Shown here piece by piece: positions 1 to 64,000 of a stretch of DNA of 64,000 nucleotides. Location of the stretch: positions 1,054,001 to 1,118,000 of the forward strand of contig NZ_FLLS01000002.1 of the NCBI RefSeq assembly GCF_900078545.1, given 5' to 3'. The position numbers and the translations under genes were made by a program. The notes under the pieces were generated by a model. That model saw only the letters and a list, made by a program, of their open reading frames with translations. It did no database searches and was not told the DNA's origin. This stretch comes from Olegusella massiliensis. GTDB lineage: Bacteria; Actinomycetota; Coriobacteriia; Coriobacteriales; Atopobiaceae. The stretch's first letter is position 1, and the number at the start of each line of letters is the position of its first letter.

Positions 1-173
1 TGGCAGCGAACGCATCGACCTTAAGCCAAGGAACGATAACGAGCGCTAATACTCTTTTATTAGTGACGACAATCAACCGCAGCAAAATTGAGCGCAACTA
101 AGAATACTTTGGCAGGTGTATAAGCGATCGATTCTGATCTGACTGCTCAAGACTCTTATCTTCAGCAGGCTTG

Positions 174-686
174 CTAATAACTCTTTTTTTCTATGAGGAT
201 TATCCCGATGCCTGCGCCAACCAAAACAATAGGGGCAAGTCTGACAAAAGCCCATTCAAAGCTATGGATAATGGTTCCTATCACAGCAGTCTCAGGATTG
301 CTATAGTCCCATTCCAAATACGATCCGTCTATTCCTAATAGAACTGCAAAGATGATGACAATTGCAACGCATAGTAGAATCAAAAACCATCGAAGGTGCT
401 TTCTCCTAGCCTCTTTCTGTTGTGCTAGTTGAAAGTTAATGACCTCAAGCTTTTCTGATATGACCTTTAGTTCGTCAGTTTCAGTTACCGTTACGTTCTC
501 GCCAAGCAGTGTGCTTGTGGGGACTTCGAATACATCTGATATGGAAATAAGCATTTCAGAATCAGGGACCGATAGGCCTCGTTCCCATTTTGAAACCGTT
601 TGCCGCACCACGTTCAGCTTGATAGCAAGGTCGTCCTGCGAAAGTCCCTTAGATTTTCTCAGCGCTTTGATATTTTCGTTTAGCAT
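174..686 (-). CDS. XRE-family regulator with C-terminal membrane segments
   Basis: About 170 residues. Residues 1-60 form a Cro/CI-type helix-turn-helix (QDDLAIKLNVVRQTVSKWERG), the usual N-terminal DNA-binding domain of XRE regulators. The C-terminal half carries two hydrophobic stretches (WFLILLCVAIVIIFAVLLGI and FVRLAPIVLVGAGIGIILI) that should anchor it in the membrane. The ATG at 686 is chosen over an upstream in-frame start because a clear AGGAGG lies just before it. Membrane-tethered XRE proteins of this layout are common in Gram-positive bacteria and often respond to envelope or antibiotic stress. No target gene is adjacent, so its regulon is unknown. The family call is secure; the physiological role is not. 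Confidence 0.85.
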   Translation of the reverse strand: MLNENIKALRKSKGLSQDDLAIKLNVVRQTVSKWERGLSVPDSEMLISISDVFEVPTSTLLGENVTVTETDELKVISEKLEVINFQLAQQKEARRKHLRWFLILLCVAIVIIFAVLLGIDGSYLEWDYSNPETAVIGTIIHSFEWAFVRLAPIVLVGAGIGIILIEKKSY

Positions 687-780
687 TATTAAAAACCTCC
701 TTCCGTACTCACGATAGACGCTCTTTGCGTTGCTGCAAGCAACGCAAATTAACATGTCATATTGCCTTGCTTATGTATCG

Positions 781-928
781 AATAGCGCAGACGGTTCGTG
801 TTTCGGTGTCAATCAGCAAGGATGGTTCGTTCTTCGAGTTGTCACAAATTCTGACCTGCGGTTTTATGGATGGGCATGCCAAAGTTTGAACCATCAACAG
901 TTGGAGGAGTCGAAGCTTGAACCATCTG
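781..928. repeat. Dispersed inverted-repeat element, copy 1
   Basis: This non-coding gap between the XRE gene and tmRNA holds repeated GATGGTTCG words (791-806, 821-838), a central TGACCTGCGGTTTT (852-865), and inverted GAACCATC words (888-895 and 919-926). The same words in the same order occur at 49593-49700. The ends can pair into a long imperfect hairpin. A short open frame over it looks like a by-product of the repeat. I see no gene in the rest of 687-1045. Confidence 0.6.
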
Positions 929-1045
929 TTATATAGTTGCTTAACACATGTATTTACCTGCGGATGTTTGTCAATTCCCGATAGTAATGGCTTAATAAAA
1001 TAAGACCCCTACCAGCGGAAACGCCGATAGGAGCCTGAAACGTCA

Positions 1046-1416
1046 TGGTGGAGGCGCGGAGAATCGAACTCCGGTCCAAAGCAACTCCCTGACAGGTGTC
1101 TCCAGGTTCAGCCAGCGATTTAATCTTGGATGCTGTACACACGCTGACCAGCGCGCAGTATCCCAGTCGGTTCAGTCTTTGCTTGCGGCATACCGACTAC
1201 GTCCGCAAGCGCATCTCCCTAGATGACGTCACACCGGGGGCGGGAGTGTTCCCCGGATAGACGCGCCAGGCTTAATTAAGCGGCGAGAGCCATGGAAGGC
1301 TCAAAAGAAAGAACGTTGTCGTCAATTCAATTTTGACTGTACCCCTGTTTTACGTGGCGAGGAGACCACGACCTGCTGCCCATCTCAGAATTACCCTGTC
1401 GAAACCAGTCGCCCCC
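1046..1416 (-). ncRNA. ssrA: tmRNA (ssrA)
   Basis: Transfer-messenger RNA, which rescues stalled ribosomes and tags the nascent peptide. On the minus strand the 5' end reads GGGGGCGACTGGTTTCGAC and the 3' end CCGGAGTTCGATTCTCCG, then CGCCTCC and an encoded ACCA. The seven-base acceptor arms (GGGGGCG with CGCCUCC) pair fully, with one G-U. The tag reading frame ends in codons for SMALAA and a TAA at 1276-1278, and may begin near a GAC codon at 1321-1323 (DDNVLSFEP then SMALAA). The exact resume codon is uncertain. Length and ends fit a standard one-piece tmRNA. Confidence 0.96.
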
Positions 1417-1584
1417 AAAAAATAAGCCGCTGGCATGCAGTTACACACCAGCGCTGGCACGCCGTGGCGCACCAGTCAAAAAGGGGCACAGGGCCACCAT
1501 GCGAATTTCAAAGTACCATCGCAGCATAACGCTTTGACGTAGTTTATTCTACCCAAGTAAGCATATATGTAGACAGGAGCCAAG

Positions 1585-2493
1585 ATGAGCATACAAAATC
1601 GCATCGCTTTGGTGCTTGAAGGCGGTGGCTACCGAGGCATCTTTACGGCAGGCGTACTCGATGTGTTGATGGAGCGAGGGCTGGGCGATGAGTATGCCAG
1701 TGTTTGGGGTACCTCTGCTGGTGCTATGAATGCTGTTAACGTAAAGAGTCGCCAGATTGGGCGCACTATGCGCATCATGCTCGCCTTTCGGGATGATCGC
1801 CGCTTTATGTCCTTTATGTCTTTAGCCAAGACAGGTGATTTAGCAAGCGGTGAGTTTATCTACGACGAAGTCCAAAACAAACTCGACCCCTGCGATTATG
1901 AAGAATTTTTTGATAATCCTCTGGAGCTTTATGCAATAGCAACTGATGTCGTGTTTGGTACGGCTGCCTACCTACCTGTGCGTAGCAAAGAAGATTTTTT
2001 GGCGGTGCGTGCTTCTGCATCACTGCCCGTAGTTTCTCGTATGGTTGAGTTTGGCGGGCATCGCTATCTTGATGGCGGTACTGGCGATTCGGTTGCCTTT
2101 GAAGCAGCGCTTGGACTTGAAAGCGCAGCCGGCTCACTTCCCGAAGGATATGTACCAGCAGACCGAGCGCTTGTCGTGCTTACCCGCGACCGCACGTATC
2201 AAAAAGCTGCCTCATCTCAACGTCTTGCTCTTCGCTCACATCTTTATGACAATTACCCCTACTATCTTGAGGCGCTTCGTACACGTTATATCCGCTATAA
2301 CGAGCAGCGTAAACGTTTGTGGCAACTTGAGGAAGAGGGAAAAATCCTCGTTATCGCTCCTGATAAGCCTGTAGAAGTTTCTGTCAATGAACATGATGGA
2401 GCGCCCTTGCTCGACCTCTATCTTCAGGGTCGTCGTCAGACGCAGGCGCGTCTTGCTGAAATTGACAAGTTTCTACATCCTGCCGAAAAATAA
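1585..2493 (+). CDS. Patatin-like phospholipase
   Basis: A 302-residue cytosolic protein of the bacterial patatin family, predicted to hydrolyse acyl ester bonds of lipids with a Ser-Asp dyad. Visible motifs are the oxyanion-hole glycines GGGYRG near residue 13, the nucleophile elbow GTSAGA near residue 43, and the dyad Asp in LDGG(T) near residue 157. There is no signal peptide or membrane segment. ATG 1585 follows AGGAGC at good spacing. It stands alone between divergent tmRNA and the sialate operon leader, so context says little about its substrate. E. coli YjjU-type proteins are the closest family type. An inverted repeat (ACCTAG/CTAGGT, 2535-2553) follows it. Confidence 0.9.
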   Translation: MSIQNRIALVLEGGGYRGIFTAGVLDVLMERGLGDEYASVWGTSAGAMNAVNVKSRQIGRTMRIMLAFRDDRRFMSFMSLAKTGDLASGEFIYDEVQNKLDPCDYEEFFDNPLELYAIATDVVFGTAAYLPVRSKEDFLAVRASASLPVVSRMVEFGGHRYLDGGTGDSVAFEAALGLESAAGSLPEGYVPADRALVVLTRDRTYQKAASSQRLALRSHLYDNYPYYLEALRTRYIRYNEQRKRLWQLEEEGKILVIAPDKPVEVSVNEHDGAPLLDLYLQGRRQTQARLAEIDKFLHPAEK

Positions 2494-2497
2494 AAAA

Positions 2498-2748
2498 TTT
2501 ATAAAAATGAATAAGTAAAAAGCTGGCTTAATCAACCTAGTATTTTGCTAGGTAATATAAAATCGGTATTCAATAATAGTACCAGTTGATGAGGTGGTAT
2601 CCCGCTCAGGGCAGATTATGACCGTCTGCCGAAATTCAATGGCCGCATCATCAAGGTTGTTTGCATTATTAAACAAATGCGTGCGCAAAAAGCGCTCGTT
2701 CAGTCATCGACGATAGTTGTCGGGTAACCTCATTCGAAAGGGGTATGC
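2498..2748 (+). promoter_or_regulatory. Structured leader of the sialic acid operon
   Basis: A 250-base gap before satA. 2586-2597 can pair with 2643-2654 (12 pairs, one mismatch). Inside it is a perfect 6-bp hairpin GGCAGA/TCTGCC (2610-2615 with 2625-2630). Further small hairpins follow: GCATT/AATGC around 2663-2680, GCGC-AAAAA-GCGC, and CGACGA/TTGTCG near 2708-2722. This density of pairing suggests a structured 5' leader. I cannot match it to a known riboswitch, and no promoter hexamers stand out. Confidence 0.4.
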
Positions 2749-4335
2749 ATGTCAGCCATCTCTCGTAGGCAGTTTATTGGTACGTCCGGTGCGGTAGCAG
2801 CTATGCTCGGTCTCGCAGCATGCGGTGGTCAGTCTGCTCCTTCCAGTTCTGGTAGTGGAGCTGGACCTGCTGGCAAAGGCGGCGGCACCATCACTGCTGG
2901 TTCTGGCTATGCAGGCAACAACTTCCACCCTGGTACGACTTCCTCTGCATTTTGCATGGGTGTCAACATCAATGTGATGGAAGGTCTATACGGTTTCGAC
3001 TTCCATGACTTCTCGGTCTACAACCAGCTTGCAGCTGATGACCCCGTCAAGGTTGACGACACTACGTATGAAATTACTCTGCGCGACGGTGCAAAGTTCT
3101 CCGACGGCACCGACGTCAAGGCAGAAGATGTTGTCTCCTCCTTTAAGCGTGCAAGCGCTGAGGGCAATATCTATCAGTCTTTCCTGACTCCCTTCTCTGC
3201 GCTGGAGGCAAAAGACGACAAGACCGTCACCGTGAAACTTGCGTATCCGTTTGGTCTTATCAAGCAGCGCCTCGCTGTCTTTGGCGTCATCCCCACATCC
3301 ATGAGCGATGATGACGCTACAGCAAAGCCGATTTGCACGGGTCCTTGGAAGTTTGACGAGATCAGTGCTGATGGTCTTACCGTTACCTTGGTTCCTAACG
3401 AGCATTACAACGGCAAGTTCCCCGCAAAGGATGAGAAGCTTACCTACACGTCTATGGTCGACGACACCGCTCGTGTAACTGCGGCAATGGACGGCACGAC
3501 AATGGTGATGGAGAATGTCCCTGCTGACTCCATCGATCAGCTTACCGGTGCCGGTCTTAAGGTTGACTCCATCCAGGGCTTCTCTCTGCCCTTCTTGGCA
3601 TTTGACTGCGCTAAGGATCCTTGGAAGAACAATGTTGCTCGCCAGGCCATCTTCTACGCTCTCAATGTCCCCAAGATGATTGAGAATGTTCTGCTCAATC
3701 AGGCAACTGCAGCTAGCTGCTACATCCCCGAGACGTTTGCCAACTACAACAAGGCAGCAAATGTCTACACCTATGACCCCGAGAAAGCAAAGAAGCTTTT
3801 GGCTGACGCGGGTGTCACCCCTGGCGCTATTACCCTGAACACCACCGACCACGGCTGGATTGTCTCTATGGCAGCGCAGGTCAAAGAAGACCTTGATGCT
3901 CTTGGCTTTAAGACCACCATCAATACCCAGCAGTCTTCGGCCATCTATGCTGACCTTGTGAGCACAGAGGGTTGGGGCGACTTACTGTTGGCTCCTGGCG
4001 ATCCCTCTTGCTTTGGTAATGACCCCGACCTGCTTATGTGCTGGTTCTACGCTGACGGCGCCTTTACCAAGACCCGTACGTTCTGGCAGATGGGCAACCC
4101 CGATCAGTTCAAGGAGGTCAACGACCTCATGGACAAGGCACGTCAGGAAGTCGATGCGGACGCTCAGCAGAAGCTTTGGAACGAGTGCTTCGATAAGATT
4201 TCCGAATACGTACCTCTGTATCCCCTTCTGCACCGTAAGGTTTCCACTGCTTATAGTGCCGAAAAGATTGCCGATTTTGCTGGCATCCCCATTCCTGGCA
4301 TGGATTTCCTCGGTGCAGCTACCACCGGAGCATAA
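2749..4335 (+). CDS. satA: SatA-like sialic acid substrate-binding lipoprotein
   Basis: A 528-residue solute-binding protein of the family-5 (peptide/nickel, SBP_bac_5) type. The N-terminus has twin arginines (SRRQF) and a lipobox LAAC with Cys25 as the lipidation site, so it is probably Tat-exported and anchored outside the membrane. A low-complexity Gly/Ser linker follows. Family-5 binding proteins normally take peptides. Here the next genes encode the matching permeases and ATPases, and all downstream enzymes belong to sialate breakdown, as for the Haemophilus ducreyi SatABCD system. The substrate is therefore inferred to be N-acetylneuraminate. A terminator-like hairpin follows the stop, which would give more binding protein than permease. 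Confidence 0.82.
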   Translation: MSAISRRQFIGTSGAVAAMLGLAACGGQSAPSSSGSGAGPAGKGGGTITAGSGYAGNNFHPGTTSSAFCMGVNINVMEGLYGFDFHDFSVYNQLAADDPVKVDDTTYEITLRDGAKFSDGTDVKAEDVVSSFKRASAEGNIYQSFLTPFSALEAKDDKTVTVKLAYPFGLIKQRLAVFGVIPTSMSDDDATAKPICTGPWKFDEISADGLTVTLVPNEHYNGKFPAKDEKLTYTSMVDDTARVTAAMDGTTMVMENVPADSIDQLTGAGLKVDSIQGFSLPFLAFDCAKDPWKNNVARQAIFYALNVPKMIENVLLNQATAASCYIPETFANYNKAANVYTYDPEKAKKLLADAGVTPGAITLNTTDHGWIVSMAAQVKEDLDALGFKTTINTQQSSAIYADLVSTEGWGDLLLAPGDPSCFGNDPDLLMCWFYADGAFTKTRTFWQMGNPDQFKEVNDLMDKARQEVDADAQQKLWNECFDKISEYVPLYPLLHRKVSTAYSAEKIADFAGIPIPGMDFLGAATTGA

Positions 4336-4365
4336 GCTTTCGGCGTATATGCGCTGACAAAGAAA

Positions 4366-4397
4366 GGGTGCCAGTCTCTATGGCTGGTACCCTTTTT
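4366..4397 (+). terminator. Intercistronic terminator/attenuator after satA
   Basis: GGGTGCCAG (4366-4374) pairs with CTGGTACCC (4384-4392) and is followed by five T. It lies 30 bases after the satA stop and before satB, so it probably ends part of the transcription and favours satA mRNA. Confidence 0.8.
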
Positions 4398-4469
4398 CGC
4401 AAGAACCTTTGAGGTTTTTGCATCCTCCCGCGGGGGAGACGGGAGTGGACGCGGACAGAAAGGGGCCTC

Positions 4470-5411
4470 ATGAACAACCTCCTGCGTCTTATTGGTAGAC
4501 GTCTTATTGCATTTCCCATAATGATTATTGGTGTGTCATTCCTCGTGTTTTTCCTTATGTCATTCTCGCCGGTAGATGAGGCATATGCGGCCCTGGGAGA
4601 GAGTGCCACCATAGAACAGGTGCAGGCATACCACAAGCAGTATGGACTTGATGATCCGTTGCCAGTACGTTATGGCCGCTACATGAACAATTTTTTCCAT
4701 GGCGACTTGGGCACATATGGTGTCAATAGGGCGTCGGTTGCTGATCGTATTGCCTTGGCTTTGCCCGTTACTTTGCAGCTTACGTTTATTGGTTTGCTTA
4801 TTGGCGCAATTGTCTCGTTCATCCTAGGTGTGATTGCAGCGCTCTACAGAGATAAGTGGCCTGATCAACTGTTGCGCGTTTTTTCGATTGCAGCATTGGC
4901 TACACCCTCGTTTTGGTTGGGCGTTATGCTTATTTTGATGTTCCTCGGCAAGCTACCTGTTTCTGGTCCCTTGCCACCTTTTGGTACGGCGGGCTATTGG
5001 GGGCGCATGTTGCTTCCTGCTATTGCACTAGCAACCCCGCTTACTGGTCAGATGATTCGTATTGTGCGTACTTCTATGGTTGAGGAGCTTGATCGCGATT
5101 ACGTGCGTACTGCACGCGCGGCAGGTATTCCCTATGCCACCATCGTTAGTCGCAATGTTTTGCGCAATGCTTTGATTACTCCAGTTACTACCTTGGGTAT
5201 GAAGATTGGTTATCTCATGGGTGGTGCTGTTGTTATTGAGGTTGTATTCAACCTGCCGGGAATGGGCATGACACTACTCGCAGGTGTTCAGGGAAACATT
5301 CCTACGCTGGTACAAGGCGTCACTACCGTGGTCGCTATCGCCTTTATCGTTATCAACATTGTGGTTGATATGCTCTACCTGCTAATCAACCCGCGCATTA
5401 GGTCGGTGTAG
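4470..5411 (+). CDS. satB: SatB-like ABC permease (DppB type)
   Basis: A 313-residue inner-membrane permease with about six hydrophobic segments, of the DppB/OppB class. The cytoplasmic coupling loop is visible near residues 205-235 (VRTSMVEELDRDYVRTARAAGIP), the EAA region that touches the ATPase. The N-terminal pattern LLRLIGRRLIAFPIMIIGVSFLVFFL is typical of this class. The start follows AAAGGGG. Two bases separate its stop from satC, consistent with translational coupling. It pairs with the permease half of SatC to form the channel. The family is certain; sialate specificity comes from context. Confidence 0.85.
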   Translation: MNNLLRLIGRRLIAFPIMIIGVSFLVFFLMSFSPVDEAYAALGESATIEQVQAYHKQYGLDDPLPVRYGRYMNNFFHGDLGTYGVNRASVADRIALALPVTLQLTFIGLLIGAIVSFILGVIAALYRDKWPDQLLRVFSIAALATPSFWLGVMLILMFLGKLPVSGPLPPFGTAGYWGRMLLPAIALATPLTGQMIRIVRTSMVEELDRDYVRTARAAGIPYATIVSRNVLRNALITPVTTLGMKIGYLMGGAVVIEVVFNLPGMGMTLLAGVQGNIPTLVQGVTTVVAIAFIVINIVVDMLYLLINPRIRSV

Positions 5412-5413
5412 CC

Positions 5414-7438
5414 ATGAGTAGAAAAGAACAGACAGAAAAGTTGGAGGCGTTGGCCGGTCGCAAGCCGCGACTTGGTGGCTGGAAACGTCTTGCTACTCCT
5501 TCGAAAGTTGCTTTGATTCTCCTTGCGGTGGTTGCAGTCATTTCTATCCTGGCGAGCGTGCTTGCACCACACCATCCAACGGAGATCTTCTCTGCGCGAA
5601 CTGCTCCTAATGCTCAGTTCTTTTTTGGTACTGATGACAAGGGACGAGATGTACTATCCCGCCTTATGTATGGTGGCCGCTACTCGCTTGTTATTGGCTT
5701 TGGCTCGGTAGTCTTTGCTCTTGTACTGGGCTCAATCCTTGGTGCCCTTGCCGCAGTTACCCGCAAATGGATTTCTGAAGTCATCATGCGTATCTTGGAC
5801 ATTATTATGTCCATTCCGGGCATCGCCCTTGCCGCTGTTTTGGTCTCAGTGTTGGGCAATAGCGTGCCAGCAATTATTGCGTCTATCGGCTTGATGTATA
5901 CACCACAGATTGCGCGTATTGTGCGAGCAAATATCATTTCTGAATATGGCGAAGACTATGTACGAGCAGTTGTGGTGTCGGGTGCTCGCGCACCTTGGAT
6001 TTTGTGGAAGCATGTCCTGCGCAATTGCATCGCTCCCATCATGGTATTTACAGTGACATTGGTTGCAGACGCTATTGTTTTTGAGGCATCTCTTACCTTT
6101 ATTGGTGCGGGCATTGTTGAGCCGACTCCTACTTGGGGCAATATTTTGTCTAATGCTCGTGGAGGCGTTTTGGCAGGTCGTTGGTGGCAGGCACTCTATC
6201 CCGGCCTAGCAATTATGTTGACCTCTCTTGCACTTAATATTCTGGCTGAGGGTATCACTGACGCAATCGTTGCAGCTCCTACGGCTAATGTTGAGGCAAA
6301 TAACGATTCCACTCGTGAAGAAGATCGTATTCTTGCCAATCCCGTCTCTGCTTACAAGGCTCAGGCTCCCGCCCTTGCTGCCGCACTTACTGCATTGCGT
6401 GAGGTAGAACTTCAACGCGCTGATCGTCATAAACCTGACTATGATGTGAAGCCTTTGCTTGAGGTCAAAGACCTTTGTATTCGCTTCCCACGCCATGGTG
6501 ATGTCGATGTAGTTGACCATGTCAGTTATTCCGTTCGTCCTGGTCAGACCATGGGCTTGGTGGGTGAATCTGGATGTGGCAAATCCATCACGGCTCTTAC
6601 GGTGATGGGCTTGCTTGATCCACGTGCGACGGTCTCAGGTGAGGTTCTTTATGATGGTCGTAACCTGTTGGATCTTAATGACAAGGAACGCGAAGCTCTG
6701 CGTGGCAACGAAATTGCCATGGTGCCACAAGACGCCTTATCTTCGCTCAATCCGTCAATGCTCATTCGAGCTCAGATGAAGCAGCTCACCGATCGTGGTG
6801 GCACGCGCTCGGCTGAAGAGCTTCTTGAGCTTGTTGGTCTTGATCCCAAACGTACACTTGAAAGCTATCCGCATGAATTGTCCGGTGGTCAGTGCCAGCG
6901 CGTGCTTATCGCTATGGCTCTGACGCGTGACCCACGTTTGGTAATTTGTGATGAGCCTACAACGGCGCTCGATGTTACCGTGCAAAAGCAGGTCATCAAG
7001 CTTTTGAACGAGCTACGCGAGAAGCTTGGCTTTGCCATGCTCTTTGTCAGTCACGACTTGGCCTTGGTGGCCGAGGTTGCTAACGATATCACGGTTATGT
7101 ATGCCGGTCAGGTTGTCGAGCAGGCTCCCACGAGCGAACTGCTTGCAAATCCGATTCACGAATACACCCGTGGTTTGCTTGGCTCGGTGCTTTCTATCGA
7201 GGCTGCAAGCGGTAGGTTGCATCAGGTGCCAGGAACGGTGCCTTCGCCCAAGGACTTCCCCATAGGTGATCGCTTTGCTCCGCGCTCAAGCCATCCTGAG
7301 GTTGGTTTGGACATTCGACCTATTCTCAAGACTGAGGTGGGTCACCCCAACCACGTGTACAACGAAATTCCCGATGAAGACATGATTGCTGCTGGTCTTG
7401 TACCACATGCACAGCAGGTCAAGGGAGGTGTTAAGTAA
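5414..7438 (+). CDS. satC: SatC-like permease-ATPase fusion
   Basis: A 674-residue fusion. Residues 1-290 form a DppC-type permease with an N-terminal cytoplasmic tail, six membrane segments and an EAA loop (EYGEDYVRAVVVSGA). Residues 345-600 form a DppD-type ATPase with Walker A GESGCGKS (384-391), signature LSGGQCQR (from 489) and Walker B VICDEPTTALD. The C-terminal oligopeptide-transporter extension is present. The same permease-ATPase fusion is known in SatC of the Haemophilus ducreyi sialate transporter, which strongly supports the assignment. The linker (about 290-340) is hydrophilic. Its last base overlaps the SatD start (TAATG). Confidence 0.85.
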   Translation: MSRKEQTEKLEALAGRKPRLGGWKRLATPSKVALILLAVVAVISILASVLAPHHPTEIFSARTAPNAQFFFGTDDKGRDVLSRLMYGGRYSLVIGFGSVVFALVLGSILGALAAVTRKWISEVIMRILDIIMSIPGIALAAVLVSVLGNSVPAIIASIGLMYTPQIARIVRANIISEYGEDYVRAVVVSGARAPWILWKHVLRNCIAPIMVFTVTLVADAIVFEASLTFIGAGIVEPTPTWGNILSNARGGVLAGRWWQALYPGLAIMLTSLALNILAEGITDAIVAAPTANVEANNDSTREEDRILANPVSAYKAQAPALAAALTALREVELQRADRHKPDYDVKPLLEVKDLCIRFPRHGDVDVVDHVSYSVRPGQTMGLVGESGCGKSITALTVMGLLDPRATVSGEVLYDGRNLLDLNDKEREALRGNEIAMVPQDALSSLNPSMLIRAQMKQLTDRGGTRSAEELLELVGLDPKRTLESYPHELSGGQCQRVLIAMALTRDPRLVICDEPTTALDVTVQKQVIKLLNELREKLGFAMLFVSHDLALVAEVANDITVMYAGQVVEQAPTSELLANPIHEYTRGLLGSVLSIEAASGRLHQVPGTVPSPKDFPIGDRFAPRSSHPEVGLDIRPILKTEVGHPNHVYNEIPDEDMIAAGLVPHAQQVKGGVK

Positions 7439-8289
7439 TGAGCGAAACCATTCAGAACACTGCGCCTGATGGCACGGTAGATGGTGTGACCCCTATCATC
7501 TTTCTTGATGACATCAAGGTGACGTTCCGTACGCGTACAGGACCCATCTTGCATCCCAATTTGGTGCAAGCAGTTAAAGGTGTCACGCTGCGCTTAATGC
7601 CAGGACGGACAATTGGCATTGTTGGTGAGTCCGGCTGTGGCAAGTCCACGACTGCCAACGTTATGTGTGGTCTACAGACGCCTACGGAGGGGAAGGTTTG
7701 GTTTAAGGGTGTAGACGTGACAAGACGCTCCGCTGAGGATCGTATGAAGATTGGTCGCGTTATTTCGGTTGTTTTCCAAAATCCAGCCACTGCGCTCAAC
7801 GCCCGCATGACTGTGCACGACCAGCTCATGGATCCTTTGCTGGTGCATCATATTGGCAGCACTCCCGAGCAAGAAAAGCGTGTGCGTGAATTGTTGGATA
7901 TGGTCGGTTTGCCTTCAAGTAGCCTTCAGGCTTTGCCAGGTCAGCTCTCAGGTGGTCAACGTCAGCGTGTAGCTATTGCTCGTGCGCTTTCACTGGGGCC
8001 AGACGCAATCATTGCCGATGAGCCTACCTCTGCACTGGACGTATCGGTACGCGCACAGATCTTGAACCTCTTGACTGACCTAAAGCGCGATTTGGGTCTC
8101 GCAATGGTCTTTATCTCTCACGATATTTCTTCGGTGCACTATGTCTCCGATGATATTGCCGTGATGAACAGGGGCAAGATTGTCGAATTTGGACCTTCGG
8201 ACGAGGTGTTCCTTAATCCGTCAGATGGTTACACAAGGACCCTTCTTGCCGCTGCGCCTTCGTTGCTCCATCCCAAATTAGGAAGATAA
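7438..8289 (+). CDS. satD: SatD-like ABC transporter ATPase
   Basis: A 283-residue ATPase of the DppF/OppF class, the second nucleotide-binding unit of the sialate importer. Walker A GESGCGKS is at 63-70, signature LSGGQRQR from 170 and Walker B IIADEPTSALD follows. The start codon overlaps the satC stop (TAATG), so translation is coupled. Its partner ATPase is the C-terminal half of SatC. All catalytic motifs are intact. Confidence 0.87.
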   Translation: MSETIQNTAPDGTVDGVTPIIFLDDIKVTFRTRTGPILHPNLVQAVKGVTLRLMPGRTIGIVGESGCGKSTTANVMCGLQTPTEGKVWFKGVDVTRRSAEDRMKIGRVISVVFQNPATALNARMTVHDQLMDPLLVHHIGSTPEQEKRVRELLDMVGLPSSSLQALPGQLSGGQRQRVAIARALSLGPDAIIADEPTSALDVSVRAQILNLLTDLKRDLGLAMVFISHDISSVHYVSDDIAVMNRGKIVEFGPSDEVFLNPSDGYTRTLLAAAPSLLHPKLGR

Positions 8290-8305
8290 ATATTTGACTG
8301 ACTAT

Positions 8306-8335
8306 GACGCGGTGTCTCATACGAGATGCCGCGTC
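8306..8335 (+). other. Intercistronic hairpin without T-tract
   Basis: GACGCGG (8306-8312) pairs with CCGCGTC (8329-8335), extended by GTCTC/GAGAT inside, giving a strong stem. It is not followed by a run of T, so it is more likely an mRNA-stabilising or processing hairpin between satD and the esterase genes than a terminator. Confidence 0.5.
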
Positions 8336-8370
8336 TTCGCTCGCCCGTCTCGTATATCTGGAGGTGGCTT

Positions 8371-9366
8371 GTGCCTGTAACTGCATCTCAACTCGCAGAA
8401 CTCAAAAAAATACACGGCGCTACGGTACCGCCGCTTGACTTTAATGAGTTTTGGGCGGAGAGAATGGCTGAGGCTGATGCTATACCGTTGCGTTATGACA
8501 TCTCGCCTGCAGATGAGGTACCTCAGTATGATTGCTGCCAGTTCTTTGATGTGTGGTTTTATGGGATGGGCGGGGCGCGACTCTATGCAAAGTATGTCTT
8601 GCCCGTGACAGATGCATCGGCGCCTTTGGTATTGCAGTTTCATGGCTATCCAGGAGCTACACGTAGTTGGTTTGAGCAGGCTTCTTTTGCGGGTTTGGGG
8701 TATGCGGTGCTTGCTCTGGATAACCCTGGGCAGGGCGGCAAAAGCGAAGATATCGGTGGATATAAAGGCACAACAGTTTCAGGGCATCTCATCGCAGGTC
8801 TTGATGGAGATATGAAAGACAGCTACTACGTGCGTCTTTACCAAAATGTGCGCATACTTTGTCGGATTGTGCGGCAGCTACCGTGCATCGATTGCGCCCG
8901 TGTCTTTGTAAATGGCGCCTCCCAAGGTGGCGGGATGGGCATTGCTTGCTGTGCGCTAAATTCCGACTTTATTGTGCGTGCTTCAATTTTATATCCCTTC
9001 CTGTCGGATTTTCGTCGCGTATTTGAGCTTGGCCAAGATGAACTTGCTTATGAGGGACTGCGTTATTACTCACGGTGGTTTGATCCAGATGGCACACGAC
9101 AAGACGAGATCTTTGGCAAACTTGCTTATATCGATACGCTGAGCTTTGCTCATTTAGTGCGCTCGGAAGTGCTGTTTGGGTCTGGTCTTTCCGATGCGGT
9201 CTGTCCTCTGCCTACGCAGTATGCCGTCTACAATGCGCTCAACTGCCCGAAGGTTCACGTGACGTTTCCATCGTTTGGACATGAGGAAATCCAAGCGTAC
9301 GATGATTTGATTAATGATTTCTATCAGTTGGGTCTTGTCGGCATAGGAGGAGGTGCAAACGCATAA
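8371..9366 (+). CDS. Acetyl xylan esterase-family hydrolase, probable sialate O-acetylesterase
   Basis: A 331-residue alpha/beta-hydrolase of the AXE1/cephalosporin-C deacetylase family. The triad is visible: Ser184 in GASQGG, Asp275 in GLSDAV and His304 in FGHEE. It has no signal peptide, so it acts in the cytosol. I chose the GTG at 8371 because GGAGGTGG sits just upstream; an earlier in-frame ATG at 8326 lies in the hairpin. Family members remove acetyl groups from sugars. Its place inside the sialate operon suggests removal of O-acetyl groups from imported sialic acid before NanA (inference). It overlaps the next gene by one base. Confidence 0.8.
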   Translation: MPVTASQLAELKKIHGATVPPLDFNEFWAERMAEADAIPLRYDISPADEVPQYDCCQFFDVWFYGMGGARLYAKYVLPVTDASAPLVLQFHGYPGATRSWFEQASFAGLGYAVLALDNPGQGGKSEDIGGYKGTTVSGHLIAGLDGDMKDSYYVRLYQNVRILCRIVRQLPCIDCARVFVNGASQGGGMGIACCALNSDFIVRASILYPFLSDFRRVFELGQDELAYEGLRYYSRWFDPDGTRQDEIFGKLAYIDTLSFAHLVRSEVLFGSGLSDAVCPLPTQYAVYNALNCPKVHVTFPSFGHEEIQAYDDLINDFYQLGLVGIGGGANA

Positions 9367-10244
9367 TGAGCACTCCTCGCGATTTTGAAGAGTACTGGCG
9401 TGCGCGGGCAAGTCGAGTTTTGCTTGACCAAGACGTGCGGCGTCAACCCGCAGACGTTATAAAAAGCAGCTCAAAGCTTAGATGTGAGTATCTGAGCTAT
9501 CGTGCAAGCGATGGAGCAGAGCTACACGCACGCTATCTTCAGCCAAAACAGCTGTCGCAAGGACCTTGTGTGGTGGTTTTCCACGATGTGGGCCGGCCTC
9601 AGCGAGGTTGGTTTTACCTCTCTCGTTTTGTGTCACTGGGGTATTCAGTATTTGCGCCAGAGATGCGCCCATGGTCAGGCGATGTTACGCGCGGCTGGCA
9701 AAATGGCCCTGATGCTTTGGAGTTGGCCCAGATTATCGAAGACGCGCTCACTGCTGTGGGTATTGCGGCAACTCAGACATTTTGCGCTCGCACAGGACTC
9801 GTGCTTTGGGGCGAAGGCTGGGGCGGAGCGCTTGCTTTAGACTCTGCTGCTTTAAGCTCGAAAATTTTGACTCCAGCAACGCTGCTTGCCTGCGCAGCAC
9901 TCAACCCTTCTGCGGCAAACTGGCGTCAGCTGTGGGAAAGCGACGCTGATGGAGATTTGACGGTAGGATTACGGCGATATTTTCGCGAAGTTGATCCAAG
10001 GGGTATCACTGCGGAAGCACTGTTTAACACCCTGAGTTATGTAGATACGCGTTCATTTGCATCGCTTGTGACAACGCAGACATTGGTGGGGCGTTGCCTG
10101 ATGGATACAGAGGCATTGCCATCTGCTACAAAGGAAGTGGTGTCTGCTCTTGCGGGAAATGTGACCTGCGTGGATTATCCAAAATATGCCCATGAGCGTG
10201 TCAATGACTTTGAAAATAAACTTTTAGCTTTTATGCATCTGTAG
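9366..10244 (+). CDS. Degenerate paralogue of the AXE1-family esterase
   Basis: A 292-residue protein clearly related to the upstream esterase: same fold pattern, same spacing and similar tail (TLSYVDTRSFASLV against YIDTLSFAHLV). The nucleophile elbow reads GEGWGG, so Gly151 stands where Ser is expected. The Asp (247) and His (276) counterparts remain. As read, it lacks the classical catalytic serine and may be inactive, structural or regulatory, for example a partner of the first esterase. The start overlaps the previous stop (TAATG). Its frame is intact over its whole length, which argues against a simple pseudogene. Confidence 0.72.
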   Translation: MSTPRDFEEYWRARASRVLLDQDVRRQPADVIKSSSKLRCEYLSYRASDGAELHARYLQPKQLSQGPCVVVFHDVGRPQRGWFYLSRFVSLGYSVFAPEMRPWSGDVTRGWQNGPDALELAQIIEDALTAVGIAATQTFCARTGLVLWGEGWGGALALDSAALSSKILTPATLLACAALNPSAANWRQLWESDADGDLTVGLRRYFREVDPRGITAEALFNTLSYVDTRSFASLVTTQTLVGRCLMDTEALPSATKEVVSALAGNVTCVDYPKYAHERVNDFENKLLAFMHL

Positions 10245-10293
10245 ACTTAAATACGTAAAGAAGAAGTACTTCCAACATGGGAAAGGAAAAACA

Positions 10294-11214
10294 ATGTCGG
10301 ATTTCAAAATTCGTGGCGTTATACCTCCTGTAGTTGTTCCCGATACCGACGACCGTCAGCTTGATGTTGAGTCTTTCGAGCGTAGTATCAATCGCATGAT
10401 TGATGCTGGTGTCGATGGCTTGTTCTTCTTGGGCTCATCAGGCGAGGCGGCTCTTGCTACTGATGAGCGCCGCGATGAAATTGCGCGTGAAGCTATGCGT
10501 ATTGTCAACCATCGTGTTCCTGTTTTGCTTGGCATTATTGATACCGAGACCGAGCGCGTAATCGACCAAGGCAAGCGTGCACAAAAGCTGGGCGTAGATG
10601 CTCTCGTGGCGACAGCGCCGTTTTATGCCTTGGGTGGGCAAGCTGAAAATGAGGCACATTTCCGCATCTTGCATGAAGCGCTTGAGTTGCCGATTTTTGC
10701 TTATGACATCCCCGTGTGCGTACACACCAAGCTTGACTGGAAGATGCTTATTCGCTTGGGTGAGGATGGTGTGCTTGCTGGCGTCAAGGACTCCTCTGGC
10801 GATGACATTTCCTTCCGCTATCTCTGCCAAGAAAATGAGAAGGTGGGACACCCCCTGTCTCTGTTGACAGGTCATGAAATCGTAGTTGATGGCGCTTATC
10901 TTTCTGGTGCTGATGGCTCGGTGCCCGGCCTTGCTAACGTAGAGCCTTCGGGCTACGTCCGTATGTGGAAAGCAGCTGAGGCAGGAGATTGGTCAACAGC
11001 TAAGGCAGAGCAGGACAGGCTAAACGAAATTAGCCACATTTTTGATGTCACTTCAGGTGTGCAGGGCTTTGCGGCAGGCGTTGGCGCTTTTAAGACTGCG
11101 CTGCAGCTCATGGGTATTTTTGCGACCAATCAAATGCTTCGTCCCGTCAAGCGGCTTGAGGGTGCCAATGTTGAGGCTATTCGTACGGTACTGGTGAATA
11201 ACGGCCTGCTCTAA
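10294..11214 (+). CDS. nanA: N-acetylneuraminate lyase
   Basis: A 306-residue class I aldolase of the DHDPS/NAL family. Tyr137 (FAYDIP) and the Schiff-base Lys165 (AGVKDSSG) fall at the same numbers as the E. coli NanA catalytic residues. The substrate loop reads GSSGE (47-51), close to the GSTGE of lyases rather than the GTTGE of dihydrodipicolinate synthase. It would cleave N-acetylneuraminate to N-acetylmannosamine and pyruvate in the cytosol. Followed by a ROK kinase and NanE, the pathway order is clear. The alternative, a DapA-like enzyme, is less likely given the neighbours. Confidence 0.88.
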   Translation: MSDFKIRGVIPPVVVPDTDDRQLDVESFERSINRMIDAGVDGLFFLGSSGEAALATDERRDEIAREAMRIVNHRVPVLLGIIDTETERVIDQGKRAQKLGVDALVATAPFYALGGQAENEAHFRILHEALELPIFAYDIPVCVHTKLDWKMLIRLGEDGVLAGVKDSSGDDISFRYLCQENEKVGHPLSLLTGHEIVVDGAYLSGADGSVPGLANVEPSGYVRMWKAAEAGDWSTAKAEQDRLNEISHIFDVTSGVQGFAAGVGAFKTALQLMGIFATNQMLRPVKRLEGANVEAIRTVLVNNGLL

Positions 11215-11226
11215 GGAGGTTGACAT

Positions 11227-12201
11227 ATGGCAAAAGAGACTGCAGTTGTAGGCGTTGATATTGGCGGTACCAAGATTGCGTGTGGGATTGTACTGCTAAG
11301 TGAGGACTCAGTTCGTGTTGAGGCAGTCGAAAAAGTTCCCACTGAGGCCAAATGCGGTGGCAAACACGTTTTGGCTACCGTTATCGAGCAGGTCAAAGCT
11401 GCTCAAGCGCGGGCTCGTGAGCTGGGCGTCACGCCTGTTGGTGTGGGTATTTCCAGTGCTGGCGTGGTTAATCCTCGCAACGGTGACATTACCTTTGCAA
11501 ATGATCTTATGCCTGGGTGGGGTGGTACGCATCTAGGAGCAGAAGTGAGTGCTCGCTCAGGTCTGCCTTGCCGCGTCTTGAATGATGTCCATGCCCATGC
11601 TTTAGGTGAGGCGCGTCGCGGTGGTGGGCGTGGAATGTCGAGCTGTCTGGTGGTAGCCGTTGGCACTGGTATTGGTGGTGCCTATGTCGAGCGCGGCACC
11701 ATCATGCTTGGCGCTCACGATGAAGCAGGGCACATCGGGCATGTCGCCTGTATTGCAGCCGCGGGTGTTCCTTGTTCTTGTGGAGCAACGGGTCATCTTG
11801 AGCCTATTGCTGCAGGTCCGGGCATTATCGAGGAATTTGTTCGTCTTGGTGGCAGTCATACTCAGGCAAATGGCAGTCCCATGGATGGTGCTGAAATTGA
11901 CCGGCTGGCTGCTGAAGGAGATAGTGCTGCTAAGAGAGCAGAAGAGCGCGCTGGCAGGGCTTTAGGTGAGGTGCTTGGCAGCATGTGCAATATGCTTGAC
12001 CCCGCCTGCGTCATATTGTCTGGTTCGGTAGCACAGTGTGGCCCCGACTGGTCTGATGCCATGCATCAGGCATTTCTGGGACAAGCAATGCCACCTGTCC
12101 AAAAGACAGCGATTGTCAGTGGCGAGCTTGGGGGAGAGGCTCCGATTATCGGTGCGGCAGAAAACTTCTTGCACTCAGGCTATGCAGAGATTAGTGAGTA
12201 G
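11227..12201 (+). CDS. nanK: ROK-family kinase, probable N-acetylmannosamine kinase
   Basis: A 324-residue ROK sugar kinase. The N-terminal phosphate loop reads GVDIGGTKI. The ROK zinc and substrate motif GHIGH, then CSCGATGHLE, is seen near residues 166-200. It has no helix-turn-helix, so it is a kinase rather than a repressor. Expected reaction: ATP-dependent 6-phosphorylation of N-acetylmannosamine from NanA. Glucokinase activity cannot be ruled out by sequence alone. AAGGAGG lies just before the ATG. The spacing of 12 bases to nanA and 11 to nanE supports one transcript. Confidence 0.83.
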   Translation: MAKETAVVGVDIGGTKIACGIVLLSEDSVRVEAVEKVPTEAKCGGKHVLATVIEQVKAAQARARELGVTPVGVGISSAGVVNPRNGDITFANDLMPGWGGTHLGAEVSARSGLPCRVLNDVHAHALGEARRGGGRGMSSCLVVAVGTGIGGAYVERGTIMLGAHDEAGHIGHVACIAAAGVPCSCGATGHLEPIAAGPGIIEEFVRLGGSHTQANGSPMDGAEIDRLAAEGDSAAKRAEERAGRALGEVLGSMCNMLDPACVILSGSVAQCGPDWSDAMHQAFLGQAMPPVQKTAIVSGELGGEAPIIGAAENFLHSGYAEISE

Positions 12202-12212
12202 GAGGAAGCTTC

Positions 12213-12902
12213 ATGGCAGTGCCACAGCTCATCCAAAATCTGAAAGGCAAGCTCATTGTGAGCGTTCAGGCTTATCCTGGCGAGCCCTTGCGACATCCCG
12301 AAACTATGGCTCAGATGGCGCGCGCCTGTGAGCTCGGAGGAGCTGCAGCTATTCGCTGTCAGGGATTGTCTGATATTGCTGCCATCAAGGGTCGAGTGGA
12401 TGTTCCCGTTATTGGTCTTTGGAAAGAAGGCCATGAGGGTGTCTATATCACGCCAACCCTGCGCCATGCTATCGCTTGCGTCAATGCAGGTGCCGACATA
12501 GTTGCAATCGATGCGACGGATCGTCCTCGCCCTGATGGCCGAAGCTTTGAACAGACCGTTGTTGATTTGCGCGCGCAGTGCGAGACACTGGTGATGGCTG
12601 ACTGCATGACAATTGAAGATATTCGACATGCGGTTGCTGTTGGTTGTGACGTGATTTCGACAACCCTTTCGCATAACAAAGCTGCCATCAATACCACGAT
12701 GTCAGAAGGTCCTGATTTGCCAATTTTGCGTCAAGCGGTTGAAGAATTCCCTAGCATACCTGTGATTTGTGAGGGGCATGTACATACACCAGCCGATGCT
12801 GCTGCTGCTATGAGTGCAGGAGCTTGGGCGGTTGTGGTGGGTACGGGCATTACTCATCCCACCTCTCTTACCAAGTGGTTTTGCGCGGCAATTGATGAAT
12901 AG
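12213..12902 (+). CDS. nanE: N-acetylmannosamine-6-phosphate 2-epimerase
   Basis: A 229-residue TIM-barrel of the NanE family. Visible signatures are KGKLIVSVQ at the N-terminus, a VPVIGLWK strand, DATDRPRPDG in the middle and a phosphate-binding GAWAVVVGTGITHP near the C-terminus. It converts ManNAc-6-P to GlcNAc-6-P in the cytosol. Length is normal. AGGAGG precedes the ATG. The product requires NagA (not in this window) before NagB. Confidence 0.92.
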   Translation: MAVPQLIQNLKGKLIVSVQAYPGEPLRHPETMAQMARACELGGAAAIRCQGLSDIAAIKGRVDVPVIGLWKEGHEGVYITPTLRHAIACVNAGADIVAIDATDRPRPDGRSFEQTVVDLRAQCETLVMADCMTIEDIRHAVAVGCDVISTTLSHNKAAINTTMSEGPDLPILRQAVEEFPSIPVICEGHVHTPADAAAAMSAGAWAVVVGTGITHPTSLTKWFCAAIDE

Positions 12903-12990
12903 GGTGCAATCCAGTATTGTTGCGAAAGCTGTGGGTGGACGAGTGTTTTGTTCGGCTTAAAAATTGTGTTTTTGCGAAAGGAGATGCCAT

Positions 12991-13719
12991 ATGCGCATCA
13001 TCGAGGCAAGAGATTATGAGGATATGAGCCGCAAGGCTGCAGCCATTATGGGTGCACAGGTTTTGCTCAAGCCCAACTGCGCTTTGGGTTTGGCTACAGG
13101 TACCACTCCTATTGGTGCATACAATCAGCTTATTGATTGGTACAAGCAAGGTTATTTGGATTTCTCTCGGGTGAGCACGTACAACCTTGATGAGTATCGT
13201 GGCTTGTCTCACGATGACCCTCAAAGCTACCACTATTTTATGTACGAGCATCTCTTCTCACATATCAATATTGATATTGAGGCCACTCATGTGCCCGACG
13301 GCTCCAATCCCAATGCCGAAGAGGCATGCTCAGGCTATGATGCGCTGGTTGAAGCTGCTGGATATGTCGATCTTCAACTACTAGGCATTGGCAATAACGG
13401 CCATATTGGCTTTAATGAGCCCGCCTCCGCCTTTGCTGCTGGTACCCAATGCGTAGATCTTACTGAGTCAACCATTGAGGCAAATAGCCGTCTTTTTGAT
13501 CATATCGAAGACGTGCCTCGCCAGGCATATACCATGGGTATTGGTACCATCATGCATGCTCGCCGTGTTCTGTTGATTGCAAGCGGCCCCAAGAAGGCTC
13601 AGGCAATCTATGATACTGTTCGTGGCCCTGTGACGCCTGAAGTGCCCGCTTCTGTTTTACAGCTGCACCCTGACTGCACGATTGTTGCTGATAGTGAAGC
13701 GCTGGCTTTGCTTACGTAA
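12991..13719 (+). CDS. nagB: Glucosamine-6-phosphate deaminase
   Basis: A 242-residue NagB. The motifs LGLATGTTP, STYNLDEYRGL (with the catalytic Asp) and GIGNNGHIGFNEP are all present, and length fits the short Gram-positive form without the allosteric tail. It turns GlcN-6-P into Fru-6-P and ammonia, the last step of sialate use. The start is the ATG at 12991 behind AAAGGAGA; a longer in-frame start at 12964 overlaps that site. It ends the operon at a terminator. The absence of nagA beside it is notable. Confidence 0.93.
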   Translation: MRIIEARDYEDMSRKAAAIMGAQVLLKPNCALGLATGTTPIGAYNQLIDWYKQGYLDFSRVSTYNLDEYRGLSHDDPQSYHYFMYEHLFSHINIDIEATHVPDGSNPNAEEACSGYDALVEAAGYVDLQLLGIGNNGHIGFNEPASAFAAGTQCVDLTESTIEANSRLFDHIEDVPRQAYTMGIGTIMHARRVLLIASGPKKAQAIYDTVRGPVTPEVPASVLQLHPDCTIVADSEALALLT

Positions 13720-13780
13720 GATAATTACGAACACAGATGGTTTTGTCCTTCTCTGTTGTAGTTGGATAGTTTGTAGCTTT

Positions 13781-13812
13781 AACCCCTGCCAGTTTATCTG
13801 GTAGGGGTTTGC
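13781..13812 (+). terminator. Terminator of the sialate operon
   Basis: AACCCCTGCCAG (13781-13792) pairs with CTGGTAGGGGTT (13798-13809) around a 5-base loop, then TTGCTTG. A strong 12-bp stem with a modest T-tract. Confidence 0.75.
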
Positions 13813-13839
13813 TTGTATAAGTTGTGTATGAAAAAAAGC

Positions 13840-13972
13840 GCTGCACATGGGTGTTTTTTCGCGCTATACTTGAGAACGCTTCTTTGCAGAGCCCCGTAAC
13901 CTCTGAGAAGAAAAAGCAAGCGTCTGTTCGTCCAGGAGCTGACGCATTTTAGTAGGTAAGTGGAGGAGTCAA
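13840..13972 (+). promoter_or_regulatory. Promoter and leader of rplM-rpsI
   Basis: A good -10 hexamer TATACT is at 13865-13870, with no convincing -35. About 100 bases of leader follow before rplM, containing short complementary stretches. An L13-type leader that binds the ribosomal protein is possible but I cannot show it. Confidence 0.4.
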
Positions 13973-14413
13973 GTGAACAAGTCGACTCATTACGCCAACA
14001 AGGGCGAGATTGAGCGCAAGTGGTTGCTCATCGACGCTGATGGCGCAACGCTTGGTCGCCTCGCAACAGTGGCGGCTATGGCGCTTCGTGGTAAGAACAA
14101 GCCACAGTACACCCCTAATGCTGACACGGGTGACTTTGTTGTCGTTATCAACGCTGACAAGGTTGTTTTGTCTGGCAACAAGGCAGATGCAAAGCGCTAC
14201 TGGCGCTATTCTGGCTGGCTAGGCGGAATGCATTTTGAGTCTTTTAAGGAAGCTATGGCAAAGCACCCTGAGCGTGTTGTTGAGCACGCTGTCAAGGGCA
14301 TGCTTCCCAAGACCAGATTGGGTCGTCAGCAGGGCATGAAGCTCAAGGTGTATGCTGGCCCCGAGCATCCTCACACCGCTCAGAATCCCACGCAGATTGA
14401 TTGGAGGGCCTAG
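13973..14413 (+). CDS. rplM: 50S ribosomal protein L13
   Basis: A 146-residue L13. The conserved stretches [41 protein letters not shown] and [12 protein letters not shown] are recognised. It is an early-assembly protein of the large subunit. The start is a GTG directly behind GGAGGAGTCAA. Followed by rpsI with only two bases between the genes, the usual L13-S9 operon. Confidence 0.97.
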
Positions 14414-14415
14414 CC

Positions 14416-14808
14416 ATGGCAGATACTGTTGTCTACACTGGCACTGGCCGTCGTAAGGAGGCCACCGCACGCGTGCGTCTCGTACCCGGCACTGGCAAGG
14501 TCGTGGTCAATGGCCGCGATGCCCTCAACTACTTTGGTCGTCAGCAGCTTGTTGACAATGCACTGGCACCTTTCCGTGTGACTGACACCCTTGATCACTT
14601 TGATGTTTTTGCCAATTGTGATGGTGGCGGCATCAATGGTCAGTCTGGTGCAATCCGTTTGGGCATTGCTCGCGCCCTGCTTTCTGCTGGTGAGTACCGT
14701 GCTGACCTCAAGAAGGCTGGCTTCCTCACCCGTGATGCACGTGCTGTCGAGCGCAAGAAGTACGGTCTGAAGAAGGCACGCAAGCGTCCTCAGTTCTCCA
14801 AGCGCTAA
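14416..14808 (+). CDS. rpsI: 30S ribosomal protein S9
   Basis: A 130-residue S9 ending in the typical RKRPQFSKR tail that reaches the P site. [16 protein letters not shown] and [19 protein letters not shown] are signature stretches. The start is the ATG at 14416, after GGAGGG; the longer in-frame start at 14401 lies inside rplM. It is co-transcribed with rplM and ends at a strong terminator. Confidence 0.97.
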
Positions 14809-14853
14809 GCCTTCTGCGTTGTATTTGTACCTATTTGGGTTGTGCCCTTTCCG

Positions 14854-14879
14854 CCCGCTGGGAAACCAGCGGGTTTTTT
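14854..14879 (+). terminator. Terminator of rplM-rpsI
   Basis: CCCGCTGG (14854-14861) pairs with CCAGCGGG (14866-14873), followed by six T. A classic intrinsic terminator. Confidence 0.95.
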
Positions 14880-14907
14880 GTGTCGCGACTTTGTGTGCGG
14901 CAGCGCG

Positions 14908-15212
14908 TGTCAAACGCCATATGTCGTTTCAGTCAACACAGTCCTGCTTGCCAAAAGTCACGGATCGTTTCAACTAGCGCGGCCTCTGCTTGCCAAAAGC
15001 CACATTCTGTTTCAATCAACACGGTTTTGTTTGCCAAACGCCACGTTCTGTTTCAGAAAAAATGTCAAAAGCCACACTCTGTTTCAAAGGGCCTGACGTT
15101 TGCTCAGGTAGATTTTTTTCGCGTGAAATGAAACGTGGCTTTTGGCAAAAAAAGTGAAATAGAACGTGGCGTTTGGCATCGGGCATGCAACAGAACGTGG
15201 CTTCTGTTGCAT
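14908..15212. repeat. Array of 25-27-bp repeats in both orientations
   Basis: Five forward copies of a unit close to TTGCCAAAAGCCACGTTCTG plus TTTCA lie at 14908-14932, 14946-14972, 14989-15015, 15030-15056 and 15063-15087. Three inverted copies follow at 15125-15148, 15153-15179 and about 15187-15211. Start-to-start spacing in the forward set is 32-43 bases. The halves can fold back on each other into a long imperfect hairpin. The array lies between the convergent rpsI and deoR-type genes, and no coding potential is seen in 14881-15349. Confidence 0.75.
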
Positions 15213-15349
15213 GGCATGCTGCAAGATGAGTTGATACTGGATTTGAGAAGGAGATGTGCGAATAGAGCGACGGAGTGATGGCAAATCTGAGAAGGAAGTG
15301 AGTTTATGCTCAGTCAGATTTGCTTGGGCGAGAGACCGACCTAGCGACG

Positions 15350-16237
15350 TTAGCTTGGATTTGAACGAAGCGTGGGAACGCCATAGCGGGAGAGTTGGGT
15401 TAAAATCTCAGGATCCGAAGCGTTTGTGATAATTGCCGAGAAGTCAGTGATGGAAGCAAAACGGAATACGCCAGGACGGTGAAACTTCTCTTCTTCTACC
15501 AGCAAAAAGCGATAGGAGGCGTTATGAATGACACGCTCTTTCATCTCGCCTGTGTCGATGGAGTTGGAAGTTACAGCTCCTTGCGTGAGGTTTATGCCAC
15601 TTGCTCCGATAAATGCCTTTGCCATCAGCAAGGGCTCCAACAAACTTTGGGTAGCAGAACTCATTGAACCTGCAACTTGCACATTGAGATAGCCACCCGT
15701 GCCTAACACCGTAACATGAGGCAAGAAAGACAAGCGCCGCTGTACTTCAATCATATTGGTGGTAACAATGACGCGTTTGTCGCCTTCGGCAATTAAATCT
15801 GCCAGCAACAGGTTTGTTCGTGACACATCCAAAAAGATGGAGTCACCATTGTTGATTTCAAGATATGCACGTCGTGCAACTGCTTCACGAGCAGGATGCG
15901 CTGTAGTGTCAACTTCTTGTTCGACAGAAATGGGGCCTAAGGTGGGTTCGGAGATGTTCCAAGGCCAAGGGTGAGGCTGAGTAGTGGGATGGGCAGTAGA
16001 TTCGAAACCTCGAATAGGATCCTGACCACTACGGCGGACAGTAGCGGGGGAGGGGCTCGTAGCCCTGCGAGCTCCACCGTAATAGCGCTCAATACGACCT
16101 TCACGAGAGAGGGCTTGTAAATCCTTGCGGATGCTATCGACACTCACATCAAAGCGACGCGCAAGGTTTTCAACACTAGCTGAACCCTCGATCTCAAGGA
16201 TGGCAACGATCCGCGCCCAGCGCTCCTGACGAAACAA
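15350..16237 (-). CDS. DeoR-family transcriptional regulator
   Basis: A 295-residue DeoR/GlpR-type regulator. Residues 1-57 are the winged helix (RWARIVAILEIEGSASVENL, then RRFDVSVDSIRKDLQAL). After an unusually long Ser/Pro-rich linker (about 58-100) comes the sugar-phosphate sensor domain with ISVEQE, IFLDVSRTN and VIVTTNMIE strands. The start is a TTG at 16237, the first codon of the domain, behind GAGAGGGGG. It is divergent from the PTS-transketolase operon and most likely represses it, releasing on a phosphorylated sugar intermediate (inference from family and position). Confidence 0.88.
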   Translation of the reverse strand: MFRQERWARIVAILEIEGSASVENLARRFDVSVDSIRKDLQALSREGRIERYYGGARRATSPSPATVRRSGQDPIRGFESTAHPTTQPHPWPWNISEPTLGPISVEQEVDTTAHPAREAVARRAYLEINNGDSIFLDVSRTNLLLADLIAEGDKRVIVTTNMIEVQRRLSFLPHVTVLGTGGYLNVQVAGSMSSATQSLLEPLLMAKAFIGASGINLTQGAVTSNSIDTGEMKERVIHNASYRFLLVEEEKFHRPGVFRFASITDFSAIITNASDPEILTQLSRYGVPTLRSNPS

Positions 16238-16327
16238 GTCCGCACCCCCTCTCTCTCGGCTGATAGACTTGTGGAAAATCTACCTCACGATACCTCCAAA
16301 ACGGTAGACCTTTTTTAAACTCATCAT

Positions 16328-16427
16328 AAATATGTAGAAAATATGTACAAAATGAGAATAAATAGGAATGTGTACGTTTTTCGAACAAAACAGGAAAAAC
16401 ATGAATAGAATGTGCACGTAATGAGAA
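16328..16427 (+). promoter_or_regulatory. Direct-repeat operator candidates for the DeoR regulator
   Basis: Three related words close to AATGTGTACGTAATGAGAA occur at 16340-16358, 16367-16385 and 16409-16427, with a fourth weak copy from about 16328. Spacing of the last two starts is 42 bases, four helical turns. The region is AT-rich and lies between the divergent regulator and the PTS operon. Tandem direct repeats are typical DeoR-type targets. Confidence 0.45.
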
Positions 16428-16519
16428 GCATCTATGAACTTTCCAAGAGCTTACGCGCCAATAGAAAGGTCTTATGTTGCTTCTAGTGTTGAGAGCCGAT
16501 TTTTGAGGGAGGTAACACT

Positions 16520-16972
16520 ATGAGCGCTATGTCTGAAATGCTTAAAAGAGAAAACGTACAAATTGTTTCTTCTTGTGCAGATTGGCAAGATGCTATTCAT
16601 GTGGCCGTCCAACCGTTGGTAGACGGTGGTTTTGTTACACCTGCCTATATTGACGGCATCATCGAAAACACAAACAAGTTTGGTCCGTACTTTGTGCTTG
16701 CTCCGGATTTGGCTCTGCTGCATGCCCGTCCCGAGCAGGGTGTAATCAAGCAGCAGCTTGCGGTAACTATTGCGCGCCAGGGTGTTGAATTCAAGCCCGG
16801 CGAGCCTGTTCGTGTCATCGTTACACTGGCTGCAACAGATCCCGATTCGCACATTGATGTAATGCGCGTCTTGGCAACGATGTTTGCCGATCCTGCAAAT
16901 ATCGAAAAAGTGGCAACCGCTGCTGATGCCGATGAGGTCTACAGAATTTTTGTTGAGGCATCTGCCGCCTAA
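16520..16972 (+). CDS. PTS EIIA component, ascorbate (Ula/Sga) family
   Basis: A 150-residue cytosolic EIIA of the mannitol/ascorbate fold. The phosphorylated histidine is His68 in LLHARPEQGV, and KFGPYFVLAPDLAL just before it is typical of the UlaC/SgaA group. It passes phosphate from HPr to the IIB protein at 18715. ATG 16520 follows GGGAGG. It is first in an operon with IIC, IIB and both transketolase subunits. No ascorbate-lactonase or decarboxylase genes are present, so the true substrate may not be ascorbate. Confidence 0.9.
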   Translation: MSAMSEMLKRENVQIVSSCADWQDAIHVAVQPLVDGGFVTPAYIDGIIENTNKFGPYFVLAPDLALLHARPEQGVIKQQLAVTIARQGVEFKPGEPVRVIVTLAATDPDSHIDVMRVLATMFADPANIEKVATAADADEVYRIFVEASAA

Positions 16973-17057
16973 TACGTTGCTTTGCGGCCTGGCCGCCAAA
17001 GGACGTTTGTAATATGAGCGGAACCATGTAAGGCACATTGCAACTGGAGGAGGAAAA

Positions 17058-18521
17058 ATGGCAGTACTAGACTTTATTGTCAACATTCTGTCGACGCCGG
17101 CTATTCTAGTCGGTCTGCTTGCATTTGTGGGTCTATGCCTGCAGCGCAAGCCTATTGAGGACATTGTCAAAGGCACCATTAAAACCATTGTTGGTTTCTT
17201 GGTGCTGTCCGCAGGTGCATCTTTCCTGCAGACCGGCTCTTTGCTCGCCTTTGGTGAGCTTTTTAACTACGCCTTTAATATGCAGGGCGTTGTTCCTAAC
17301 AACGAGGCAGTTGTCGCTGACGCTCTTCAGAACTTTGGTACCAGCTCCGCTATCATCATGGCTTTGGGTATGGCGCTCAACATTGTTCTGGCTCGCTTCT
17401 CCCGTATGCCTTATATCTTCCTGACGGGCCATCACACTCTGTACATGGCATGCATGATTGCTGTCATTCTTGGTGGTGCTGGTCACCTTGAGGGCGCTTC
17501 TCTCTACATTGCTGGTGGTTGCCTGCTGGGTCTCATCATGGTTCTGTCTCCTGCTTATTGCCAGGTTACCTTCCGCAAGGTCACTGGTACCGATAGTGTT
17601 GCTTTGGGTCACTTTGGTGGCATCGGTTATTGGTTTGCAGGTGTCATTGGTAAGCTTTTTGCTAATGACCCCAATCGCAAGAGCACCGAGGAGATTAACT
17701 TCCCCAAGCGTCTTGTCTTCCTGCGTGATACCACTGTTTCCATTTCCATCACGATGATGGTCTTCTTCCTGATTGTTGTTGGCGTTGCTGTTGCCAAGGG
17801 TCTGCTGAACATTGTTCCTGCTGGTACCGATGCAACTGCAGCGGCTGAGCTGCTTGCTCCTTATGGTCTTACTGTTGGCAACCTTGGCGCGCTGCTTAAC
17901 ATTGGCACCGAGACCAAGACCAACTGGATTGTCTGGGCTCTTACCTCTGGCATGAGCTTTGCTGGTGGCGTCTACATCATCCTGTCCGGCGTCCGCCTGA
18001 TCATTGGCGAGATTGTGCCTGCTTTCAAGGGTATCGCTGACAAGCTCGTTCCTGGCGCAAAGCCCGCTCTGGACTGCCCCGTTGCCTTCACCTATGCTCC
18101 CAATGCTGTTATCATCGGCTTCTTGAGCTCCTTCATCGGGGGTATCGTTGGTCTGCTGATTCTTAACGGTATCAACACAGCCATTCCAGTTGCCCTTATC
18201 CTTCCTGGTGTCGTACCTCACTTCTTCTGCGGCGCAACTGCTGGCGTCTTTGGTAATGCTGAAGGTGGTCTCAAAGGCTGCATCGCTGGCTCCTTTGCAC
18301 ACGGCTTGCTTATTACCTTCCTGCCCATGATTTGCATGCCTGTCTTTAGCGCTCTGGGCTATGTTGGCAGCACATTCTCTGATGCTGACTTCTCCTGGAT
18401 GGGTATCGTCTTTGGTAACACCGTCAACTTTGCACAGAATGGTCTGCTTGTTGCAATTTGTGTCATCGTGTACCTGCTGCCGATCATCTACAACTTCGTC
18501 GCTCCCAAGAAGCAGGCCTAA
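17058..18521 (+). CDS. PTS EIIC component, ascorbate (UlaA/SgaT) family
   Basis: A 487-residue membrane permease with about eleven hydrophobic segments, of the UlaA family, forming the sugar channel. Family marks include KPIEDIVKGTIKTIVGFLVLSAG near the N-terminus, FLTGHHTLYMA and GGIGYW in the middle, and HFFCGATAGVFGN near the C-terminus. GGAGGAGG precedes the start. The gene is followed by a terminator-like hairpin before the IIB gene. Substrate is unknown. Confidence 0.92.
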   Translation: MAVLDFIVNILSTPAILVGLLAFVGLCLQRKPIEDIVKGTIKTIVGFLVLSAGASFLQTGSLLAFGELFNYAFNMQGVVPNNEAVVADALQNFGTSSAIIMALGMALNIVLARFSRMPYIFLTGHHTLYMACMIAVILGGAGHLEGASLYIAGGCLLGLIMVLSPAYCQVTFRKVTGTDSVALGHFGGIGYWFAGVIGKLFANDPNRKSTEEINFPKRLVFLRDTTVSISITMMVFFLIVVGVAVAKGLLNIVPAGTDATAAAELLAPYGLTVGNLGALLNIGTETKTNWIVWALTSGMSFAGGVYIILSGVRLIIGEIVPAFKGIADKLVPGAKPALDCPVAFTYAPNAVIIGFLSSFIGGIVGLLILNGINTAIPVALILPGVVPHFFCGATAGVFGNAEGGLKGCIAGSFAHGLLITFLPMICMPVFSALGYVGSTFSDADFSWMGIVFGNTVNFAQNGLLVAICVIVYLLPIIYNFVAPKKQA

Positions 18522-18560
18522 TGCCTCAATTCTTGTCTAAGTGATGAGATAGCAAAACGT

Positions 18561-18592
18561 GGAGCCGGAGCACACCTGTCTCCGGCTCCTTT
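18561..18592 (+). terminator. Intercistronic terminator/attenuator between IIC and IIB
   Basis: GGAGCCGGAG (18561-18570) pairs perfectly with CTCCGGCTCC (18580-18589), followed by only TTT. Probably a partial terminator or an mRNA stabiliser. Confidence 0.65.
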
Positions 18593-18714
18593 GCTAGAAG
18601 TACCGTTTATCGGCGTTGTAATTTGTTCTGTATTACTGCGAGAAAAAGTGGATAGACTAGATACAAACACGCCGCTAAAACGATTGTCTGCGGCCCAACC
18701 AAAAGGAGATCACT

Positions 18715-18996
18715 ATGGCTATTCGTAAAATTATGTGCGCCTGTGGTTCTGGTCTTGGCTCCAGCCTCATTGTTCACATGAACACTGAGGAAGTTGTCAA
18801 GAAGCTTGGTCACAGCGAGATTGAGGTTGACCATACAACCATTTCTGATATCAATCCCACAGCTGCTGACCTCTTTGTGGTTGGTGCTGACCTTGGCGAC
18901 TTCATTGCGAGCATCCCCGATGATCGTAAAGTTGTTCTAAGCAATATTCTCGATAAGGCTGAACTTGAAGAAAAGCTCAAGGCAAAGCTGGGTTAG
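18715..18996 (+). CDS. PTS EIIB component, ascorbate (UlaB/SgaB) family
   Basis: A 93-residue IIB. The active-site cysteine is Cys10 in MCACGSGLGSS, which takes phosphate from EIIA His68 and passes it to the sugar. AAAAGGAGA lies before the ATG. A strong terminator follows, so the transketolase pair may be made partly from read-through or from its own promoter. Confidence 0.92.
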   Translation: MAIRKIMCACGSGLGSSLIVHMNTEEVVKKLGHSEIEVDHTTISDINPTAADLFVVGADLGDFIASIPDDRKVVLSNILDKAELEEKLKAKLG

Positions 18997-19010
18997 ATTC
19001 CTATCTAATC

Positions 19011-19044
19011 GCCCTGTGTAGCCTTGGCTCACAGGGCCTTTTTT
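19011..19044 (+). terminator. Terminator after the PTS IIB gene
   Basis: GCCCTGTG (19011-19018) pairs with CACAGGGC (19030-19037), followed by C and six T. Confidence 0.88.
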
Positions 19045-19077
19045 GTTTTGAAGGTTTCATAATTTATTGGAGGTAAC

Positions 19078-19932
19078 GTGAAAGAAGAAGAGCTCAAGGA
19101 GGCAACGCTACTGGCAGCGCGTGTGCGTCGCGATGTACTTGCCATGTTGCAGCACCGCGGATATGGTCACGTTGGCGGCTCCTTATCCTTGGTTGAGCTG
19201 ATGGCCGATTTGTACACCAAGCAGCTAAAACACGACCCTGCAAACCCCAAGTGGGAAGAGCGCGATCGCATTGTCTTGTCCAAGGGCCATGCAGGCCCCG
19301 TTATGTATTCTGTGTTAGCAGAGCGAGGCTTTTTCCCTAAATCGTGGCTCATGACTCTTAACGACCCTGGAACTAATCTGCCATCTCACACTGACCGCCT
19401 AAAAACACCAGGTGTTGATGCAACGACCGGCTCACTCGGTCAGGGCACTTCCGAAGCAGCAGGCATTGCGCAGGCACTTGCGCTTAAAGGATCTGATGCG
19501 TACACCTATCTCATCGTAGGCGACGGTGAGCTCAATGAGGGCCAGTGCTGGGAGGCATTCCAGTTCATTGCAGCAAAGAAGCTTTCCAACTGTATCGTCT
19601 TTATCGATAGCAACAAAAAGCAACTTGATGGCACTATTGACGAGGTTCTTTACGGCTTTGATTACGTAGAGAAGATGAAAGCCTTTGGCTTTGAGACCCA
19701 AAAGGTCAACGGTCAAGATATTGCCGCAATTGATGCTGCTATTGAGGCTGCAAAGCAGAACAAATCATCTGCTAACGCTATCGTTTTGGATACGGTTAAG
19801 GGTGCAGGTGTCAAGTACTTTGAGAACGCCGTATCTAATCACTCTATGAAGTGGAATAACGACGAAATCAACCAGGCAACCGATGAAGCTATTGCTGATC
19901 TTGATGCAAAAATTGAAGGGAGTGAGGCATAA
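19078..19932 (+). CDS. Transketolase, N-terminal (TPP-binding) subunit
   Basis: A 284-residue protein equal to the first third of a full transketolase. HGYGHVGGSLS-type residues (YGHVGGSLS), SKGHAGPVMY, GSLGQG and the diphosphate/Mg motif VGDGELNEGQCWEA are visible, so it binds thiamine diphosphate. The GTG start follows GGAGGTAAC. The pyrimidine-binding part is the next gene. Two-subunit transketolases of this kind act in special sugar pathways (for example on apulose-4-P or 6-deoxy-6-sulfofructose in known systems) as well as on standard pentose phosphates. Being joined to a PTS suggests a ketose-phosphate substrate supplied by import. Confidence 0.9.
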   Translation: MKEEELKEATLLAARVRRDVLAMLQHRGYGHVGGSLSLVELMADLYTKQLKHDPANPKWEERDRIVLSKGHAGPVMYSVLAERGFFPKSWLMTLNDPGTNLPSHTDRLKTPGVDATTGSLGQGTSEAAGIAQALALKGSDAYTYLIVGDGELNEGQCWEAFQFIAAKKLSNCIVFIDSNKKQLDGTIDEVLYGFDYVEKMKAFGFETQKVNGQDIAAIDAAIEAAKQNKSSANAIVLDTVKGAGVKYFENAVSNHSMKWNNDEINQATDEAIADLDAKIEGSEA

Positions 19933-20892
19933 ATGTTCACACTTTCCGAAACGCTTGGCAGCAAGGGCGCCTCATATCGTGATGCCATCTGCGATAGCAT
20001 CATCGACCTTATGAACACTAACGACAAAGTTATTATGCTTGAGGCCGACCTTGGTGGGGCCTCTGGTACGAACAAGATTTTGAAAGCACACCCCAAACAA
20101 TATGTGCAAGTAGGTATTGCTGAAGCTGACATGATGGGTATTGCGGCTGGTATGAGTTCTGAGGGATTTATTCCCTTTACTCATACTTTTGGGCCTTTTG
20201 CGACGCGTCGCGCCTTTGATCAGATTTTCCTATCTGGTGGTTATGCGGCCAATACTATCAATATCTGGGGTTCTGACCCTGGCTTTACAGTGGGCGCAAA
20301 CGGTGGCACGCATACAACTTGGGAAGATGTTGCAATTATGCGTACATTGCCAGGTTCTGTTATCTGTGATGCAGCTGATGCAGTGCAGGCCGACTGGATT
20401 GTGCGAGAGTTTGCCAAGATGGACGGTATTCATTATCTGCGCACAGGGCGCAAGGATGCTCCTTCCATTTATGCTGATGGCTCAACTTTTGAAATGGGCA
20501 AAGGCAACATAGTGCGCGAGGGTTCCGATGTACTGATTATCAGCGCGGGCCAGCTGGTTGCCGATGCTCTCAAGGCAGCAGATCTGCTTGCCGAGAAGGG
20601 CGTCTCTGCAGAGGTTATCGATATGTTCTGCATCAAGCCTCTCGATGTTGAGCTTGTCTTGGCTGAGGCGGCTGGCAAGCGTGCAGTGGTAACTTTTGAA
20701 AATCACAGCATCGTCGGTGGTTTGGGCGAGGCTGTTGCCGCTACCCTCATGGAAGGCGGCATTGCGGTGCCGTTTAAACGTCATGGCGTCAATGAGCGCT
20801 TTGGTCAGGTAGGTACGCCCGAGTTTTTGCAGGCGGAGTTCAAGCTCACTGCTGCCGATCTTGTGGAGACGGTTGAGGGTCTGCTTGTGTAA
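19933..20892 (+). CDS. Transketolase, C-terminal (pyrimidine-binding) subunit
   Basis: A 319-residue partner of the preceding gene, containing the pyrimidine-binding domain (QVGIAEADMMGIAAGM with the catalytic Glu, and FGPFATRRAFDQI) and the C-terminal transketolase domain (VLIISAGQLVADAL). Together the two proteins make one active unit. It starts at the base after the upstream stop (TAAATG), so translation is coupled. It is the last gene before a terminator. Confidence 0.9.
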   Translation: MFTLSETLGSKGASYRDAICDSIIDLMNTNDKVIMLEADLGGASGTNKILKAHPKQYVQVGIAEADMMGIAAGMSSEGFIPFTHTFGPFATRRAFDQIFLSGGYAANTINIWGSDPGFTVGANGGTHTTWEDVAIMRTLPGSVICDAADAVQADWIVREFAKMDGIHYLRTGRKDAPSIYADGSTFEMGKGNIVREGSDVLIISAGQLVADALKAADLLAEKGVSAEVIDMFCIKPLDVELVLAEAAGKRAVVTFENHSIVGGLGEAVAATLMEGGIAVPFKRHGVNERFGQVGTPEFLQAEFKLTAADLVETVEGLLV

Positions 20893-20980
20893 GTAAGCCT
20901 GCACGTTGCGCTTGTCTTGCTTGTCTTACTTATTGTGTTTACTAAGAGCACTATGAGTTAAGAGTTGCGTGTTATGACAG

Positions 20981-21018
20981 GACCGATGGTTGCCACTGTG
21001 GCACTATCGGTCTTTTTT
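20981..21018 (+). terminator. Terminator of the transketolase operon
   Basis: GACCGAT (20981-20987) pairs with ATCGGTC (21006-21012), with an inner TGCCAC/GTGGCA pairing, followed by six T. Confidence 0.92.
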
Positions 21019-21212
21019 CGTGCAATAGCTACGCAGGTCATTGCACTCAACTCACATGTTGTTAATAGCCGCACTCTTCAGTAGAAAGGGACGCTTCCGG
21101 GATTTGTATGGGAGATACATAAGCAATTTAGCTATGCGTACTTTCTATATATCGTCTTTTGCTGATGCTGGTAGAATTATGCAGAATATGGCACTTTTGG
21201 AAGAAGGAATGC

Positions 21213-23060
21213 ATGTGCGGTATTGTTGGCTTTACCGGCAAAAATCAAGCACAGCAGTTTTTGCTTGATGGTCTGCAGGCCTTAGAATATCGAGGCTACG
21301 ACTCCGCTGGCCTGTCTATTTTGTCTTCTGATGGCGAGCTGCATGCGGTGAAATGTTCCGGCCGTGTAGCAACTCTTGCTGAACGCTGCCAAACAGCAAA
21401 TTTGGTAGGTACCCAAGGCATTGCTCATACGCGGTGGGCGACACATGGCGCACCGACCGATCGTAATGCGCATCCTCATACTGATTGTACGGGGCGCATT
21501 GCCATTGTGCACAACGGCATCATCGAAAACTATCTCAGTTTGCGCAGCTATCTGATGCAGCATGGCCATGAAATCAAGAGCGAGACGGACTCTGAAGTAG
21601 TGGCGCATTTAGTGGAAGATGCGTGGAATGGACCCGCACGTGGCAATTTGCTTGCCGCGGTTCGCAATGCGGTATCGCGCCTTGAGGGCTCATGGGCGCT
21701 TGCAGTTGAGTGTGCCGATGTGCCAGGTGAGCTCGTTGTAGCACGCAAGGGTTCGCCGCTGGTAGTTGCGTCGACACCTGAAGGTGCCTATGCTGCTTCT
21801 GACGTTATGCCACTTGCAGGCGTTGCTTCTGAAGTTATCAATCTTGAAGATGGTCAGTTTGCTCGCCTTTGCGCTAATGGCAACGTTGAGGTGTTTGAGG
21901 CAGACGGCACACCTTGCGCATATCCTCAGACTCTGCAGGTTGATTGGGATGCTTCTGCAGCAACACTGGGAGGCTACCCTGACTTTATGGCAAAAGAAAT
22001 TGCCGAGCAGCCCGAGGCGCTGGAGCGCTTGCTCGCGGGTCGTTTGGGCAAGCATGGCATTGAGCTGGACGAGCTTTCCATGACAAAAGAAGAACTCGCG
22101 GCAATCGATCGCGTATATTTGGTTGCGTGCGGAACTTCTTACCACGTCTGTCTTATTGCCCGTGAGCTGATTGAGCGCTGGGCGCATATTCCTACGTTTT
22201 GTGAATATGCTTCCGAACTTAACTACAAAGATCCACTGGTTACCGACCATACGCTTTGCGTTATTGTGACCCAGTCGGGCGAAACGGCAGATACGCTGAC
22301 TGCAGCTCGTCGTATGAAAGCTTTGGGCTGTAAGGTCTTTGCAATTACCAACGTGCTCGGCTCAACTGCTGCGCGAGAGTCCGACGGCACAATGTATGTG
22401 CAAGCAGGACCTGAGGTTTGTGTTGCATCGACCAAAGCTTATACGGCACAGATGGTTGCTGCATGTCTCTTGACGCTGCGACTTGCCTTTGCCAAGGGCG
22501 CCATGACCACAGAAGAAATTTCTCGACGCTATCATGATCTTGAGGCACTGCCCAATCTCATCCGTGAGGTTTTGAAGCGCAGCTGGCAAGACAAGCGCGT
22601 GGCACAGGTTTTTCGCAAGGCGCATTCAGCACTATTTTTGGGTCGTGGCGTCAATGCAACGACAGCATTTGAAGGTGCTCTCAAGCTCAAGGAAATTAGC
22701 TATTTGCACGCTGAGGCCTATCCTGCTGGAGAGATGAAGCACGGTCCGATTGCTCTGCTTGAGCCAGGCTTTCCCGTGGTTGCAATTGTGCCAGCAGACC
22801 ATGTGCATGATAAGACGGTTTCGAACATTCAGGAAGTTCATGCTCGCGGTGCACACTGTATCGCAGTGGCCACCGATGGTGATGTTGATGTAGCACGTCA
22901 ATGTGAGCATACTCTTTGGATTCCGCCTGTTCCCGAAGAAGAATTGGTGCCTATTGTGGCCATCGTGCACTTGCAGATGCTTGCACGTTTTGTTGCGATG
23001 GAACGCGGTTGTGATGTGGATAAACCTCGTAACCTCGCAAAGTCTGTGACAGTGGAGTAG
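21213..23060 (+). CDS. glmS: Glutamine-fructose-6-phosphate aminotransferase (isomerizing)
   Basis: A 615-residue GlmS with Cys2 as glutaminase nucleophile (MCGIVGF), so the start must be the ATG at 21213; a longer in-frame start upstream would bury this cysteine. GYDSAG, HTRWATHG and HNGIIENY mark the amidotransferase domain. CGTSYH, SQSGETADT (as TQSGETADT) and the C-terminal KSVTVE tail mark the SIS domains. It makes GlcN-6-P from Fru-6-P and glutamine for the cell wall. No glmS ribozyme-like leader is evident. It is followed by acpS with four bases between. Confidence 0.96.
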   Translation: MCGIVGFTGKNQAQQFLLDGLQALEYRGYDSAGLSILSSDGELHAVKCSGRVATLAERCQTANLVGTQGIAHTRWATHGAPTDRNAHPHTDCTGRIAIVHNGIIENYLSLRSYLMQHGHEIKSETDSEVVAHLVEDAWNGPARGNLLAAVRNAVSRLEGSWALAVECADVPGELVVARKGSPLVVASTPEGAYAASDVMPLAGVASEVINLEDGQFARLCANGNVEVFEADGTPCAYPQTLQVDWDASAATLGGYPDFMAKEIAEQPEALERLLAGRLGKHGIELDELSMTKEELAAIDRVYLVACGTSYHVCLIARELIERWAHIPTFCEYASELNYKDPLVTDHTLCVIVTQSGETADTLTAARRMKALGCKVFAITNVLGSTAARESDGTMYVQAGPEVCVASTKAYTAQMVAACLLTLRLAFAKGAMTTEEISRRYHDLEALPNLIREVLKRSWQDKRVAQVFRKAHSALFLGRGVNATTAFEGALKLKEISYLHAEAYPAGEMKHGPIALLEPGFPVVAIVPADHVHDKTVSNIQEVHARGAHCIAVATDGDVDVARQCEHTLWIPPVPEEELVPIVAIVHLQMLARFVAMERGCDVDKPRNLAKSVTVE

Positions 23061-23064
23061 GACT

Positions 23065-23565
23065 ATGGCAACAGCTGGCATCGGCGTTAACATTTTGAAT
23101 ATAGAGCGTGTTGAGCGCACTTTGGCTCGCCGCCCGTCGATGGCCCGTCGGGTATTTACTGACGATGAGCGTCGCTATTGCGAGTCTCGCCCTCGTCCTG
23201 CAGCTCACTATGCCGCGCGTTTTGCTGCTCGCGGAGCTGTCGCGACTGCCTTGGGAGCAGGTCCCAAGGATGGTATTTGGATGAGAAATGTAACCATCGA
23301 GCGCGATGAAGATGGCAAGAGCCATGCAGTTCTTGCTGGTCGTGCACTTGAGCTGGCACAAAAGGCGGGTGTGAGCGAAATTGCCCTTTCCCTGTCTTTG
23401 ACACACGAAGTGGCAGTTGCCAATGCGGTTGCGGTGACCGAAGATTTGCGTCCGCGCCTTGAAGAAAAGCCTGACCCTGCTGAGGAGTTACGTGCAACTT
23501 TTCGTCGTGCTCGGACGGTAATTGATGAATTAGAGCGTATCCAAGAAAACCCCACGAAGGAGTGA
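23065..23565 (+). CDS. acpS: AcpS-like protein lacking both metal ligands
   Basis: A 166-residue protein placed and shaped like holo-ACP synthase, which transfers phosphopantetheine to acyl carrier protein. The N-terminal motif that normally reads G-(I/L/T)-D reads GVN here, so Asn9 replaces the Mg-binding Asp. The second motif, normally F-(A)-x-K-E-A, reads RFAARGA, so Gly57 replaces the essential Glu. The rest of the fold, with IALSLSLTHEVAVANAVA at the end of the core, is kept. About 45 extra charged residues form a C-terminal helix. The frame is intact. By family knowledge it should be weak or inactive as a transferase, unless it uses other ligands. Confidence 0.7.
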   Translation: MATAGIGVNILNIERVERTLARRPSMARRVFTDDERRYCESRPRPAAHYAARFAARGAVATALGAGPKDGIWMRNVTIERDEDGKSHAVLAGRALELAQKAGVSEIALSLSLTHEVAVANAVAVTEDLRPRLEEKPDPAEELRATFRRARTVIDELERIQENPTKE

Positions 23566-23569
23566 TGAC

Positions 23570-25186
23570 ATGCAGCCAGTGCTTAATGTCGAAGATGTTA
23601 GAAGGGTTGAGGAGGCGCTCACCAAGGCAGGCGTGAGCGTGTCAGAGCTTATGCACCGCGCAGGCGCTGCGTTGGCCCATGAAGTACTGCGTATGGAAGA
23701 CATCCATGAAGTTGCCGTCCTTGCAGGCTTGGGTAACAACGGTGGTGATGGTTGGGTAGCAGCAGATGAACTCAAGCGTCGTGGACTCAGCGTAACGGTG
23801 GTTTCGCCTGCAGAGATTGAGGACATTCACAGCGATCTTGCTCGCGTGTGTGCTCAAGCAGCCCACAAAGCAGGCGTTGGCGTGATGGTTGCTCCTCCGC
23901 GCGATCAACTGGATGCTCTGCTTGCGCGTGTCGATGTTGTGATTGATGCCATGTTGGGTACAGGTTTTCAAGGCAGCGCTCGTCCGCCTTTTAATGTATG
24001 GATTGATGCCGTGAATGCGTCGGGCGCACGCGTGGTTTCCGCTGATGTGCCAAGTGGGCTTTCTGCCCAGCGTGGTGTGGCCTCTGGTCCCTGCGTAGCC
24101 GCCGATATAACCGTGACAATGCTTGTGCTCAAACCTGGTTTGCTAGCTGATGATGGTCGCGATGCCTGTGGGTCTATTGTTGTAGCTCCTTTGGCCGAGC
24201 AGACCGAAAGACTTGTCCGTGAAGCAGATCCGGTAGCATGGCGCCCCGATCTTGATGACTATTTAGATGTGATGGTGCCGCAGTCTTCAGCGGTTGATAA
24301 GTTTAGTCGTGGCTCCGTGTTGGTGGTTGGCGGTTCCACTCGCTATCCAGGCGCTCCGATGATGGCTGCTCTTGCCGCTGCACGCGCGGGTGCTGGTTAT
24401 GTAACGCTTGCGGTACCTGCAGCTATTGCCGGCCTTGTGCAAGCACACATGATGGAAATTCCGGTAATCGCATTTCCTGCTGATGGCGATGGTTGTTTTT
24501 CGACACGCGCTCATGATCTTATTGAGTCTCTGGCAAAAAAGTGCGATGTGACGCTTGTAGGACCTGGCATGCGTGTGAGTGGTTCAACGGTTTCTATCAT
24601 TTCGTCTTTACTTACCGTTGATAAACCATTGGTTATTGATGCTGATGGCCTTAATTGTCTTGCTCGTCTTACTTCAAACCGATTGGATGAATTCCCCGAG
24701 CTGATTCGTCGTAAGGCGCCATTGGTTTTGACGCCGCATCGTCGTGAGCTTGGCAGATTGGTAGGACTATCTGATACGCCACCTGATTCACTCACGGCAA
24801 CTCTTGAGGCTGCCCGTCGCATTGCTTGGGCCGATGGCGGCTCTGAGCTCTGTATAGTGGCAAAAGGCAGCGCGACCGCTTGCGTGAGCCCAGAGTCTGC
24901 TCTGCTTCCCAAACCTGGACCTGCGGCGTTAGCGACCGCTGGTTCGGGTGATGTACTGGGCGGTATTATTGCAGCGCAGTTAGCGACCACCAAGATTGGC
25001 ACAGAGGGGCTGCCCTTACTTTCTGCCTTGGCCTGCGAGATTCATGGCCAGGCAGGGGCCATTGCAGCTGGGCGTTTTGGCTCGCGTGGTGTAATGGCAA
25101 CAGACGTTATTGATGCAATTGGACTTGCGGCAGATGCCATCGAGGAGCAGGTAGCGCTTCTGGATGTGCCTACTGCAACGGAGTAG
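23570..25186 (+). CDS. nnrDE: Bifunctional NAD(P)H-hydrate repair enzyme
   Basis: A 538-residue fusion. Residues 1-215 are the YjeF N-terminal epimerase domain, with GLGNNGGDGWVAA at about 49-61 and DAMLGTG. Residues 240-520 are the ribokinase-like dehydratase domain, with GSTRYPGAPMMAALAAARAG, the catalytic-region motif ATAGSGDVLGGIIAA and a PVIAFP strand. It repairs hydrated NADH and NADPH, the first domain interconverting R and S forms and the second dehydrating with ADP or ATP. AAGGAG precedes the ATG. It lies tightly between acpS and alr, a common actinobacterial order. Confidence 0.93.
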   Translation: MQPVLNVEDVRRVEEALTKAGVSVSELMHRAGAALAHEVLRMEDIHEVAVLAGLGNNGGDGWVAADELKRRGLSVTVVSPAEIEDIHSDLARVCAQAAHKAGVGVMVAPPRDQLDALLARVDVVIDAMLGTGFQGSARPPFNVWIDAVNASGARVVSADVPSGLSAQRGVASGPCVAADITVTMLVLKPGLLADDGRDACGSIVVAPLAEQTERLVREADPVAWRPDLDDYLDVMVPQSSAVDKFSRGSVLVVGGSTRYPGAPMMAALAAARAGAGYVTLAVPAAIAGLVQAHMMEIPVIAFPADGDGCFSTRAHDLIESLAKKCDVTLVGPGMRVSGSTVSIISSLLTVDKPLVIDADGLNCLARLTSNRLDEFPELIRRKAPLVLTPHRRELGRLVGLSDTPPDSLTATLEAARRIAWADGGSELCIVAKGSATACVSPESALLPKPGPAALATAGSGDVLGGIIAAQLATTKIGTEGLPLLSALACEIHGQAGAIAAGRFGSRGVMATDVIDAIGLAADAIEEQVALLDVPTATE

Positions 25187-25197
25187 GAGGCTGCAGC

Positions 25198-26358
25198 ATG
25201 GTGCAAACAAAGTATCCTTCTGACCGTTGGGCATGGGTGGAGATTGATCTTGGTGCAATCAAGAGAAATACACGGGCATTTCGATCGATGATTGAGCCAG
25301 GCACCAAGCTGATGTGTGTGGTTAAGGCAAATGGTTATGGCCATGGTGCAGTTGCTTGTGCCAAAGCTATGCGTTCTGGTGGAGCAGATCAGTTTGCGGT
25401 GGCAACCGTTGCTGAAGGTGTGGAACTGCGTAAAGCTGGAGCAACACGCCCTATTTTGATACTTAATCAACCTCCAGTTGATGCGGTCCCAGCGCTTGTG
25501 GAATACGACATTATGCCATCGGTATATGGGACAGAGTTTGCTTTGGCATACGGCGAGTGCGCTGCTGCTGCCAACAAGGTGGGCAAATATCATCTTGCAG
25601 TTGATACGGGAATGACACGTATTGGGGTAATGCCTGACGAGGTACGCGAATTTCGCCATGCGATTGACTTTCATCGAGGCCTTGAGTGTGCGGGTACCTT
25701 TACACATTTTGCAACAGCTGAAGTGCCGGGGAGCTGGGATTTTGAGTTGCAGGCTAACCGTTTTTCTGAGGCTATTGCTGAGTTGCGCGCATCGGGTGTG
25801 AATCCCGGTCTGGTACATTGCGACAATACACCAGGTACGGTATTGCATCCGCGTCAGCATTTTGACATGTGCCGCGTGGGCATAGGTTTGTATGGTTTAC
25901 AAGCCTCTGATACCACTGCAGCACGTATGGATTTGGAACCTGCAATGAGCGTGCGTGCTCGCGTAACGCGTGCGATTAACCCCTCTGTAGGAGCAGGTGT
26001 TGGCTATGGGATGACTTGGCGTGTTCCTCGTGGAAATGTGCAGGTTGCAACAGTACCCTTGGGCTATGCAGACGGACTTGCTCGTACACTATCTAACCGT
26101 ATTGACGTGCTGTGCAAGGGACGTCGTTTCCAGCAGGTAGGCAATATCTGCATGGATCAGTTTATGTTTGCGGTAGAGGTTAATACTGCTCGCAGTTATC
26201 AACCTATCGAGCCAGTACAAGAAGGCGATGTGGTAACCATTGTGGGCCGCGATGGTGACGATGAAATTACGCTTGATGATATGGCTGCAGTACGTGGAAC
26301 TATCAATTATGAAGTTGCTTGTAACTTTGGGTTAAGACTTGAGAAGGTTTATGTCTAG
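25198..26358 (+). CDS. alr: Alanine racemase
   Basis: A 386-residue PLP enzyme that makes D-alanine for peptidoglycan. The PLP lysine is in VVKANGYGHG near residue 43. The catalytic tyrosine region reads GVGYGMTW, and CRVGIGLYG and GNICMDQFM follow. Length is normal. GGAGG lies before the ATG. Its 3' end overlaps the next gene by 8 bases. Confidence 0.95.
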   Translation: MVQTKYPSDRWAWVEIDLGAIKRNTRAFRSMIEPGTKLMCVVKANGYGHGAVACAKAMRSGGADQFAVATVAEGVELRKAGATRPILILNQPPVDAVPALVEYDIMPSVYGTEFALAYGECAAAANKVGKYHLAVDTGMTRIGVMPDEVREFRHAIDFHRGLECAGTFTHFATAEVPGSWDFELQANRFSEAIAELRASGVNPGLVHCDNTPGTVLHPRQHFDMCRVGIGLYGLQASDTTAARMDLEPAMSVRARVTRAINPSVGAGVGYGMTWRVPRGNVQVATVPLGYADGLARTLSNRIDVLCKGRRFQQVGNICMDQFMFAVEVNTARSYQPIEPVQEGDVVTIVGRDGDDEITLDDMAAVRGTINYEVACNFGLRLEKVYV

Positions 26359-27016
26359 AGCGCGCAAAATTCGTCCGAGTCTATTTTCGGAAGAAGGCAA
26401 AATGGGGGTTATGCATATCCCTGGTCATCAAGATCAAAAGCCAGGCGAGGTTTCTCTTGCAGAAATTCGTGCGGTATTGGGTGACTGTCACCTATGTCCT
26501 TTAGGAGAGACTCGCAATCAGCTGGTTTTTGGTGTGGGCAACCCTCATGCACGAGTGATGTTTGTAGGTGAAGCTCCGGGCAAAAATGAGGATCTCAAAG
26601 GGGAACCTTTTGTTGGTGCAGCTGGTCACAACCTTGATGCACTGTTGGGCCTTGCAGGGCTTCGACGTGAGGACATCTATATTGCCAACGTGCTTAAATG
26701 TCGTCCTCCCGGAAATCGTAATCCCCAACCCTCAGAGATTGAGCATTGCTCACCTTTTTTGCGTGAGCAAATTCGCAGTATATGGCCTGATGTTATCGTG
26801 TGCTTGGGCAACTTTGCGGCGCACTTTGTGTTACATACCGATGCAGGTATCATGAGCCTGCGTGGGAAATTTTATCAAGCGGGGCATTTTGCGGTGCTGC
26901 CCGTCTTTCATCCCGCCGCTGCTTTATATCACCGTGAATGGCAGCAATTTTTGGATGATGACTTCCGTATGTTGGGAGCCTGGCTGGCAGAGCATCCGGC
27001 AGGAGGCATAAGGTGA
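26351..27016 (+). CDS. Family 4 uracil-DNA glycosylase
   Basis: A 221-residue iron-sulfur UDG of family 4. The first cysteine pair is CHLC near residue 44, the active-site motif is GEAPG with FVGAAGHNLD after it, and further cysteines lie in KCRPPGNRNP and EHCSPF. The conserved HPAA near the C-terminus completes the site. It removes uracil from DNA in base-excision repair. ATG 26351 is preferred over a TTG at 26339 because GAGAAGG lies just upstream. The stop overlaps the tsaE start (GTGAG region). Confidence 0.9.
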   Translation: MSRARKIRPSLFSEEGKMGVMHIPGHQDQKPGEVSLAEIRAVLGDCHLCPLGETRNQLVFGVGNPHARVMFVGEAPGKNEDLKGEPFVGAAGHNLDALLGLAGLRREDIYIANVLKCRPPGNRNPQPSEIEHCSPFLREQIRSIWPDVIVCLGNFAAHFVLHTDAGIMSLRGKFYQAGHFAVLPVFHPAAALYHREWQQFLDDDFRMLGAWLAEHPAGGIR

Positions 27017-27513
27017 GTAAGCAGCCGATGGAAGAGGGCCTGTGTATAAAAACGCAGTCCACAGAAGAAACTATTGAGTTTGGTCGTACGCTTGGCGCGC
27101 AGTTGGCACCTGGTGATGTGCTGATTTTGACAGGAGATCTTGGCGCCGGTAAGACTCAGCTTACTAAAGGCATTGCGGATGCCTTGGGCGTTGAAGATGA
27201 TGTGACAAGCCCCACCTTTACCATCGAGATGGTCTATGAAGGCAAGGATATGCCGCTGTATCACTTTGACTTGTATCGTTTAGATGATTCTGATCAGCTA
27301 GAAGATACTGGTTTGTTTGATGTGCTTGGTGGCGACGGTGTTTGTGTCATAGAGTGGGGCGAGCAGTTTGCAGATGAGATTGGTGATGAGCGTCTAGATA
27401 TTTATCTTAGTCGCCTAGATGATGAGGTAGAAGCAGGTCAAGAGCCTCCCCGCAAGCTTTGTCTTGTTCCGCGCTGCCCGCGCGCTACTTCGCTTCTTAG
27501 CTGCCTCGCCTAG
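27013..27513 (+). CDS. tsaE: tRNA threonylcarbamoyladenosine biosynthesis ATPase TsaE
   Basis: A 166-residue P-loop protein. Walker A is GDLGAGKTQLTKG near residues 42-54, then VTSPTFTI and the family motif YHFDLYRL with VIEWGEQF. It drives the TsaB-TsaD complex in t6A37 synthesis on ANN-decoding tRNAs. The start is a GTG overlapping the UDG stop by four bases. Its partner proteins are fused in the gene at 27926, on the other side of a 110-bp palindromic element. Confidence 0.93.
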   Translation: MSKQPMEEGLCIKTQSTEETIEFGRTLGAQLAPGDVLILTGDLGAGKTQLTKGIADALGVEDDVTSPTFTIEMVYEGKDMPLYHFDLYRLDDSDQLEDTGLFDVLGGDGVCVIEWGEQFADEIGDERLDIYLSRLDDEVEAGQEPPRKLCLVPRCPRATSLLSCLA

Positions 27514-27610
27514 TTTCTAAATTAGTTGCCCGTGCCGTGGCTCTGCTTCTCTATAGTGGGCACTTTGGTGGTATAAGGTGTTACTTTATATGAGAATTAG
27601 CTTTGTTTAA

Positions 27611-27720
27611 CTCCGTTGCAACCTCAGGTTGCAACGGAGAGCAACTACCTGCGCATTTATTGGTTTATGCAGGTAGATGGGGGTGTGGAAAAAACGTTGC
27701 AACCTGAGGTTGCAACGTTT
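27611..27720. repeat. 110-bp compound palindromic element, copy A
   Basis: Two near-perfect 29-bp palindromes flank a third hairpin. Palindrome 1 is at 27611-27639 (14-bp arms CTCCGTTGCAACCT), the inner stem is CTACCTGC/GCAGGTAG (27645-27652 with 27669-27676), and palindrome 2 is at 27692-27720 (14-bp arms AAACGTTGCAACCT). The geometry is identical to copy B at 43257-43366. It lies in the 412-base gap between tsaE and the TsaBD fusion; I see no gene in the remainder. Confidence 0.85.
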
Positions 27721-27925
27721 GCTGCTGTAAGCGCAGGCAGGGAAAAATCTCGGGACATGCTAGGCGAGAAAGATAAGAGCGAAGAGACCGAAGCCAGAGG
27801 TATGTAATGAGGGTGAAGAGGGGTGTTGAGCAGCGAGGAGGGCTAAACTAAGGAATTTGGGATTGGCAGCGAGGTGGCCCCGTCCAAGGGGTCTTTAGCA
27901 AATAGCTTGATGAGATGAGTAGCGG

Positions 27926-30415
27926 ATGAATGGCACTAACGATATGAATGCAAAGCAGGCCGAGCAGAACGTTCAGTTGGGGAAGCTGGTGCTTGCTCTT
28001 GATACCTCTACGGATATGCTGGCATGTGCAGTGGGTCGTATACAAGGCTCACAGGTTGAGCTACTCGCCTCTTCCGATCACCTATGTCGTCGCAAAGCCA
28101 ATGTTGAGCTTGTGACAAGCTGTGAAGAAACGCTTGCACAAGCAGAACTTTCCATGGAAGACTTGGATGCAGTGCTCGTTGGCCGTGGTCCCGGCTCTTT
28201 TACTGGTGTCCGCATTGGCATTGCTACAGGTAAAGGTATTGCTTGTGGAGCAAACCTACCTCTGTATGGCGCATCTGCCTTGGATTCTGTCGCTTGGTCG
28301 ATGTGGAAGCAGGGCACGCGCGGCAAAATAGCTGTGGCGGCTGATGCCATGCGCGGTGAAGTGTATCCGGGTATTTATGTGCTTGATGAGGCTGGTGCAC
28401 ATCGCACATTTGAAACCGAAACGGTGATGAAAGCGGCTGCCTGCGCGCAGGCGTGGGGCGCCCGTAAAGACCGAGATGAGTTACTGGTGGTTGGCGGTGG
28501 CCTTGTGAAACACCGTGCTGCCTTTGAATTAGCTGGCATGACGCATTTTGCCGCAGAGCAAAACTGGCTACCCACAGGCGAAGGCTTGCTTATGGCAGCT
28601 GCATCTGCTGATGGACGCAGTCGAGCAGGAAACGGAGATCCCGCACTCGTACTCCCTGTTTATACCCGCTTATCTGATGCGGAGGAAAGCGAGCGCCAGC
28701 GCTTGGGCCTTACTCTTCCCGCCTCGGTAAAGCTTACGGGAGTCGATGATGCACTTGCGTCCATTCATCTACAGCTTCGTCCCATGTCAGTTAACGATCT
28801 TGATGCGGTAGTTCGGCTTGAGCAAGATGTTTTCCAAGGTGCAGCCCATACGCCCTGGACGCGTGCAATGTTTTTTGAAGAGCTCTCCCAGCCCAGTCGT
28901 AGTTGGTGGGTAGCTCACGATCGCGGTCAGGTGATTGGTTTTGCAGGTGGTATGCTTGCGGGAGATGATCTTGAGCTACTAGATGTTGTAGTAGAGCAGA
29001 GCCGTCGTAGGCAAGGCATTGCAACACGTTTGATTTCTCGCGTGGCCTACGATGGACAAATGCTTGGTGCTCACTATCTATCCCTTGAGGTCGACTCCAA
29101 GAACACTGCAGGTCAGGCTACCTATGCGGCGCTCGGTATGAGTGAGGAAGGTAGGCGTTCTGCTTACTATGGCAAAGGTCACGATGCGTTGATTTTGCGT
29201 GCTGCTCTGCCGCTAGCTCTAGATGAGAAGCTTGTTGGTACTCGTCCCGAGCCCAAGCCGTCCCTACGTGAATGGCCAGTTCATGTTGCTTCACGCGCTA
29301 CAGAGGCTCAGGCGCGCATCAAAGCGGCAGCTCCGCTTATCTTGTCTATTGAGTCTTCCTGTGATGAGACTGCTATGGCAATCATCAACGGTAAAGGCGA
29401 AATTCTCGCCAATGTTGTGGCAACTCAAATTGACTTCCATGCTCGTTTTGGCGGGGTTGTCCCCGAGATTGCCAGTCGCAAACATACCGAGGCAATTGTA
29501 GGTGTCTACGAAGAAACGCTCGCGCAAGCAGGTGCATTGCTGGGCGTTGGAACGCTGCTACCCTCAGACCTTACGGCTGTCGGCGTTACTGCGGGTCCTG
29601 GACTTGTTGGGGCGCTTGTCGTGGGCGTCGCTTTTGCAAAGGGTCTGTGCATTGGCGCTCATGTGCCCTTGCTGGCGGCACATCATCTCGAAGGCCATCT
29701 TTTTGCTAACCTCTTTGAGACGCCTGATCTTCAGCCACCTTTTGTGGCCAGCTTGGTTTCTGGTGGCAATACCATGTTGGTACATGTGCGCGATTGGGGA
29801 GATTACGAGATTTTAGGTACCACCATTGATGATGCGGTGGGTGAAGCATTTGACAAGGTGGCAAAAGCACTCGGTCTTGGTTATCCCGGTGGTCCTGTGA
29901 TTTCGCGCCTGTCTGCCCAGGGCAACCCCAAGGCGATTCACTTCCCCCGTGCGATGATGCATAGCCATGATTTCCGCTTCTCTCTTTCGGGGCTTAAAAC
30001 CTCTGTCATTACCTATATCGAAGGTGAAAATAAGGCTGGTCGTCCTGTCAACTTGCCAGATCTTGCTGCAAGTTTTGAAGCAGCGGTTATTGATGTGCAA
30101 GTTGCAAAAGCAACAGAAGCAGTGCGTCAGACGGGTGTCAAAGAGTTCTGTGTTGGTGGCGGTGTTGCTGCAAATCCTGGACTGCGCGCGGCTTACAAAA
30201 AAGCCTTTGGCAAGATGGGAGTTCGTGTCACCGTGCCACCAATGGTGGTTTGCGGTGATAACGGCGCTATGATTGCGGCTGTTGCGCTGCGCAATTGGCG
30301 TGCAGGCCTGATGGCTCCTCTTACTTTGGACGCAGATCCAAATGCAAAGATTGATGCATGGACAAGCCCAGAGCCTCCAGTTATTGCGAGCACTTGGCCT
30401 CCGCGCAACAAATGA
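27926..30415 (+). CDS. tsaB-rimI-tsaD: TsaB-RimI-TsaD triple fusion
   Basis: One 829-residue chain joining three enzymes usually made separately. Residues about 20-265 are TsaB (LALDTSTD, GRGPGSFTGVRIG). Residues 280-430 are a GNAT acetyltransferase like RimI (LDVVVEQSRRRQGIATRL, the acetyl-CoA loop). Residues 465-829 are TsaD (SIESSCDETA, HHLEGH metal ligands, SLVSGGNT, GDNGAMIA). With TsaE upstream it makes t6A37 in tRNA; RimI acetylates the N-terminus of ribosomal protein S18. Fusing TsaB to TsaD fixes their dimer in one chain. The ATG at 27926 has only a weak ribosome site, and 27944 is an alternative. Confidence 0.92.
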   Translation: MNGTNDMNAKQAEQNVQLGKLVLALDTSTDMLACAVGRIQGSQVELLASSDHLCRRKANVELVTSCEETLAQAELSMEDLDAVLVGRGPGSFTGVRIGIATGKGIACGANLPLYGASALDSVAWSMWKQGTRGKIAVAADAMRGEVYPGIYVLDEAGAHRTFETETVMKAAACAQAWGARKDRDELLVVGGGLVKHRAAFELAGMTHFAAEQNWLPTGEGLLMAAASADGRSRAGNGDPALVLPVYTRLSDAEESERQRLGLTLPASVKLTGVDDALASIHLQLRPMSVNDLDAVVRLEQDVFQGAAHTPWTRAMFFEELSQPSRSWWVAHDRGQVIGFAGGMLAGDDLELLDVVVEQSRRRQGIATRLISRVAYDGQMLGAHYLSLEVDSKNTAGQATYAALGMSEEGRRSAYYGKGHDALILRAALPLALDEKLVGTRPEPKPSLREWPVHVASRATEAQARIKAAAPLILSIESSCDETAMAIINGKGEILANVVATQIDFHARFGGVVPEIASRKHTEAIVGVYEETLAQAGALLGVGTLLPSDLTAVGVTAGPGLVGALVVGVAFAKGLCIGAHVPLLAAHHLEGHLFANLFETPDLQPPFVASLVSGGNTMLVHVRDWGDYEILGTTIDDAVGEAFDKVAKALGLGYPGGPVISRLSAQGNPKAIHFPRAMMHSHDFRFSLSGLKTSVITYIEGENKAGRPVNLPDLAASFEAAVIDVQVAKATEAVRQTGVKEFCVGGGVAANPGLRAAYKKAFGKMGVRVTVPPMVVCGDNGAMIAAVALRNWRAGLMAPLTLDADPNAKIDAWTSPEPPVIASTWPPRNK

Positions 30416-30555
30416 GAGAAGTAGTCGCCATAAACAGGAATGGTCGCCATAAATACGCAGAGCGGAAAGTAACAGAATTTATCGCGAAAGTTTCATATAC
30501 GTGTGAGATGACGACTGCGCAAGTGCTAGGCATCTGGTAGAATCAGCCGAGTCAC

Positions 30556-30629
30556 TGGGGTATCGTCCAATGGCAGGACAACGGTTTTTGGTGCCGTGAA
30601 TGGGGGTTCGAATCCCTCTGCCCCAGCCA
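30556..30629 (+). tRNA. tRNA-Gln (anticodon TTG)
   Basis: The acceptor arms TGGGGTA and TGCCCCA pair, the T-loop GGTTCGAATCC is present, and the anticodon stem ACGGT/GCCGT holds loop TTTTGGT with anticodon TTG. CCA is encoded (30627-30629). Confidence 0.95.
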
Positions 30630-30821
30630 CTTTTTATTGCGCTTGTGTATGCGCAGCAAAATCTTGTATCAAAAGCTAATTCTTTTATTCTTGTGGTCGC
30701 ATTTTGCAGGAATGTTTTGCCGCCCACATGGTAGTCTCTACGCTATAGTAATTTAAAAGAGAAGTTAGCTTGTTCAACTTCGCTTTAAGGATCTGCAAAC
30801 CCCATACGGGAGGGTCTTGGC

Positions 30822-31817
30822 ATGCCAACAACCGCGATTGTACTCGCCGCTGGCGAGGGAACGCGAATGAAGTCTGCCCATTCCAAAGTTGCCCACAAGC
30901 TCCTCGACAGACCCCTGGTCTGGTGGTCTGTGCGTGTGGCGCGTCAAGCTGGAGCTGATCGCATCGTGGTCGTTGTGGGAAGTCACAGCCAAGAAGTACG
31001 CGATTGTCTCGATGGTGAAGATGTGATTTTTGTCGAGCAAGCAGAACGTCTCGGCACTGGTCACGCTGTCCGCTGTGTACGTGATGCGCTTGGTAGCTTT
31101 GATGGTCCGGTCGTAGTTTTATCTGGTGATTCTCCGCTGTTGCGCACTGAAACCATCGTTTCTCTTATTGAACGCACAAAATCGGAGCATAACGCTTGTA
31201 CGGTACTTACGATGACGCCTCCTGACCCTACGGGGTATGGACGTATTGTCTTTGATGAGACTGGCAAAGTTCAGGCAATTATTGAGCATAAAGATTGCAC
31301 CCCTGAGCAGCGCCAGAGTTTGTCTGAATGCAACTCAAGCATTTACTGCTTCTGTGGAGGCAGGCTTACGGTCAACATTGACAAAATTGGCAACCATAAT
31401 GTCCAGCATGAGTATTACCTCACAGACATGGTGGGTATTTATGTGGATATGGGTGAGCCCGTTGCCTCTGTGCATGTTGATGATTACGCTGAGCTGCTGG
31501 GCGTGAACAGTCGCGTACAGTTGGCTGAGGCAAATAAAGCCATGCAGTTGCGCATCAACCATGCACTGATGGCCGAAGGTGTTTCGATGCTTGATCCTGC
31601 GCTTGTCTGGGTGGGCCCTGAAGTGAGTATTGGACGTGACACCACTTTGATGCCTCTTACGATGCTCTGGGGTACTACGCAGATTGGCAAAGATTGTCTT
31701 ATTGGTCCTCATACGCGCCTTACAGACGTGCAGGTAGGTGATGGTTATATTCTTGAGGATTTAGTTGCCAAAGAAATTAACATTGAGGATGAACTTGATG
31801 CTGCACAGCCTTCCTAA
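30822..31817 (+). CDS. glmU: GlmU, C-terminally truncated: UDP-GlcNAc pyrophosphorylase domain
   Basis: A 331-residue protein against about 450-460 for standard GlmU. Residues 1-230 are a complete uridyltransferase domain (VLAAGEGTRMKS, RLGTGHAVR, LSGDSPLL, GYGRI, NSSIY). The left-handed beta-helix that carries acetyltransferase activity is cut to a few coils (VWVGPEVSIG, TQIGKDCLIG), and the region with the catalytic His and acetyl-CoA site is missing. After the stop there is no further coding match in any frame, so this is not a simple frameshift. It should still make UDP-GlcNAc from GlcNAc-1-P. GGGAGGG precedes the ATG. Confidence 0.87.
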   Translation: MPTTAIVLAAGEGTRMKSAHSKVAHKLLDRPLVWWSVRVARQAGADRIVVVVGSHSQEVRDCLDGEDVIFVEQAERLGTGHAVRCVRDALGSFDGPVVVLSGDSPLLRTETIVSLIERTKSEHNACTVLTMTPPDPTGYGRIVFDETGKVQAIIEHKDCTPEQRQSLSECNSSIYCFCGGRLTVNIDKIGNHNVQHEYYLTDMVGIYVDMGEPVASVHVDDYAELLGVNSRVQLAEANKAMQLRINHALMAEGVSMLDPALVWVGPEVSIGRDTTLMPLTMLWGTTQIGKDCLIGPHTRLTDVQVGDGYILEDLVAKEINIEDELDAAQPS

Positions 31818-31944
31818 GCACATGTTTTACTTTTAGCTATCCAGGTGTATAGACACCTTGATAAGCAGTTTGTTTGCTGTATTGTTCAAATATTACAAAG
31901 AGTCGTAGTGCCAGCCACGCAGTCCCATCAAGGAGGACAAGTAC

Positions 31945-32952
31945 ATGTACGAAGATCTATGCGCCCCTATGTTTGCAACCAAGGAAATAAAGCTTTTTAC
32001 CTGCAGCGGCAACAAGGAGCTCTCGCAGGAGATTGCCGACATCTTGCACCTTGAGGTTTCTGGTCTCAAGCTCGAAAAGTTTGCCAATGGCGAGATATAT
32101 GCTCGTTTTGATGAGTCTGTTCGTGGTGACGAGGTTTTTCTTATCCAATCTATTGCAGGTAAAAATGTTAATGACCTGCTGTTGGAGCTGCTCATTGCAA
32201 CTGACGCAGCCCATCGCGCATCTGCTGCAAGTGTGACAGCTGTCATTCCTCACTATGCCTATGCTCGTCAGGATCGTAAAGCTGCTTCTCGCGAGCCAAT
32301 TACTGCTCGCCTTGTTGCCAACCTGCTTGAAACCGCGGGCGTTGATCGTGTTATTACTCTTGATTTGCACCAAGGCCAGATTCAGGGGTTTTTTGATATT
32401 CCTGTCACCCACCTTACCGCCCTTGATCTCTTTGGCAAGTACTATGCCGAGATGGGCGAGGAAAAGGGTTGGGATTGGAAAAACGTTGTCGTTGTTTCTC
32501 CTGATGTGGGTCGTGCTAAAGCTGCTAAAAAGCTCTCCGATATGCTGGGCTGCTCGCTTGCTATTGCTCACAAGGGCCGCCCTCGTCACAATGTTTCCGA
32601 GGTCATGGCTATCATTGGTGATATTCAAGGTAAGACCTGCATCATCAACGACGATATGATTGATACCGCAGGTACACTTTGCGGCTCGGTGAGGGAGCTT
32701 AAGAAGAAGGGCGCAGGCGACATTTATGTCTGCGCTACACATGGTGTTTTTTCTGGTCCCGCTATCGAGCGCCTTGAAGATGTGCCTATTGAAGAGTGCT
32801 GCGTTACCAATGCGATTCCTTGCGAGCATGCAAATAAGGAAGGCTCCAAGATCAAGACTGTCTCAGTGGCAAACGAGCTTGCTGAAGCAATTTATAAGGT
32901 ATATACCAACCAGCCGACCTCTACAATTTTTGGTGGCGGCGGCGAGCTATAG
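31945..32952 (+). CDS. prs: Ribose-phosphate pyrophosphokinase
   Basis: A 335-residue PRPP synthetase. YARQDRK (ATP loop), DLHQGQIQGFFDIPV (metal-binding flag region), VVSPDVGRAKAA and the PRPP loop DDMIDTAGT are all present. It makes PRPP for nucleotides, histidine and tryptophan. AAGGAGG lies before the ATG. glmU-prs-pth is a familiar actinobacterial and Gram-positive order. Confidence 0.96.
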   Translation: MYEDLCAPMFATKEIKLFTCSGNKELSQEIADILHLEVSGLKLEKFANGEIYARFDESVRGDEVFLIQSIAGKNVNDLLLELLIATDAAHRASAASVTAVIPHYAYARQDRKAASREPITARLVANLLETAGVDRVITLDLHQGQIQGFFDIPVTHLTALDLFGKYYAEMGEEKGWDWKNVVVVSPDVGRAKAAKKLSDMLGCSLAIAHKGRPRHNVSEVMAIIGDIQGKTCIINDDMIDTAGTLCGSVRELKKKGAGDIYVCATHGVFSGPAIERLEDVPIEECCVTNAIPCEHANKEGSKIKTVSVANELAEAIYKVYTNQPTSTIFGGGGEL

Positions 32953-32961
32953 GACGTTTTC

Positions 32962-33546
32962 ATGCCCTCTGTTCCAAAAACAATTCGCATAGTCTGTGGT
33001 CTGGGCAATCCTGGTGCAGACTATGCGTTTACTCGTCATAGCATTGGCTTTGCTGTAGTTGACCGTTTGGCGGATGACTACGGTGTTCGCTATTGGAAAA
33101 GCGAAGCGGGATGTATGGTCGCGCGAATCACGGTGACGGATGTTTTTGGTGAAACGCGCGAAGTGCTGCTTGCCAAGCCACAGGATTTTATGAATACCAG
33201 TGGCGGGCCTCTTTCCAAACTTGCACGCTTACATCATGTGAGTCCAGCGGAGTTGCTGGTAGTGCACGATGAGGTCGATTTAGCGGCAGGTACGGTTGCC
33301 GCCAAGTGGGGTGGAGGCCTTAACGCACACAATGGCCTGCGTTCAATTGCTGACAAGCTGGGCACACGTGATTTTGGTCGCCTGCGCTGTGGCATCGGAC
33401 GTCCTCCTGGAAAGATGGATGTGGCAACGTATGTGTTGCGTCAGCTCAAAGGTACTCAGTTAGAAGAGTTTGAGATGCTTGCCTCTGATGGTGCCGCCTG
33501 CGTAGAGCGTTGCTTGAAAGAAGGATTCGCTCAGGTAGCAAAATAG
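32962..33546 (+). CDS. pth: Peptidyl-tRNA hydrolase
   Basis: A 194-residue Pth. VCGLGNPGADY, the catalytic His in TRHSIGF (Ser replaces the more usual Asn), KPQDFMNTSGG, VVHDEVDL and GGGLNAHNGL mark the active site. It releases peptides from tRNA after drop-off. It sits close behind prs and ends at a convergent LacI gene with only 46 bases between. Confidence 0.95.
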   Translation: MPSVPKTIRIVCGLGNPGADYAFTRHSIGFAVVDRLADDYGVRYWKSEAGCMVARITVTDVFGETREVLLAKPQDFMNTSGGPLSKLARLHHVSPAELLVVHDEVDLAAGTVAAKWGGGLNAHNGLRSIADKLGTRDFGRLRCGIGRPPGKMDVATYVLRQLKGTQLEEFEMLASDGAACVERCLKEGFAQVAK

Positions 33547-33592
33547 CGTGTCTTGCTTACAGGTAGTTGGGACTGGTAAGAGGGCTTAATTT

Positions 33593-34606
33593 TTACCTGC
33601 ACATGTGGGCTGTGGACTCACGAGAGATGAGTTCGGTTTGTAGGAGCATGGATGACACGCCCGATGATGTGCCACGAAGTCTTTCCAGCATTAAAGTGCA
33701 AGCTGAATATCCCATTTGATAGCGTGGCTGAGCAATGGTAGTGATAGACGGCGTGAGCATCATTGACGACTCAATATTGTCAAAGCCAACTACAGAAAGT
33801 TCTTCAGGGATTTTGATACCCATTTTGAGTGATGCACGAATAACAGCAGCTGCATATACATCAGAGCAGGTAAAGATGCCGTCAGGAATTTCATCCAAAC
33901 CAAAAAGATGACTTGCTGCCGAATATGCAAGTGCATAACTATTGTCAGGGAGCTGCATGGTGTACTCGGGGCGGAGTTGCAGTCCATGCTCTTCGAGTGC
34001 CTCGACAAAACCTCGATAACGCTCGCGTGTGTATTTGTATGTCTCGGGCCCCCTCATGATTGCTAGTCGTGTGCATCCACAGCTTACAAGACAATCGACT
34101 GCTGTTTTTGCGGCCATTCGGTCATCGATACTGATGAATGGCAAATCTGCTGCAGGAGTGTATTCAGCACACTGCACCACAGGAAATTTCTTGTCGAGTT
34201 CGACAAGAAATTCCGCATCAGTAGGGCATAACATGATGACCCCTGATGCGTTGCAAGCCTCTAATGCCGCTATAAAGCGCTCAAAGCTACCTCTAGCGGG
34301 GGCTTCATAGCGGACAAGAATTTCGCTTCCTGCCATACGCGCGGCATCTTGGGCACCATGAACAATCTCACTATAAAAGGGATTATCAAACCAAGGTATG
34401 CACATAACAATAGGCCCGCGCAGTGTACGAGTAACACCACGTGTTGGAACTTCGTAGCTGTAGCCGAGACGTGCCATGGCAGCATGAACGTTACGTGCTG
34501 TTGCAGGGTCGACAATATCAGGGTGATGCATAACACGAGAGACGGTCGCTGGGGATACTTGAGCCTCTTTTGCCAACTGTGAGACTGTTACTTTTTTTGC
34601 TGCCAT
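33593..34606 (-). CDS. LacI-family transcriptional regulator
   Basis: A 337-residue regulator. The helix-turn-helix reads TVSQLAKEAQVSPATVSRVMHH and is followed by a hinge with AMARLGYSY and a ribose-binding-type sensor domain (MCIPWFDNPFYSEIVHGAQDAA, LSVVGFDN). It is divergent from the dehydrogenase-isomerase-ABC operon, which it very likely controls through the sugar imported by that operon. The start is an ATG behind AAGGA. Confidence 0.92.
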   Translation of the reverse strand: MAAKKVTVSQLAKEAQVSPATVSRVMHHPDIVDPATARNVHAAMARLGYSYEVPTRGVTRTLRGPIVMCIPWFDNPFYSEIVHGAQDAARMAGSEILVRYEAPARGSFERFIAALEACNASGVIMLCPTDAEFLVELDKKFPVVQCAEYTPAADLPFISIDDRMAAKTAVDCLVSCGCTRLAIMRGPETYKYTRERYRGFVEALEEHGLQLRPEYTMQLPDNSYALAYSAASHLFGLDEIPDGIFTCSDVYAAAVIRASLKMGIKIPEELSVVGFDNIESSMMLTPSITTIAQPRYQMGYSACTLMLERLRGTSSGVSSMLLQTELISRESTAHMCR

Positions 34607-34659
34607 GACGGATTCCTTCGCCTGAACAGATGAGCTGATAAATTTTCAGCACCTATCTT

Positions 34660-34822
34660 TACATAAGAGGAACTCAAAATTACTCAGAATCTTTCATTTA
34701 GATGAAAATCATGAAAATTTACCATTAGCAGTAAAAAATTAGCCGTCTAACGATGAAAACGTGAAAAGTAATGAAAAGATATTCAAGATAAATGAAACAA
34801 AATGCTCATTATTTCATGAAAT
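34660..34822 (+). promoter_or_regulatory. LacI operator candidate and AT-rich divergent promoter region
   Basis: The AT-rich gap holds many TGAAAA words and a perfect 12-bp palindrome ATTTCATGAAAT at 34811-34822, just upstream of the dehydrogenase start. Its symmetry and position suit a LacI-family operator. Related half sites (ATGAAAA) recur from about 34695 to 34795. Confidence 0.4.
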
Positions 34823-34846
34823 ACATTCATGCGGATGGGAGAGCTT

Positions 34847-35878
34847 ATGCTGAAGGCAGGGGTTATAGGATGCGGACGTATCGCTCAAACTCGTCATCTA
34901 CCCGAATATGCCGCCCGTAAAGATGCCGAGGTATTGGGTGTATTTGATCAAAATTCCACCCGTGCAGCAGAGGTGGCCAAGCAATTTGGTGCTCAGGCAT
35001 ATTCCAGTGCAGAAGAGCTCATTGCAGATGATCAGATTGATGCTGTAAGTATTTGCACTGCCAATGAAACGCATGCAGAGCTTGCAATTGCAGCCCTTCG
35101 TGCGGGCAAACATGTTCTTTGTGAAAAACCCATGGGTACCACCTTGGAAGAGTGCGAAGCTATGGCAGCGGCTGCACGTGAAACTGGCAATCAGCTGATG
35201 ATTGATCAAAACCAACGTATTGCTGCGGCTCATTGCCGTGCTCGACAGTTGATTGCTGAAGGTCGCATTGGAAAGCCGTTGAGCTTTTCTACAACTTTCG
35301 CTCATGGTGGCCCCGAAACTTGGAGTGTTACACCCGGCACTACGAGCTGGTTTTTTGATAAGAAGCGCGCATCTCTTGGTGCGATGGCGGACCTCGGTGT
35401 GCACAAGACCGATTTGATTCAGTATCTACTTGGCAGTACGGTAGTCGAGGTCAGTGCAAAGATTGCCACACTTGACAAGCGTACTCCCGATGGCGAGCTT
35501 GTGAGTGTTGATGACAATGCCCTGTGCATCTATTGCATGAGTGATGGTGTAATTGGCACTATGCGTGCTAGCTGGACCAACTATGGCCCTGAAGACAACT
35601 CGACGATTATTTACGGTGATGCAGGCGTCATGCATCTGTATGACGATCCCACGCATTCAATCGTGATTGATTTGCGCGATGGCACGCGCGAGCTATATGA
35701 CCTTGATGTTATTCAAACCAATGACAATCAAACCTCTTCGGGCATTATTGATGCCTTTGTCGAAGGCATCAAAGATGGCACAGGTCCTCTTATTTCTGCA
35801 GAGAGCGTATTGCCCGCAATGAGGGCAGTATTTGCTGCAGTTGAATCTGACCGTCTTGGTAAGGCCATTCGGATTTAA
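34847..35878 (+). CDS. Gfo/Idh/MocA-family oxidoreductase
   Basis: A 343-residue NAD(P)-dependent sugar dehydrogenase. The nucleotide loop is GVIGCGRIAQTRHLPEY, and the family motif CEKPMGTTLEECEAM, with the catalytic Lys, is clear. The C-terminal substrate domain is complete. I use the ATG at 34847 behind GGGAGAG; the ATG at 34829 lacks such a site. It probably oxidises or reduces a sugar or cyclitol delivered by the downstream ABC transporter, with the isomerase-like protein acting next. The actual substrate cannot be read from sequence. Confidence 0.88.
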   Translation: MLKAGVIGCGRIAQTRHLPEYAARKDAEVLGVFDQNSTRAAEVAKQFGAQAYSSAEELIADDQIDAVSICTANETHAELAIAALRAGKHVLCEKPMGTTLEECEAMAAAARETGNQLMIDQNQRIAAAHCRARQLIAEGRIGKPLSFSTTFAHGGPETWSVTPGTTSWFFDKKRASLGAMADLGVHKTDLIQYLLGSTVVEVSAKIATLDKRTPDGELVSVDDNALCIYCMSDGVIGTMRASWTNYGPEDNSTIIYGDAGVMHLYDDPTHSIVIDLRDGTRELYDLDVIQTNDNQTSSGIIDAFVEGIKDGTGPLISAESVLPAMRAVFAAVESDRLGKAIRI

Positions 35879-35916
35879 CACAAAGTACCTATAGTGCGAG
35901 AAGGGAGCAAAGCTTT

Positions 35917-36837
35917 ATGAAATTAGGAATGCTCACCGCAATCCTTGATGATTACAGCTATGAGGAAGCAATTGATGCTGCAGCTGCATTGGGGTATGAA
36001 TGTGTAGAGGTTGCATGTTGGCCCCAAGGCAAAGCAGAGCGGCGTTACGCAGGTACGTCTCATATTGATGCGGAGCGCATACTCACTGATGATGCTTATC
36101 GTGATCACGTAAAAAGCTATGTGGCTGAGAAGGGCATTGAGCTTTCAGCTTTGGGCTATTACCCCAACGTACTTGATCCTGATCCATATCGTCGCGAGGT
36201 ATTTGTTGCTCATTTGATGGCACTTATCCATGCTGCAGCGCGTTTGGATGTGCCTGTTGTGACTACCTTTATTGGTCGCGATCAAAAGCTCAATGTTGAG
36301 GAAAATCTTGAACTCGTAAAGCAGGTTTGGCCGGCGATTATTAAAACAGCTGAGGATGAGGGCATCAAGATTGCTATTGAAAATTGCCCTATGCTTTTTG
36401 GTCCTGAGCAGTGGCCAGGAGGTCAAAATCTCTTTACTTCCCCAGAGATGTGGAAGCGTATTTTCGAGATTCTTCCATCCGAAAATCTTGGCATTAATTT
36501 TGACCCCTCGCATTTTGTGTGGCAACAGCTTGACTACGTCCGTGCTGTTAGGGAATTTGGCGACAAGATCTTCCATGTGCACTTCAAAGACATCAAGCTC
36601 CTTTCCGATGAGCTAGCGCGCGTAGGGGTGCTTGCCTATCCGTTGGAGTACATGGTCCCTAAGCTGCCTGGTCTTGGTGACGTTGATTGGGGCTCTTTTG
36701 TCTCGGCTTTAACTGAGGCGGGTTATAACGGCCCTGCTTGTGTAGAGATGGAAGACCGCGCTTTTGAGAGTAGCCGTCAAAAAGTAATCGATAGTCTTAC
36801 GCTGGCACGTCGTTACATGTTGCAATTTGTTATTTAG
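35917..36837 (+). CDS. Sugar phosphate isomerase/epimerase (xylose isomerase-like TIM barrel)
   Basis: A 306-residue AP-endonuclease-2/IolE-type barrel. Metal-ligand positions are seen in IAIENCPM, INFDPSHFVWQ, KIFHVHFKDIK and CVEMEDRAFES. Such proteins act as epimerases, isomerases or inosose dehydratases. It lies between a Gfo/Idh/MocA dehydrogenase and a ribose-type transporter, which fits a cyclitol or rare-sugar route. The start follows GAAGGGAG. Confidence 0.85.
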   Translation: MKLGMLTAILDDYSYEEAIDAAAALGYECVEVACWPQGKAERRYAGTSHIDAERILTDDAYRDHVKSYVAEKGIELSALGYYPNVLDPDPYRREVFVAHLMALIHAAARLDVPVVTTFIGRDQKLNVEENLELVKQVWPAIIKTAEDEGIKIAIENCPMLFGPEQWPGGQNLFTSPEMWKRIFEILPSENLGINFDPSHFVWQQLDYVRAVREFGDKIFHVHFKDIKLLSDELARVGVLAYPLEYMVPKLPGLGDVDWGSFVSALTEAGYNGPACVEMEDRAFESSRQKVIDSLTLARRYMLQFVI

Positions 36838-36927
36838 GAATCACGCTCTCATCGATGATGGGGGCTTGAAGGGACAGGGATTGATCCTGCAATGATTGGC
36901 AGTAATGCTGACGAAAGGGAGAGAGAA

Positions 36928-38037
36928 ATGATTCAACTTAACCGTCGTACATTCTTGGTGGGCGCAATGGGCACAAGCCTTGCTACGGCACTTGCAGCTT
37001 GCGGATCATCCAAAACTGCAGACAGTGGCTCTTCTGCGGGTAGCTCGGCTACTGGCTCGGGCAAGCATATTTATGTTTTGACCCCTTCTGAAGATCATGG
37101 CTGGACTGGTTCTGTCGCTACTTTTGCAAAAGCAAAGATTGAGGAGGTCAACAAAGCTGGTACATACGAGGCTGAGCTTATTACTTCCGACAATGCGGCA
37201 GACCAGATTAAGCGTGTCGAGGATATCCTTGCAGGAGACACCAGCAAGATTGCAGGTATTGTTATCCAGCCTATGGACGACACTCTGCAGGCAACCGTTC
37301 AGTCCATCGCCGATGCCAAGATTCCCTATGTCGCATTCGATCGCATTATTGATGCTGTTGCCTCTACAGCAGTCTCTAATGTCAAGGGTGATAACCAGGG
37401 TATCGGCGCTGGTTCTGCTGCTTGGTTTGTTGAAAATGGTCTCAAGCCTGGCGATGACGTCTATGTCTTTGAGGGCGATACCTCCTCTGTTACCACCCTG
37501 CGTAATGAAGGTTTTACCAAGTATTTGACGGGTGATCTTGATTTTGATGGTGCTTCCATTGACAGTGCCGCAAAGTGGAGCGAGGACGATCTCAAGCACA
37601 TTGCCAAGTCTGGCGCTACAAACTGGAGTCGTTCTGATACCAAGGCAGATTTCGAATCTTTGCTGGGTGATGAGGCAAATGCAAAGATCAAGTGGTGGTA
37701 TTGCGAGGATGACGAGCTGGCTATGGGCATCCTTGAGGCCCTCAACGGTGGCGGTATTTCCGATTCCGCTAAGAAGACTTTCTTTGAACAGAAGCCTTTC
37801 ATCACAGGTTGCGGTGGTCTCGATGAGCTCTATGAAGTTCTGCGCGGCAACTCTTACCAAGACATCGTTGCCAAGATTGGTGGCCTCATGTCTGTCACCT
37901 ACTCGCCTTCCATGATTCAGACTGCAATCCAGGACCTTATCGATAGTCTTGATGGCAAGGATGTCGAGCAGGATCACGTTATCGAGTGCCATAACGTTAC
38001 TGCTGAAAATGTTGCTGACTTCAAGTCCTTCAAGTAA
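36928..38037 (+). CDS. Sugar-binding lipoprotein (ribose/xylose type)
   Basis: A 369-residue periplasmic-binding protein of type I fold. The twin-arginine stretch NRRTF and lipobox LAAC with Cys25 indicate an exported, lipid-anchored protein, followed by a Ser/Gly linker. The core resembles xylose- and multiple-sugar-binding proteins (LTPSEDHGWTGSVATFAK, IAGIVIQPMDD, YVFEGDTSS). The ATG at 36928 is preferred over 36892 because it directly precedes the signal sequence and has AAAGGGAG upstream. It delivers the sugar to the ATPase and permease that follow. Confidence 0.9.
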   Translation: MIQLNRRTFLVGAMGTSLATALAACGSSKTADSGSSAGSSATGSGKHIYVLTPSEDHGWTGSVATFAKAKIEEVNKAGTYEAELITSDNAADQIKRVEDILAGDTSKIAGIVIQPMDDTLQATVQSIADAKIPYVAFDRIIDAVASTAVSNVKGDNQGIGAGSAAWFVENGLKPGDDVYVFEGDTSSVTTLRNEGFTKYLTGDLDFDGASIDSAAKWSEDDLKHIAKSGATNWSRSDTKADFESLLGDEANAKIKWWYCEDDELAMGILEALNGGGISDSAKKTFFEQKPFITGCGGLDELYEVLRGNSYQDIVAKIGGLMSVTYSPSMIQTAIQDLIDSLDGKDVEQDHVIECHNVTAENVADFKSFK

Positions 38038-38052
38038 GTAGCACGATGTACG

Positions 38053-38091
38053 ACACGGGTGGGGTCCCTCTGCTCCACCCGTGTACTTTTT
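38053..38091 (+). terminator. Intercistronic terminator/attenuator after the sugar-binding protein
   Basis: ACACGGGTGG (38053-38062) pairs with CCACCCGTGT (38075-38084), followed by ACTTTTT. As with satA, it would make the binding protein more abundant than the rest. Confidence 0.8.
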
Positions 38092-38104
38092 GGGAGGAGA
38101 GTGC

Positions 38105-39634
38105 ATGAGCCTGCTTGAAATGCGTGGCATCAAAAAAGCATTTAATGGAATTGACGTGCTTAATGGTGTAGACCTTACGGTGGAACGCGGAGAGGTCCAT
38201 GCCCTGCTTGGTGAAAATGGAGCAGGTAAATCCACACTGATGAATATCCTGACGGGAGTTTATTTCTCCGATGCTGGTACGGTGAACTTTGATGGTCAAA
38301 ACCTTACAGGTTTATCAATTCGTGATACCGAAGCTGCAGGCATTGCCTTTGTGCATCAGGAACTTAGTTTGTTTAATGATCTTAAGGCTTATGAGAATAT
38401 TTACCTTGGCAAGGAGATAATCAACCGTTTTGGTACATTGCAACACCGGCAAATGGCAAATGCTGCAGATGAGCTCTTTGCACGATTGGGTGTAGATATT
38501 GATCCTTACGCGGAAGTTTCTGAGCTCAAAACCAGTCAAAAGCAATTGCTTGAGATTGCAAAGGCACTCTTTTTTGATGCAAAACTCCTCGTTCTTGATG
38601 AGCCGACAACTGCACTCAACAATGAAGAAGTAGAGCATCTCTTTCAGATTGTGCGCAAGCTCAAGGAAAAGGGCACAGCATTTATTTTTATCTCCCATAA
38701 AATGCCAGAGATTTTTGAACTCTGCGACAGTTATACCGTCCTGCGTAACGGAAGCTTTGTGACATCAGGCAAGATTGCTGATACAACACCTGCTCGTGTG
38801 ACGGGACATATGGTGGGTAGCGAATTGCGCCAAGGCGATGTGTATGTGGCTCGCGCTCTGGGCGATACAGTGCTGTCACTTAAAGATTTTTCAGGTCCAG
38901 GATTTGCTCATATCAATCTTGAACTACATCGAGGCGAAGTTGTGGGCTTCACAGGACTGCAGGGGTGTGGGAGTAGCGAACTCATGCAGTGCATGTTTGG
39001 TGCAACCTCACCCACCTCAGGCACAATTGAGATGAACGGGAAGCGATTGTCTGGTGGGTCTATCCATGAGGCAATGCGCTCTGGTATCGCTATGCTTGCC
39101 TCAAACCGTAAGGAAAACTCCTTGCTTCCAGACTTGTCGTTGCTTGAGAATATGTATGTCTCCGAGCAGGTACTTTCTGCTCGCCACTTTAACATCAAGT
39201 ATGCAGAAGAAGAGCAAAAATTTGCCAATTACCGGGAGTCGCTGGGTATTAAATGCAATAACAGCGAGGATTTGATTACCGCGCTTTCTGGTGGTAATCA
39301 GCAAAAAGTTTTTGTGGCACGTTGGCTCAATACGGATGCGCAGGTTTTGCTTTTTGATAACCCCACGCAGGGCATTGACGTGGGTGCCAAGGCAGAAATA
39401 TATCGACTCATTCTTACACTTGCTGAGCAAGGTAAAACTATTGTCATCAATACACTTGAGATTCCCGAAATCCGTCAAGTAGCAGATGCATGCTATGTCT
39501 TCTACGAAGGCTCGATTATCAAGGCGCTTTCTCATCAGAAAATTGAAGAGCATACCGTGATGTTATATTCCACCAATTCCCTTGCCGCAGAGGCGACGGG
39601 TGGCAACAAGACCAAGTGGCAGGAGGAACACTAA
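38105..39634 (+). CDS. Sugar ABC transporter double ATPase (RbsA/MglA type)
   Basis: A 509-residue protein with two ATPase halves. Half 1 has Walker A GENGAGKST near residue 40, an LKTSQKQLLEIAKAL signature region and LLVLDEPTTAL. Half 2 has a degenerate Walker A (GLQGCGSSEL), signature LSGGNQQKVFVARWL and DNPTQGIDVG. This asymmetry is normal for the family. The ATG at 38105 follows GGGAGGAG; an in-frame start at 38081 overlaps the attenuator. It overlaps the permease start by one base (TAATG). Confidence 0.93.
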   Translation: MSLLEMRGIKKAFNGIDVLNGVDLTVERGEVHALLGENGAGKSTLMNILTGVYFSDAGTVNFDGQNLTGLSIRDTEAAGIAFVHQELSLFNDLKAYENIYLGKEIINRFGTLQHRQMANAADELFARLGVDIDPYAEVSELKTSQKQLLEIAKALFFDAKLLVLDEPTTALNNEEVEHLFQIVRKLKEKGTAFIFISHKMPEIFELCDSYTVLRNGSFVTSGKIADTTPARVTGHMVGSELRQGDVYVARALGDTVLSLKDFSGPGFAHINLELHRGEVVGFTGLQGCGSSELMQCMFGATSPTSGTIEMNGKRLSGGSIHEAMRSGIAMLASNRKENSLLPDLSLLENMYVSEQVLSARHFNIKYAEEEQKFANYRESLGIKCNNSEDLITALSGGNQQKVFVARWLNTDAQVLLFDNPTQGIDVGAKAEIYRLILTLAEQGKTIVINTLEIPEIRQVADACYVFYEGSIIKALSHQKIEEHTVMLYSTNSLAAEATGGNKTKWQEEH

Positions 39635-40662
39635 TGGCAATAAATACTAAGGGAGGGACTTTACTTGGCTCTCTCAAGAAGTACGGCTATATTTTGGTTT
39701 TCTTGGTCATCTATCTGGTGTACGCCAGTGCAAGCGGCGGTTTGAGCATCGCATCTTCAATGAACATTTTGCGTCATAGTGCAGTTATTGGCTGCGTGGC
39801 AATTGGTATGGGCGTAATTTGCTTGACAGGTGATATTGATTTGAGCGTAGGCTCTATGCTGGCACTTGTTGCAGGTTTTGCAGTAGTAGCGTTCAATGCT
39901 ACAGGCTCCATTATTGTGACGCTGCTCTTTGCGCTTGTCTTTGGCGCTCTGCTCGGCTTTATTAATGGCGTGTTGGTGGGCGTGGTAAAAATGCCTGCCT
40001 TTATTGCGACTCTTGCAACGATGCTTATTTATCGTTCTCTATCTCAGTATTTTTGCCAACACCTGCCGGCAGAGCTTATTGGAAACGGTAGTTCAGTTTA
40101 TCGCATGTCTGCAAGTATTCCTTCTTATCAAGGACTCTATGGCTTTGGTAATGGCAAGCTTGGAGTTATCCCCATCGTAGGTATTGTGCTGATTGCTCTG
40201 GCTGTTGTCTTTGTATACGTGAGCGGTTTTACTAAATTTGGCAAGAAGATTTATGCCGTAGGATCTAACGCTAAGGCAGCTCAACTAGCGGGTATTAATG
40301 TCGCTCTTATGCGTACTCTTGTATTTACCCTTTCGGGTGTCCTGGTAGGTTTGGGTGCTTTTCTTTGGATTGCAATGAACGCTTCTGCTGATCCTGCAAC
40401 TACAGGCAGTGGCTATGAGATGTACGCTATTGCCTCTGTTGTCCTTGGTGGCGTCAGCATGGCTGGAGGCCGAGGTACCTTCCTTGGGGTGCTTTTTGGC
40501 ACACTTTCTTACGATGTTATCGACAAGATTATCATCGCCCTCAAGATGGATTCTCTTATCAACAATTCGATTAAAGGCGTCATCTTAATTTTGGTTATTC
40601 TGATTCAAATTTCAGCCCCCGAAATCCGTGCATGGTTCGTGTCGCGTCGTAAGTCTGCTTAA
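39634..40662 (+). CDS. Sugar ABC transporter permease (RbsC type)
   Basis: A 342-residue inner-membrane permease with eight to ten hydrophobic segments. The family motif (ICLTGDIDLSVGSMLALVAG) and the coupling loop (YAVGSNAKAAQLAGINV) are clear. The start codon overlaps the ATPase stop, and AGGAGGAAC lies before it. With the binding protein and ATPase it forms a complete ribose-class importer of unknown substrate. Sequence around 40680-40745 contains pyrimidine-rich and purine-rich stretches (ACCTCCT/AGGAGGT) that may form a weak hairpin. Confidence 0.92.
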   Translation: MAINTKGGTLLGSLKKYGYILVFLVIYLVYASASGGLSIASSMNILRHSAVIGCVAIGMGVICLTGDIDLSVGSMLALVAGFAVVAFNATGSIIVTLLFALVFGALLGFINGVLVGVVKMPAFIATLATMLIYRSLSQYFCQHLPAELIGNGSSVYRMSASIPSYQGLYGFGNGKLGVIPIVGIVLIALAVVFVYVSGFTKFGKKIYAVGSNAKAAQLAGINVALMRTLVFTLSGVLVGLGAFLWIAMNASADPATTGSGYEMYAIASVVLGGVSMAGGRGTFLGVLFGTLSYDVIDKIIIALKMDSLINNSIKGVILILVILIQISAPEIRAWFVSRRKSA

Positions 40663-40870
40663 GGCGAAATACCACTATTTAACTAGGCTTTTTCATTTTT
40701 ACCTCCTTCCTTAGGTTTAGCAATTTTGGGGAGGAGGTAGGGTGTTTTTGGACGTATTGCCTTAAGGGGAACCGCGCCTTTGCGTTACAATCTTTATGTT
40801 GTGTGGTTCGATCGGCGCGGGGGACGTGCGGATCGAATTGAGATGCTGCGAAGGAGAGGAGCCCTGCGCT

Positions 40871-41713
40871 ATGTACAAAATCCTCGATAAGACGCAGTTC
40901 TCGGAGAAGGTATTCAAGTTCCGCATTGAGGCACCCAAGATGGCCAAGCACTGCAAGGCTGGTCAATTCCTGATGGTGCGTGCAAACGAGACGGGCGAGC
41001 GTGTGCCCTTCACTTTTGCGGATTGGGATGCTGACGAGGGCTGGGTTGAGTTCATCTTCATGGTAATTGGCAAGACCACCATGATGCTATCGACGTATCA
41101 GATCGGTGACATTATTCAGGATGTTACTGGTCCTTTGGGACGACCCAGCGAGTTTGAGGATGGTGTTTGGACGGTTATTGGTGGTGGCGTTGGCTTGGCT
41201 ATCGCATTCCCCATTACCCGCCAGCTCGTCAAGACTGGTCATGAAGTTCATGCCATCATGGGTGCTCGTACCAAGGATTTGCTGTTGCTTGAGCCTCAGT
41301 TCCGTGAGATTCTCGACGACGAGCATGTTCACATCACCACCGATGACGGCTCCTATGGTGAGCAAGGCGTTGTCACCGCACCGCTTGAGCGTCTCCTGCA
41401 GGCTGGCCAGACGGATCACGTCTTCTGTGTAGGTCCCGTGCCGATGATGAAGTTCTCTGCTTTGACTGCCGAGAAGTACAACACGCCGATTACAGCTTCT
41501 TTGAATCCCATTATGGTTGATGGCACTGGTATGTGCGGTTGCTGCCGTGTTGAGGTTGGTGGCAAGACCAAATTTGCGTGCGTTGATGGCCCTGACTTTG
41601 ATGCAACCAAAGTAGACTGGAATGACCTGCGTGCTCGTCAGGCTGCATACCGCACCGAAGAGGGTCAGGCCATGAAGGCCTATGAGGAGGCGAATTGCGC
41701 ATGCCAGAAGTAA
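40871..41713 (+). CDS. nfnA: NfnA-like ferredoxin-NADP reductase alpha subunit
   Basis: A 280-residue FAD/NAD-binding protein of the dihydroorotate-dehydrogenase electron-transfer family. FAD contacts are in RVPFTFADWD, NAD contacts in VIGGGVGLAIAFPITRQL, and a [2Fe-2S] cluster motif MCGCCRVEVGG near residues 225-235 with further cysteines. In NfnAB it bifurcates electrons between NADPH, NADH and ferredoxin. The ATG at 40871 sits 9 bases after GAGGAG and begins the conserved domain (MYKILDKTQF). It overlaps the next gene by 13 bases. Confidence 0.88.
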   Translation: MYKILDKTQFSEKVFKFRIEAPKMAKHCKAGQFLMVRANETGERVPFTFADWDADEGWVEFIFMVIGKTTMMLSTYQIGDIIQDVTGPLGRPSEFEDGVWTVIGGGVGLAIAFPITRQLVKTGHEVHAIMGARTKDLLLLEPQFREILDDEHVHITTDDGSYGEQGVVTAPLERLLQAGQTDHVFCVGPVPMMKFSALTAEKYNTPITASLNPIMVDGTGMCGCCRVEVGGKTKFACVDGPDFDATKVDWNDLRARQAAYRTEEGQAMKAYEEANCACQK

Positions 41714-43104
41714 AGGGTCGTTACATTCCTGATATGAAGACGCCGCGTGTTCCTGCTAATGAAGAGCCGGCACTTGAGCGTGCTCGCGACTTCCGTCCCG
41801 TTGATAAGGGCTATACCGAGGACATGGCAGTTACCGAAGCTAATCGTTGCCTCGATTGCAAGCGTCCATTCTGTGTTGAGGGCTGTCCTGTCAACATCAA
41901 TATTCCCAAATTCATCGAAGCCATCCGTAAGCGTGAGTTTGGTCATGGTCTGGATGTCATCCATGAAGACTCCATGCTGCCTGCCATCTGCGGTCGAGTC
42001 TGCCCGCAAGAGAGTCAGTGCGAGGGTAAGTGCATTCGTGGCAAGAAGGGCGAGCCTGTAGCAATTGGTCAGCTTGAGCGCTTCTTGGGCGACCGTCCTG
42101 AGCTTGCTTCTGCTCCTGTCAAGAAGCCTGCCAATGGCAAGAAAGTTGCCATTATTGGCTGTGGTCCTTCCGGCATTACCTGTGCTGGTGAGCTTGCTCG
42201 TGAGGGCTTTGACGTTACCGTGTTTGAGGCCTTCTTTACTGGCGGTGGCGTTTTGGTTTATGGCATTCCTGAGTTCCGTCTTCCCAAAGCAGTTGTCAAG
42301 CGCGAGATTGATGGCCTTGAGGAACTTGGTGTCAAGTTCGAGTACAACTCGGTGGTTGGTCGTATCACCGATGCCCAGGAGCTCTTTAACCAAGGCTTTG
42401 ACGCCCTCTACATTGCACTTGGTGCAGGTCTGCCCAAATTCCTGAACGTTCCTGGTGAGAACCTGCCCAATGTCTTTTTTGCAAACGAGTACCTTACCCG
42501 TGTCAACCTCATGAAGGCAAGCCAGTTCCCTGAGTACGACACGCCTACCAAACACGGTAAGCATGTCGTAGTCTTTGGTGGCGGAAATGTTGCTATGGAC
42601 TCTGTCCGTACTGCTTTGCGTCTGGGTGCTGATGAGGTTACCCTTTGCTACCGTCGTACCGAGGCCGAGATGCCTGCACGTCGTGCTGAGGTGCTCCATG
42701 CCAAAGCTGAGGGTGTCAAGATTCATGAGCTTGTCTCACCTCTGGAGTTTATTGCTGGTGAGGACGGCTCTGTCAGTGGTGTCAAGGTTCAAAACATGCA
42801 GCTTGGCGAGCCAGATGAGTCCGGTCGTCGCCGTCCTGAGCCTATCGAGGGCGACACGGAGATTATTCCTTGCGATGTTGCCGTGTCCGCAATTGGCACT
42901 AACGCTAACCCCTTTGCCGAGATGGTTGGTGATTATGACCTCAACAAGTGGGGCTACATTGCCGCCGATGAGGACGGTCGTACTTCCGATCCTCGTATCT
43001 GGGCTGGTGGCGACGTTGTTACTGGTGCCGCTACGGTTATTTTGGCAATGGGCGCTGGCAAGAAGGCCGCTGCAAGCATGACCAAGGCTCTGCTTGGCGA
43101 GTAA
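41701..43104 (+). CDS. nfnB: NfnB-like NADPH-dependent oxidoreductase (GltD family)
   Basis: A 467-residue protein with the GltD layout. N-terminal Fe-S cysteines are in CLDCKRPFCVEGCPV and CGRVCPQESQCEGKC. A first dinucleotide fold follows (IIGCGPSGITCAGELA) and a second (VVFGGGNVAMDSVRTALRLGA), then AGGDVVTGAATVILAMGAGKKAA. It is the large partner of NfnA. An annotation as glutamate synthase small chain is the common alternative; the adjoining NfnA-type gene and absence of gltB favour NfnB. The ATG at 41701 overlaps the nfnA end. Confidence 0.9.
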   Translation: MPEVKGRYIPDMKTPRVPANEEPALERARDFRPVDKGYTEDMAVTEANRCLDCKRPFCVEGCPVNINIPKFIEAIRKREFGHGLDVIHEDSMLPAICGRVCPQESQCEGKCIRGKKGEPVAIGQLERFLGDRPELASAPVKKPANGKKVAIIGCGPSGITCAGELAREGFDVTVFEAFFTGGGVLVYGIPEFRLPKAVVKREIDGLEELGVKFEYNSVVGRITDAQELFNQGFDALYIALGAGLPKFLNVPGENLPNVFFANEYLTRVNLMKASQFPEYDTPTKHGKHVVVFGGGNVAMDSVRTALRLGADEVTLCYRRTEAEMPARRAEVLHAKAEGVKIHELVSPLEFIAGEDGSVSGVKVQNMQLGEPDESGRRRPEPIEGDTEIIPCDVAVSAIGTNANPFAEMVGDYDLNKWGYIAADEDGRTSDPRIWAGGDVVTGAATVILAMGAGKKAAASMTKALLGE

Positions 43105-43135
43105 AGCTTCACGCTATTTATCTAGGTAGGTCAGG

Positions 43136-43165
43136 CGGGACTCGCAGACGCGAGTCCCGTTTTTT
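43136..43165 (+). terminator. Terminator of nfnAB
   Basis: CGGGACTCGC (43136-43145) pairs perfectly with GCGAGTCCCG (43150-43159), loop AGAC, followed by six T. Confidence 0.96.
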
Positions 43166-43256
43166 ATGGCTGTCTATCTGGTTTTCTGCATTTTTTGCAG
43201 GCAAATTGCTGAGATAAAGCCAACCTAGCCTCACTTATTCTTTGACCAGCCCTCAT

Positions 43257-43366
43257 AAGCGTTGCAACCTCAGGTTGCAACGCTTTCCATCTACCTGCAC
43301 TTTTGTATAAATAAGCAGGTAGATGGCTATGACGAATATTCGTTGCAAGCAGAGGTTGCAACGAAT
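43257..43366. repeat. 110-bp compound palindromic element, copy B
   Basis: Same design as 27611-27720. Palindrome 1 is at 43257-43285 (14-bp arms AAGCGTTGCAACCT). The inner 12-bp stem CCATCTACCTGC/GCAGGTAGATGG is at 43287-43298 with 43315-43326. Palindrome 2, partly decayed, is at 43338-43366 (arms ATTCGTTGCAA/TTGCAACGAAT). All offsets equal those of copy A. It lies in the 337-base gap between the convergent nfnB and the PG-binding gene, which otherwise holds only terminators. Confidence 0.85.
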
Positions 43367-43384
43367 ACAAAAGGGATTTGCAAT

Positions 43385-43411
43385 AAAAAAGCTCCAGTCT
43401 CAGACTGGAGC
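43385..43411 (-). terminator. Terminator of the PG-binding/polyprenyl synthase operon
   Basis: On the minus strand GCTCCAGTCT-G-AGACTGGAGC (43391-43411 region), a perfect stem, is followed by six T (43385-43390). Confidence 0.93.
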
Positions 43412-43441
43412 AGAGTAGAGCTTGGGATGAGAAAAGCAAAG

Positions 43442-44371
43442 CTAGTGTGCCTCAGGCAAAGCAAAGGCAGCACAGATTGCATCCAGCAGCATGACAGCAA
43501 AGGTCTGAGAGTCGCTCGCAGTAAAACTGCCGTCATATCCTAACTGGAGCGGCAACTCAATGCGAAGGACTTGTGGCTCCTTGTGTTTGTGTGTGACATC
43601 CAAAGCAACGCGGATACGCATGGGCAGCGCATCTACATCATCCATCGTTACATTTTGGATGGATGAGTCAGTGGGTAGTGGTGTTGTGGCCACAATAAAG
43701 AGCACATCAATATCTGAGCGAGCGTCATCAGGAGTATTGATAAGTTCAAGACCGCTCTCTTCAGTTGTAGCAGAAGCGAGGTTCCATACGCGTCCTGCAA
43801 TATTACGAGAGATGGGTTCTTCGCCAGTAATCTGTATGCTCATCGATTCCAGTACATCTGCTGCGCGCGCAAAGCCCATACCACCCATAGGATGCGGGTC
43901 AGAAGCAGGCTTGCCGCCCCATACATGATGCAGACGATCAATAGCCTCAAAGGTATCTTGGAAGCACATGCCATCGGCAAGAGCCCCCTGGCTTTCTTGG
44001 AATTGCTTTACCGCAGACTCAGTGTAGGCGCCATAGTATCCATCAGCCTCTCCGCAAGAGAAGCCCAAGATATTAAGACGTGTTTGCAACGTACGCACAT
44101 CGGAGCCATGAAACTTGGGCAACCTTAGGTAGAGCGTACGGTCACCGAGCTGGTAGCTTTCATCTACCAAAGCAGACCATGTTTCGGTATCGATGCAACT
44201 ATCGAGTGTTAGCCCCTGCGCCAGACGAAAACGACCCACGGCTGTTGCGGTAGAAGGACCAAAACGACGAGCCTCAAGTTCGGCTGCATCAATCTGCTGA
44301 CCGGTAGCAACTAGGCGCTCCTGGATGTCCTCCACGGCGGCGCCAGTCGCGCCCTCGCGAATGGGTTCCAT
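43442..44371 (-). CDS. Peptidoglycan-binding domain protein
   Basis: A 309-residue protein with two PG_binding_1 repeats (about 4-70 and 80-150; GATGAAVEDIQERL and GSDVRTLQTRLNILGF with YYGAYTESAVKQFQ). A C-terminal domain (about 160-309) resembles the amidase-like fold next to such repeats in CwlM-type actinobacterial proteins, but I see no clear zinc-ligand set. It lacks a signal peptide, so a cytoplasmic regulatory role like that of CwlM is possible (inference). It starts right after the polyprenyl synthase stop (TAAATG), so both are made together. Confidence 0.75.
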   Translation of the reverse strand: MEPIREGATGAAVEDIQERLVATGQQIDAAELEARRFGPSTATAVGRFRLAQGLTLDSCIDTETWSALVDESYQLGDRTLYLRLPKFHGSDVRTLQTRLNILGFSCGEADGYYGAYTESAVKQFQESQGALADGMCFQDTFEAIDRLHHVWGGKPASDPHPMGGMGFARAADVLESMSIQITGEEPISRNIAGRVWNLASATTEESGLELINTPDDARSDIDVLFIVATTPLPTDSSIQNVTMDDVDALPMRIRVALDVTHKHKEPQVLRIELPLQLGYDGSFTASDSQTFAVMLLDAICAAFALPEAH

Positions 44372-45430
44372 TTATGCACTCCGTTCAATAAAGAAATCTG
44401 CCATAGAAAGCAGGGTGGCACGCGCCTCTTTGGCAAACATAGCGCCATCCAGCTTGAGTTTTGCTGTAGCAATCAGGCGAGCAGCCTCCTGCCGTACATA
44501 GTCAATCGATCCCGCCTCTTGCATGAGTTCGACTGCATATTTGAGTTTAGCAGCATCGGCTGTGTGGGACTTAAGAATCTGTAGTAGTTCTCCCTGCTTT
44601 TCTTCAGGAAGATGCGTAAGTGCATGAACCACTGCAAGCGTGCGCTTTCCCTCGGTGATGTCACTGCGGAAGTCCTTGCCTTGTGCTGTGGCATCACCTA
44701 TGAGGTTAAGCAGGTCATCGGCCAGCTGGAATGCTAGGCCTGCTGCCATACCAAATTCTCTTAGTGCTTTGACTTGTTCAGGACTACCTCCGCCACAAAT
44801 AGCGCCTACGGCCAAAGGTACTGCCCCTGAGTAATACGCAGTCTTATGTTGCGCCATGTATAGATAATCTTCGGGCGTAATATCCCAGCGCTCATCACGC
44901 ACCCAGCCTAGGTCAAGCGCCTGTCCCTCGACCGTCATACGCTCCATGCGTACAATCTCGCTGATGGCACGCAATGTTACCGCGTCCGGCAGGCTGCTGT
45001 GAGCAAGCATATCGCTTATGACTTCTACTAACGCGAGGTCTCCTACGTTTATTGCAATCCCGATGCCTTCACTTACATGCACGCAGGGTTTGCCCCGTCG
45101 AGTCTCTCCTTGATCGGCAATATCATCGTGAATCAGCGCGGCACTCTGAAAATTTTCAATTGCGCAGGCAAAGGGTAGCGCCCGTGTGGCATCTCCCCAT
45201 ACTGCCTCACAGCCAAGCAGACAGAGCGCAGGACGTGTTCTTTTGCCTCCGCGTGCGGTAAATTCTGCGAGTGGCTCATAGAGATAACGCTCTAAGTCAT
45301 CATGCTGGCTACCAGCAGCTGCATGTGGTGCATGAGTTGTGAGGTAGTCTTCGATGATAGGCAGGCTCCGACGTAAATATGCAACAAAACGACCAGGTTC
45401 GGGTTGTACACTCGCTGCATGTGAAGTCAT
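44372..45430 (-). CDS. Polyprenyl diphosphate synthase
   Basis: A 352-residue trans-isoprenyl diphosphate synthase. GGKRTRP and the first Asp-rich motif HDDIADQGETRRG are normal. The second Asp-rich motif reads LADDLLN, with Asn in place of the last Asp. It builds a long-chain isoprenoid from IPP, for quinones or for lipid carriers of cell-wall synthesis. Chain length cannot be read reliably. The ATG has only a weak AGG ahead. It is first of a two-gene operon with the PG-binding protein. Confidence 0.9.
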   Translation of the reverse strand: MTSHAASVQPEPGRFVAYLRRSLPIIEDYLTTHAPHAAAGSQHDDLERYLYEPLAEFTARGGKRTRPALCLLGCEAVWGDATRALPFACAIENFQSAALIHDDIADQGETRRGKPCVHVSEGIGIAINVGDLALVEVISDMLAHSSLPDAVTLRAISEIVRMERMTVEGQALDLGWVRDERWDITPEDYLYMAQHKTAYYSGAVPLAVGAICGGGSPEQVKALREFGMAAGLAFQLADDLLNLIGDATAQGKDFRSDITEGKRTLAVVHALTHLPEEKQGELLQILKSHTADAAKLKYAVELMQEAGSIDYVRQEAARLIATAKLKLDGAMFAKEARATLLSMADFFIERSA

Positions 45431-45516
45431 ATTTCGCCTGCTTTCTTATTGTCGTAAATAGTTCAGTTTTTAGTTTAGAACTCAATTTTAGCGTATGCCT
45501 GCTGTGTGCTGCGAAA

Positions 45517-45546
45517 GCTGACAGTTATACCGTTTGTAGCTGTCAG
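45517..45546 (-). terminator. Possible terminator of galE
   Basis: CTGACAG and CTGTCAG (45518-45524 with 45540-45546) form a 7-bp stem followed on the minus strand by CTTTCG. A weak candidate. Confidence 0.4.
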
Positions 45547-45557
45547 AGGGGCAGTAG

Positions 45558-46625
45558 CTACTCCTTGCTCTCAGACTCATAGCCATTGGGGTTGTTGCTC
45601 TGCCAATTCCAGCTATCGCGGCACATATCATCAAGGTTGTATTTTGCCTTCCAGCCCATCTTTTGCTCTGCTTTACTGCAATCTGCATAGTTGGCAACAA
45701 CATCGCCTGCGCGGCGGGGACCAATCTTGTAAGGTAATTCTTTTCCACAAGCGCGTGAGAAGGCATGCACTACATCCAACACAGAAGAACCCTTACCCGT
45801 ACCGAGGTTAAAAATCTCTACACCCGTACAGCCGTTCATCCAAGCAAGAGCCGCCACATGACCTGAGGCGAGATCCATCACATGGATATAGTCGCGGACG
45901 CCAGTGCCGTCAGGCGTGGGGTAGTCATCACCCCAGATACGGATGTATTCGCGTTTGCCCACGGCAACTTGTGCGACATAAGGTACAAGGTTGTTGGGAA
46001 TTCCTTTGGGATCTTCGCCCATAAGCCCTGAGGGATGAGCGCCAATGGGATTAAAGTAGCGAAGCAAAACGACATCCCACTCGGAATCTGCCACGTGCAA
46101 ATCGCTTAGGATTTGTTCGATCATCCATTTGGTCCAGCCATAGGGATTAGTGGCAGGTTTTTTAGGACTGTTTTCGGTGAGCGGCAATGTGTCGGGTTCA
46201 CCATAGACGGTAGCTGAGCTGGAAAAAATTATGGACTTGCAGCCGTGATCGCGCATGACTTCAACGAGGTTAAGCGTATTGCCCAGATTGTTCTTGTAGT
46301 ATTCGATGGGTTTTTCGACGGACTCACCTACAGCTTTGTAGCCGGCAAAGTGAATAACACGGTCAATCTGATTGTCCGTAAAGATGGTATCCATGGCCTT
46401 GCGGCTATTAACATCGGCCTCATAGAAGGTCAGACGGCTAGCTGCTTCATCGCCGACAATCTCGTCAATGCGATCGATAACGATATCAGAGGCATTGGAT
46501 AGATCATCCACAACAATAACCTTATAGCCTTGCTGCAACAGTTCGACTACGGTATGGCTGCCAATGAAGCCTGCGCCGCCAGTAACGAGTACACACGTAT
46601 CCTTGGGATTTTTCTTCTGACCCAT
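45558..46625 (-). CDS. galE: UDP-glucose 4-epimerase
   Basis: A 355-residue extended short-chain dehydrogenase. The NAD loop is VTGGAGFIGSHT at the N-terminus, with SSSATVYG and the YxxxK pair in NPYGWTKWMIEQ. NYADCSKAEQKMGWK near the end is typical of GalE. It interconverts UDP-glucose and UDP-galactose. I place the start at 46625, an ATG behind AAGGAGCAGAC; an open frame continues 38 codons upstream without support. It is divergent from the OatA-like gene. Confidence 0.94.
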   Translation of the reverse strand: MGQKKNPKDTCVLVTGGAGFIGSHTVVELLQQGYKVIVVDDLSNASDIVIDRIDEIVGDEAASRLTFYEADVNSRKAMDTIFTDNQIDRVIHFAGYKAVGESVEKPIEYYKNNLGNTLNLVEVMRDHGCKSIIFSSSATVYGEPDTLPLTENSPKKPATNPYGWTKWMIEQILSDLHVADSEWDVVLLRYFNPIGAHPSGLMGEDPKGIPNNLVPYVAQVAVGKREYIRIWGDDYPTPDGTGVRDYIHVMDLASGHVAALAWMNGCTGVEIFNLGTGKGSSVLDVVHAFSRACGKELPYKIGPRRAGDVVANYADCSKAEQKMGWKAKYNLDDMCRDSWNWQSNNPNGYESESKE

Positions 46626-46817
46626 GTCTGCTCCTTGATGAGATAAGAGTAAAACCTCGCTAGAAAGAGTATACATGCGCACGGTATTGGTAACGCGAGG
46701 AGCTGTAATGGACATTTTTCCGATACGTAGAACAGCCAAAGTTTACTTATGAGGTATTTTGAGTTGTTGACCTGCTACCATAGCGAAGTATCAAAGCTTA
46801 AATGATGGAGGCGTGAC

Positions 46818-49466
46818 GTGAATCAGCGTATGGAACCAGATGGCTCTCGCGGTAATGGCTCTCAAAGCTCAAGTACCCGCAGGACTCATACGCCACGCCG
46901 CAGCGCTCGTGAAGCCGAAGAACGCCGTCGCACTCGTCGTAATGTGCGCCGACAAGAAGAACATCAAGGTCTATTTGCGCACAGGGGTATACGACACTCT
47001 CAGCGTGAGCCACAAGCAAAACAGGAGGCTCGTGATTTGCCTAGAGAAGAAAGACTGAGCGTTCGTCAGATGAGAGATGTCGCTACATCTGCCATCACCA
47101 ATAGTGCTTCTCCATACGGAGAAGGGCCTGATGCTATCTCGCGTAATAAAAGGCTGCGTGTTGATGCGCTCGATGGTCTGCGTGCGATTTGTGCATTTGC
47201 CGTTATTGCGTATCACATGGGTATTAAGTGGATGTCGGGTGGCTTGCTGGGCGTTACGGTTCTCTTTGTGCTTTCGGGCTACCTAGCAACTGATAGCGTG
47301 ATGAGTGAATTTGCTCGTAACAAGGGGCGTTTTGATATCAAAGCTTATTTTCTGCGTCGTGTTCGCAGGCTGATGCCGCAAGCTATACTTTGTGTAGTGG
47401 CGACTGCGGCACTTTGTACGTTGTTTAACCATATTTTGCTGACAAAAATGCGACCTGATGTTATTCCGTCTTTGCTGATGGTGCTAAATTGGTCAAAAAT
47501 TTTGACGAAGGTTTCTTATTTTGCAGCTGCGGGTGCTCCTTCACCACTGACACATTATTGGTCGCTGGCCATTGAGTGGCAATTCTTTTTGGTGTGGCCA
47601 CCGCTTTTGTATCTTTTGATGCGCCGGCGTGTGCCCAAGCGCCATATTCGCATTGCCCTGCTTGTGTTGGCGGCTATTTCTACAGCATTGATGGCTATTC
47701 TTTATACGCCTGGAGCGGACCCGTCGCGTGCTTACTATGGTACTGATACACGTGCAATGAGCCTGATTTTGGGTTGCTGGCTTGCTTTCAAACTGCCGCT
47801 TCGCAAGACCGCATCAGCGGTTGCTGAGGGTAAAAATCGCCGGATTGCCGAGCTGGCAGGAGCCCTGTCTATCGCAGCACTGCTTGTCATGATGGTATTT
47901 ACTGAAGGATATACCTCATTTTCCTATTACGGCGGTGTCGCGCTTGCATCTGTGGTGAGTGTTATTGCTATTGCGGCTCTGCTCCCTTCGGGAACTATCA
48001 TTTCCAAACTGCTCTCCCTGCTGCCTTTTGTGTGGCTGGGTCAGCGCTCTTATGCTCTTTACCTCTGGCATTACCCCATAGTTTTGCTGTTCTCAAATTT
48101 TAATTCGACGTCGGGTACGCCCTGGTGGTCATATGTGTTACAGCTGGCACTTACCTTACTTGCGGCCGATTTGACCTACCGTGTTGTCGAGCAGCCTTTA
48201 GGCAAAAAAGGAACGCTTACGGCAACGATTGCAAACTTTTTTGACGAAGTGCGTGAGCATGGAGCTGCGTTGGCGTTCAAGCAGCGTGCACTGATAATTG
48301 CACCAGTGACTTTGACATTGCTTATTGCAGTGTTTGGTTTGGCGCTGGTGCCTGCCGCTGATGCGGCAGGTGGTAAGTCTGGAGAAGATCAAGTAGTAGC
48401 TGCTTCTCTGCGTACTCCTACCGCCGATGGTGTTTACGATGTGGTGCTTGTAGGCGATTCTGTGCCCTTGGATGCCTACGACCAGCTTGCAGAGGTTTTC
48501 CCCAAAGGGCTGATTGATTGTAAGATTTCTCGCCAGATGGATGCGGGCATTAAAGTACTTAAAGGTTATATTGACCAAGGTGTTGTAGGCGATACCGTGG
48601 TGAGTTGTCTTGGTTCTAACGGTGCGCTTGAGGAAGCAGAGCTTAATCAGCTGCTTGAGCTTGTCGGTGATAAGCGTACGCTTTGGTTGGTCAACAATCG
48701 TATGAAAGATAGTTGGCAAGATGCCAATAACCAGCTAATTAGCAAGTTTGCTGAAGCTCATGACAATGTGAATGTTATTGACTGGTATGACCACAGCAAG
48801 GGTCATGACGATTGGGTTTGGCAAGATGGTGAGCATGTGACACCTGAGGGTGCAGTAGCGTACGCCCAGCTCATTAAGAAGTCGATGAATTATGAGACAC
48901 CCACCAAGGAAAATACGACCTATTCGACACTGGTGGTTGGCGATACCGTAGCCTTGGATGCCACAGATGAGCTAGCGGCCGCCTTCCCACAGGGTGCAAT
49001 TGACTGTGCCGAGGGTCGCGGCTCCAAGTCCACACATGAGACAATTACAAGTTATCTCAAAAAGAAGGTTGTTGGATCTAACGTTGTAGTTGCTGTTGGC
49101 GCTGAGTCTGTTTTGGTGAAAAATGAGCTCGAGAAATTGATTGATGAATTAGGCAAAGATTGCAAAATTTGGCTGGTAAGCGTTCGCTCGTCGGGTCCTT
49201 GGCAAGATGGTAATAACAAGCTGTTAAAGGGGATAGCTGAAGCTCACGACAACGTGCAGCTTATTGACTGGTACAAGGCGAGCGCAGGTCACGATGAGTA
49301 CTTTGCGGGTGATGGTGCTCATCTCAGTAAGGGCGGCGCCAAGGCATACGCACAACTTGTAAGTGATGCTGTGGGCGACACGGCGGGTGCATCCAAGGAT
49401 AAGGGCTCTGCTGATGCGGGAACAGATGCCAATACCAATGCGGATGCCGATTCCCAGAAGGCTTAA
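46818..49466 (+). CDS. OatA-like acyltransferase with two SGNH domains
   Basis: An 882-residue membrane protein. Residues 1-110 are a long Arg-rich cytosolic tail. Residues 115-500 form an acyltransferase-3 domain with about ten to eleven membrane segments (DALDGLRAICAFAVIAYHM, SLAIEWQFFLVWP). Two extracytoplasmic SGNH-like domains follow. In the first, Ser548 (VGDSV), Asp670 and His673 (DGEH) form the triad. In the second, Thr710 stands in place of Ser (VGDTV), while Asp832 and His835 (DGAH) remain. OatA proteins O-acetylate peptidoglycan and give lysozyme resistance. The GTG start follows GGAGGCGTGAC. The tail ends in an Ala/Asp/Asn-rich stretch. Confidence 0.87.
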   Translation: MNQRMEPDGSRGNGSQSSSTRRTHTPRRSAREAEERRRTRRNVRRQEEHQGLFAHRGIRHSQREPQAKQEARDLPREERLSVRQMRDVATSAITNSASPYGEGPDAISRNKRLRVDALDGLRAICAFAVIAYHMGIKWMSGGLLGVTVLFVLSGYLATDSVMSEFARNKGRFDIKAYFLRRVRRLMPQAILCVVATAALCTLFNHILLTKMRPDVIPSLLMVLNWSKILTKVSYFAAAGAPSPLTHYWSLAIEWQFFLVWPPLLYLLMRRRVPKRHIRIALLVLAAISTALMAILYTPGADPSRAYYGTDTRAMSLILGCWLAFKLPLRKTASAVAEGKNRRIAELAGALSIAALLVMMVFTEGYTSFSYYGGVALASVVSVIAIAALLPSGTIISKLLSLLPFVWLGQRSYALYLWHYPIVLLFSNFNSTSGTPWWSYVLQLALTLLAADLTYRVVEQPLGKKGTLTATIANFFDEVREHGAALAFKQRALIIAPVTLTLLIAVFGLALVPAADAAGGKSGEDQVVAASLRTPTADGVYDVVLVGDSVPLDAYDQLAEVFPKGLIDCKISRQMDAGIKVLKGYIDQGVVGDTVVSCLGSNGALEEAELNQLLELVGDKRTLWLVNNRMKDSWQDANNQLISKFAEAHDNVNVIDWYDHSKGHDDWVWQDGEHVTPEGAVAYAQLIKKSMNYETPTKENTTYSTLVVGDTVALDATDELAAAFPQGAIDCAEGRGSKSTHETITSYLKKKVVGSNVVVAVGAESVLVKNELEKLIDELGKDCKIWLVSVRSSGPWQDGNNKLLKGIAEAHDNVQLIDWYKASAGHDEYFAGDGAHLSKGGAKAYAQLVSDAVGDTAGASKDKGSADAGTDANTNADADSQKA

Positions 49467-49592
49467 CGTCCAAGCGAGTGGTAATCTGCCTTGGCTCTGT
49501 ACTTTTCGATCTTATATCGCTTGGTTGCCTGGTTGCCGCTTTGCTTGGCTTCTGCTCCTACAGAGGGTTCATCTTTCTGTGGTCATCACGCT

Positions 49593-49700
49593 AGATGGTT
49601 CACGTTTCGGATGCTTTTCGATAGATGGTTCGTTTCTCGGTCTAGAGGAAAATTTGACCTGCGGTTTTGTGGAGCCTGACTCCGAAGGACGAACCATCTG
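49593..49700. repeat. Dispersed inverted-repeat element, copy 2
   Basis: GATGGTTC words at 49595-49610 and 49624-49640, a shared TTTGACCTGCGGTTTT at 49653-49668, and CCGAAGGACGAACCATCT at 49682-49699, which pairs with the second GATGGTTCG word to give a long imperfect hairpin. Same word order as 781-928. Confidence 0.65.
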
Positions 49701-49759
49701 CGATAGTACTGTAGGGAACAAGAAGAGCTCGGTGGTAGTAAAGTAATTCTAGGCAGATA

Positions 49760-49859
49760 TTGATGCTGACAAGTTATATGTCAGCTATGATGGCAAAAAT
49801 TTCGAGCCTTACGAAAAAATTTCTAATATACGCGTGACATATCTGGCAGATTCCTAATA
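49760..49859 (+). pseudogene. 3' remnant of a duplicate of the 50385 gene
   Basis: About 90 bases here (from GTTATATGTCAGCTATGATGG to the TAATAG near 49859) are close to identical with the last part of the gene at 50385-50840, including the words FEPYEKISNIRVTY and the stop. The 5' part is absent. It is a leftover of a tandem duplication or of gene decay. The rest of 49860-50100 is AT-rich and shows no gene. Confidence 0.8.
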
Positions 49860-50095
49860 GCAAGTAATTTTTGTTCTATAGCCCTGAAACGCTGATAATA
49901 CAAATACGGACCTGAGCTTAGCTTATCTTTTCAAAAGATGTTTATAAAAATTTATGATGGGCTCAACTGTTGTATTTACTTGTGGCATCTATACATTTGT
50001 ACTTCTGTGTTAACCGTTTACCGAACTAAACAGTACATATGCAGATATATTCTGTTAACGAAAATTATACTAAGTTAACTATAAGATACTTATAG

Positions 50096-50383
50096 TATGT
50101 TTTTAAGCTATTTGAGAGGAGAAGTGAGACATCCTTTGGTTTTCCGTTGAAATACGGAAGCACTATTGGTGTTTCAGTTTCTTTTGCTCGCGCTAATGCG
50201 GTTTCTGGTGTAACGGTTCGCATTCCCGCTGGCGGACGTAAGAAAGTAAAAATGAATTTAGAATACGTTTCCACACCATATACAGTTTATCGTGTTGATT
50301 CGAATGGAAAAAAACATTTCTATACGCGTAATCATTCTTTCCCAATTGTTTGCGGGCATGATTACAGAGTAGTGAAGGCTTAA
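50096..50383 (+). pseudogene. Hypothetical small protein, possibly a 3' gene remnant
   Basis: An open frame with no ATG or GTG; the only start in the track sense is a TTG at 50147 with no good ribosome site. Encoded residues (ISVS-like SFARANAVSGVTVRIPAGGRKK and NLEYVSTPYTVYRVDSNGKKHFYTRNHSFP) look like a soluble beta-rich tail. A GTG preceded by AGAGGAG at 50124 runs into a stop in another frame, as if a frameshift had separated start and body. I do not recognise the family. Confidence 0.5.
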
Positions 50384-50384
50384 T

Positions 50385-50840
50385 ATGTTCAAGAACATAA
50401 CAAAGCAAAACGCATTGCTCCTATGTATCACTGCTGTGGTTTCAATAGTTATTACTTTTCTTGTAATGATGTTTATAGGGAAAGGTGTGGTGCTTAACTA
50501 CATCGCCACAGGTGCACTCGAGGGGTATTCCTTGAAGGGGACATATGCTGTTGGAACAGAAATAGATAACTCTATTTATTTTGAAACTAAAGAAGACAGT
50601 CGTATCGTCACGTGGGGTGCACGGACTCCTGACACCGACTATGTGACGGGGACTGCGGAGCAAACTGATGACCCAAATATTTATGTATTGCTTGATGAAA
50701 AAGGCAGCTTTTATGCTTTAGCTCACCTAGCTTATGAAAGGAATAACACTGGCAAGTTGTTTGTCAGCTATGATGGCAAAAACTTCGAGCCTTATGAAAA
50801 AATTTCCAATATACGCGTGACATATACAGCAGAACCCTAA
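50385..50840 (+). CDS. Hypothetical membrane-anchored protein
   Basis: A 151-residue protein with one N-terminal membrane segment (LLLCITAVVSIVITFLVMMFIG, about 11-32) and a likely external domain of about 115 residues. No known family is recognised. It begins right after the preceding frame. The AT content is higher than in flanking housekeeping genes. The C-terminus is duplicated as a remnant at 49760-49859. Function unknown; a surface or secreted accessory role is only a guess from topology. Confidence 0.6.
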   Translation: MFKNITKQNALLLCITAVVSIVITFLVMMFIGKGVVLNYIATGALEGYSLKGTYAVGTEIDNSIYFETKEDSRIVTWGARTPDTDYVTGTAEQTDDPNIYVLLDEKGSFYALAHLAYERNNTGKLFVSYDGKNFEPYEKISNIRVTYTAEP

Positions 50841-50926
50841 TGGCCCGTAATCTTTACCTTGCTTAGTTTTTCGATTGTGGCGAGGTATGCGTTAAAATCA
50901 GGCATGCTTTATGTTCTACGGATCAA

Positions 50927-50963
50927 AAAAGCAGGGACGAAACACTCTTCGCCCCTGCTTTTG
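50927..50963. terminator. Bidirectional terminator between the 50385 gene and purL
   Basis: AGCAGGGACGAA (50930-50941) pairs with TTCGCCCCTGCT (50948-50959), one mismatch, flanked by six A on the left and four T on the right, so it can stop transcription from both sides. Confidence 0.85.
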
Positions 50964-50984
50964 TCTGCTATGACAATACTTTGT

Positions 50985-53900
50985 TTAGCTGAAGTACTCG
51001 ACACCGCCTTCAAAAATAGGCTGGAAGTGATTGCCAGGGACGTTTTGGAAGTTGCCCGCAGTCCAGCGTTCAGTGTGTCCCATTTTGCCAAAAATGCGAC
51101 CGTCAGGGCTGGTAATGCCTTCGATTGCCATTACAGAACCATTGGGATTCACGTTTAGGCTCATGCTTGGTGTGCCCTGCTCGTCTACGTACTGAGTTGC
51201 AATCTGGCCGGATGCTATCATCTGAGTAAGCAGTTCATCGTTTGCTACAAAACGACCCTCACCATGACTAATAGCAATGGTATGTATATCGCCAACCTCG
51301 CAGTGTGAAAGCCAAGGCGAAAGATTAGAAGCAACGCGCGTGTGCACGAGCCTACTTTGGTGACGACCGATGTTATTGAAGGTCAACGTGGGACAGTTCT
51401 CGTCCATTGGACGAATATCGCCAAAGGGGACAAGGCCCAGCTTAACTAGTGCCTGGAAGCCATTGCAAATACCGAGCATCAAGCCATCACGTGCCTGCAG
51501 CAAGTCGCGTACCGCTTCGGTAACCTCAGGTGCACGGAAAAATGCAGTAATAAATTTTGCAGAACCGTCTGGCTCGTCGCCGCCACTAAAGCCACCAGGA
51601 ATCATGATAATTTGGCTTGCCTTGATTTGGCGTACCAACTCGGCGGTACTTTCGGCAACAGCCTGAGGTGTAAGGTTGTTAATGACAAGCGTACTCACCT
51701 CAGCACCTGCACGTTCAAAGGCATAAGCAGAGTCATATTCACAGTTGTTGCCAGGAAAAACAGGGATGATGACGCGGGGTTTAGCAAGCTTAGGCTTGGG
51801 GGCGGGACGGCTGATATTCTTGTTGGCAATGTTAAAGCCTACGGTCTTTACCTGCTCACCTGCGCCGCGATAGGGGAATACGGGTTCCATATGGGATTCC
51901 CAAGCCTCCTGCAAGCCGAAAAGATCAATCTGCTCGTCTTCGCAGCTCAAGAGATAGTTGGCGGAGCTCGTGCCTAGACGAATTGCGTTGACGCCTTCAG
52001 GCAGTTTGGGCAAGCATGCACCCTCAGCCAGTTCAAGTACAAAGCTGCCATAAGCAAGCTCAAAGAGACTGTCCGCGTTGATGGCCTCATCGAGAGTCAG
52101 ACCAATTTGATTGCCTATACACATCTTGAAAAGAGTTTCGGCCAAACAGCCATAGCCAGGAGTTGCCACGGCGTCCACTGTTTTCTCACCAATGAGTTTC
52201 TGAACGTAATCAAGCGCTGCAAGTAGTGACTTTGCTTCGGGCCTCACGCCATCGGATAAATAATTTGGCTTGATAAGCCACAACTCGGATCCCGCGCGCT
52301 TCAACTCGGGACTGGTAATGCGGTCAATTGAGCCTACAGCCGTTGCAAACGAGACAAGAGTGGGTGGCACATCAAGATTCTCAAAGGAGCCAGACATAGA
52401 ATCCTTGCCGCCGATAGCGCCCACTTCAAGTTCGACTTGCGCCTTTAGTGCGCCAAGCAGAGCGGCCAGAGGCTTGCCCCAGCGCTCGGGCACATCGCGT
52501 AGTCGTTCAAAATACTCTTGGAAAGTCAGATAGGTATCCTGGCGCTTGAGACCTGCAGCAACAAGACGTGACAGCGACTCCACTACAGAGATATATGCAC
52601 CAGCAAATTGATTGGCTTCCATCAGGTAAGGATTAAATCCCCAGGCCATACCACTAACTGTAGTGGTTTCACCATCAACCGGTAGCTTTGCCACCATAGC
52701 CATTGTAGGCGTGAGCTGGGTTTTGCCACCAAAAGGCATGAGTACCGTTGCAGCACCGATGGTGGAGTCAAAGCGCTCGGAGAGCCCCTTGTTGGAAGCA
52801 ATATTTTCGTCGGTAAGCAAAGAGACGAGGCGCTCACTCAAGCTGTCTCCCTGCCAAGATGGGTGATAGTTGCCCTGCTTTTCTACGTGGACATCCTGAT
52901 GTTTTGGTGCACCATTGGAGCCAAGGAACTCACGGCTTACATCAACGATAGTCTTTCCTTGCCACATCATGCGCAGACGCGGCTCTGCAGTGACTTCAGC
53001 TACGACTGTTGCTTCGAGGTTTTCTTCGCGCGCATAGTCCATAAACTTATCAACATCGGCAGGATCCAATGCGACTGCCATGCGCTCTTGGGATTCGCTA
53101 ATGGCAAGTTCGGTGCCATCAAGACCCTCGTACTTTTTGGGAACGGCATCCAGATTGACTGCCAAACCATCTGCCAGCTCGCCAATAGCAACAGAAACGC
53201 CACCTGCACCAAAGTCATTGCAGCGCTTGATAAGTTTGCAGGCATCTTCGCGGCGGAAAAGTCGCTGGAGCTTACGTTCGATAGGGGCGTTGCCTTTTTG
53301 AACTTCAGCACCGTCTTTTTCTAGAGACTCGGCATTGTGAGCCTTGGAAGAGCCAGTAGCTCCGCCAATACCATCGCGGCCTGTACGACCACCAAGCAAA
53401 ACAATTTGATCTCCTGGAGCGGGGACTTCGCGACGGACATGGTTTGCGGGAGTGGCCGCTACAACAGCACCGATTTCCATGCGTTTTGCTATATATCCAG
53501 GGTGATACAGCTCACTGACCTGACCTGTTGCAAGACCAATCTGGTTGCCATAGGAAGAATATCCTGCAGCTGCCGTAGTCACAAGCTTACGTTGGGGAAG
53601 CTTGCCTTCCAGGGTATCTGCAACGGGTACCAGGGGGTTGCCAGCGCCTGTAACGCGCATGGCTTGATACACATAACTACGGCCAGAAAGAGGATCGCGG
53701 ATTGCACCGCCGATGCAGGTGGCAGCACCGCCAAAAGGTTCTATTTCGGTTGGGTGGTTGTGCGTCTCGTTCTTAAAGAGATAGAGCCAGTCTTCGCTGT
53801 GACCATTAACATCAACCTTGCATTTGACCGTGCAAGCATTGATTTCCTCAGACTCGTCCAAGCGCGTCAAAATACCTCGGTGCACGAGAGTTTTTGCACC

Positions 53901-54716
53901 AATGGTGCCAATATCCATCAAGCACAAAGGCTTTTCCTCGCGACCAAGTTCACGGCGTAGCTCAAGGTAGTGCTCATACTCGGCGCGAACATCCTCATCA
54001 TCAATGCTTATATTTTCGAGCTTGGTGCCAAAGGTGGTGTGGCGGCAGTGATCCGACCAGTAGGTGTCAATAACGCGCACCTCCGTGATGGTGGGATTGC
54101 GCTGCTCACCGCGGAAGTAGTTTTGCAAAAACTCAATATCGGCCTGATCCATTGCCAGACCGTGGCTGGTGCGAAACTCCTCCAGCTCATCGCTATCCAG
54201 AGTGTTGAAGCCATCTAAAATCTCAACCGCTTCAGGTGTCACAATGTGCTGCTTGAGCGTCAGCTTAGGTTCAAGAGAAGCTGCACGCGCCTCGACCGGA
54301 TTGATGACATAGTGTTTGATGGCATCCACGTCTGCATCAGTCAGATCACCGGTAAGCACATAGACCTTGGCTGAGCGCACCTCAGGACGTTCACCCTGAC
54401 TAATGAGTTGTACACACTCGCTTGCACTTGCTGCGCGCATGTCAAATTGACCCGGTAAAAACTCGGTTGCAAAAACGTAGGCATCTTGAGGCAAAGTAGG
54501 CAATTCAAATGTGACATTGTCACTTTGCGGCTCGGAAAATACCGTGGGTATGCACTGCTTGAAGAGAGCCTCATCAATATCTTCGATGTCGTAACGATTA
54601 AAAAGGCGTAATTTGTCGAGATGCGTGATACCCAGAATTTCTTGAAGCTCGTGAGCGAGTTGACAAGCTTCAACATCAAAACCGGGCTTCTTCTCCACGA
54701 AAACGCGCGAGACCAT
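50985..54716 (-). CDS. purL: Phosphoribosylformylglycinamidine synthase (single chain)
   Basis: A 1243-residue purine enzyme in which the synthetase (PurL) and the glutaminase (PurQ-like) are fused. Visible parts are the substrate region SDHCRHTTF (near 220), the ATP region NETHNHPTEIEPFGGAATCIGG, PPTLVSFA and the glutaminase end (VIIPVFPGNNCE, IMIPGGFSGGDE, and the nucleophile Cys in LGICNGFQALVKLG). It converts FGAR to FGAM with ATP and glutamine. The fused form is known from several Gram-positive groups. The ATG is at 54716. Confidence 0.95.
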   Translation of the reverse strand: MVSRVFVEKKPGFDVEACQLAHELQEILGITHLDKLRLFNRYDIEDIDEALFKQCIPTVFSEPQSDNVTFELPTLPQDAYVFATEFLPGQFDMRAASASECVQLISQGERPEVRSAKVYVLTGDLTDADVDAIKHYVINPVEARAASLEPKLTLKQHIVTPEAVEILDGFNTLDSDELEEFRTSHGLAMDQADIEFLQNYFRGEQRNPTITEVRVIDTYWSDHCRHTTFGTKLENISIDDEDVRAEYEHYLELRRELGREEKPLCLMDIGTIGAKTLVHRGILTRLDESEEINACTVKCKVDVNGHSEDWLYLFKNETHNHPTEIEPFGGAATCIGGAIRDPLSGRSYVYQAMRVTGAGNPLVPVADTLEGKLPQRKLVTTAAAGYSSYGNQIGLATGQVSELYHPGYIAKRMEIGAVVAATPANHVRREVPAPGDQIVLLGGRTGRDGIGGATGSSKAHNAESLEKDGAEVQKGNAPIERKLQRLFRREDACKLIKRCNDFGAGGVSVAIGELADGLAVNLDAVPKKYEGLDGTELAISESQERMAVALDPADVDKFMDYAREENLEATVVAEVTAEPRLRMMWQGKTIVDVSREFLGSNGAPKHQDVHVEKQGNYHPSWQGDSLSERLVSLLTDENIASNKGLSERFDSTIGAATVLMPFGGKTQLTPTMAMVAKLPVDGETTTVSGMAWGFNPYLMEANQFAGAYISVVESLSRLVAAGLKRQDTYLTFQEYFERLRDVPERWGKPLAALLGALKAQVELEVGAIGGKDSMSGSFENLDVPPTLVSFATAVGSIDRITSPELKRAGSELWLIKPNYLSDGVRPEAKSLLAALDYVQKLIGEKTVDAVATPGYGCLAETLFKMCIGNQIGLTLDEAINADSLFELAYGSFVLELAEGACLPKLPEGVNAIRLGTSSANYLLSCEDEQIDLFGLQEAWESHMEPVFPYRGAGEQVKTVGFNIANKNISRPAPKPKLAKPRVIIPVFPGNNCEYDSAYAFERAGAEVSTLVINNLTPQAVAESTAELVRQIKASQIIMIPGGFSGGDEPDGSAKFITAFFRAPEVTEAVRDLLQARDGLMLGICNGFQALVKLGLVPFGDIRPMDENCPTLTFNNIGRHQSRLVHTRVASNLSPWLSHCEVGDIHTIAISHGEGRFVANDELLTQMIASGQIATQYVDEQGTPSMSLNVNPNGSVMAIEGITSPDGRIFGKMGHTERWTAGNFQNVPGNHFQPIFEGGVEYFS

Positions 54717-54785
54717 AGGGACCTGCCTTCCAGAATGGGGATGCTTAGGTTGGGTTTCGTGTCAGGTTCTATGATAGCGCGACCG

Positions 54786-55334
54786 CTAGATTTTGAGGTC
54801 TGTTTCGTTGTGACTCATGGCATCAAATCGGTTGATGCGCGAGAGGATCTGCTCGAGGTCAAGAGCACCCCAGAGAAAGACGTGGGTGGATTGTGTATAG
54901 ATAAGCAGGCTGCGGTAGCCACTGCTCAAATAACTGCGCATCCAACGCATTCGCCGAATCTCGGCATACCGGATTTTCTTTGTGTTGCCAAAAAATGAAG
55001 TTACGTTGAGCGAGTCTGCAAAGGTTGTTACACGATAGCGACGGATGCCGAGCCACATAATAAAAGCTACCACCAAAAAAGAAGCAAAAAAGGTGTAGAC
55101 CGACATACTGTCTGTAGTAAAAACACCTACCGAGCAGAGCCAGCCGGCAACAAGGCCCAATACACCGACAAACGTCATCATCAGCATGAGTGTGGAGGAA
55201 ATGGAACGAGGTACGAGATAGGTATCGTGATGAGTGTGATGGCGCTCAGAGATGCCAGAATCGCCAATCCATTCAATCAAAATTGACAGTAGAGGCACCA
55301 AGCCGATAACTATGACTAGTGCAAGCGGGCCCAT
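54786..55334 (-). CDS. Hypothetical membrane protein with PH-like domain
   Basis: About 182 residues. The N-terminal segment (GPLALVIVIGLVPLLSILIEW) and two central segments (LMLMMTFVGVLGLVAGWLC, FFASFLVVAFIMWLGI) are membrane spans. After them a short soluble domain (VTTFADSLNVTSFFGNTKKIRYAEIRRMRWMR) looks like the bacterial PH or YdbS-type domain. I choose the ATG at 55334 because GGAGGATTGGCG precedes it; longer in-frame starts to 55400 lack such a site. It lies between purL and plsY with no obvious functional link. Confidence 0.6.
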   Translation of the reverse strand: MGPLALVIVIGLVPLLSILIEWIGDSGISERHHTHHDTYLVPRSISSTLMLMMTFVGVLGLVAGWLCSVGVFTTDSMSVYTFFASFLVVAFIMWLGIRRYRVTTFADSLNVTSFFGNTKKIRYAEIRRMRWMRSYLSSGYRSLLIYTQSTHVFLWGALDLEQILSRINRFDAMSHNETDLKI

Positions 55335-55568
55335 CGCCAATCCTCCAAAGGCGGATGCCATCACCGCGATGGGGTGAGGCATATGCAAGAAAGGACGCAA
55401 AATACCTGTTCATCGGCGGCGTGTTGCTTGTCCAATGCATGAGGGAAAAGCAACAAAACTTTTATCGTCAGAAAGTAGGTTATCAATTTAGCGACAAAAT
55501 TTTTTTTGGCGTACAAGGTGTGCGGTATCAGTTTTGCGGTGCGCGGTGCAGCGGTAGCTATTCTTCTG

Positions 55569-56192
55569 TTAGCGGTGCAAAATACCACGTATTTTGGTTG
55601 AAATACCTGCACGAGCAGTTGATCCGCTGGAGATTCCTCGTAGGGTGCTGCCATGGGCGATAACCATCAAGACTAGTAGAGCGAGCGCTATGAGGAAAAA
55701 TTCTGCGGACATGTGGATGGTGGCTACAAGAGCAAGCCAGCAGACGCAAATTGCAACAGCACCCACACAGAGGTAGCCCGACAGGATTACCGCAAGCAGA
55801 CCAAAGAGACAGGAGCCAATACCCAGCAGAGGAGAGGCCAAAATGATGGCAGAACAGGTGGTAGTGACGCCTTTGCCTCCGCAAAAGCGATGCCAGATAG
55901 GGTAGTTGTGACCAAGTGTCGCGCCAAGACCCGCCCACATTCCTGCAAGCAGGGCAACGTCAGGATAGAGTGCACGAGCGATAAGCCAGCCTGCGATAGT
56001 TTTTGCAATGTCTCCCGCGAGGACAAGCAGGGCAGCTTTTTTACCGAGCTCATGGCCAATGTTTGCCATGCCGGGGTTGCCTACTCCCACATCAAAAGCA
56101 CTTTTGTGCGCAAAAGTGTAAGAGACGACGTCTGCGGTGAGAAAGCAGCCAAGGACATATCCGATGAGCAGACTAGTAATGCGCATGGTCAT
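55569..56192 (-). CDS. plsY: Glycerol-3-phosphate acyltransferase PlsY
   Basis: A 207-residue membrane acyltransferase with about five spans. Motif 2 (GHNYPIWHRFCGGKGVTTT) is typical. Motif 1 is of the variant form VGNPGMANIGHELGKKAA in place of SGNIGATN. It uses acyl-phosphate to acylate G3P, the first step of phospholipid synthesis. I place the start at the ATG at 56192 behind GAGAGGA; the open frame upstream extends into the tRNA region and is not real. Confidence 0.85.
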   Translation of the reverse strand: MTMRITSLLIGYVLGCFLTADVVSYTFAHKSAFDVGVGNPGMANIGHELGKKAALLVLAGDIAKTIAGWLIARALYPDVALLAGMWAGLGATLGHNYPIWHRFCGGKGVTTTCSAIILASPLLGIGSCLFGLLAVILSGYLCVGAVAICVCWLALVATIHMSAEFFLIALALLVLMVIAHGSTLRGISSGSTARAGISTKIRGILHR

Positions 56193-56401
56193 GGAAAAAT
56201 CCTCTCGGAGGTTGTTGCTCTGAGAAATGCTTGTAGCTTTAGCATAGTGCTGGCTGTAGCTTTTAGCATAGTTTTTTCTAGGGCAGCATTGGGGTTGGGT
56301 GCAAGGAGATGTGGATAAAGCTTCACGATTGTGCCGCGCTGTTTGACAGAAGCGAAGATAATGCGTATCTTTATATATCGCGCTAAGGCGCATCCAGACA
56401 T

Positions 56402-56478
56402 TGCGGGGTGGAGCAGTCTGGTAGCTCGCCGGGCTCATAACCCGGAGGTCGTTGGTTCAAATCCGGCCCCCGCGACCA
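56402..56478 (+). tRNA. Initiator tRNA-fMet (anticodon CAT)
   Basis: The anticodon arm GGGCTCATAACCC has the three G-C pairs typical of initiator tRNAs, with anticodon CAT. The acceptor arm is TGCGGGG against CCCCGCG with a weak first pair, as expected for initiators. CCA is encoded (56476-56478). Confidence 0.93.
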
Positions 56479-56484
56479 AAAATA

Positions 56485-56522
56485 CAGAGAGACCTGCAGA
56501 AATGTTGGTCTCTCTTTTTTTT
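56485..56522 (+). terminator. Terminator after tRNA-fMet
   Basis: AGAGAGACC pairs with GGTCTCTCT around 56486-56513, followed by nine or more T. Confidence 0.9.
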
Positions 56523-56639
56523 TCTTAGAAATCGATGGTACATCAATAGGTACATCACTTTTTTTCAGAAATTGATGTACAAATGATTCTATCAAAAAAT
56601 GTGGTTGAAATATTGACAACGAAAAAGTGCTGCTTTAAC

Positions 56640-56935
56640 TTAACAGCAAGGACGGGAGTCCGAAAATGTATGGGGCGTCCAGAGCCCCTTAAAAAAGTGC
56701 CTGTGGGAGTGTTCACCGTCCCACCCAGCTGTTTCGCCGACCCGAAACGCCGTAGCTGGGCACCCCGGTCGTAAGGCTTGGGCAGGTGTTTGGTGAAACG
56801 GTGAGACCGAGGCAGGATTTGTCGACCTCGGCGGTCGGATAAAGTGGAAGCCTTTGGATGGGGCGACTGGACCCACACCCGACATTTTATGCGTGCGCCT
56901 ACAGGGGTACGCGCTCGATTAGTGGGTGTGTACCA
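56640..56935 (+). other. GC-rich structured non-coding stretch at the island edge
   Basis: Strong nested hairpins follow one another: GGGGC/GCCCC around 56670-56690, GTGGGA/TCCCAC, then CCCAGCT/AGCTGGG enclosing GTTTCG/CGAAAC (about 56725-56762), and CCGAGG/CCTCGG around 56800-56835. No reading frame looks real. Composition changes abruptly from the AT-rich DNA before it. It may be a non-coding RNA or a mobile-element end; I do not recognise it. Confidence 0.4.
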
Positions 56936-56937
56936 TG

Positions 56938-57568
56938 TTTAAAGCTCGACGACCTGGTCGACGTGCTGGCGTCGTCCACCGGCTCGCTCACGAGCCCCTC
57001 CAGGATCGAGGCGACTTTCAAAAGCGCTCTTGGCTCGCGGATCAGCGCGAACACGCTGGAGTCCTACATCGGTTACCTCGAGGACGCCTTCGTGGTCAGC
57101 GAGGCCAGCCGCTACGACATCAAGGGCAGGAAGTACATCGGAGTAGTGCGCAAGTACTACTTCGAGGACGTCGGGCTGCGCAACGCCCGTCTGGGCTTCC
57201 GCCAGGTCGAGGAGAACCACCTCATGGAGAACATCGTCTACAACGAGCTGCGCGCACGCGGGTTCTTGGTCGACGTGGGCGTGGTGACCAAGCGCGAGAA
57301 GGGCGCCGACGGGCGCGAGCACGAGTCACAGCTCGAGGTGGACTTCGTCGCGAACCTCGGTGGCAGGCGCTACTACATCCAATCGGCCTACGCCATCCCC
57401 GACGACGAGAAGAGGCGCCAGGAGAAGGCGTCGCTTCTGCGCGTGGGGGACTCGTTCGAGAAGATCGTGCTGGTTAAGGACGTCGTCAACCAGTCCCGAG
57501 ACCACGACGGTATCGTGACCATGGGGCTCTTCGACTTCCTGCTCGACCGGGACAGCCTGCGCATCTGA
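56938..57568 (+). pseudogene. DUF4143-type ATPase, 5'-truncated
   Basis: Homology to the DUF4143 C-terminal domain starts abruptly at KLDDLVDVLAS and runs to a natural end. SANTLESYIGYLEDAFVV, VRKYYFEDVGLRNARLG and EENHLMENIVYNELRARG are typical. The N-terminal AAA ATPase part that normally precedes it (about 200 residues with Walker A) is missing, and the DNA upstream is the structured non-coding stretch. It is therefore a remnant of a full AAA-DUF4143 gene. Codons are strongly G/C-ending, unlike the genes before 56 kb. Confidence 0.82.
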
Positions 57569-57726
57569 GCCGCACGCCCTCCCGTTGACGAAAAGGTGCA
57601 CAATCGGACAAATCCGTCAATAGCGTCGAAGCCCGATTGGACACAAGCCCCGAGGAGCTCGCACTCCTGCAGGTTCTCGAGGACTTGACACCCGCGGCGA
57701 AAAGGGAAGCCTGCGTTTGCAGAATC

Positions 57727-57757
57727 AAATGGCCGCCCACCAAACGGGCGGCCATTT
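57727..57757. terminator. Hairpin, probable terminator
   Basis: AAATGGCCGCCC (57727-57738) pairs perfectly with GGGCGGCCATTT (57746-57757). Strong 12-bp stem, short T-run on either side. It could end the HTH remnant on the minus strand. Confidence 0.5.
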
Positions 57758-57781
57758 CTGCGTGCATGGTCGGTTTACGCA

Positions 57782-57943
57782 TCAGGCGGCTACAACTTCG
57801 CCGGAAACAACTGCACGCTGTAGGTACTCTTCTAGCGCGCGGCGGTTAACGCGGATGGTCTTGGCCCCCAGCTTCACCGCCGGAATGTCGCCCTGGTGGA
57901 TGAGCTTGTAGATGGACGCGATGGGCGCGAGGACGTCAGATTC
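57782..57943 (-). pseudogene. Excisionase/HTH_17-type DNA-binding gene remnant
   Basis: Minus-strand codons give ASIYKLIHQGDIPAVKLG and TIRVNRRALEEYLQ, the core of the short helix-turn-helix proteins that include excisionases. Upstream codons reach a stop without any ATG, GTG or TTG, so the start is lost. The tail after 57782 is intact with a TGA. Such genes travel with integrative elements, which fits an island. Between this and 58089 I see no other gene. Confidence 0.7.
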
Positions 57944-58089
57944 CCAGCAAATCGAGCACGCTCACATCGGGCCCCACGGCCGGGAACAGCGCGGCATCGG
58001 GTCTAGGCCGACGGCATCCGCCCTATTGTCCTTATCGACTGAATATGAGAGAATGTTCAGTGTAAACGGACTACAGGGAGATGACGGGC

Positions 58090-58674
58090 ATGCAGGCTAT
58101 CGTCGATTTGGCGCAAAGCAACGGCGGGCTGGTGACGACGGCGCAGGTCGTGGGCGCCGGCATCCCACGAGCCCGGATCTCGGACATGGTGAAGGCGGGT
58201 GAGCTCGAGCGCGTGCGACGCGGAGTCTACTGCCTGGCCGACGCCTGGGAGGACGAGTGCCTGGCGGCGCAGCTCCGCTTCCCCAAGGGCGTCTTCTCCG
58301 ACGGGACGGCGCTCTACCTCCACGGCTACACCGACCGCACGCCGCTGCGGCTCACCATGTGCTTCCCGCGCTCGTACCGGGCCACCAAGGCGCGGGAGGA
58401 GGGCATCGAGGTGCGCACGTGCGCCGACGACGTGCTCGACCTCGGCCTTGCAACAATCAAGACCGGCTACGGCAACGAGGTGCGCGCCTACGACCTGGAG
58501 AGGACGCTGTGCGACATCGTGCGCGGGCAGCGCGTCGTGGACGTGCAGGTGGTCAACCCGGCCATGAAGCGGTACGTGCGCAGCGGCGGCAGGGACGTCC
58601 AGAAGCTGCTGGGTTACGCCCGCGAGCTCGGCGTGGAGAAGAAGGTACGCAACTACCTGGAGGTGCTGCTGTGA
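58090..58674 (+). CDS. abiEi: AbiEi-type antitoxin (type IV toxin-antitoxin)
   Basis: A 194-residue protein. The N-terminal winged helix (DLAQSNGGLVTTAQVVGAGI, then PRARISDMVKAGELERVRRGVYCL) and the C-terminal AbiEi domain (YLHGYTDRTPLRLTMCFPR, YDLERTLCDIVRG) are intact. AbiEi proteins repress their own operon and counter the AbiEii nucleotidyltransferase toxin. ATG 58090 has GGGAG nine bases before it; an ATG at 58081 directly touches that site. The stop overlaps the toxin start (GTGA), the usual coupling. Codons are G/C-ending. Confidence 0.88.
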   Translation: MQAIVDLAQSNGGLVTTAQVVGAGIPRARISDMVKAGELERVRRGVYCLADAWEDECLAAQLRFPKGVFSDGTALYLHGYTDRTPLRLTMCFPRSYRATKAREEGIEVRTCADDVLDLGLATIKTGYGNEVRAYDLERTLCDIVRGQRVVDVQVVNPAMKRYVRSGGRDVQKLLGYARELGVEKKVRNYLEVLL

Positions 58675-58853
58675 GGACGAGGAACGCGATGCAGCTCAAG
58701 GCGATCATCCGCAGCTTGGCCAGCATACGCCCGCGCGACTACTACGACCTGCGCACGCTGTGGCTCATAAGAGGCGCTGCAGGCGGAGCAGCTGTGAAAC
58801 GGCGCCTATTGACAAATCCGTACTTACGAGCAGGTTTTTCTGTTGACAGGTGA
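58671..58853 (+). pseudogene. AbiEii toxin with large internal deletion
   Basis: The frame opens with a GTG overlapping the antitoxin stop and reads RNAMQLKAIIRSLAS, the usual AbiEii N-terminus, then passes at once into IRPRDYYDLRTLWLI, which resembles the AbiEii C-terminal region. About 200 residues, including the nucleotidyltransferase domain, are missing, and the frame ends after about 60 codons. It should be inactive. The antitoxin remains without a working partner. Confidence 0.75.
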
Positions 58854-58905
58854 GTTGCCGCTTGCTATTTTAATTAAGTAAGCTATAACTAACAAAAGAG
58901 GTTGC

Positions 58906-59520
58906 ATGCCGATAAGCGCTTCCGAAACGCGCACAGCCTTGCTGAAATGCGGCAAGGAGGAATTTCTCAAGCGAGGCTTCAAGAAGGCTTCGCTGCGCGC
59001 CATCTGCTCGAAGGCGAACGTGACGACCGGTGCGTTCTACACCCACTTCAAGACGAAAGACGAGTTCTTCTGCGCAATCGTCGAGGATGACCTGCACGAA
59101 TACAACGGGTTGTACGACGGCCTGATTGATCGCGTCGTCGGGCGGGTTTCGTCCAGCCAGGGCGAAGAGCGGAAGATCATGGAATTCATCATGGACCACC
59201 GCGCGCTGTTCTGCCTGCTGTTCGATTGCTCGGATGGCTCGTCGTACGAGGGGTTCAAGGACGATTTGCTCCGGAAATTCGACATCACCTATCAGCGCTT
59301 TTTCGATTCGTATGCAGCTAAGCCCGTCGATCCGGCACTCGTGCGGACGGTCGTGCGCATGAAGTTCGCGCAATATTGCGAGATGATCTACGGCGACTTC
59401 GACCGAGATGAGGTGATGCGCATAACCGATTCCCTTGCGGAATTCACACGGGCAGGGTTCGAAGCCCTGCTGGGAACGAAGTTCGAGAGCCCGGGCTATG
59501 TGCCCGGGCTTTTTTCATAA
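58906..59520 (+). CDS. TetR-family transcriptional regulator
   Basis: A 204-residue TetR protein. The helix-turn-helix is ALLKCGKEEFLKRGFKKASL and AICSKANVTTGAFYTHFKTKDEFF. The C-terminal ligand-binding part is diverse, as usual. It stands directly before the ECF-ABC cluster in the same direction and probably controls it. The last codons are read through the stem of a terminator (59488-59515), an odd overlap that could tie its expression to that of the cluster. Confidence 0.9.
   Translation: MPISASETRTALLKCGKEEFLKRGFKKASLRAICSKANVTTGAFYTHFKTKDEFFCAIVEDDLHEYNGLYDGLIDRVVGRVSSSQGEERKIMEFIMDHRALFCLLFDCSDGSSYEGFKDDLLRKFDITYQRFFDSYAAKPVDPALVRTVVRMKFAQYCEMIYGDFDRDEVMRITDSLAEFTRAGFEALLGTKFESPGYVPGLFS
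59488..59515 (+). terminator. Terminator overlapping the tetR 3' end
   Basis: AGCCCGGGC (59488-59496) pairs perfectly with GCCCGGGCT (59102-offset pair, 59502-59510), loop TATGT, then five T. It lies inside the last codons of the TetR gene; the stop follows at 59518. Confidence 0.88.
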
Positions 59521-59583
59521 CGAAAGGTATCAAGTGTTATCTAAAGGCGGCGCAGAGGGCGCCGACGACGAAAGGAGAAAATC

Positions 59584-60201
59584 GTGGCACGTAAGGAAAT
59601 CACCCAGCAGACCGGGCAGGACGACAAGAAGCTGCGCACGCGCGACCTTATCTATGCGGGTGCGTTTGGGGCAATCTACCTGGTGGTTATGCTGATCATC
59701 GTCTTGGGTACGAGCGCAATTCCGGTGCTGTACCTGATCGCCCCGCTGACGGTGGGTATCGTGTGCGGTACGATTTACGAGATGTGCGTGCTGAAGGTTC
59801 ACAAGTTCGGGGCCGCGCTCATTTTAGGCGTGCTGTTTGCGCTGGTAGCCTGCGGCACCAACATCATCGGGCTTATCGTGGCGATCCTTGTGGCGGTCGC
59901 GGCGGAGCTGGTCATCAAGGCGGGCGACTACAAATCCAAGAAGATGTACCTGGCTTCCTATGTGGTGTTCAACATCAACATGGCCTGCCCCTATCTGATG
60001 CTCGTGTTCGCGTATGACGAGTTCATGACGCGCGCAGCCGAATACTACGGCCAGGCGCACGCCGACGGCCTCATGGCCGTGATGCCCTCGGGCGCCATCT
60101 GGGGCGCGAGCTTGGGCCTTGCCATTTTGGGCGGCATTATCGGTGCGCTCATCGCGAGCAAGCTCATCGCGAAGCATTTCGAGAAGGCCGGTATCGTTTA
60201 A
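59584..60201 (+). CDS. ECF transporter S component, MptD family
   Basis: A 205-residue membrane protein with about five to six spans (IYAGAFGAIYLVVMLIIVLG, PVLYLIAPLTVGIVCGTIYE, LGVLFALVACGTNIIGLIVAILVAV and others). It matches the MptD-type putative substrate-specific subunits seen in operons with EcfT, a double ATPase and ABC exporter-type proteins. The substrate is unknown. GAAAGGAG precedes the GTG/ATG region. It would form the substrate-capturing part of the importer with EcfT and the ATPase. Confidence 0.8.
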   Translation: MARKEITQQTGQDDKKLRTRDLIYAGAFGAIYLVVMLIIVLGTSAIPVLYLIAPLTVGIVCGTIYEMCVLKVHKFGAALILGVLFALVACGTNIIGLIVAILVAVAAELVIKAGDYKSKKMYLASYVVFNINMACPYLMLVFAYDEFMTRAAEYYGQAHADGLMAVMPSGAIWGASLGLAILGGIIGALIASKLIAKHFEKAGIV

Positions 60202-60276
60202 GGCTCCGCTGTTCTGCCGAAATGCAAGCCGTTTCTGATTTTGCCGAATCTGCGATTCTATTGGTTGTGGTGTTCC

Positions 60277-61023
60277 ATGGATTTAGAGCTTTACGGTGAC
60301 GACTCGAAGGGGGTTGTGAAATTCGACCCCCGCACGAAGATGCTCGTGTTCCTTGCGAGCTGCGTCGTCGGTATCAATTCGTACAATTTCGCGGCGCTAG
60401 TCGTGTATGACACGATGCTCTGCCTGGTATTCGGGCTGGCGGGCAAGCCCGTGCGCGCCCTGAAGGCATTCGCCGCGTTTGCCATGGCGGTATTCCTGCG
60501 CGTGTGCATCGAGGCGCAGGGCACGGGCGCGGGGTCGATTGTCATGATTTGCGAGATGCTCATCTCGCTGTTCCTGTTCTGCTTCCCGTTTTTCCTGTCT
60601 ATCATGCTGCTCGTGCAAACGACGCGCATCAGCCAATTCTTGGCAGCATTCCAGGCTATGCGCGTGCCAGCCCGCGCCGTCATCCCCGTGGCGGTGCTGT
60701 TCCGCTTCATCCCGACGGTGGCCGACGAATGGACGGGCATCCGCAAGGCAATGGCGTTTCGGGGCATCGAGCTGACGTTCGGCAATGTGATCAGGCATCC
60801 GGGTCAGGCGATCGAATACATGCTGGTACCGCTGCTCATGTCCAGCGTCGCGGTGATGGAGGATCTTGCCGCCGCCGCCGAGGCGCGCGGGCTGGATGCC
60901 GACCACATTCGCACATCGTACGAGGATGTGAAGATGGGCGTTGCGGATTACGTCGTGGTCGTCGCCTTCGCGGCCGTAGCGCTCTTCGTGCTGGTCACGA
61001 GCATCGGGGCGGTGGTCGCATGA
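60277..61023 (+). CDS. ECF transporter transmembrane component EcfT
   Basis: A 248-residue membrane protein. FDPRTKMLVFLAS at the N-terminus and the cytosolic coupling helix region AMRVPARAVIPVAVLFRFIPTVADEW with RGIEL and AEARGLDA are characteristic of EcfT. It joins the S component to the ATPases. The ATG at 60277 is preferred; an upstream TTG at 60241 is possible. It overlaps the next gene by four bases (ATGA). Confidence 0.87.
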   Translation: MDLELYGDDSKGVVKFDPRTKMLVFLASCVVGINSYNFAALVVYDTMLCLVFGLAGKPVRALKAFAAFAMAVFLRVCIEAQGTGAGSIVMICEMLISLFLFCFPFFLSIMLLVQTTRISQFLAAFQAMRVPARAVIPVAVLFRFIPTVADEWTGIRKAMAFRGIELTFGNVIRHPGQAIEYMLVPLLMSSVAVMEDLAAAAEARGLDADHIRTSYEDVKMGVADYVVVVAFAAVALFVLVTSIGAVVA

Positions 61024-64000
61024 ACGAGGGCATGATCCGCTTCGTCGATGCGAGCTTCCATTACGGCGGCGAGCATGGCACGGGCGAGGGCGTCGATCAC
61101 GTGGGTCTGACCATCGCGCCGGGCGAATGCGTCATTTTCTGCGGGCGGTCGGGCTGCGGTAAGACCACGATAACGCGCCTGGTGAACGGCCTGGCGCCCC
61201 ACTTCTTCGAAGGCCAGATGGAAGGTGAGGTGTGGGTGGGCGACACGTGCGTGACCACCGCCCCGCTCGCCGACGTGGCGGCGCTGGTGGGAAGCGTGTT
61301 CCAGAACCCGAAGAGCCAGTTCTTCAACGTCGATACCACGGGCGAGGTCGCGTTTGGCTGCGAGAATCTGGGCCTGCCGCGCGAGCAGATCCGTGCGCGC
61401 GTGGATGCGGCGGTGCGCGACTTGCAGCTGGATGCCCTGATGGATCGTAACATTTTCGAGCTGTCGGGTGGCGAGAAGCAGCAGGTGGCGTGCGGTTCGG
61501 TATATGCGGCCGACCCTGCGGTGTATGTGATGGACGAACCGTCATCGAACCTCGATCGCGGAGCCATGCGCCGGCTGCACGATGCCATTGCGCGCATGAA
61601 GGCCGCCGGTAAGACCGTGGTCGTGTCGGAGCACCGCCTGCATTACCTCATGGATGTGGCCGACCGGTTCGTGTATCTGGACGACGGCATCGTGGCGCGT
61701 GAATTCACAGCGGCCGAGCTGCGCTCCTTACCCGACGGCGAGCTGCAGCAGCTGGGCTTACGCTGCACAAGCTTGGCGGATTTGGCTGCCGTGCCTACGC
61801 ATGCCATCGGCGCCGCGCAGGTTCCCGCCCTGGATGCGCTCGACCTTTCGTGCGCGAAGGGCGGGGCGCAGATCCTCGACATCGAGCGCTTGGCGCTTCC
61901 CGCCCACAGCATTGTGGCGCTCATCGGCGATAACGGCTCGGGAAAGTCGACGCTATCCGAGGTGCTCTGCGGCGTTTTGCCTGCTAATGGCGGCATCGGC
62001 TTCAATGGGATGTACCTGGACGGGAAGGCGCGTGCCCGTCGGAGCTTCCTGGTGATGCAGGATGTGAATCGCGAGCTGTTCAGCGACAGCGTTGCCGATG
62101 AGGTGCTGCTGAACGCCGGCGTAGGGCGCGAGCAGGCCGATAAGGTTCTTGCGCGCCTGGGCTTGTCCGATGCGGCCGATCGTCACCCCGCCTCTCTTTC
62201 GGGCGGGCAGAAGCAGCGCGTCGCCATCGCGAGCGCGCTGTGCTCGGGCAAGGACGTGTTGTTCTACGATGAGCCCACGAGCGGGCTCGACCGCGACGGC
62301 ATGGAGCGCTTCGCCGACCTGCTGGCGGAAGTGCGCGACGATGTGGACGTGCAGGTGGTCGTCACGCACGACCCCGAGCTTGTCGTGCGCGCATGCACCC
62401 ACGTGCTGCGCATGGACAACGGGCGCGTCGCCGGCATCTACCCGCTTGATGGGCAGGGCATCGAGCGCGTGCTGTACTACTTCACATCCGAGGCGTGCGA
62501 GAATTCGAGCCGCCGGCGCGAGAAGACGACGCCGCTCGGCAAGATCTGGTCCTATGCGGCGGGGCAACGTGGACGCATCGTGGCATCGGCCGTGCTTATG
62601 ACGCTGGGAGCCCTGTGCTCGGTCGTGCCTTACCTGGCTGTATTCGGGTTGGTGGATGCCGCGCTTGCCGGCACGCCGCCAACGCTCGAATCCGCCGCAC
62701 CTGCGCTTGCGGCCGTCCTTGCGTGCCTGGTGCTGCATGCCGTTTTGTACATGACCGGCTTGCAGCAATCGCATCGCGCCGCGTATCGCACGCTGGAGAA
62801 TCTGCGCTGCTCGTTGCAGGAAAAGCTCGACCGACAGCCCATCGGCACGGTGCGCGACATGGGCTCCGGAGCCCTGAAGAAGCTGTTCAACGACGACATC
62901 GAGTCCATCGAGCTGCTGCTGGCGCACATGATTCCCGAGGGGGTGGCCAACATCGCCGTACCCGTGGTCGTGCTGCTGGTCATGGCGGTCGTCGATTGGC
63001 GGCTCGCACTGCTCACCGTCATCATGATCGCGTTCGGCATAAGCGCCTCGGGGCAGATGTACACGACGGGTACGGAGCGCATGGGCAGCTACTTCGCTGC
63101 ATCGAAACGGCTGAACAACACGATCGTCGAATACGTGGATGGCATGGAGGTCGTGCGCGTGTTCAACCGCGGCGACGAAGCGAGCGAGAAGCTGGGCAAC
63201 GCCGTGCGCGGATACCGGGACTACGCGCTGGCGTGGTATCGGGCGTGCTGGCCGTGGATGGCCGTGTACGGCTCCCTCTTCTTCACGGCGGCGCTCTACA
63301 CGTTGCCGTTCGGGGCGCTGCTCATTTTGCTTGATCAGCTGAGCCTTTCGTCGTATGTGCTCGTGCTGTGCATGACGTTCGGCATAGGGCCGCTGCTCAC
63401 GCACGTCATCGGCTTCATCGGCGCGCTTCCGCAGGTGAACTACAAGATTCAGTCGCTCGAGAAGGCGCTTGACCGCCCGCCCGTGCGCGAGGGCGCGAGC
63501 GCATACGTGGGCGGCCCGCGTGATGTCTCGTTTGAGGACGTGCATTTCGGCTACGGAAACGACGAGGTGCTTCACGGCGTGTCGTTCACGGCGTGCGAAG
63601 GGCGCATGACGGCCATCGTGGGCCCGAGCGGTTCGGGCAAGTCGACGCTGGCCAAGCTGATCGTGCACTACTACGACGTGGAAAGCGGCTCGGTGAGCAT
63701 CGGGGGCCAGGATATCCGCGACATGACCCTCGAAAGCCTGAACGAGCAGGTCTCGTACGTGTCGCAGGAGCAGTTCCTGTTTAACGACAGCATTCTGGAG
63801 AACATACGCATCGGTCGGCCGTCCGCCACCGACGACGAGGTGCGCGAGGCGGCGCGCCGTGCGCAGTGCGATGAGTTCGTGACCAAGCTGCCCGATGGCT
63901 ACGGCACGCAAGCGGGCCGGGCGGGAGACATGCTTTCGGGCGGGCAGCGCCAGCGCATCGCCTTCGCGCGCGCCGTGCTGAAGGATGCGCCGATCATCGT
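61020..64000 (+). CDS. Double ECF ATPase fused to an ABC exporter half (three NBDs), cut by the window end
   Basis: From ATG 61020 the frame is open to the window end, at least 993 codons; I read every codon and found no stop. Residues 1-490 are a double ECF-type ATPase: Walker A GRSGCGKT (42-49), signature LSGGEKQQ (148-155), Walker B VYVMDEP (168-174), then GDNGSGKS (303-310) and LSGGQKQR (393-400). With no stop or new ribosome site it runs at about residue 506 into an exporter-type membrane domain (about 506-820; LGKIWSYAAGQRGRIV) and a third ATPase with GPSGSGKST (868-876) and LSGGQRQR (972-979). In related clusters these are usually separate genes. Four-base overlap with ecfT indicates coupled translation. 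Confidence 0.82.
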   Translation, partial: MNEGMIRFVDASFHYGGEHGTGEGVDHVGLTIAPGECVIFCGRSGCGKTTITRLVNGLAPHFFEGQMEGEVWVGDTCVTTAPLADVAALVGSVFQNPKSQFFNVDTTGEVAFGCENLGLPREQIRARVDAAVRDLQLDALMDRNIFELSGGEKQQVACGSVYAADPAVYVMDEPSSNLDRGAMRRLHDAIARMKAAGKTVVVSEHRLHYLMDVADRFVYLDDGIVAREFTAAELRSLPDGELQQLGLRCTSLADLAAVPTHAIGAAQVPALDALDLSCAKGGAQILDIERLALPAHSIVALIGDNGSGKSTLSEVLCGVLPANGGIGFNGMYLDGKARARRSFLVMQDVNRELFSDSVADEVLLNAGVGREQADKVLARLGLSDAADRHPASLSGGQKQRVAIASALCSGKDVLFYDEPTSGLDRDGMERFADLLAEVRDDVDVQVVVTHDPELVVRACTHVLRMDNGRVAGIYPLDGQGIERVLYYFTSEACENSSRRREKTTPLGKIWSYAAGQRGRIVASAVLMTLGALCSVVPYLAVFGLVDAALAGTPPTLESAAPALAAVLACLVLHAVLYMTGLQQSHRAAYRTLENLRCSLQEKLDRQPIGTVRDMGSGALKKLFNDDIESIELLLAHMIPEGVANIAVPVVVLLVMAVVDWRLALLTVIMIAFGISASGQMYTTGTERMGSYFAASKRLNNTIVEYVDGMEVVRVFNRGDEASEKLGNAVRGYRDYALAWYRACWPWMAVYGSLFFTAALYTLPFGALLILLDQLSLSSYVLVLCMTFGIGPLLTHVIGFIGALPQVNYKIQSLEKALDRPPVREGASAYVGGPRDVSFEDVHFGYGNDEVLHGVSFTACEGRMTAIVGPSGSGKSTLAKLIVHYYDVESGSVSIGGQDIRDMTLESLNEQVSYVSQEQFLFNDSILENIRIGRPSATDDEVREAARRAQCDEFVTKLPDGYGTQAGRAGDMLSGGQRQRIAFARAVLKDAPII

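Follow-up and report, generated by a model that had tools for sequence, protein, structure and literature searches.

Loss of the GlmU acetyltransferase domain in Olegusella massiliensis and its probable replacement by a stand-alone archaeal-type beta-helix protein

The one GlmU encoded in the genome of Olegusella massiliensis (G000; 1.8 Mb, two contigs, ~99% complete) has lost its acetylating half, and the pathway to UDP-GlcNAc has very probably been split by non-orthologous domain replacement. In the proposed pathway GlmS would make GlcN-6-P, which GlmM would convert to GlcN-1-P; a separate beta-helix protein of 220 residues would then use acetyl-CoA to form GlcNAc-1-P, and the truncated GlmU would uridylylate this product to UDP-GlcNAc. 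The stand-alone enzyme would derive from an archaeal-type (ST0452-like) lineage that is frequent among Clostridia and would have been acquired horizontally, and its presence would have made the acetyltransferase domain of GlmU redundant, allowing deletion several times independently. Coordinates without a prefix refer to the window, the whole stretch of 64,000 nucleotides that was analysed; those prefixed G000:C2 belong to the same genome but lie outside the window numbering.

Results

Truncation of GlmU

The glmU gene (30822..31817, + strand) encodes 331 residues that comprise a uridyltransferase and a beta-helix stub. The protein matched the GlmU profile TIGR01173 with 319 bits, which is under the whole-GlmU cutoff of 367 bits, and the match covered profile positions 2-312 of 452. 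The top PDB matches were whole GlmUs, aligned to their residues ~14-326 only. The uridyltransferase domain (residues ~1-229; 30822..31508, +) was delimited from the profile match, the PDB alignments and the signature residues LAAGEGTRMKS, K22, Q73, D103, E155, N171 and N229, all of which are present and invariant among the short GlmUs aligned. By correspondence with E. coli GlmU, their roles include the binding of Mg and nucleotide. A single hexapeptide stretch identified by Pfam is all that is left of the beta-helix (residues 268-301; 31623..31724, +), and the C-terminal acetyltransferase with the catalytic Glu/His of a bifunctional GlmU is absent. The conserved 3' neighbour of glmU, prs (ribose-phosphate diphosphokinase; 31945..32952, +), is separated from the stop codon by a non-coding gap of 127 nt (31818..31944, +), in which no acetyltransferase-domain remnant was found in three frames. 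The first-pass annotation had described exactly this protein, with a complete uridyltransferase, a stub of the beta-helix, no catalytic acetyltransferase region and no downstream continuation in any frame, and the description is borne out.

A frameshift or an error of assembly or sequencing was rejected as the cause of the short frame. In the nearest named relative, Atopobium sp. oral taxon 810 (G031; 94% identity), GlmU stops at the identical residue, and nine more genomes of the family contain GlmUs that end at about residues 313-341 with different tails and independent stops, so the truncation is not a sequencing slip. The GlmUs of G033 and G032, from the same genus, contain 462 residues and the domain has therefore been lost.

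Elsewhere in the window, an open reading frame of 829 residues (27926-30415) resembles a fusion of TsaB, a RimI-type GNAT and TsaD, which by resemblance would combine the synthesis of tRNA threonylcarbamoyladenosine with the acetylation of a ribosomal protein. In four related genomes (G064, G065, G067 and G076) long frames alignable with this one were seen.

The stand-alone beta-helix protein

A hexapeptide scan of the genome revealed a stand-alone left-handed beta-helix protein of 220 residues (G000:C2:813803-814462, outside the window), a CysE-like protein, two GlgC/GlgD-like proteins and GlmU itself. As these were the only finds, a detached GlmU C-terminus elsewhere in the genome was rejected. 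The best NCBIfam match of the 220-residue protein was to the acetyltransferase half of TIGR03992 (Arch_glmU, the archaeal bifunctional sugar-1-phosphate nucleotidylyltransferase/acetyltransferase), with 146 bits and beginning at profile position 216. The best PDB sequence match was ST0452 (E 6e-25), ungapped over 164 residues. The protein thus contains the homologous beta-helix acetyltransferase domain, while the N-terminal nucleotidyltransferase is missing from the chain. H119 is the counterpart of His308, the catalytic histidine of ST0452, and in the alignment with S. aureus GlmU the residues opposite E105 and H119 are E348 and H362, which have been named as key catalytic residues. ST0452 acetylates both GlcN-1-P and GalN-1-P and requires His308 for both, according to the summary of Zhang 2015 given in PMC4909775.

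Residues R89, E105, K107, H119, Y122 and N142 were invariant in the 33 sequences compared. In all 33 relatives His133 takes the place of N377 of E. coli GlmU, and the counterpart of K392 is the unconserved residue 148, so the details of substrate binding may differ from those of GlmU. The AlphaFold model of the 220-residue protein had a pLDDT of 96.5, and fold comparison of this model gave ST0452 as the best match (Z 25, 28% identity) and E. coli GlmU with Z 18.6, although a shared predicted fold is by itself no proof of substrate. The earlier reading had held that another enzyme must acetylate GlcN-1-P unless the product came from salvage, and had named the discovery of a separate acetyltransferase gene as the result that would resolve the matter; a stand-alone candidate of the right family has now been found.

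The amino-sugar pathway and the sialate operon

The window contains glmS (21186..23057, +; TIGR01135, 735 bits) for de novo GlcN-6-P, and GlmM (G000:C2:1256967-1258280) and NagA (G000:C2:719647-720687) are encoded outside it. Since GlmS and GlmM are present, de novo synthesis of UDP-GlcNAc would be complete if the stand-alone protein is counted. The sialate operon (10255-13716) consists of a NanA/DapA-family aldolase (10255-11211), a ROK kinase (11224-12198) that precedes nanE, nanE itself (ManNAc-6-P 2-epimerase; 12198..12902, +), which yields GlcNAc-6-P, and as last gene nagB (GlcN-6-P deaminase; 12961..13716, +). The GlcNAc-6-P derived from sialate has an ordinary exit through NagA and NagB, and sialic acid can still contribute to the wall once NagA has converted it, in the usual way, to GlcN-6-P. 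If GlcNAc-6-P were to enter wall synthesis directly, a GlcNAc-phosphate mutase would be required, of which there is no sign here: one GlmM-type mutase, and no second, exceeded the GlmM cutoff among the matches listed. With GlmS, GlmM and NagA all encoded and nagB closing the sialate operon, there is no need for a direct salvage route. The first-pass annotation therefore stands in its proposal of a separate acetylating enzyme, and its suggestion that GlcNAc-6-P salvage could let host sialic acid feed the wall directly is not supported.

Distribution in Atopobiaceae

Comparison of GlmU lengths across the family, a check proposed with the earlier reading, identified a short form in 11 of 140 Atopobiaceae genomes; wherever else the gene could be resolved, the full beta-helix domain is retained. 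The short forms occur in the genus of O. massiliensis (G000, G031, G034), in G123, G128, G134 and G136, and in G064, G065, G067 and G076. They are interleaved with full-length GlmUs in the GlmU trees, where short G134 pairs with full-length G130, short G034 pairs with full-length G033 with modest support (80/90), and the pairs G064/G076 and G065/G067 each sit among full-length relatives. At least five separate losses of the acetyltransferase domain fit these trees, provided that the domain was never regained, and at least three of them fall in lineages that also carry the stand-alone protein.

The stand-alone protein was itself found in 11 of the 140 genomes, which divide into 7 of 11 with a short GlmU versus 4 of 124 with a full one (Fisher p 7e-7, which is no strict probability because the genomes are kin). 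The genomes that do not contain it comprise 4 with short and 120 with full GlmU. The four that carry both forms (G066, G071, G124, G125) have the look that would be expected of an intermediate stage. In G034 glmM is followed by the stand-alone gene and then by glmS, ~12-14 nt apart in each case; in G033, its sister with full GlmU, glmM adjoins glmS, the stand-alone gene is absent and no clear remnant of it was found in the glmM-glmS gap. The order in G134 is glmS, nagB, stand-alone gene, glmM. In O. massiliensis the gene is flanked by serS and a CorC/hemolysin-like gene, away from glmM, which is of the native type and occupies another site.

Two further loci were observed. In G066 (L099; G066:C70, 4152-7736) two types of glmM lie close together, one native and one beside the stand-alone gene, which suggests an acquired cassette. 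In G070 (L168; G070:C90) a decayed remnant of the stand-alone gene lies at ~4420-4590 between nagB and glmM; GlmU was not found in the assembly of this genome.

The stand-alone protein is absent from four of the short-GlmU genomes, all of genus g30, with the loci G064:C74 (L051), G065:C330 (L047), G067:C237 (L045) and G076:C108 (L050); G064 is 99% complete. Hexapeptide and GNAT surveys of the four gave no clear substitute acetyltransferase. The subset of hexapeptide matches that was inspected resembled CysE, MaaA, NeuD, GlgC/D and carbonic anhydrase, the GNAT genes common to all four were not reducible to a single candidate, and the surroundings of glmM, as seen in G064, G065 and G076, were native and held no candidate acetyltransferase. 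A different acetyltransferase or salvage may serve these bacteria, and because of them the association of short GlmU with the stand-alone protein should not be taken as a rule.

Distribution outside the family

Copies of the stand-alone protein are frequent in Clostridia and occur also in Eggerthellaceae. Among 80 Lachnospiraceae genomes (G151, G175-G253), searched for GlmU with one query at a single threshold of E <= 1e-10, a full GlmU was found in 0/80, the uridyltransferase alone in 8/80 and the stand-alone protein in 78/80; about 70 of the 80 gave no convincing match to the GlmU uridyltransferase with this query and threshold. The stand-alone arrangement appears to be standard in this family. 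For genomes without a GlmU match, GlmR, reported as an accessory uridyltransferase in Listeria (PMC10128056), is a candidate for the uridylylating enzyme. A set of 35 carriers of mixed taxonomy divided into 11 with a short uridyltransferase only, 6 with full GlmU and 18 in which a GlmU match was absent. In a scan of bacterial genomes, glmM was present within the fetched flank of the stand-alone gene in 39 of 80 carriers, and in several of those inspected nagB lay between or beside the two genes. In Clostridia a nucleotidyltransferase gene had been expected to separate glmM from the stand-alone gene; the intervening gene proved to be nagB.

In the tree of the stand-alone protein the copies from the genus of O. 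massiliensis (G000, G031, G034) group with Eggerthellaceae (96/96), and the remaining copies from Atopobiaceae cluster apart from these (100/97), close to copies from Mogibacterium, Erysipelotrichaceae and Oscillospiraceae. This topology points to at least two acquisitions of the gene by Atopobiaceae. As the gene is present in G000, G031 and G034 but missing from G033, the sister of G034, a simple reading is that it was gained before the genus arose and that reciprocal loss followed within it. Which way the gene was transferred, and that gain came first and loss afterwards, are inferred. Stand-alone genes were also seen at L197 and L231, in metagenome-assembled genomes labelled Sphaerochaetaceae and Alistipes, where they reflect either wider transfer or binning errors.

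Discussion

A salvage economy, in which GlcN-1-P is not acetylated and GlcNAc-6-P or GlcNAc-1-P comes from sialic acid or GlcNAc, has a precedent in Rickettsia, where GlmU is without the whole acetyltransferase domain and imported GlcNAc-1-P has been proposed as its substrate (PMC5615194). The sialate operon in the window and the four related genomes with short GlmU and no stand-alone protein would agree with such an economy, but it would leave GlmS and GlmM of little use; with both of these and a candidate GlcN-1-P acetyltransferase present, with no second mutase over the GlmM cutoff among those listed and with the operon closing on nagB, a catabolic exit, we regard it as improbable. Still harder to credit is the acetylation of GlcN-6-P by a GNAT of the GNA1 kind, followed by conversion of GlcNAc-6-P to GlcNAc-1-P by GlmM or another mutase. 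The genome does encode five GNAT domains, three of them in proteins without an assigned substrate, yet none was assigned to GNA1 with the general family models used in place of a GNA1-dedicated profile. These GNATs match no named GlcN-6-P acetyltransferase family, their best matches being RimI and resistance-type models below the cutoffs, and nothing GNA1-like could be put forward as the replacement from among them.

Alternatively, the substrate of the stand-alone protein might be a different sugar, for instance GalN-1-P or a precursor of a polysaccharide, and the protein might coincide with short GlmU by chance. His133 and the variable residue 148 are unlike GlmU, the summary available for ST0452 attributes GalN-1-P activity to that enzyme as well, and four genomes keep the protein alongside a full GlmU. 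Against this stand the near-universal presence of the protein in Lachnospiraceae without a single full GlmU in 80 genomes, the clustering of its gene with glmM, glmS and nagB, and the strong association with GlmU truncation, which together make another substrate very unlikely. Replacement of the GlmU domain by the stand-alone protein is the preferred reading. It is also likely, if less firmly so, that in Lachnospiraceae and many other gut Clostridia GlcN-1-P is acetylated mainly by this protein, that it entered Atopobiaceae at least twice and was followed by at least three independent domain deletions, and that sister species have kept either copy.

As an antibacterial target, GlmU is regarded as universal and bifunctional. 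Should entire families of gut bacteria rely on another acetyltransferase, they would escape inhibitors aimed at the acetyltransferase site of GlmU. In that case pathway annotation that looks for a whole GlmU would also misjudge such bacteria as incapable of UDP-GlcNAc synthesis, and Atopobiaceae would provide intermediate states of an essential fused enzyme being split. An inference of pathway loss from a missing GlmU has been made in PMC7725333.

A GlmU that has lost its acetyltransferase domain has already been reported from Rickettsia (PMC5615194) and from Chlorobaculum limnaeum (PMC7725333), and the archaeal bifunctional enzyme is known as well. For a stand-alone archaeal-type acetyltransferase that replaces the GlmU domain in Clostridia, Coriobacteriia or Atopobiaceae, no description was found in the open-access literature. 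For Rickettsia, an intracellular parasite, import of GlcNAc-1-P has been proposed, whereas O. massiliensis possesses the genes for de novo synthesis and a candidate for the replacement enzyme. The 331-residue truncation of E. coli GlmU (PDB 1fwy/1fxj) has the same length as the protein described here, but it was made in the laboratory and the truncation in the window is natural and conserved between species. That E. coli construct is known to keep uridyltransferase activity. In its uridyltransferase and in the conserved order glmU-prs-pth the short protein is a bacterial GlmU (TIGR01173), while the acetyltransferase half is missing and the putative stand-in is of archaeal type, not a detached GlmU C-terminus. 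The 220-residue protein has the beta-helix and the catalytic histidine in common with ST0452 of Sulfolobus tokodaii (TIGR03992; PDB 2ggo, 5z09, 5z0a). ST0452 carries a nucleotidyltransferase domain of its own, with both domains on one chain, whereas the protein of O. massiliensis has just the beta-helix and a short helical segment at its N-terminus, and a bacterial GlmU would supply the uridyltransferase.
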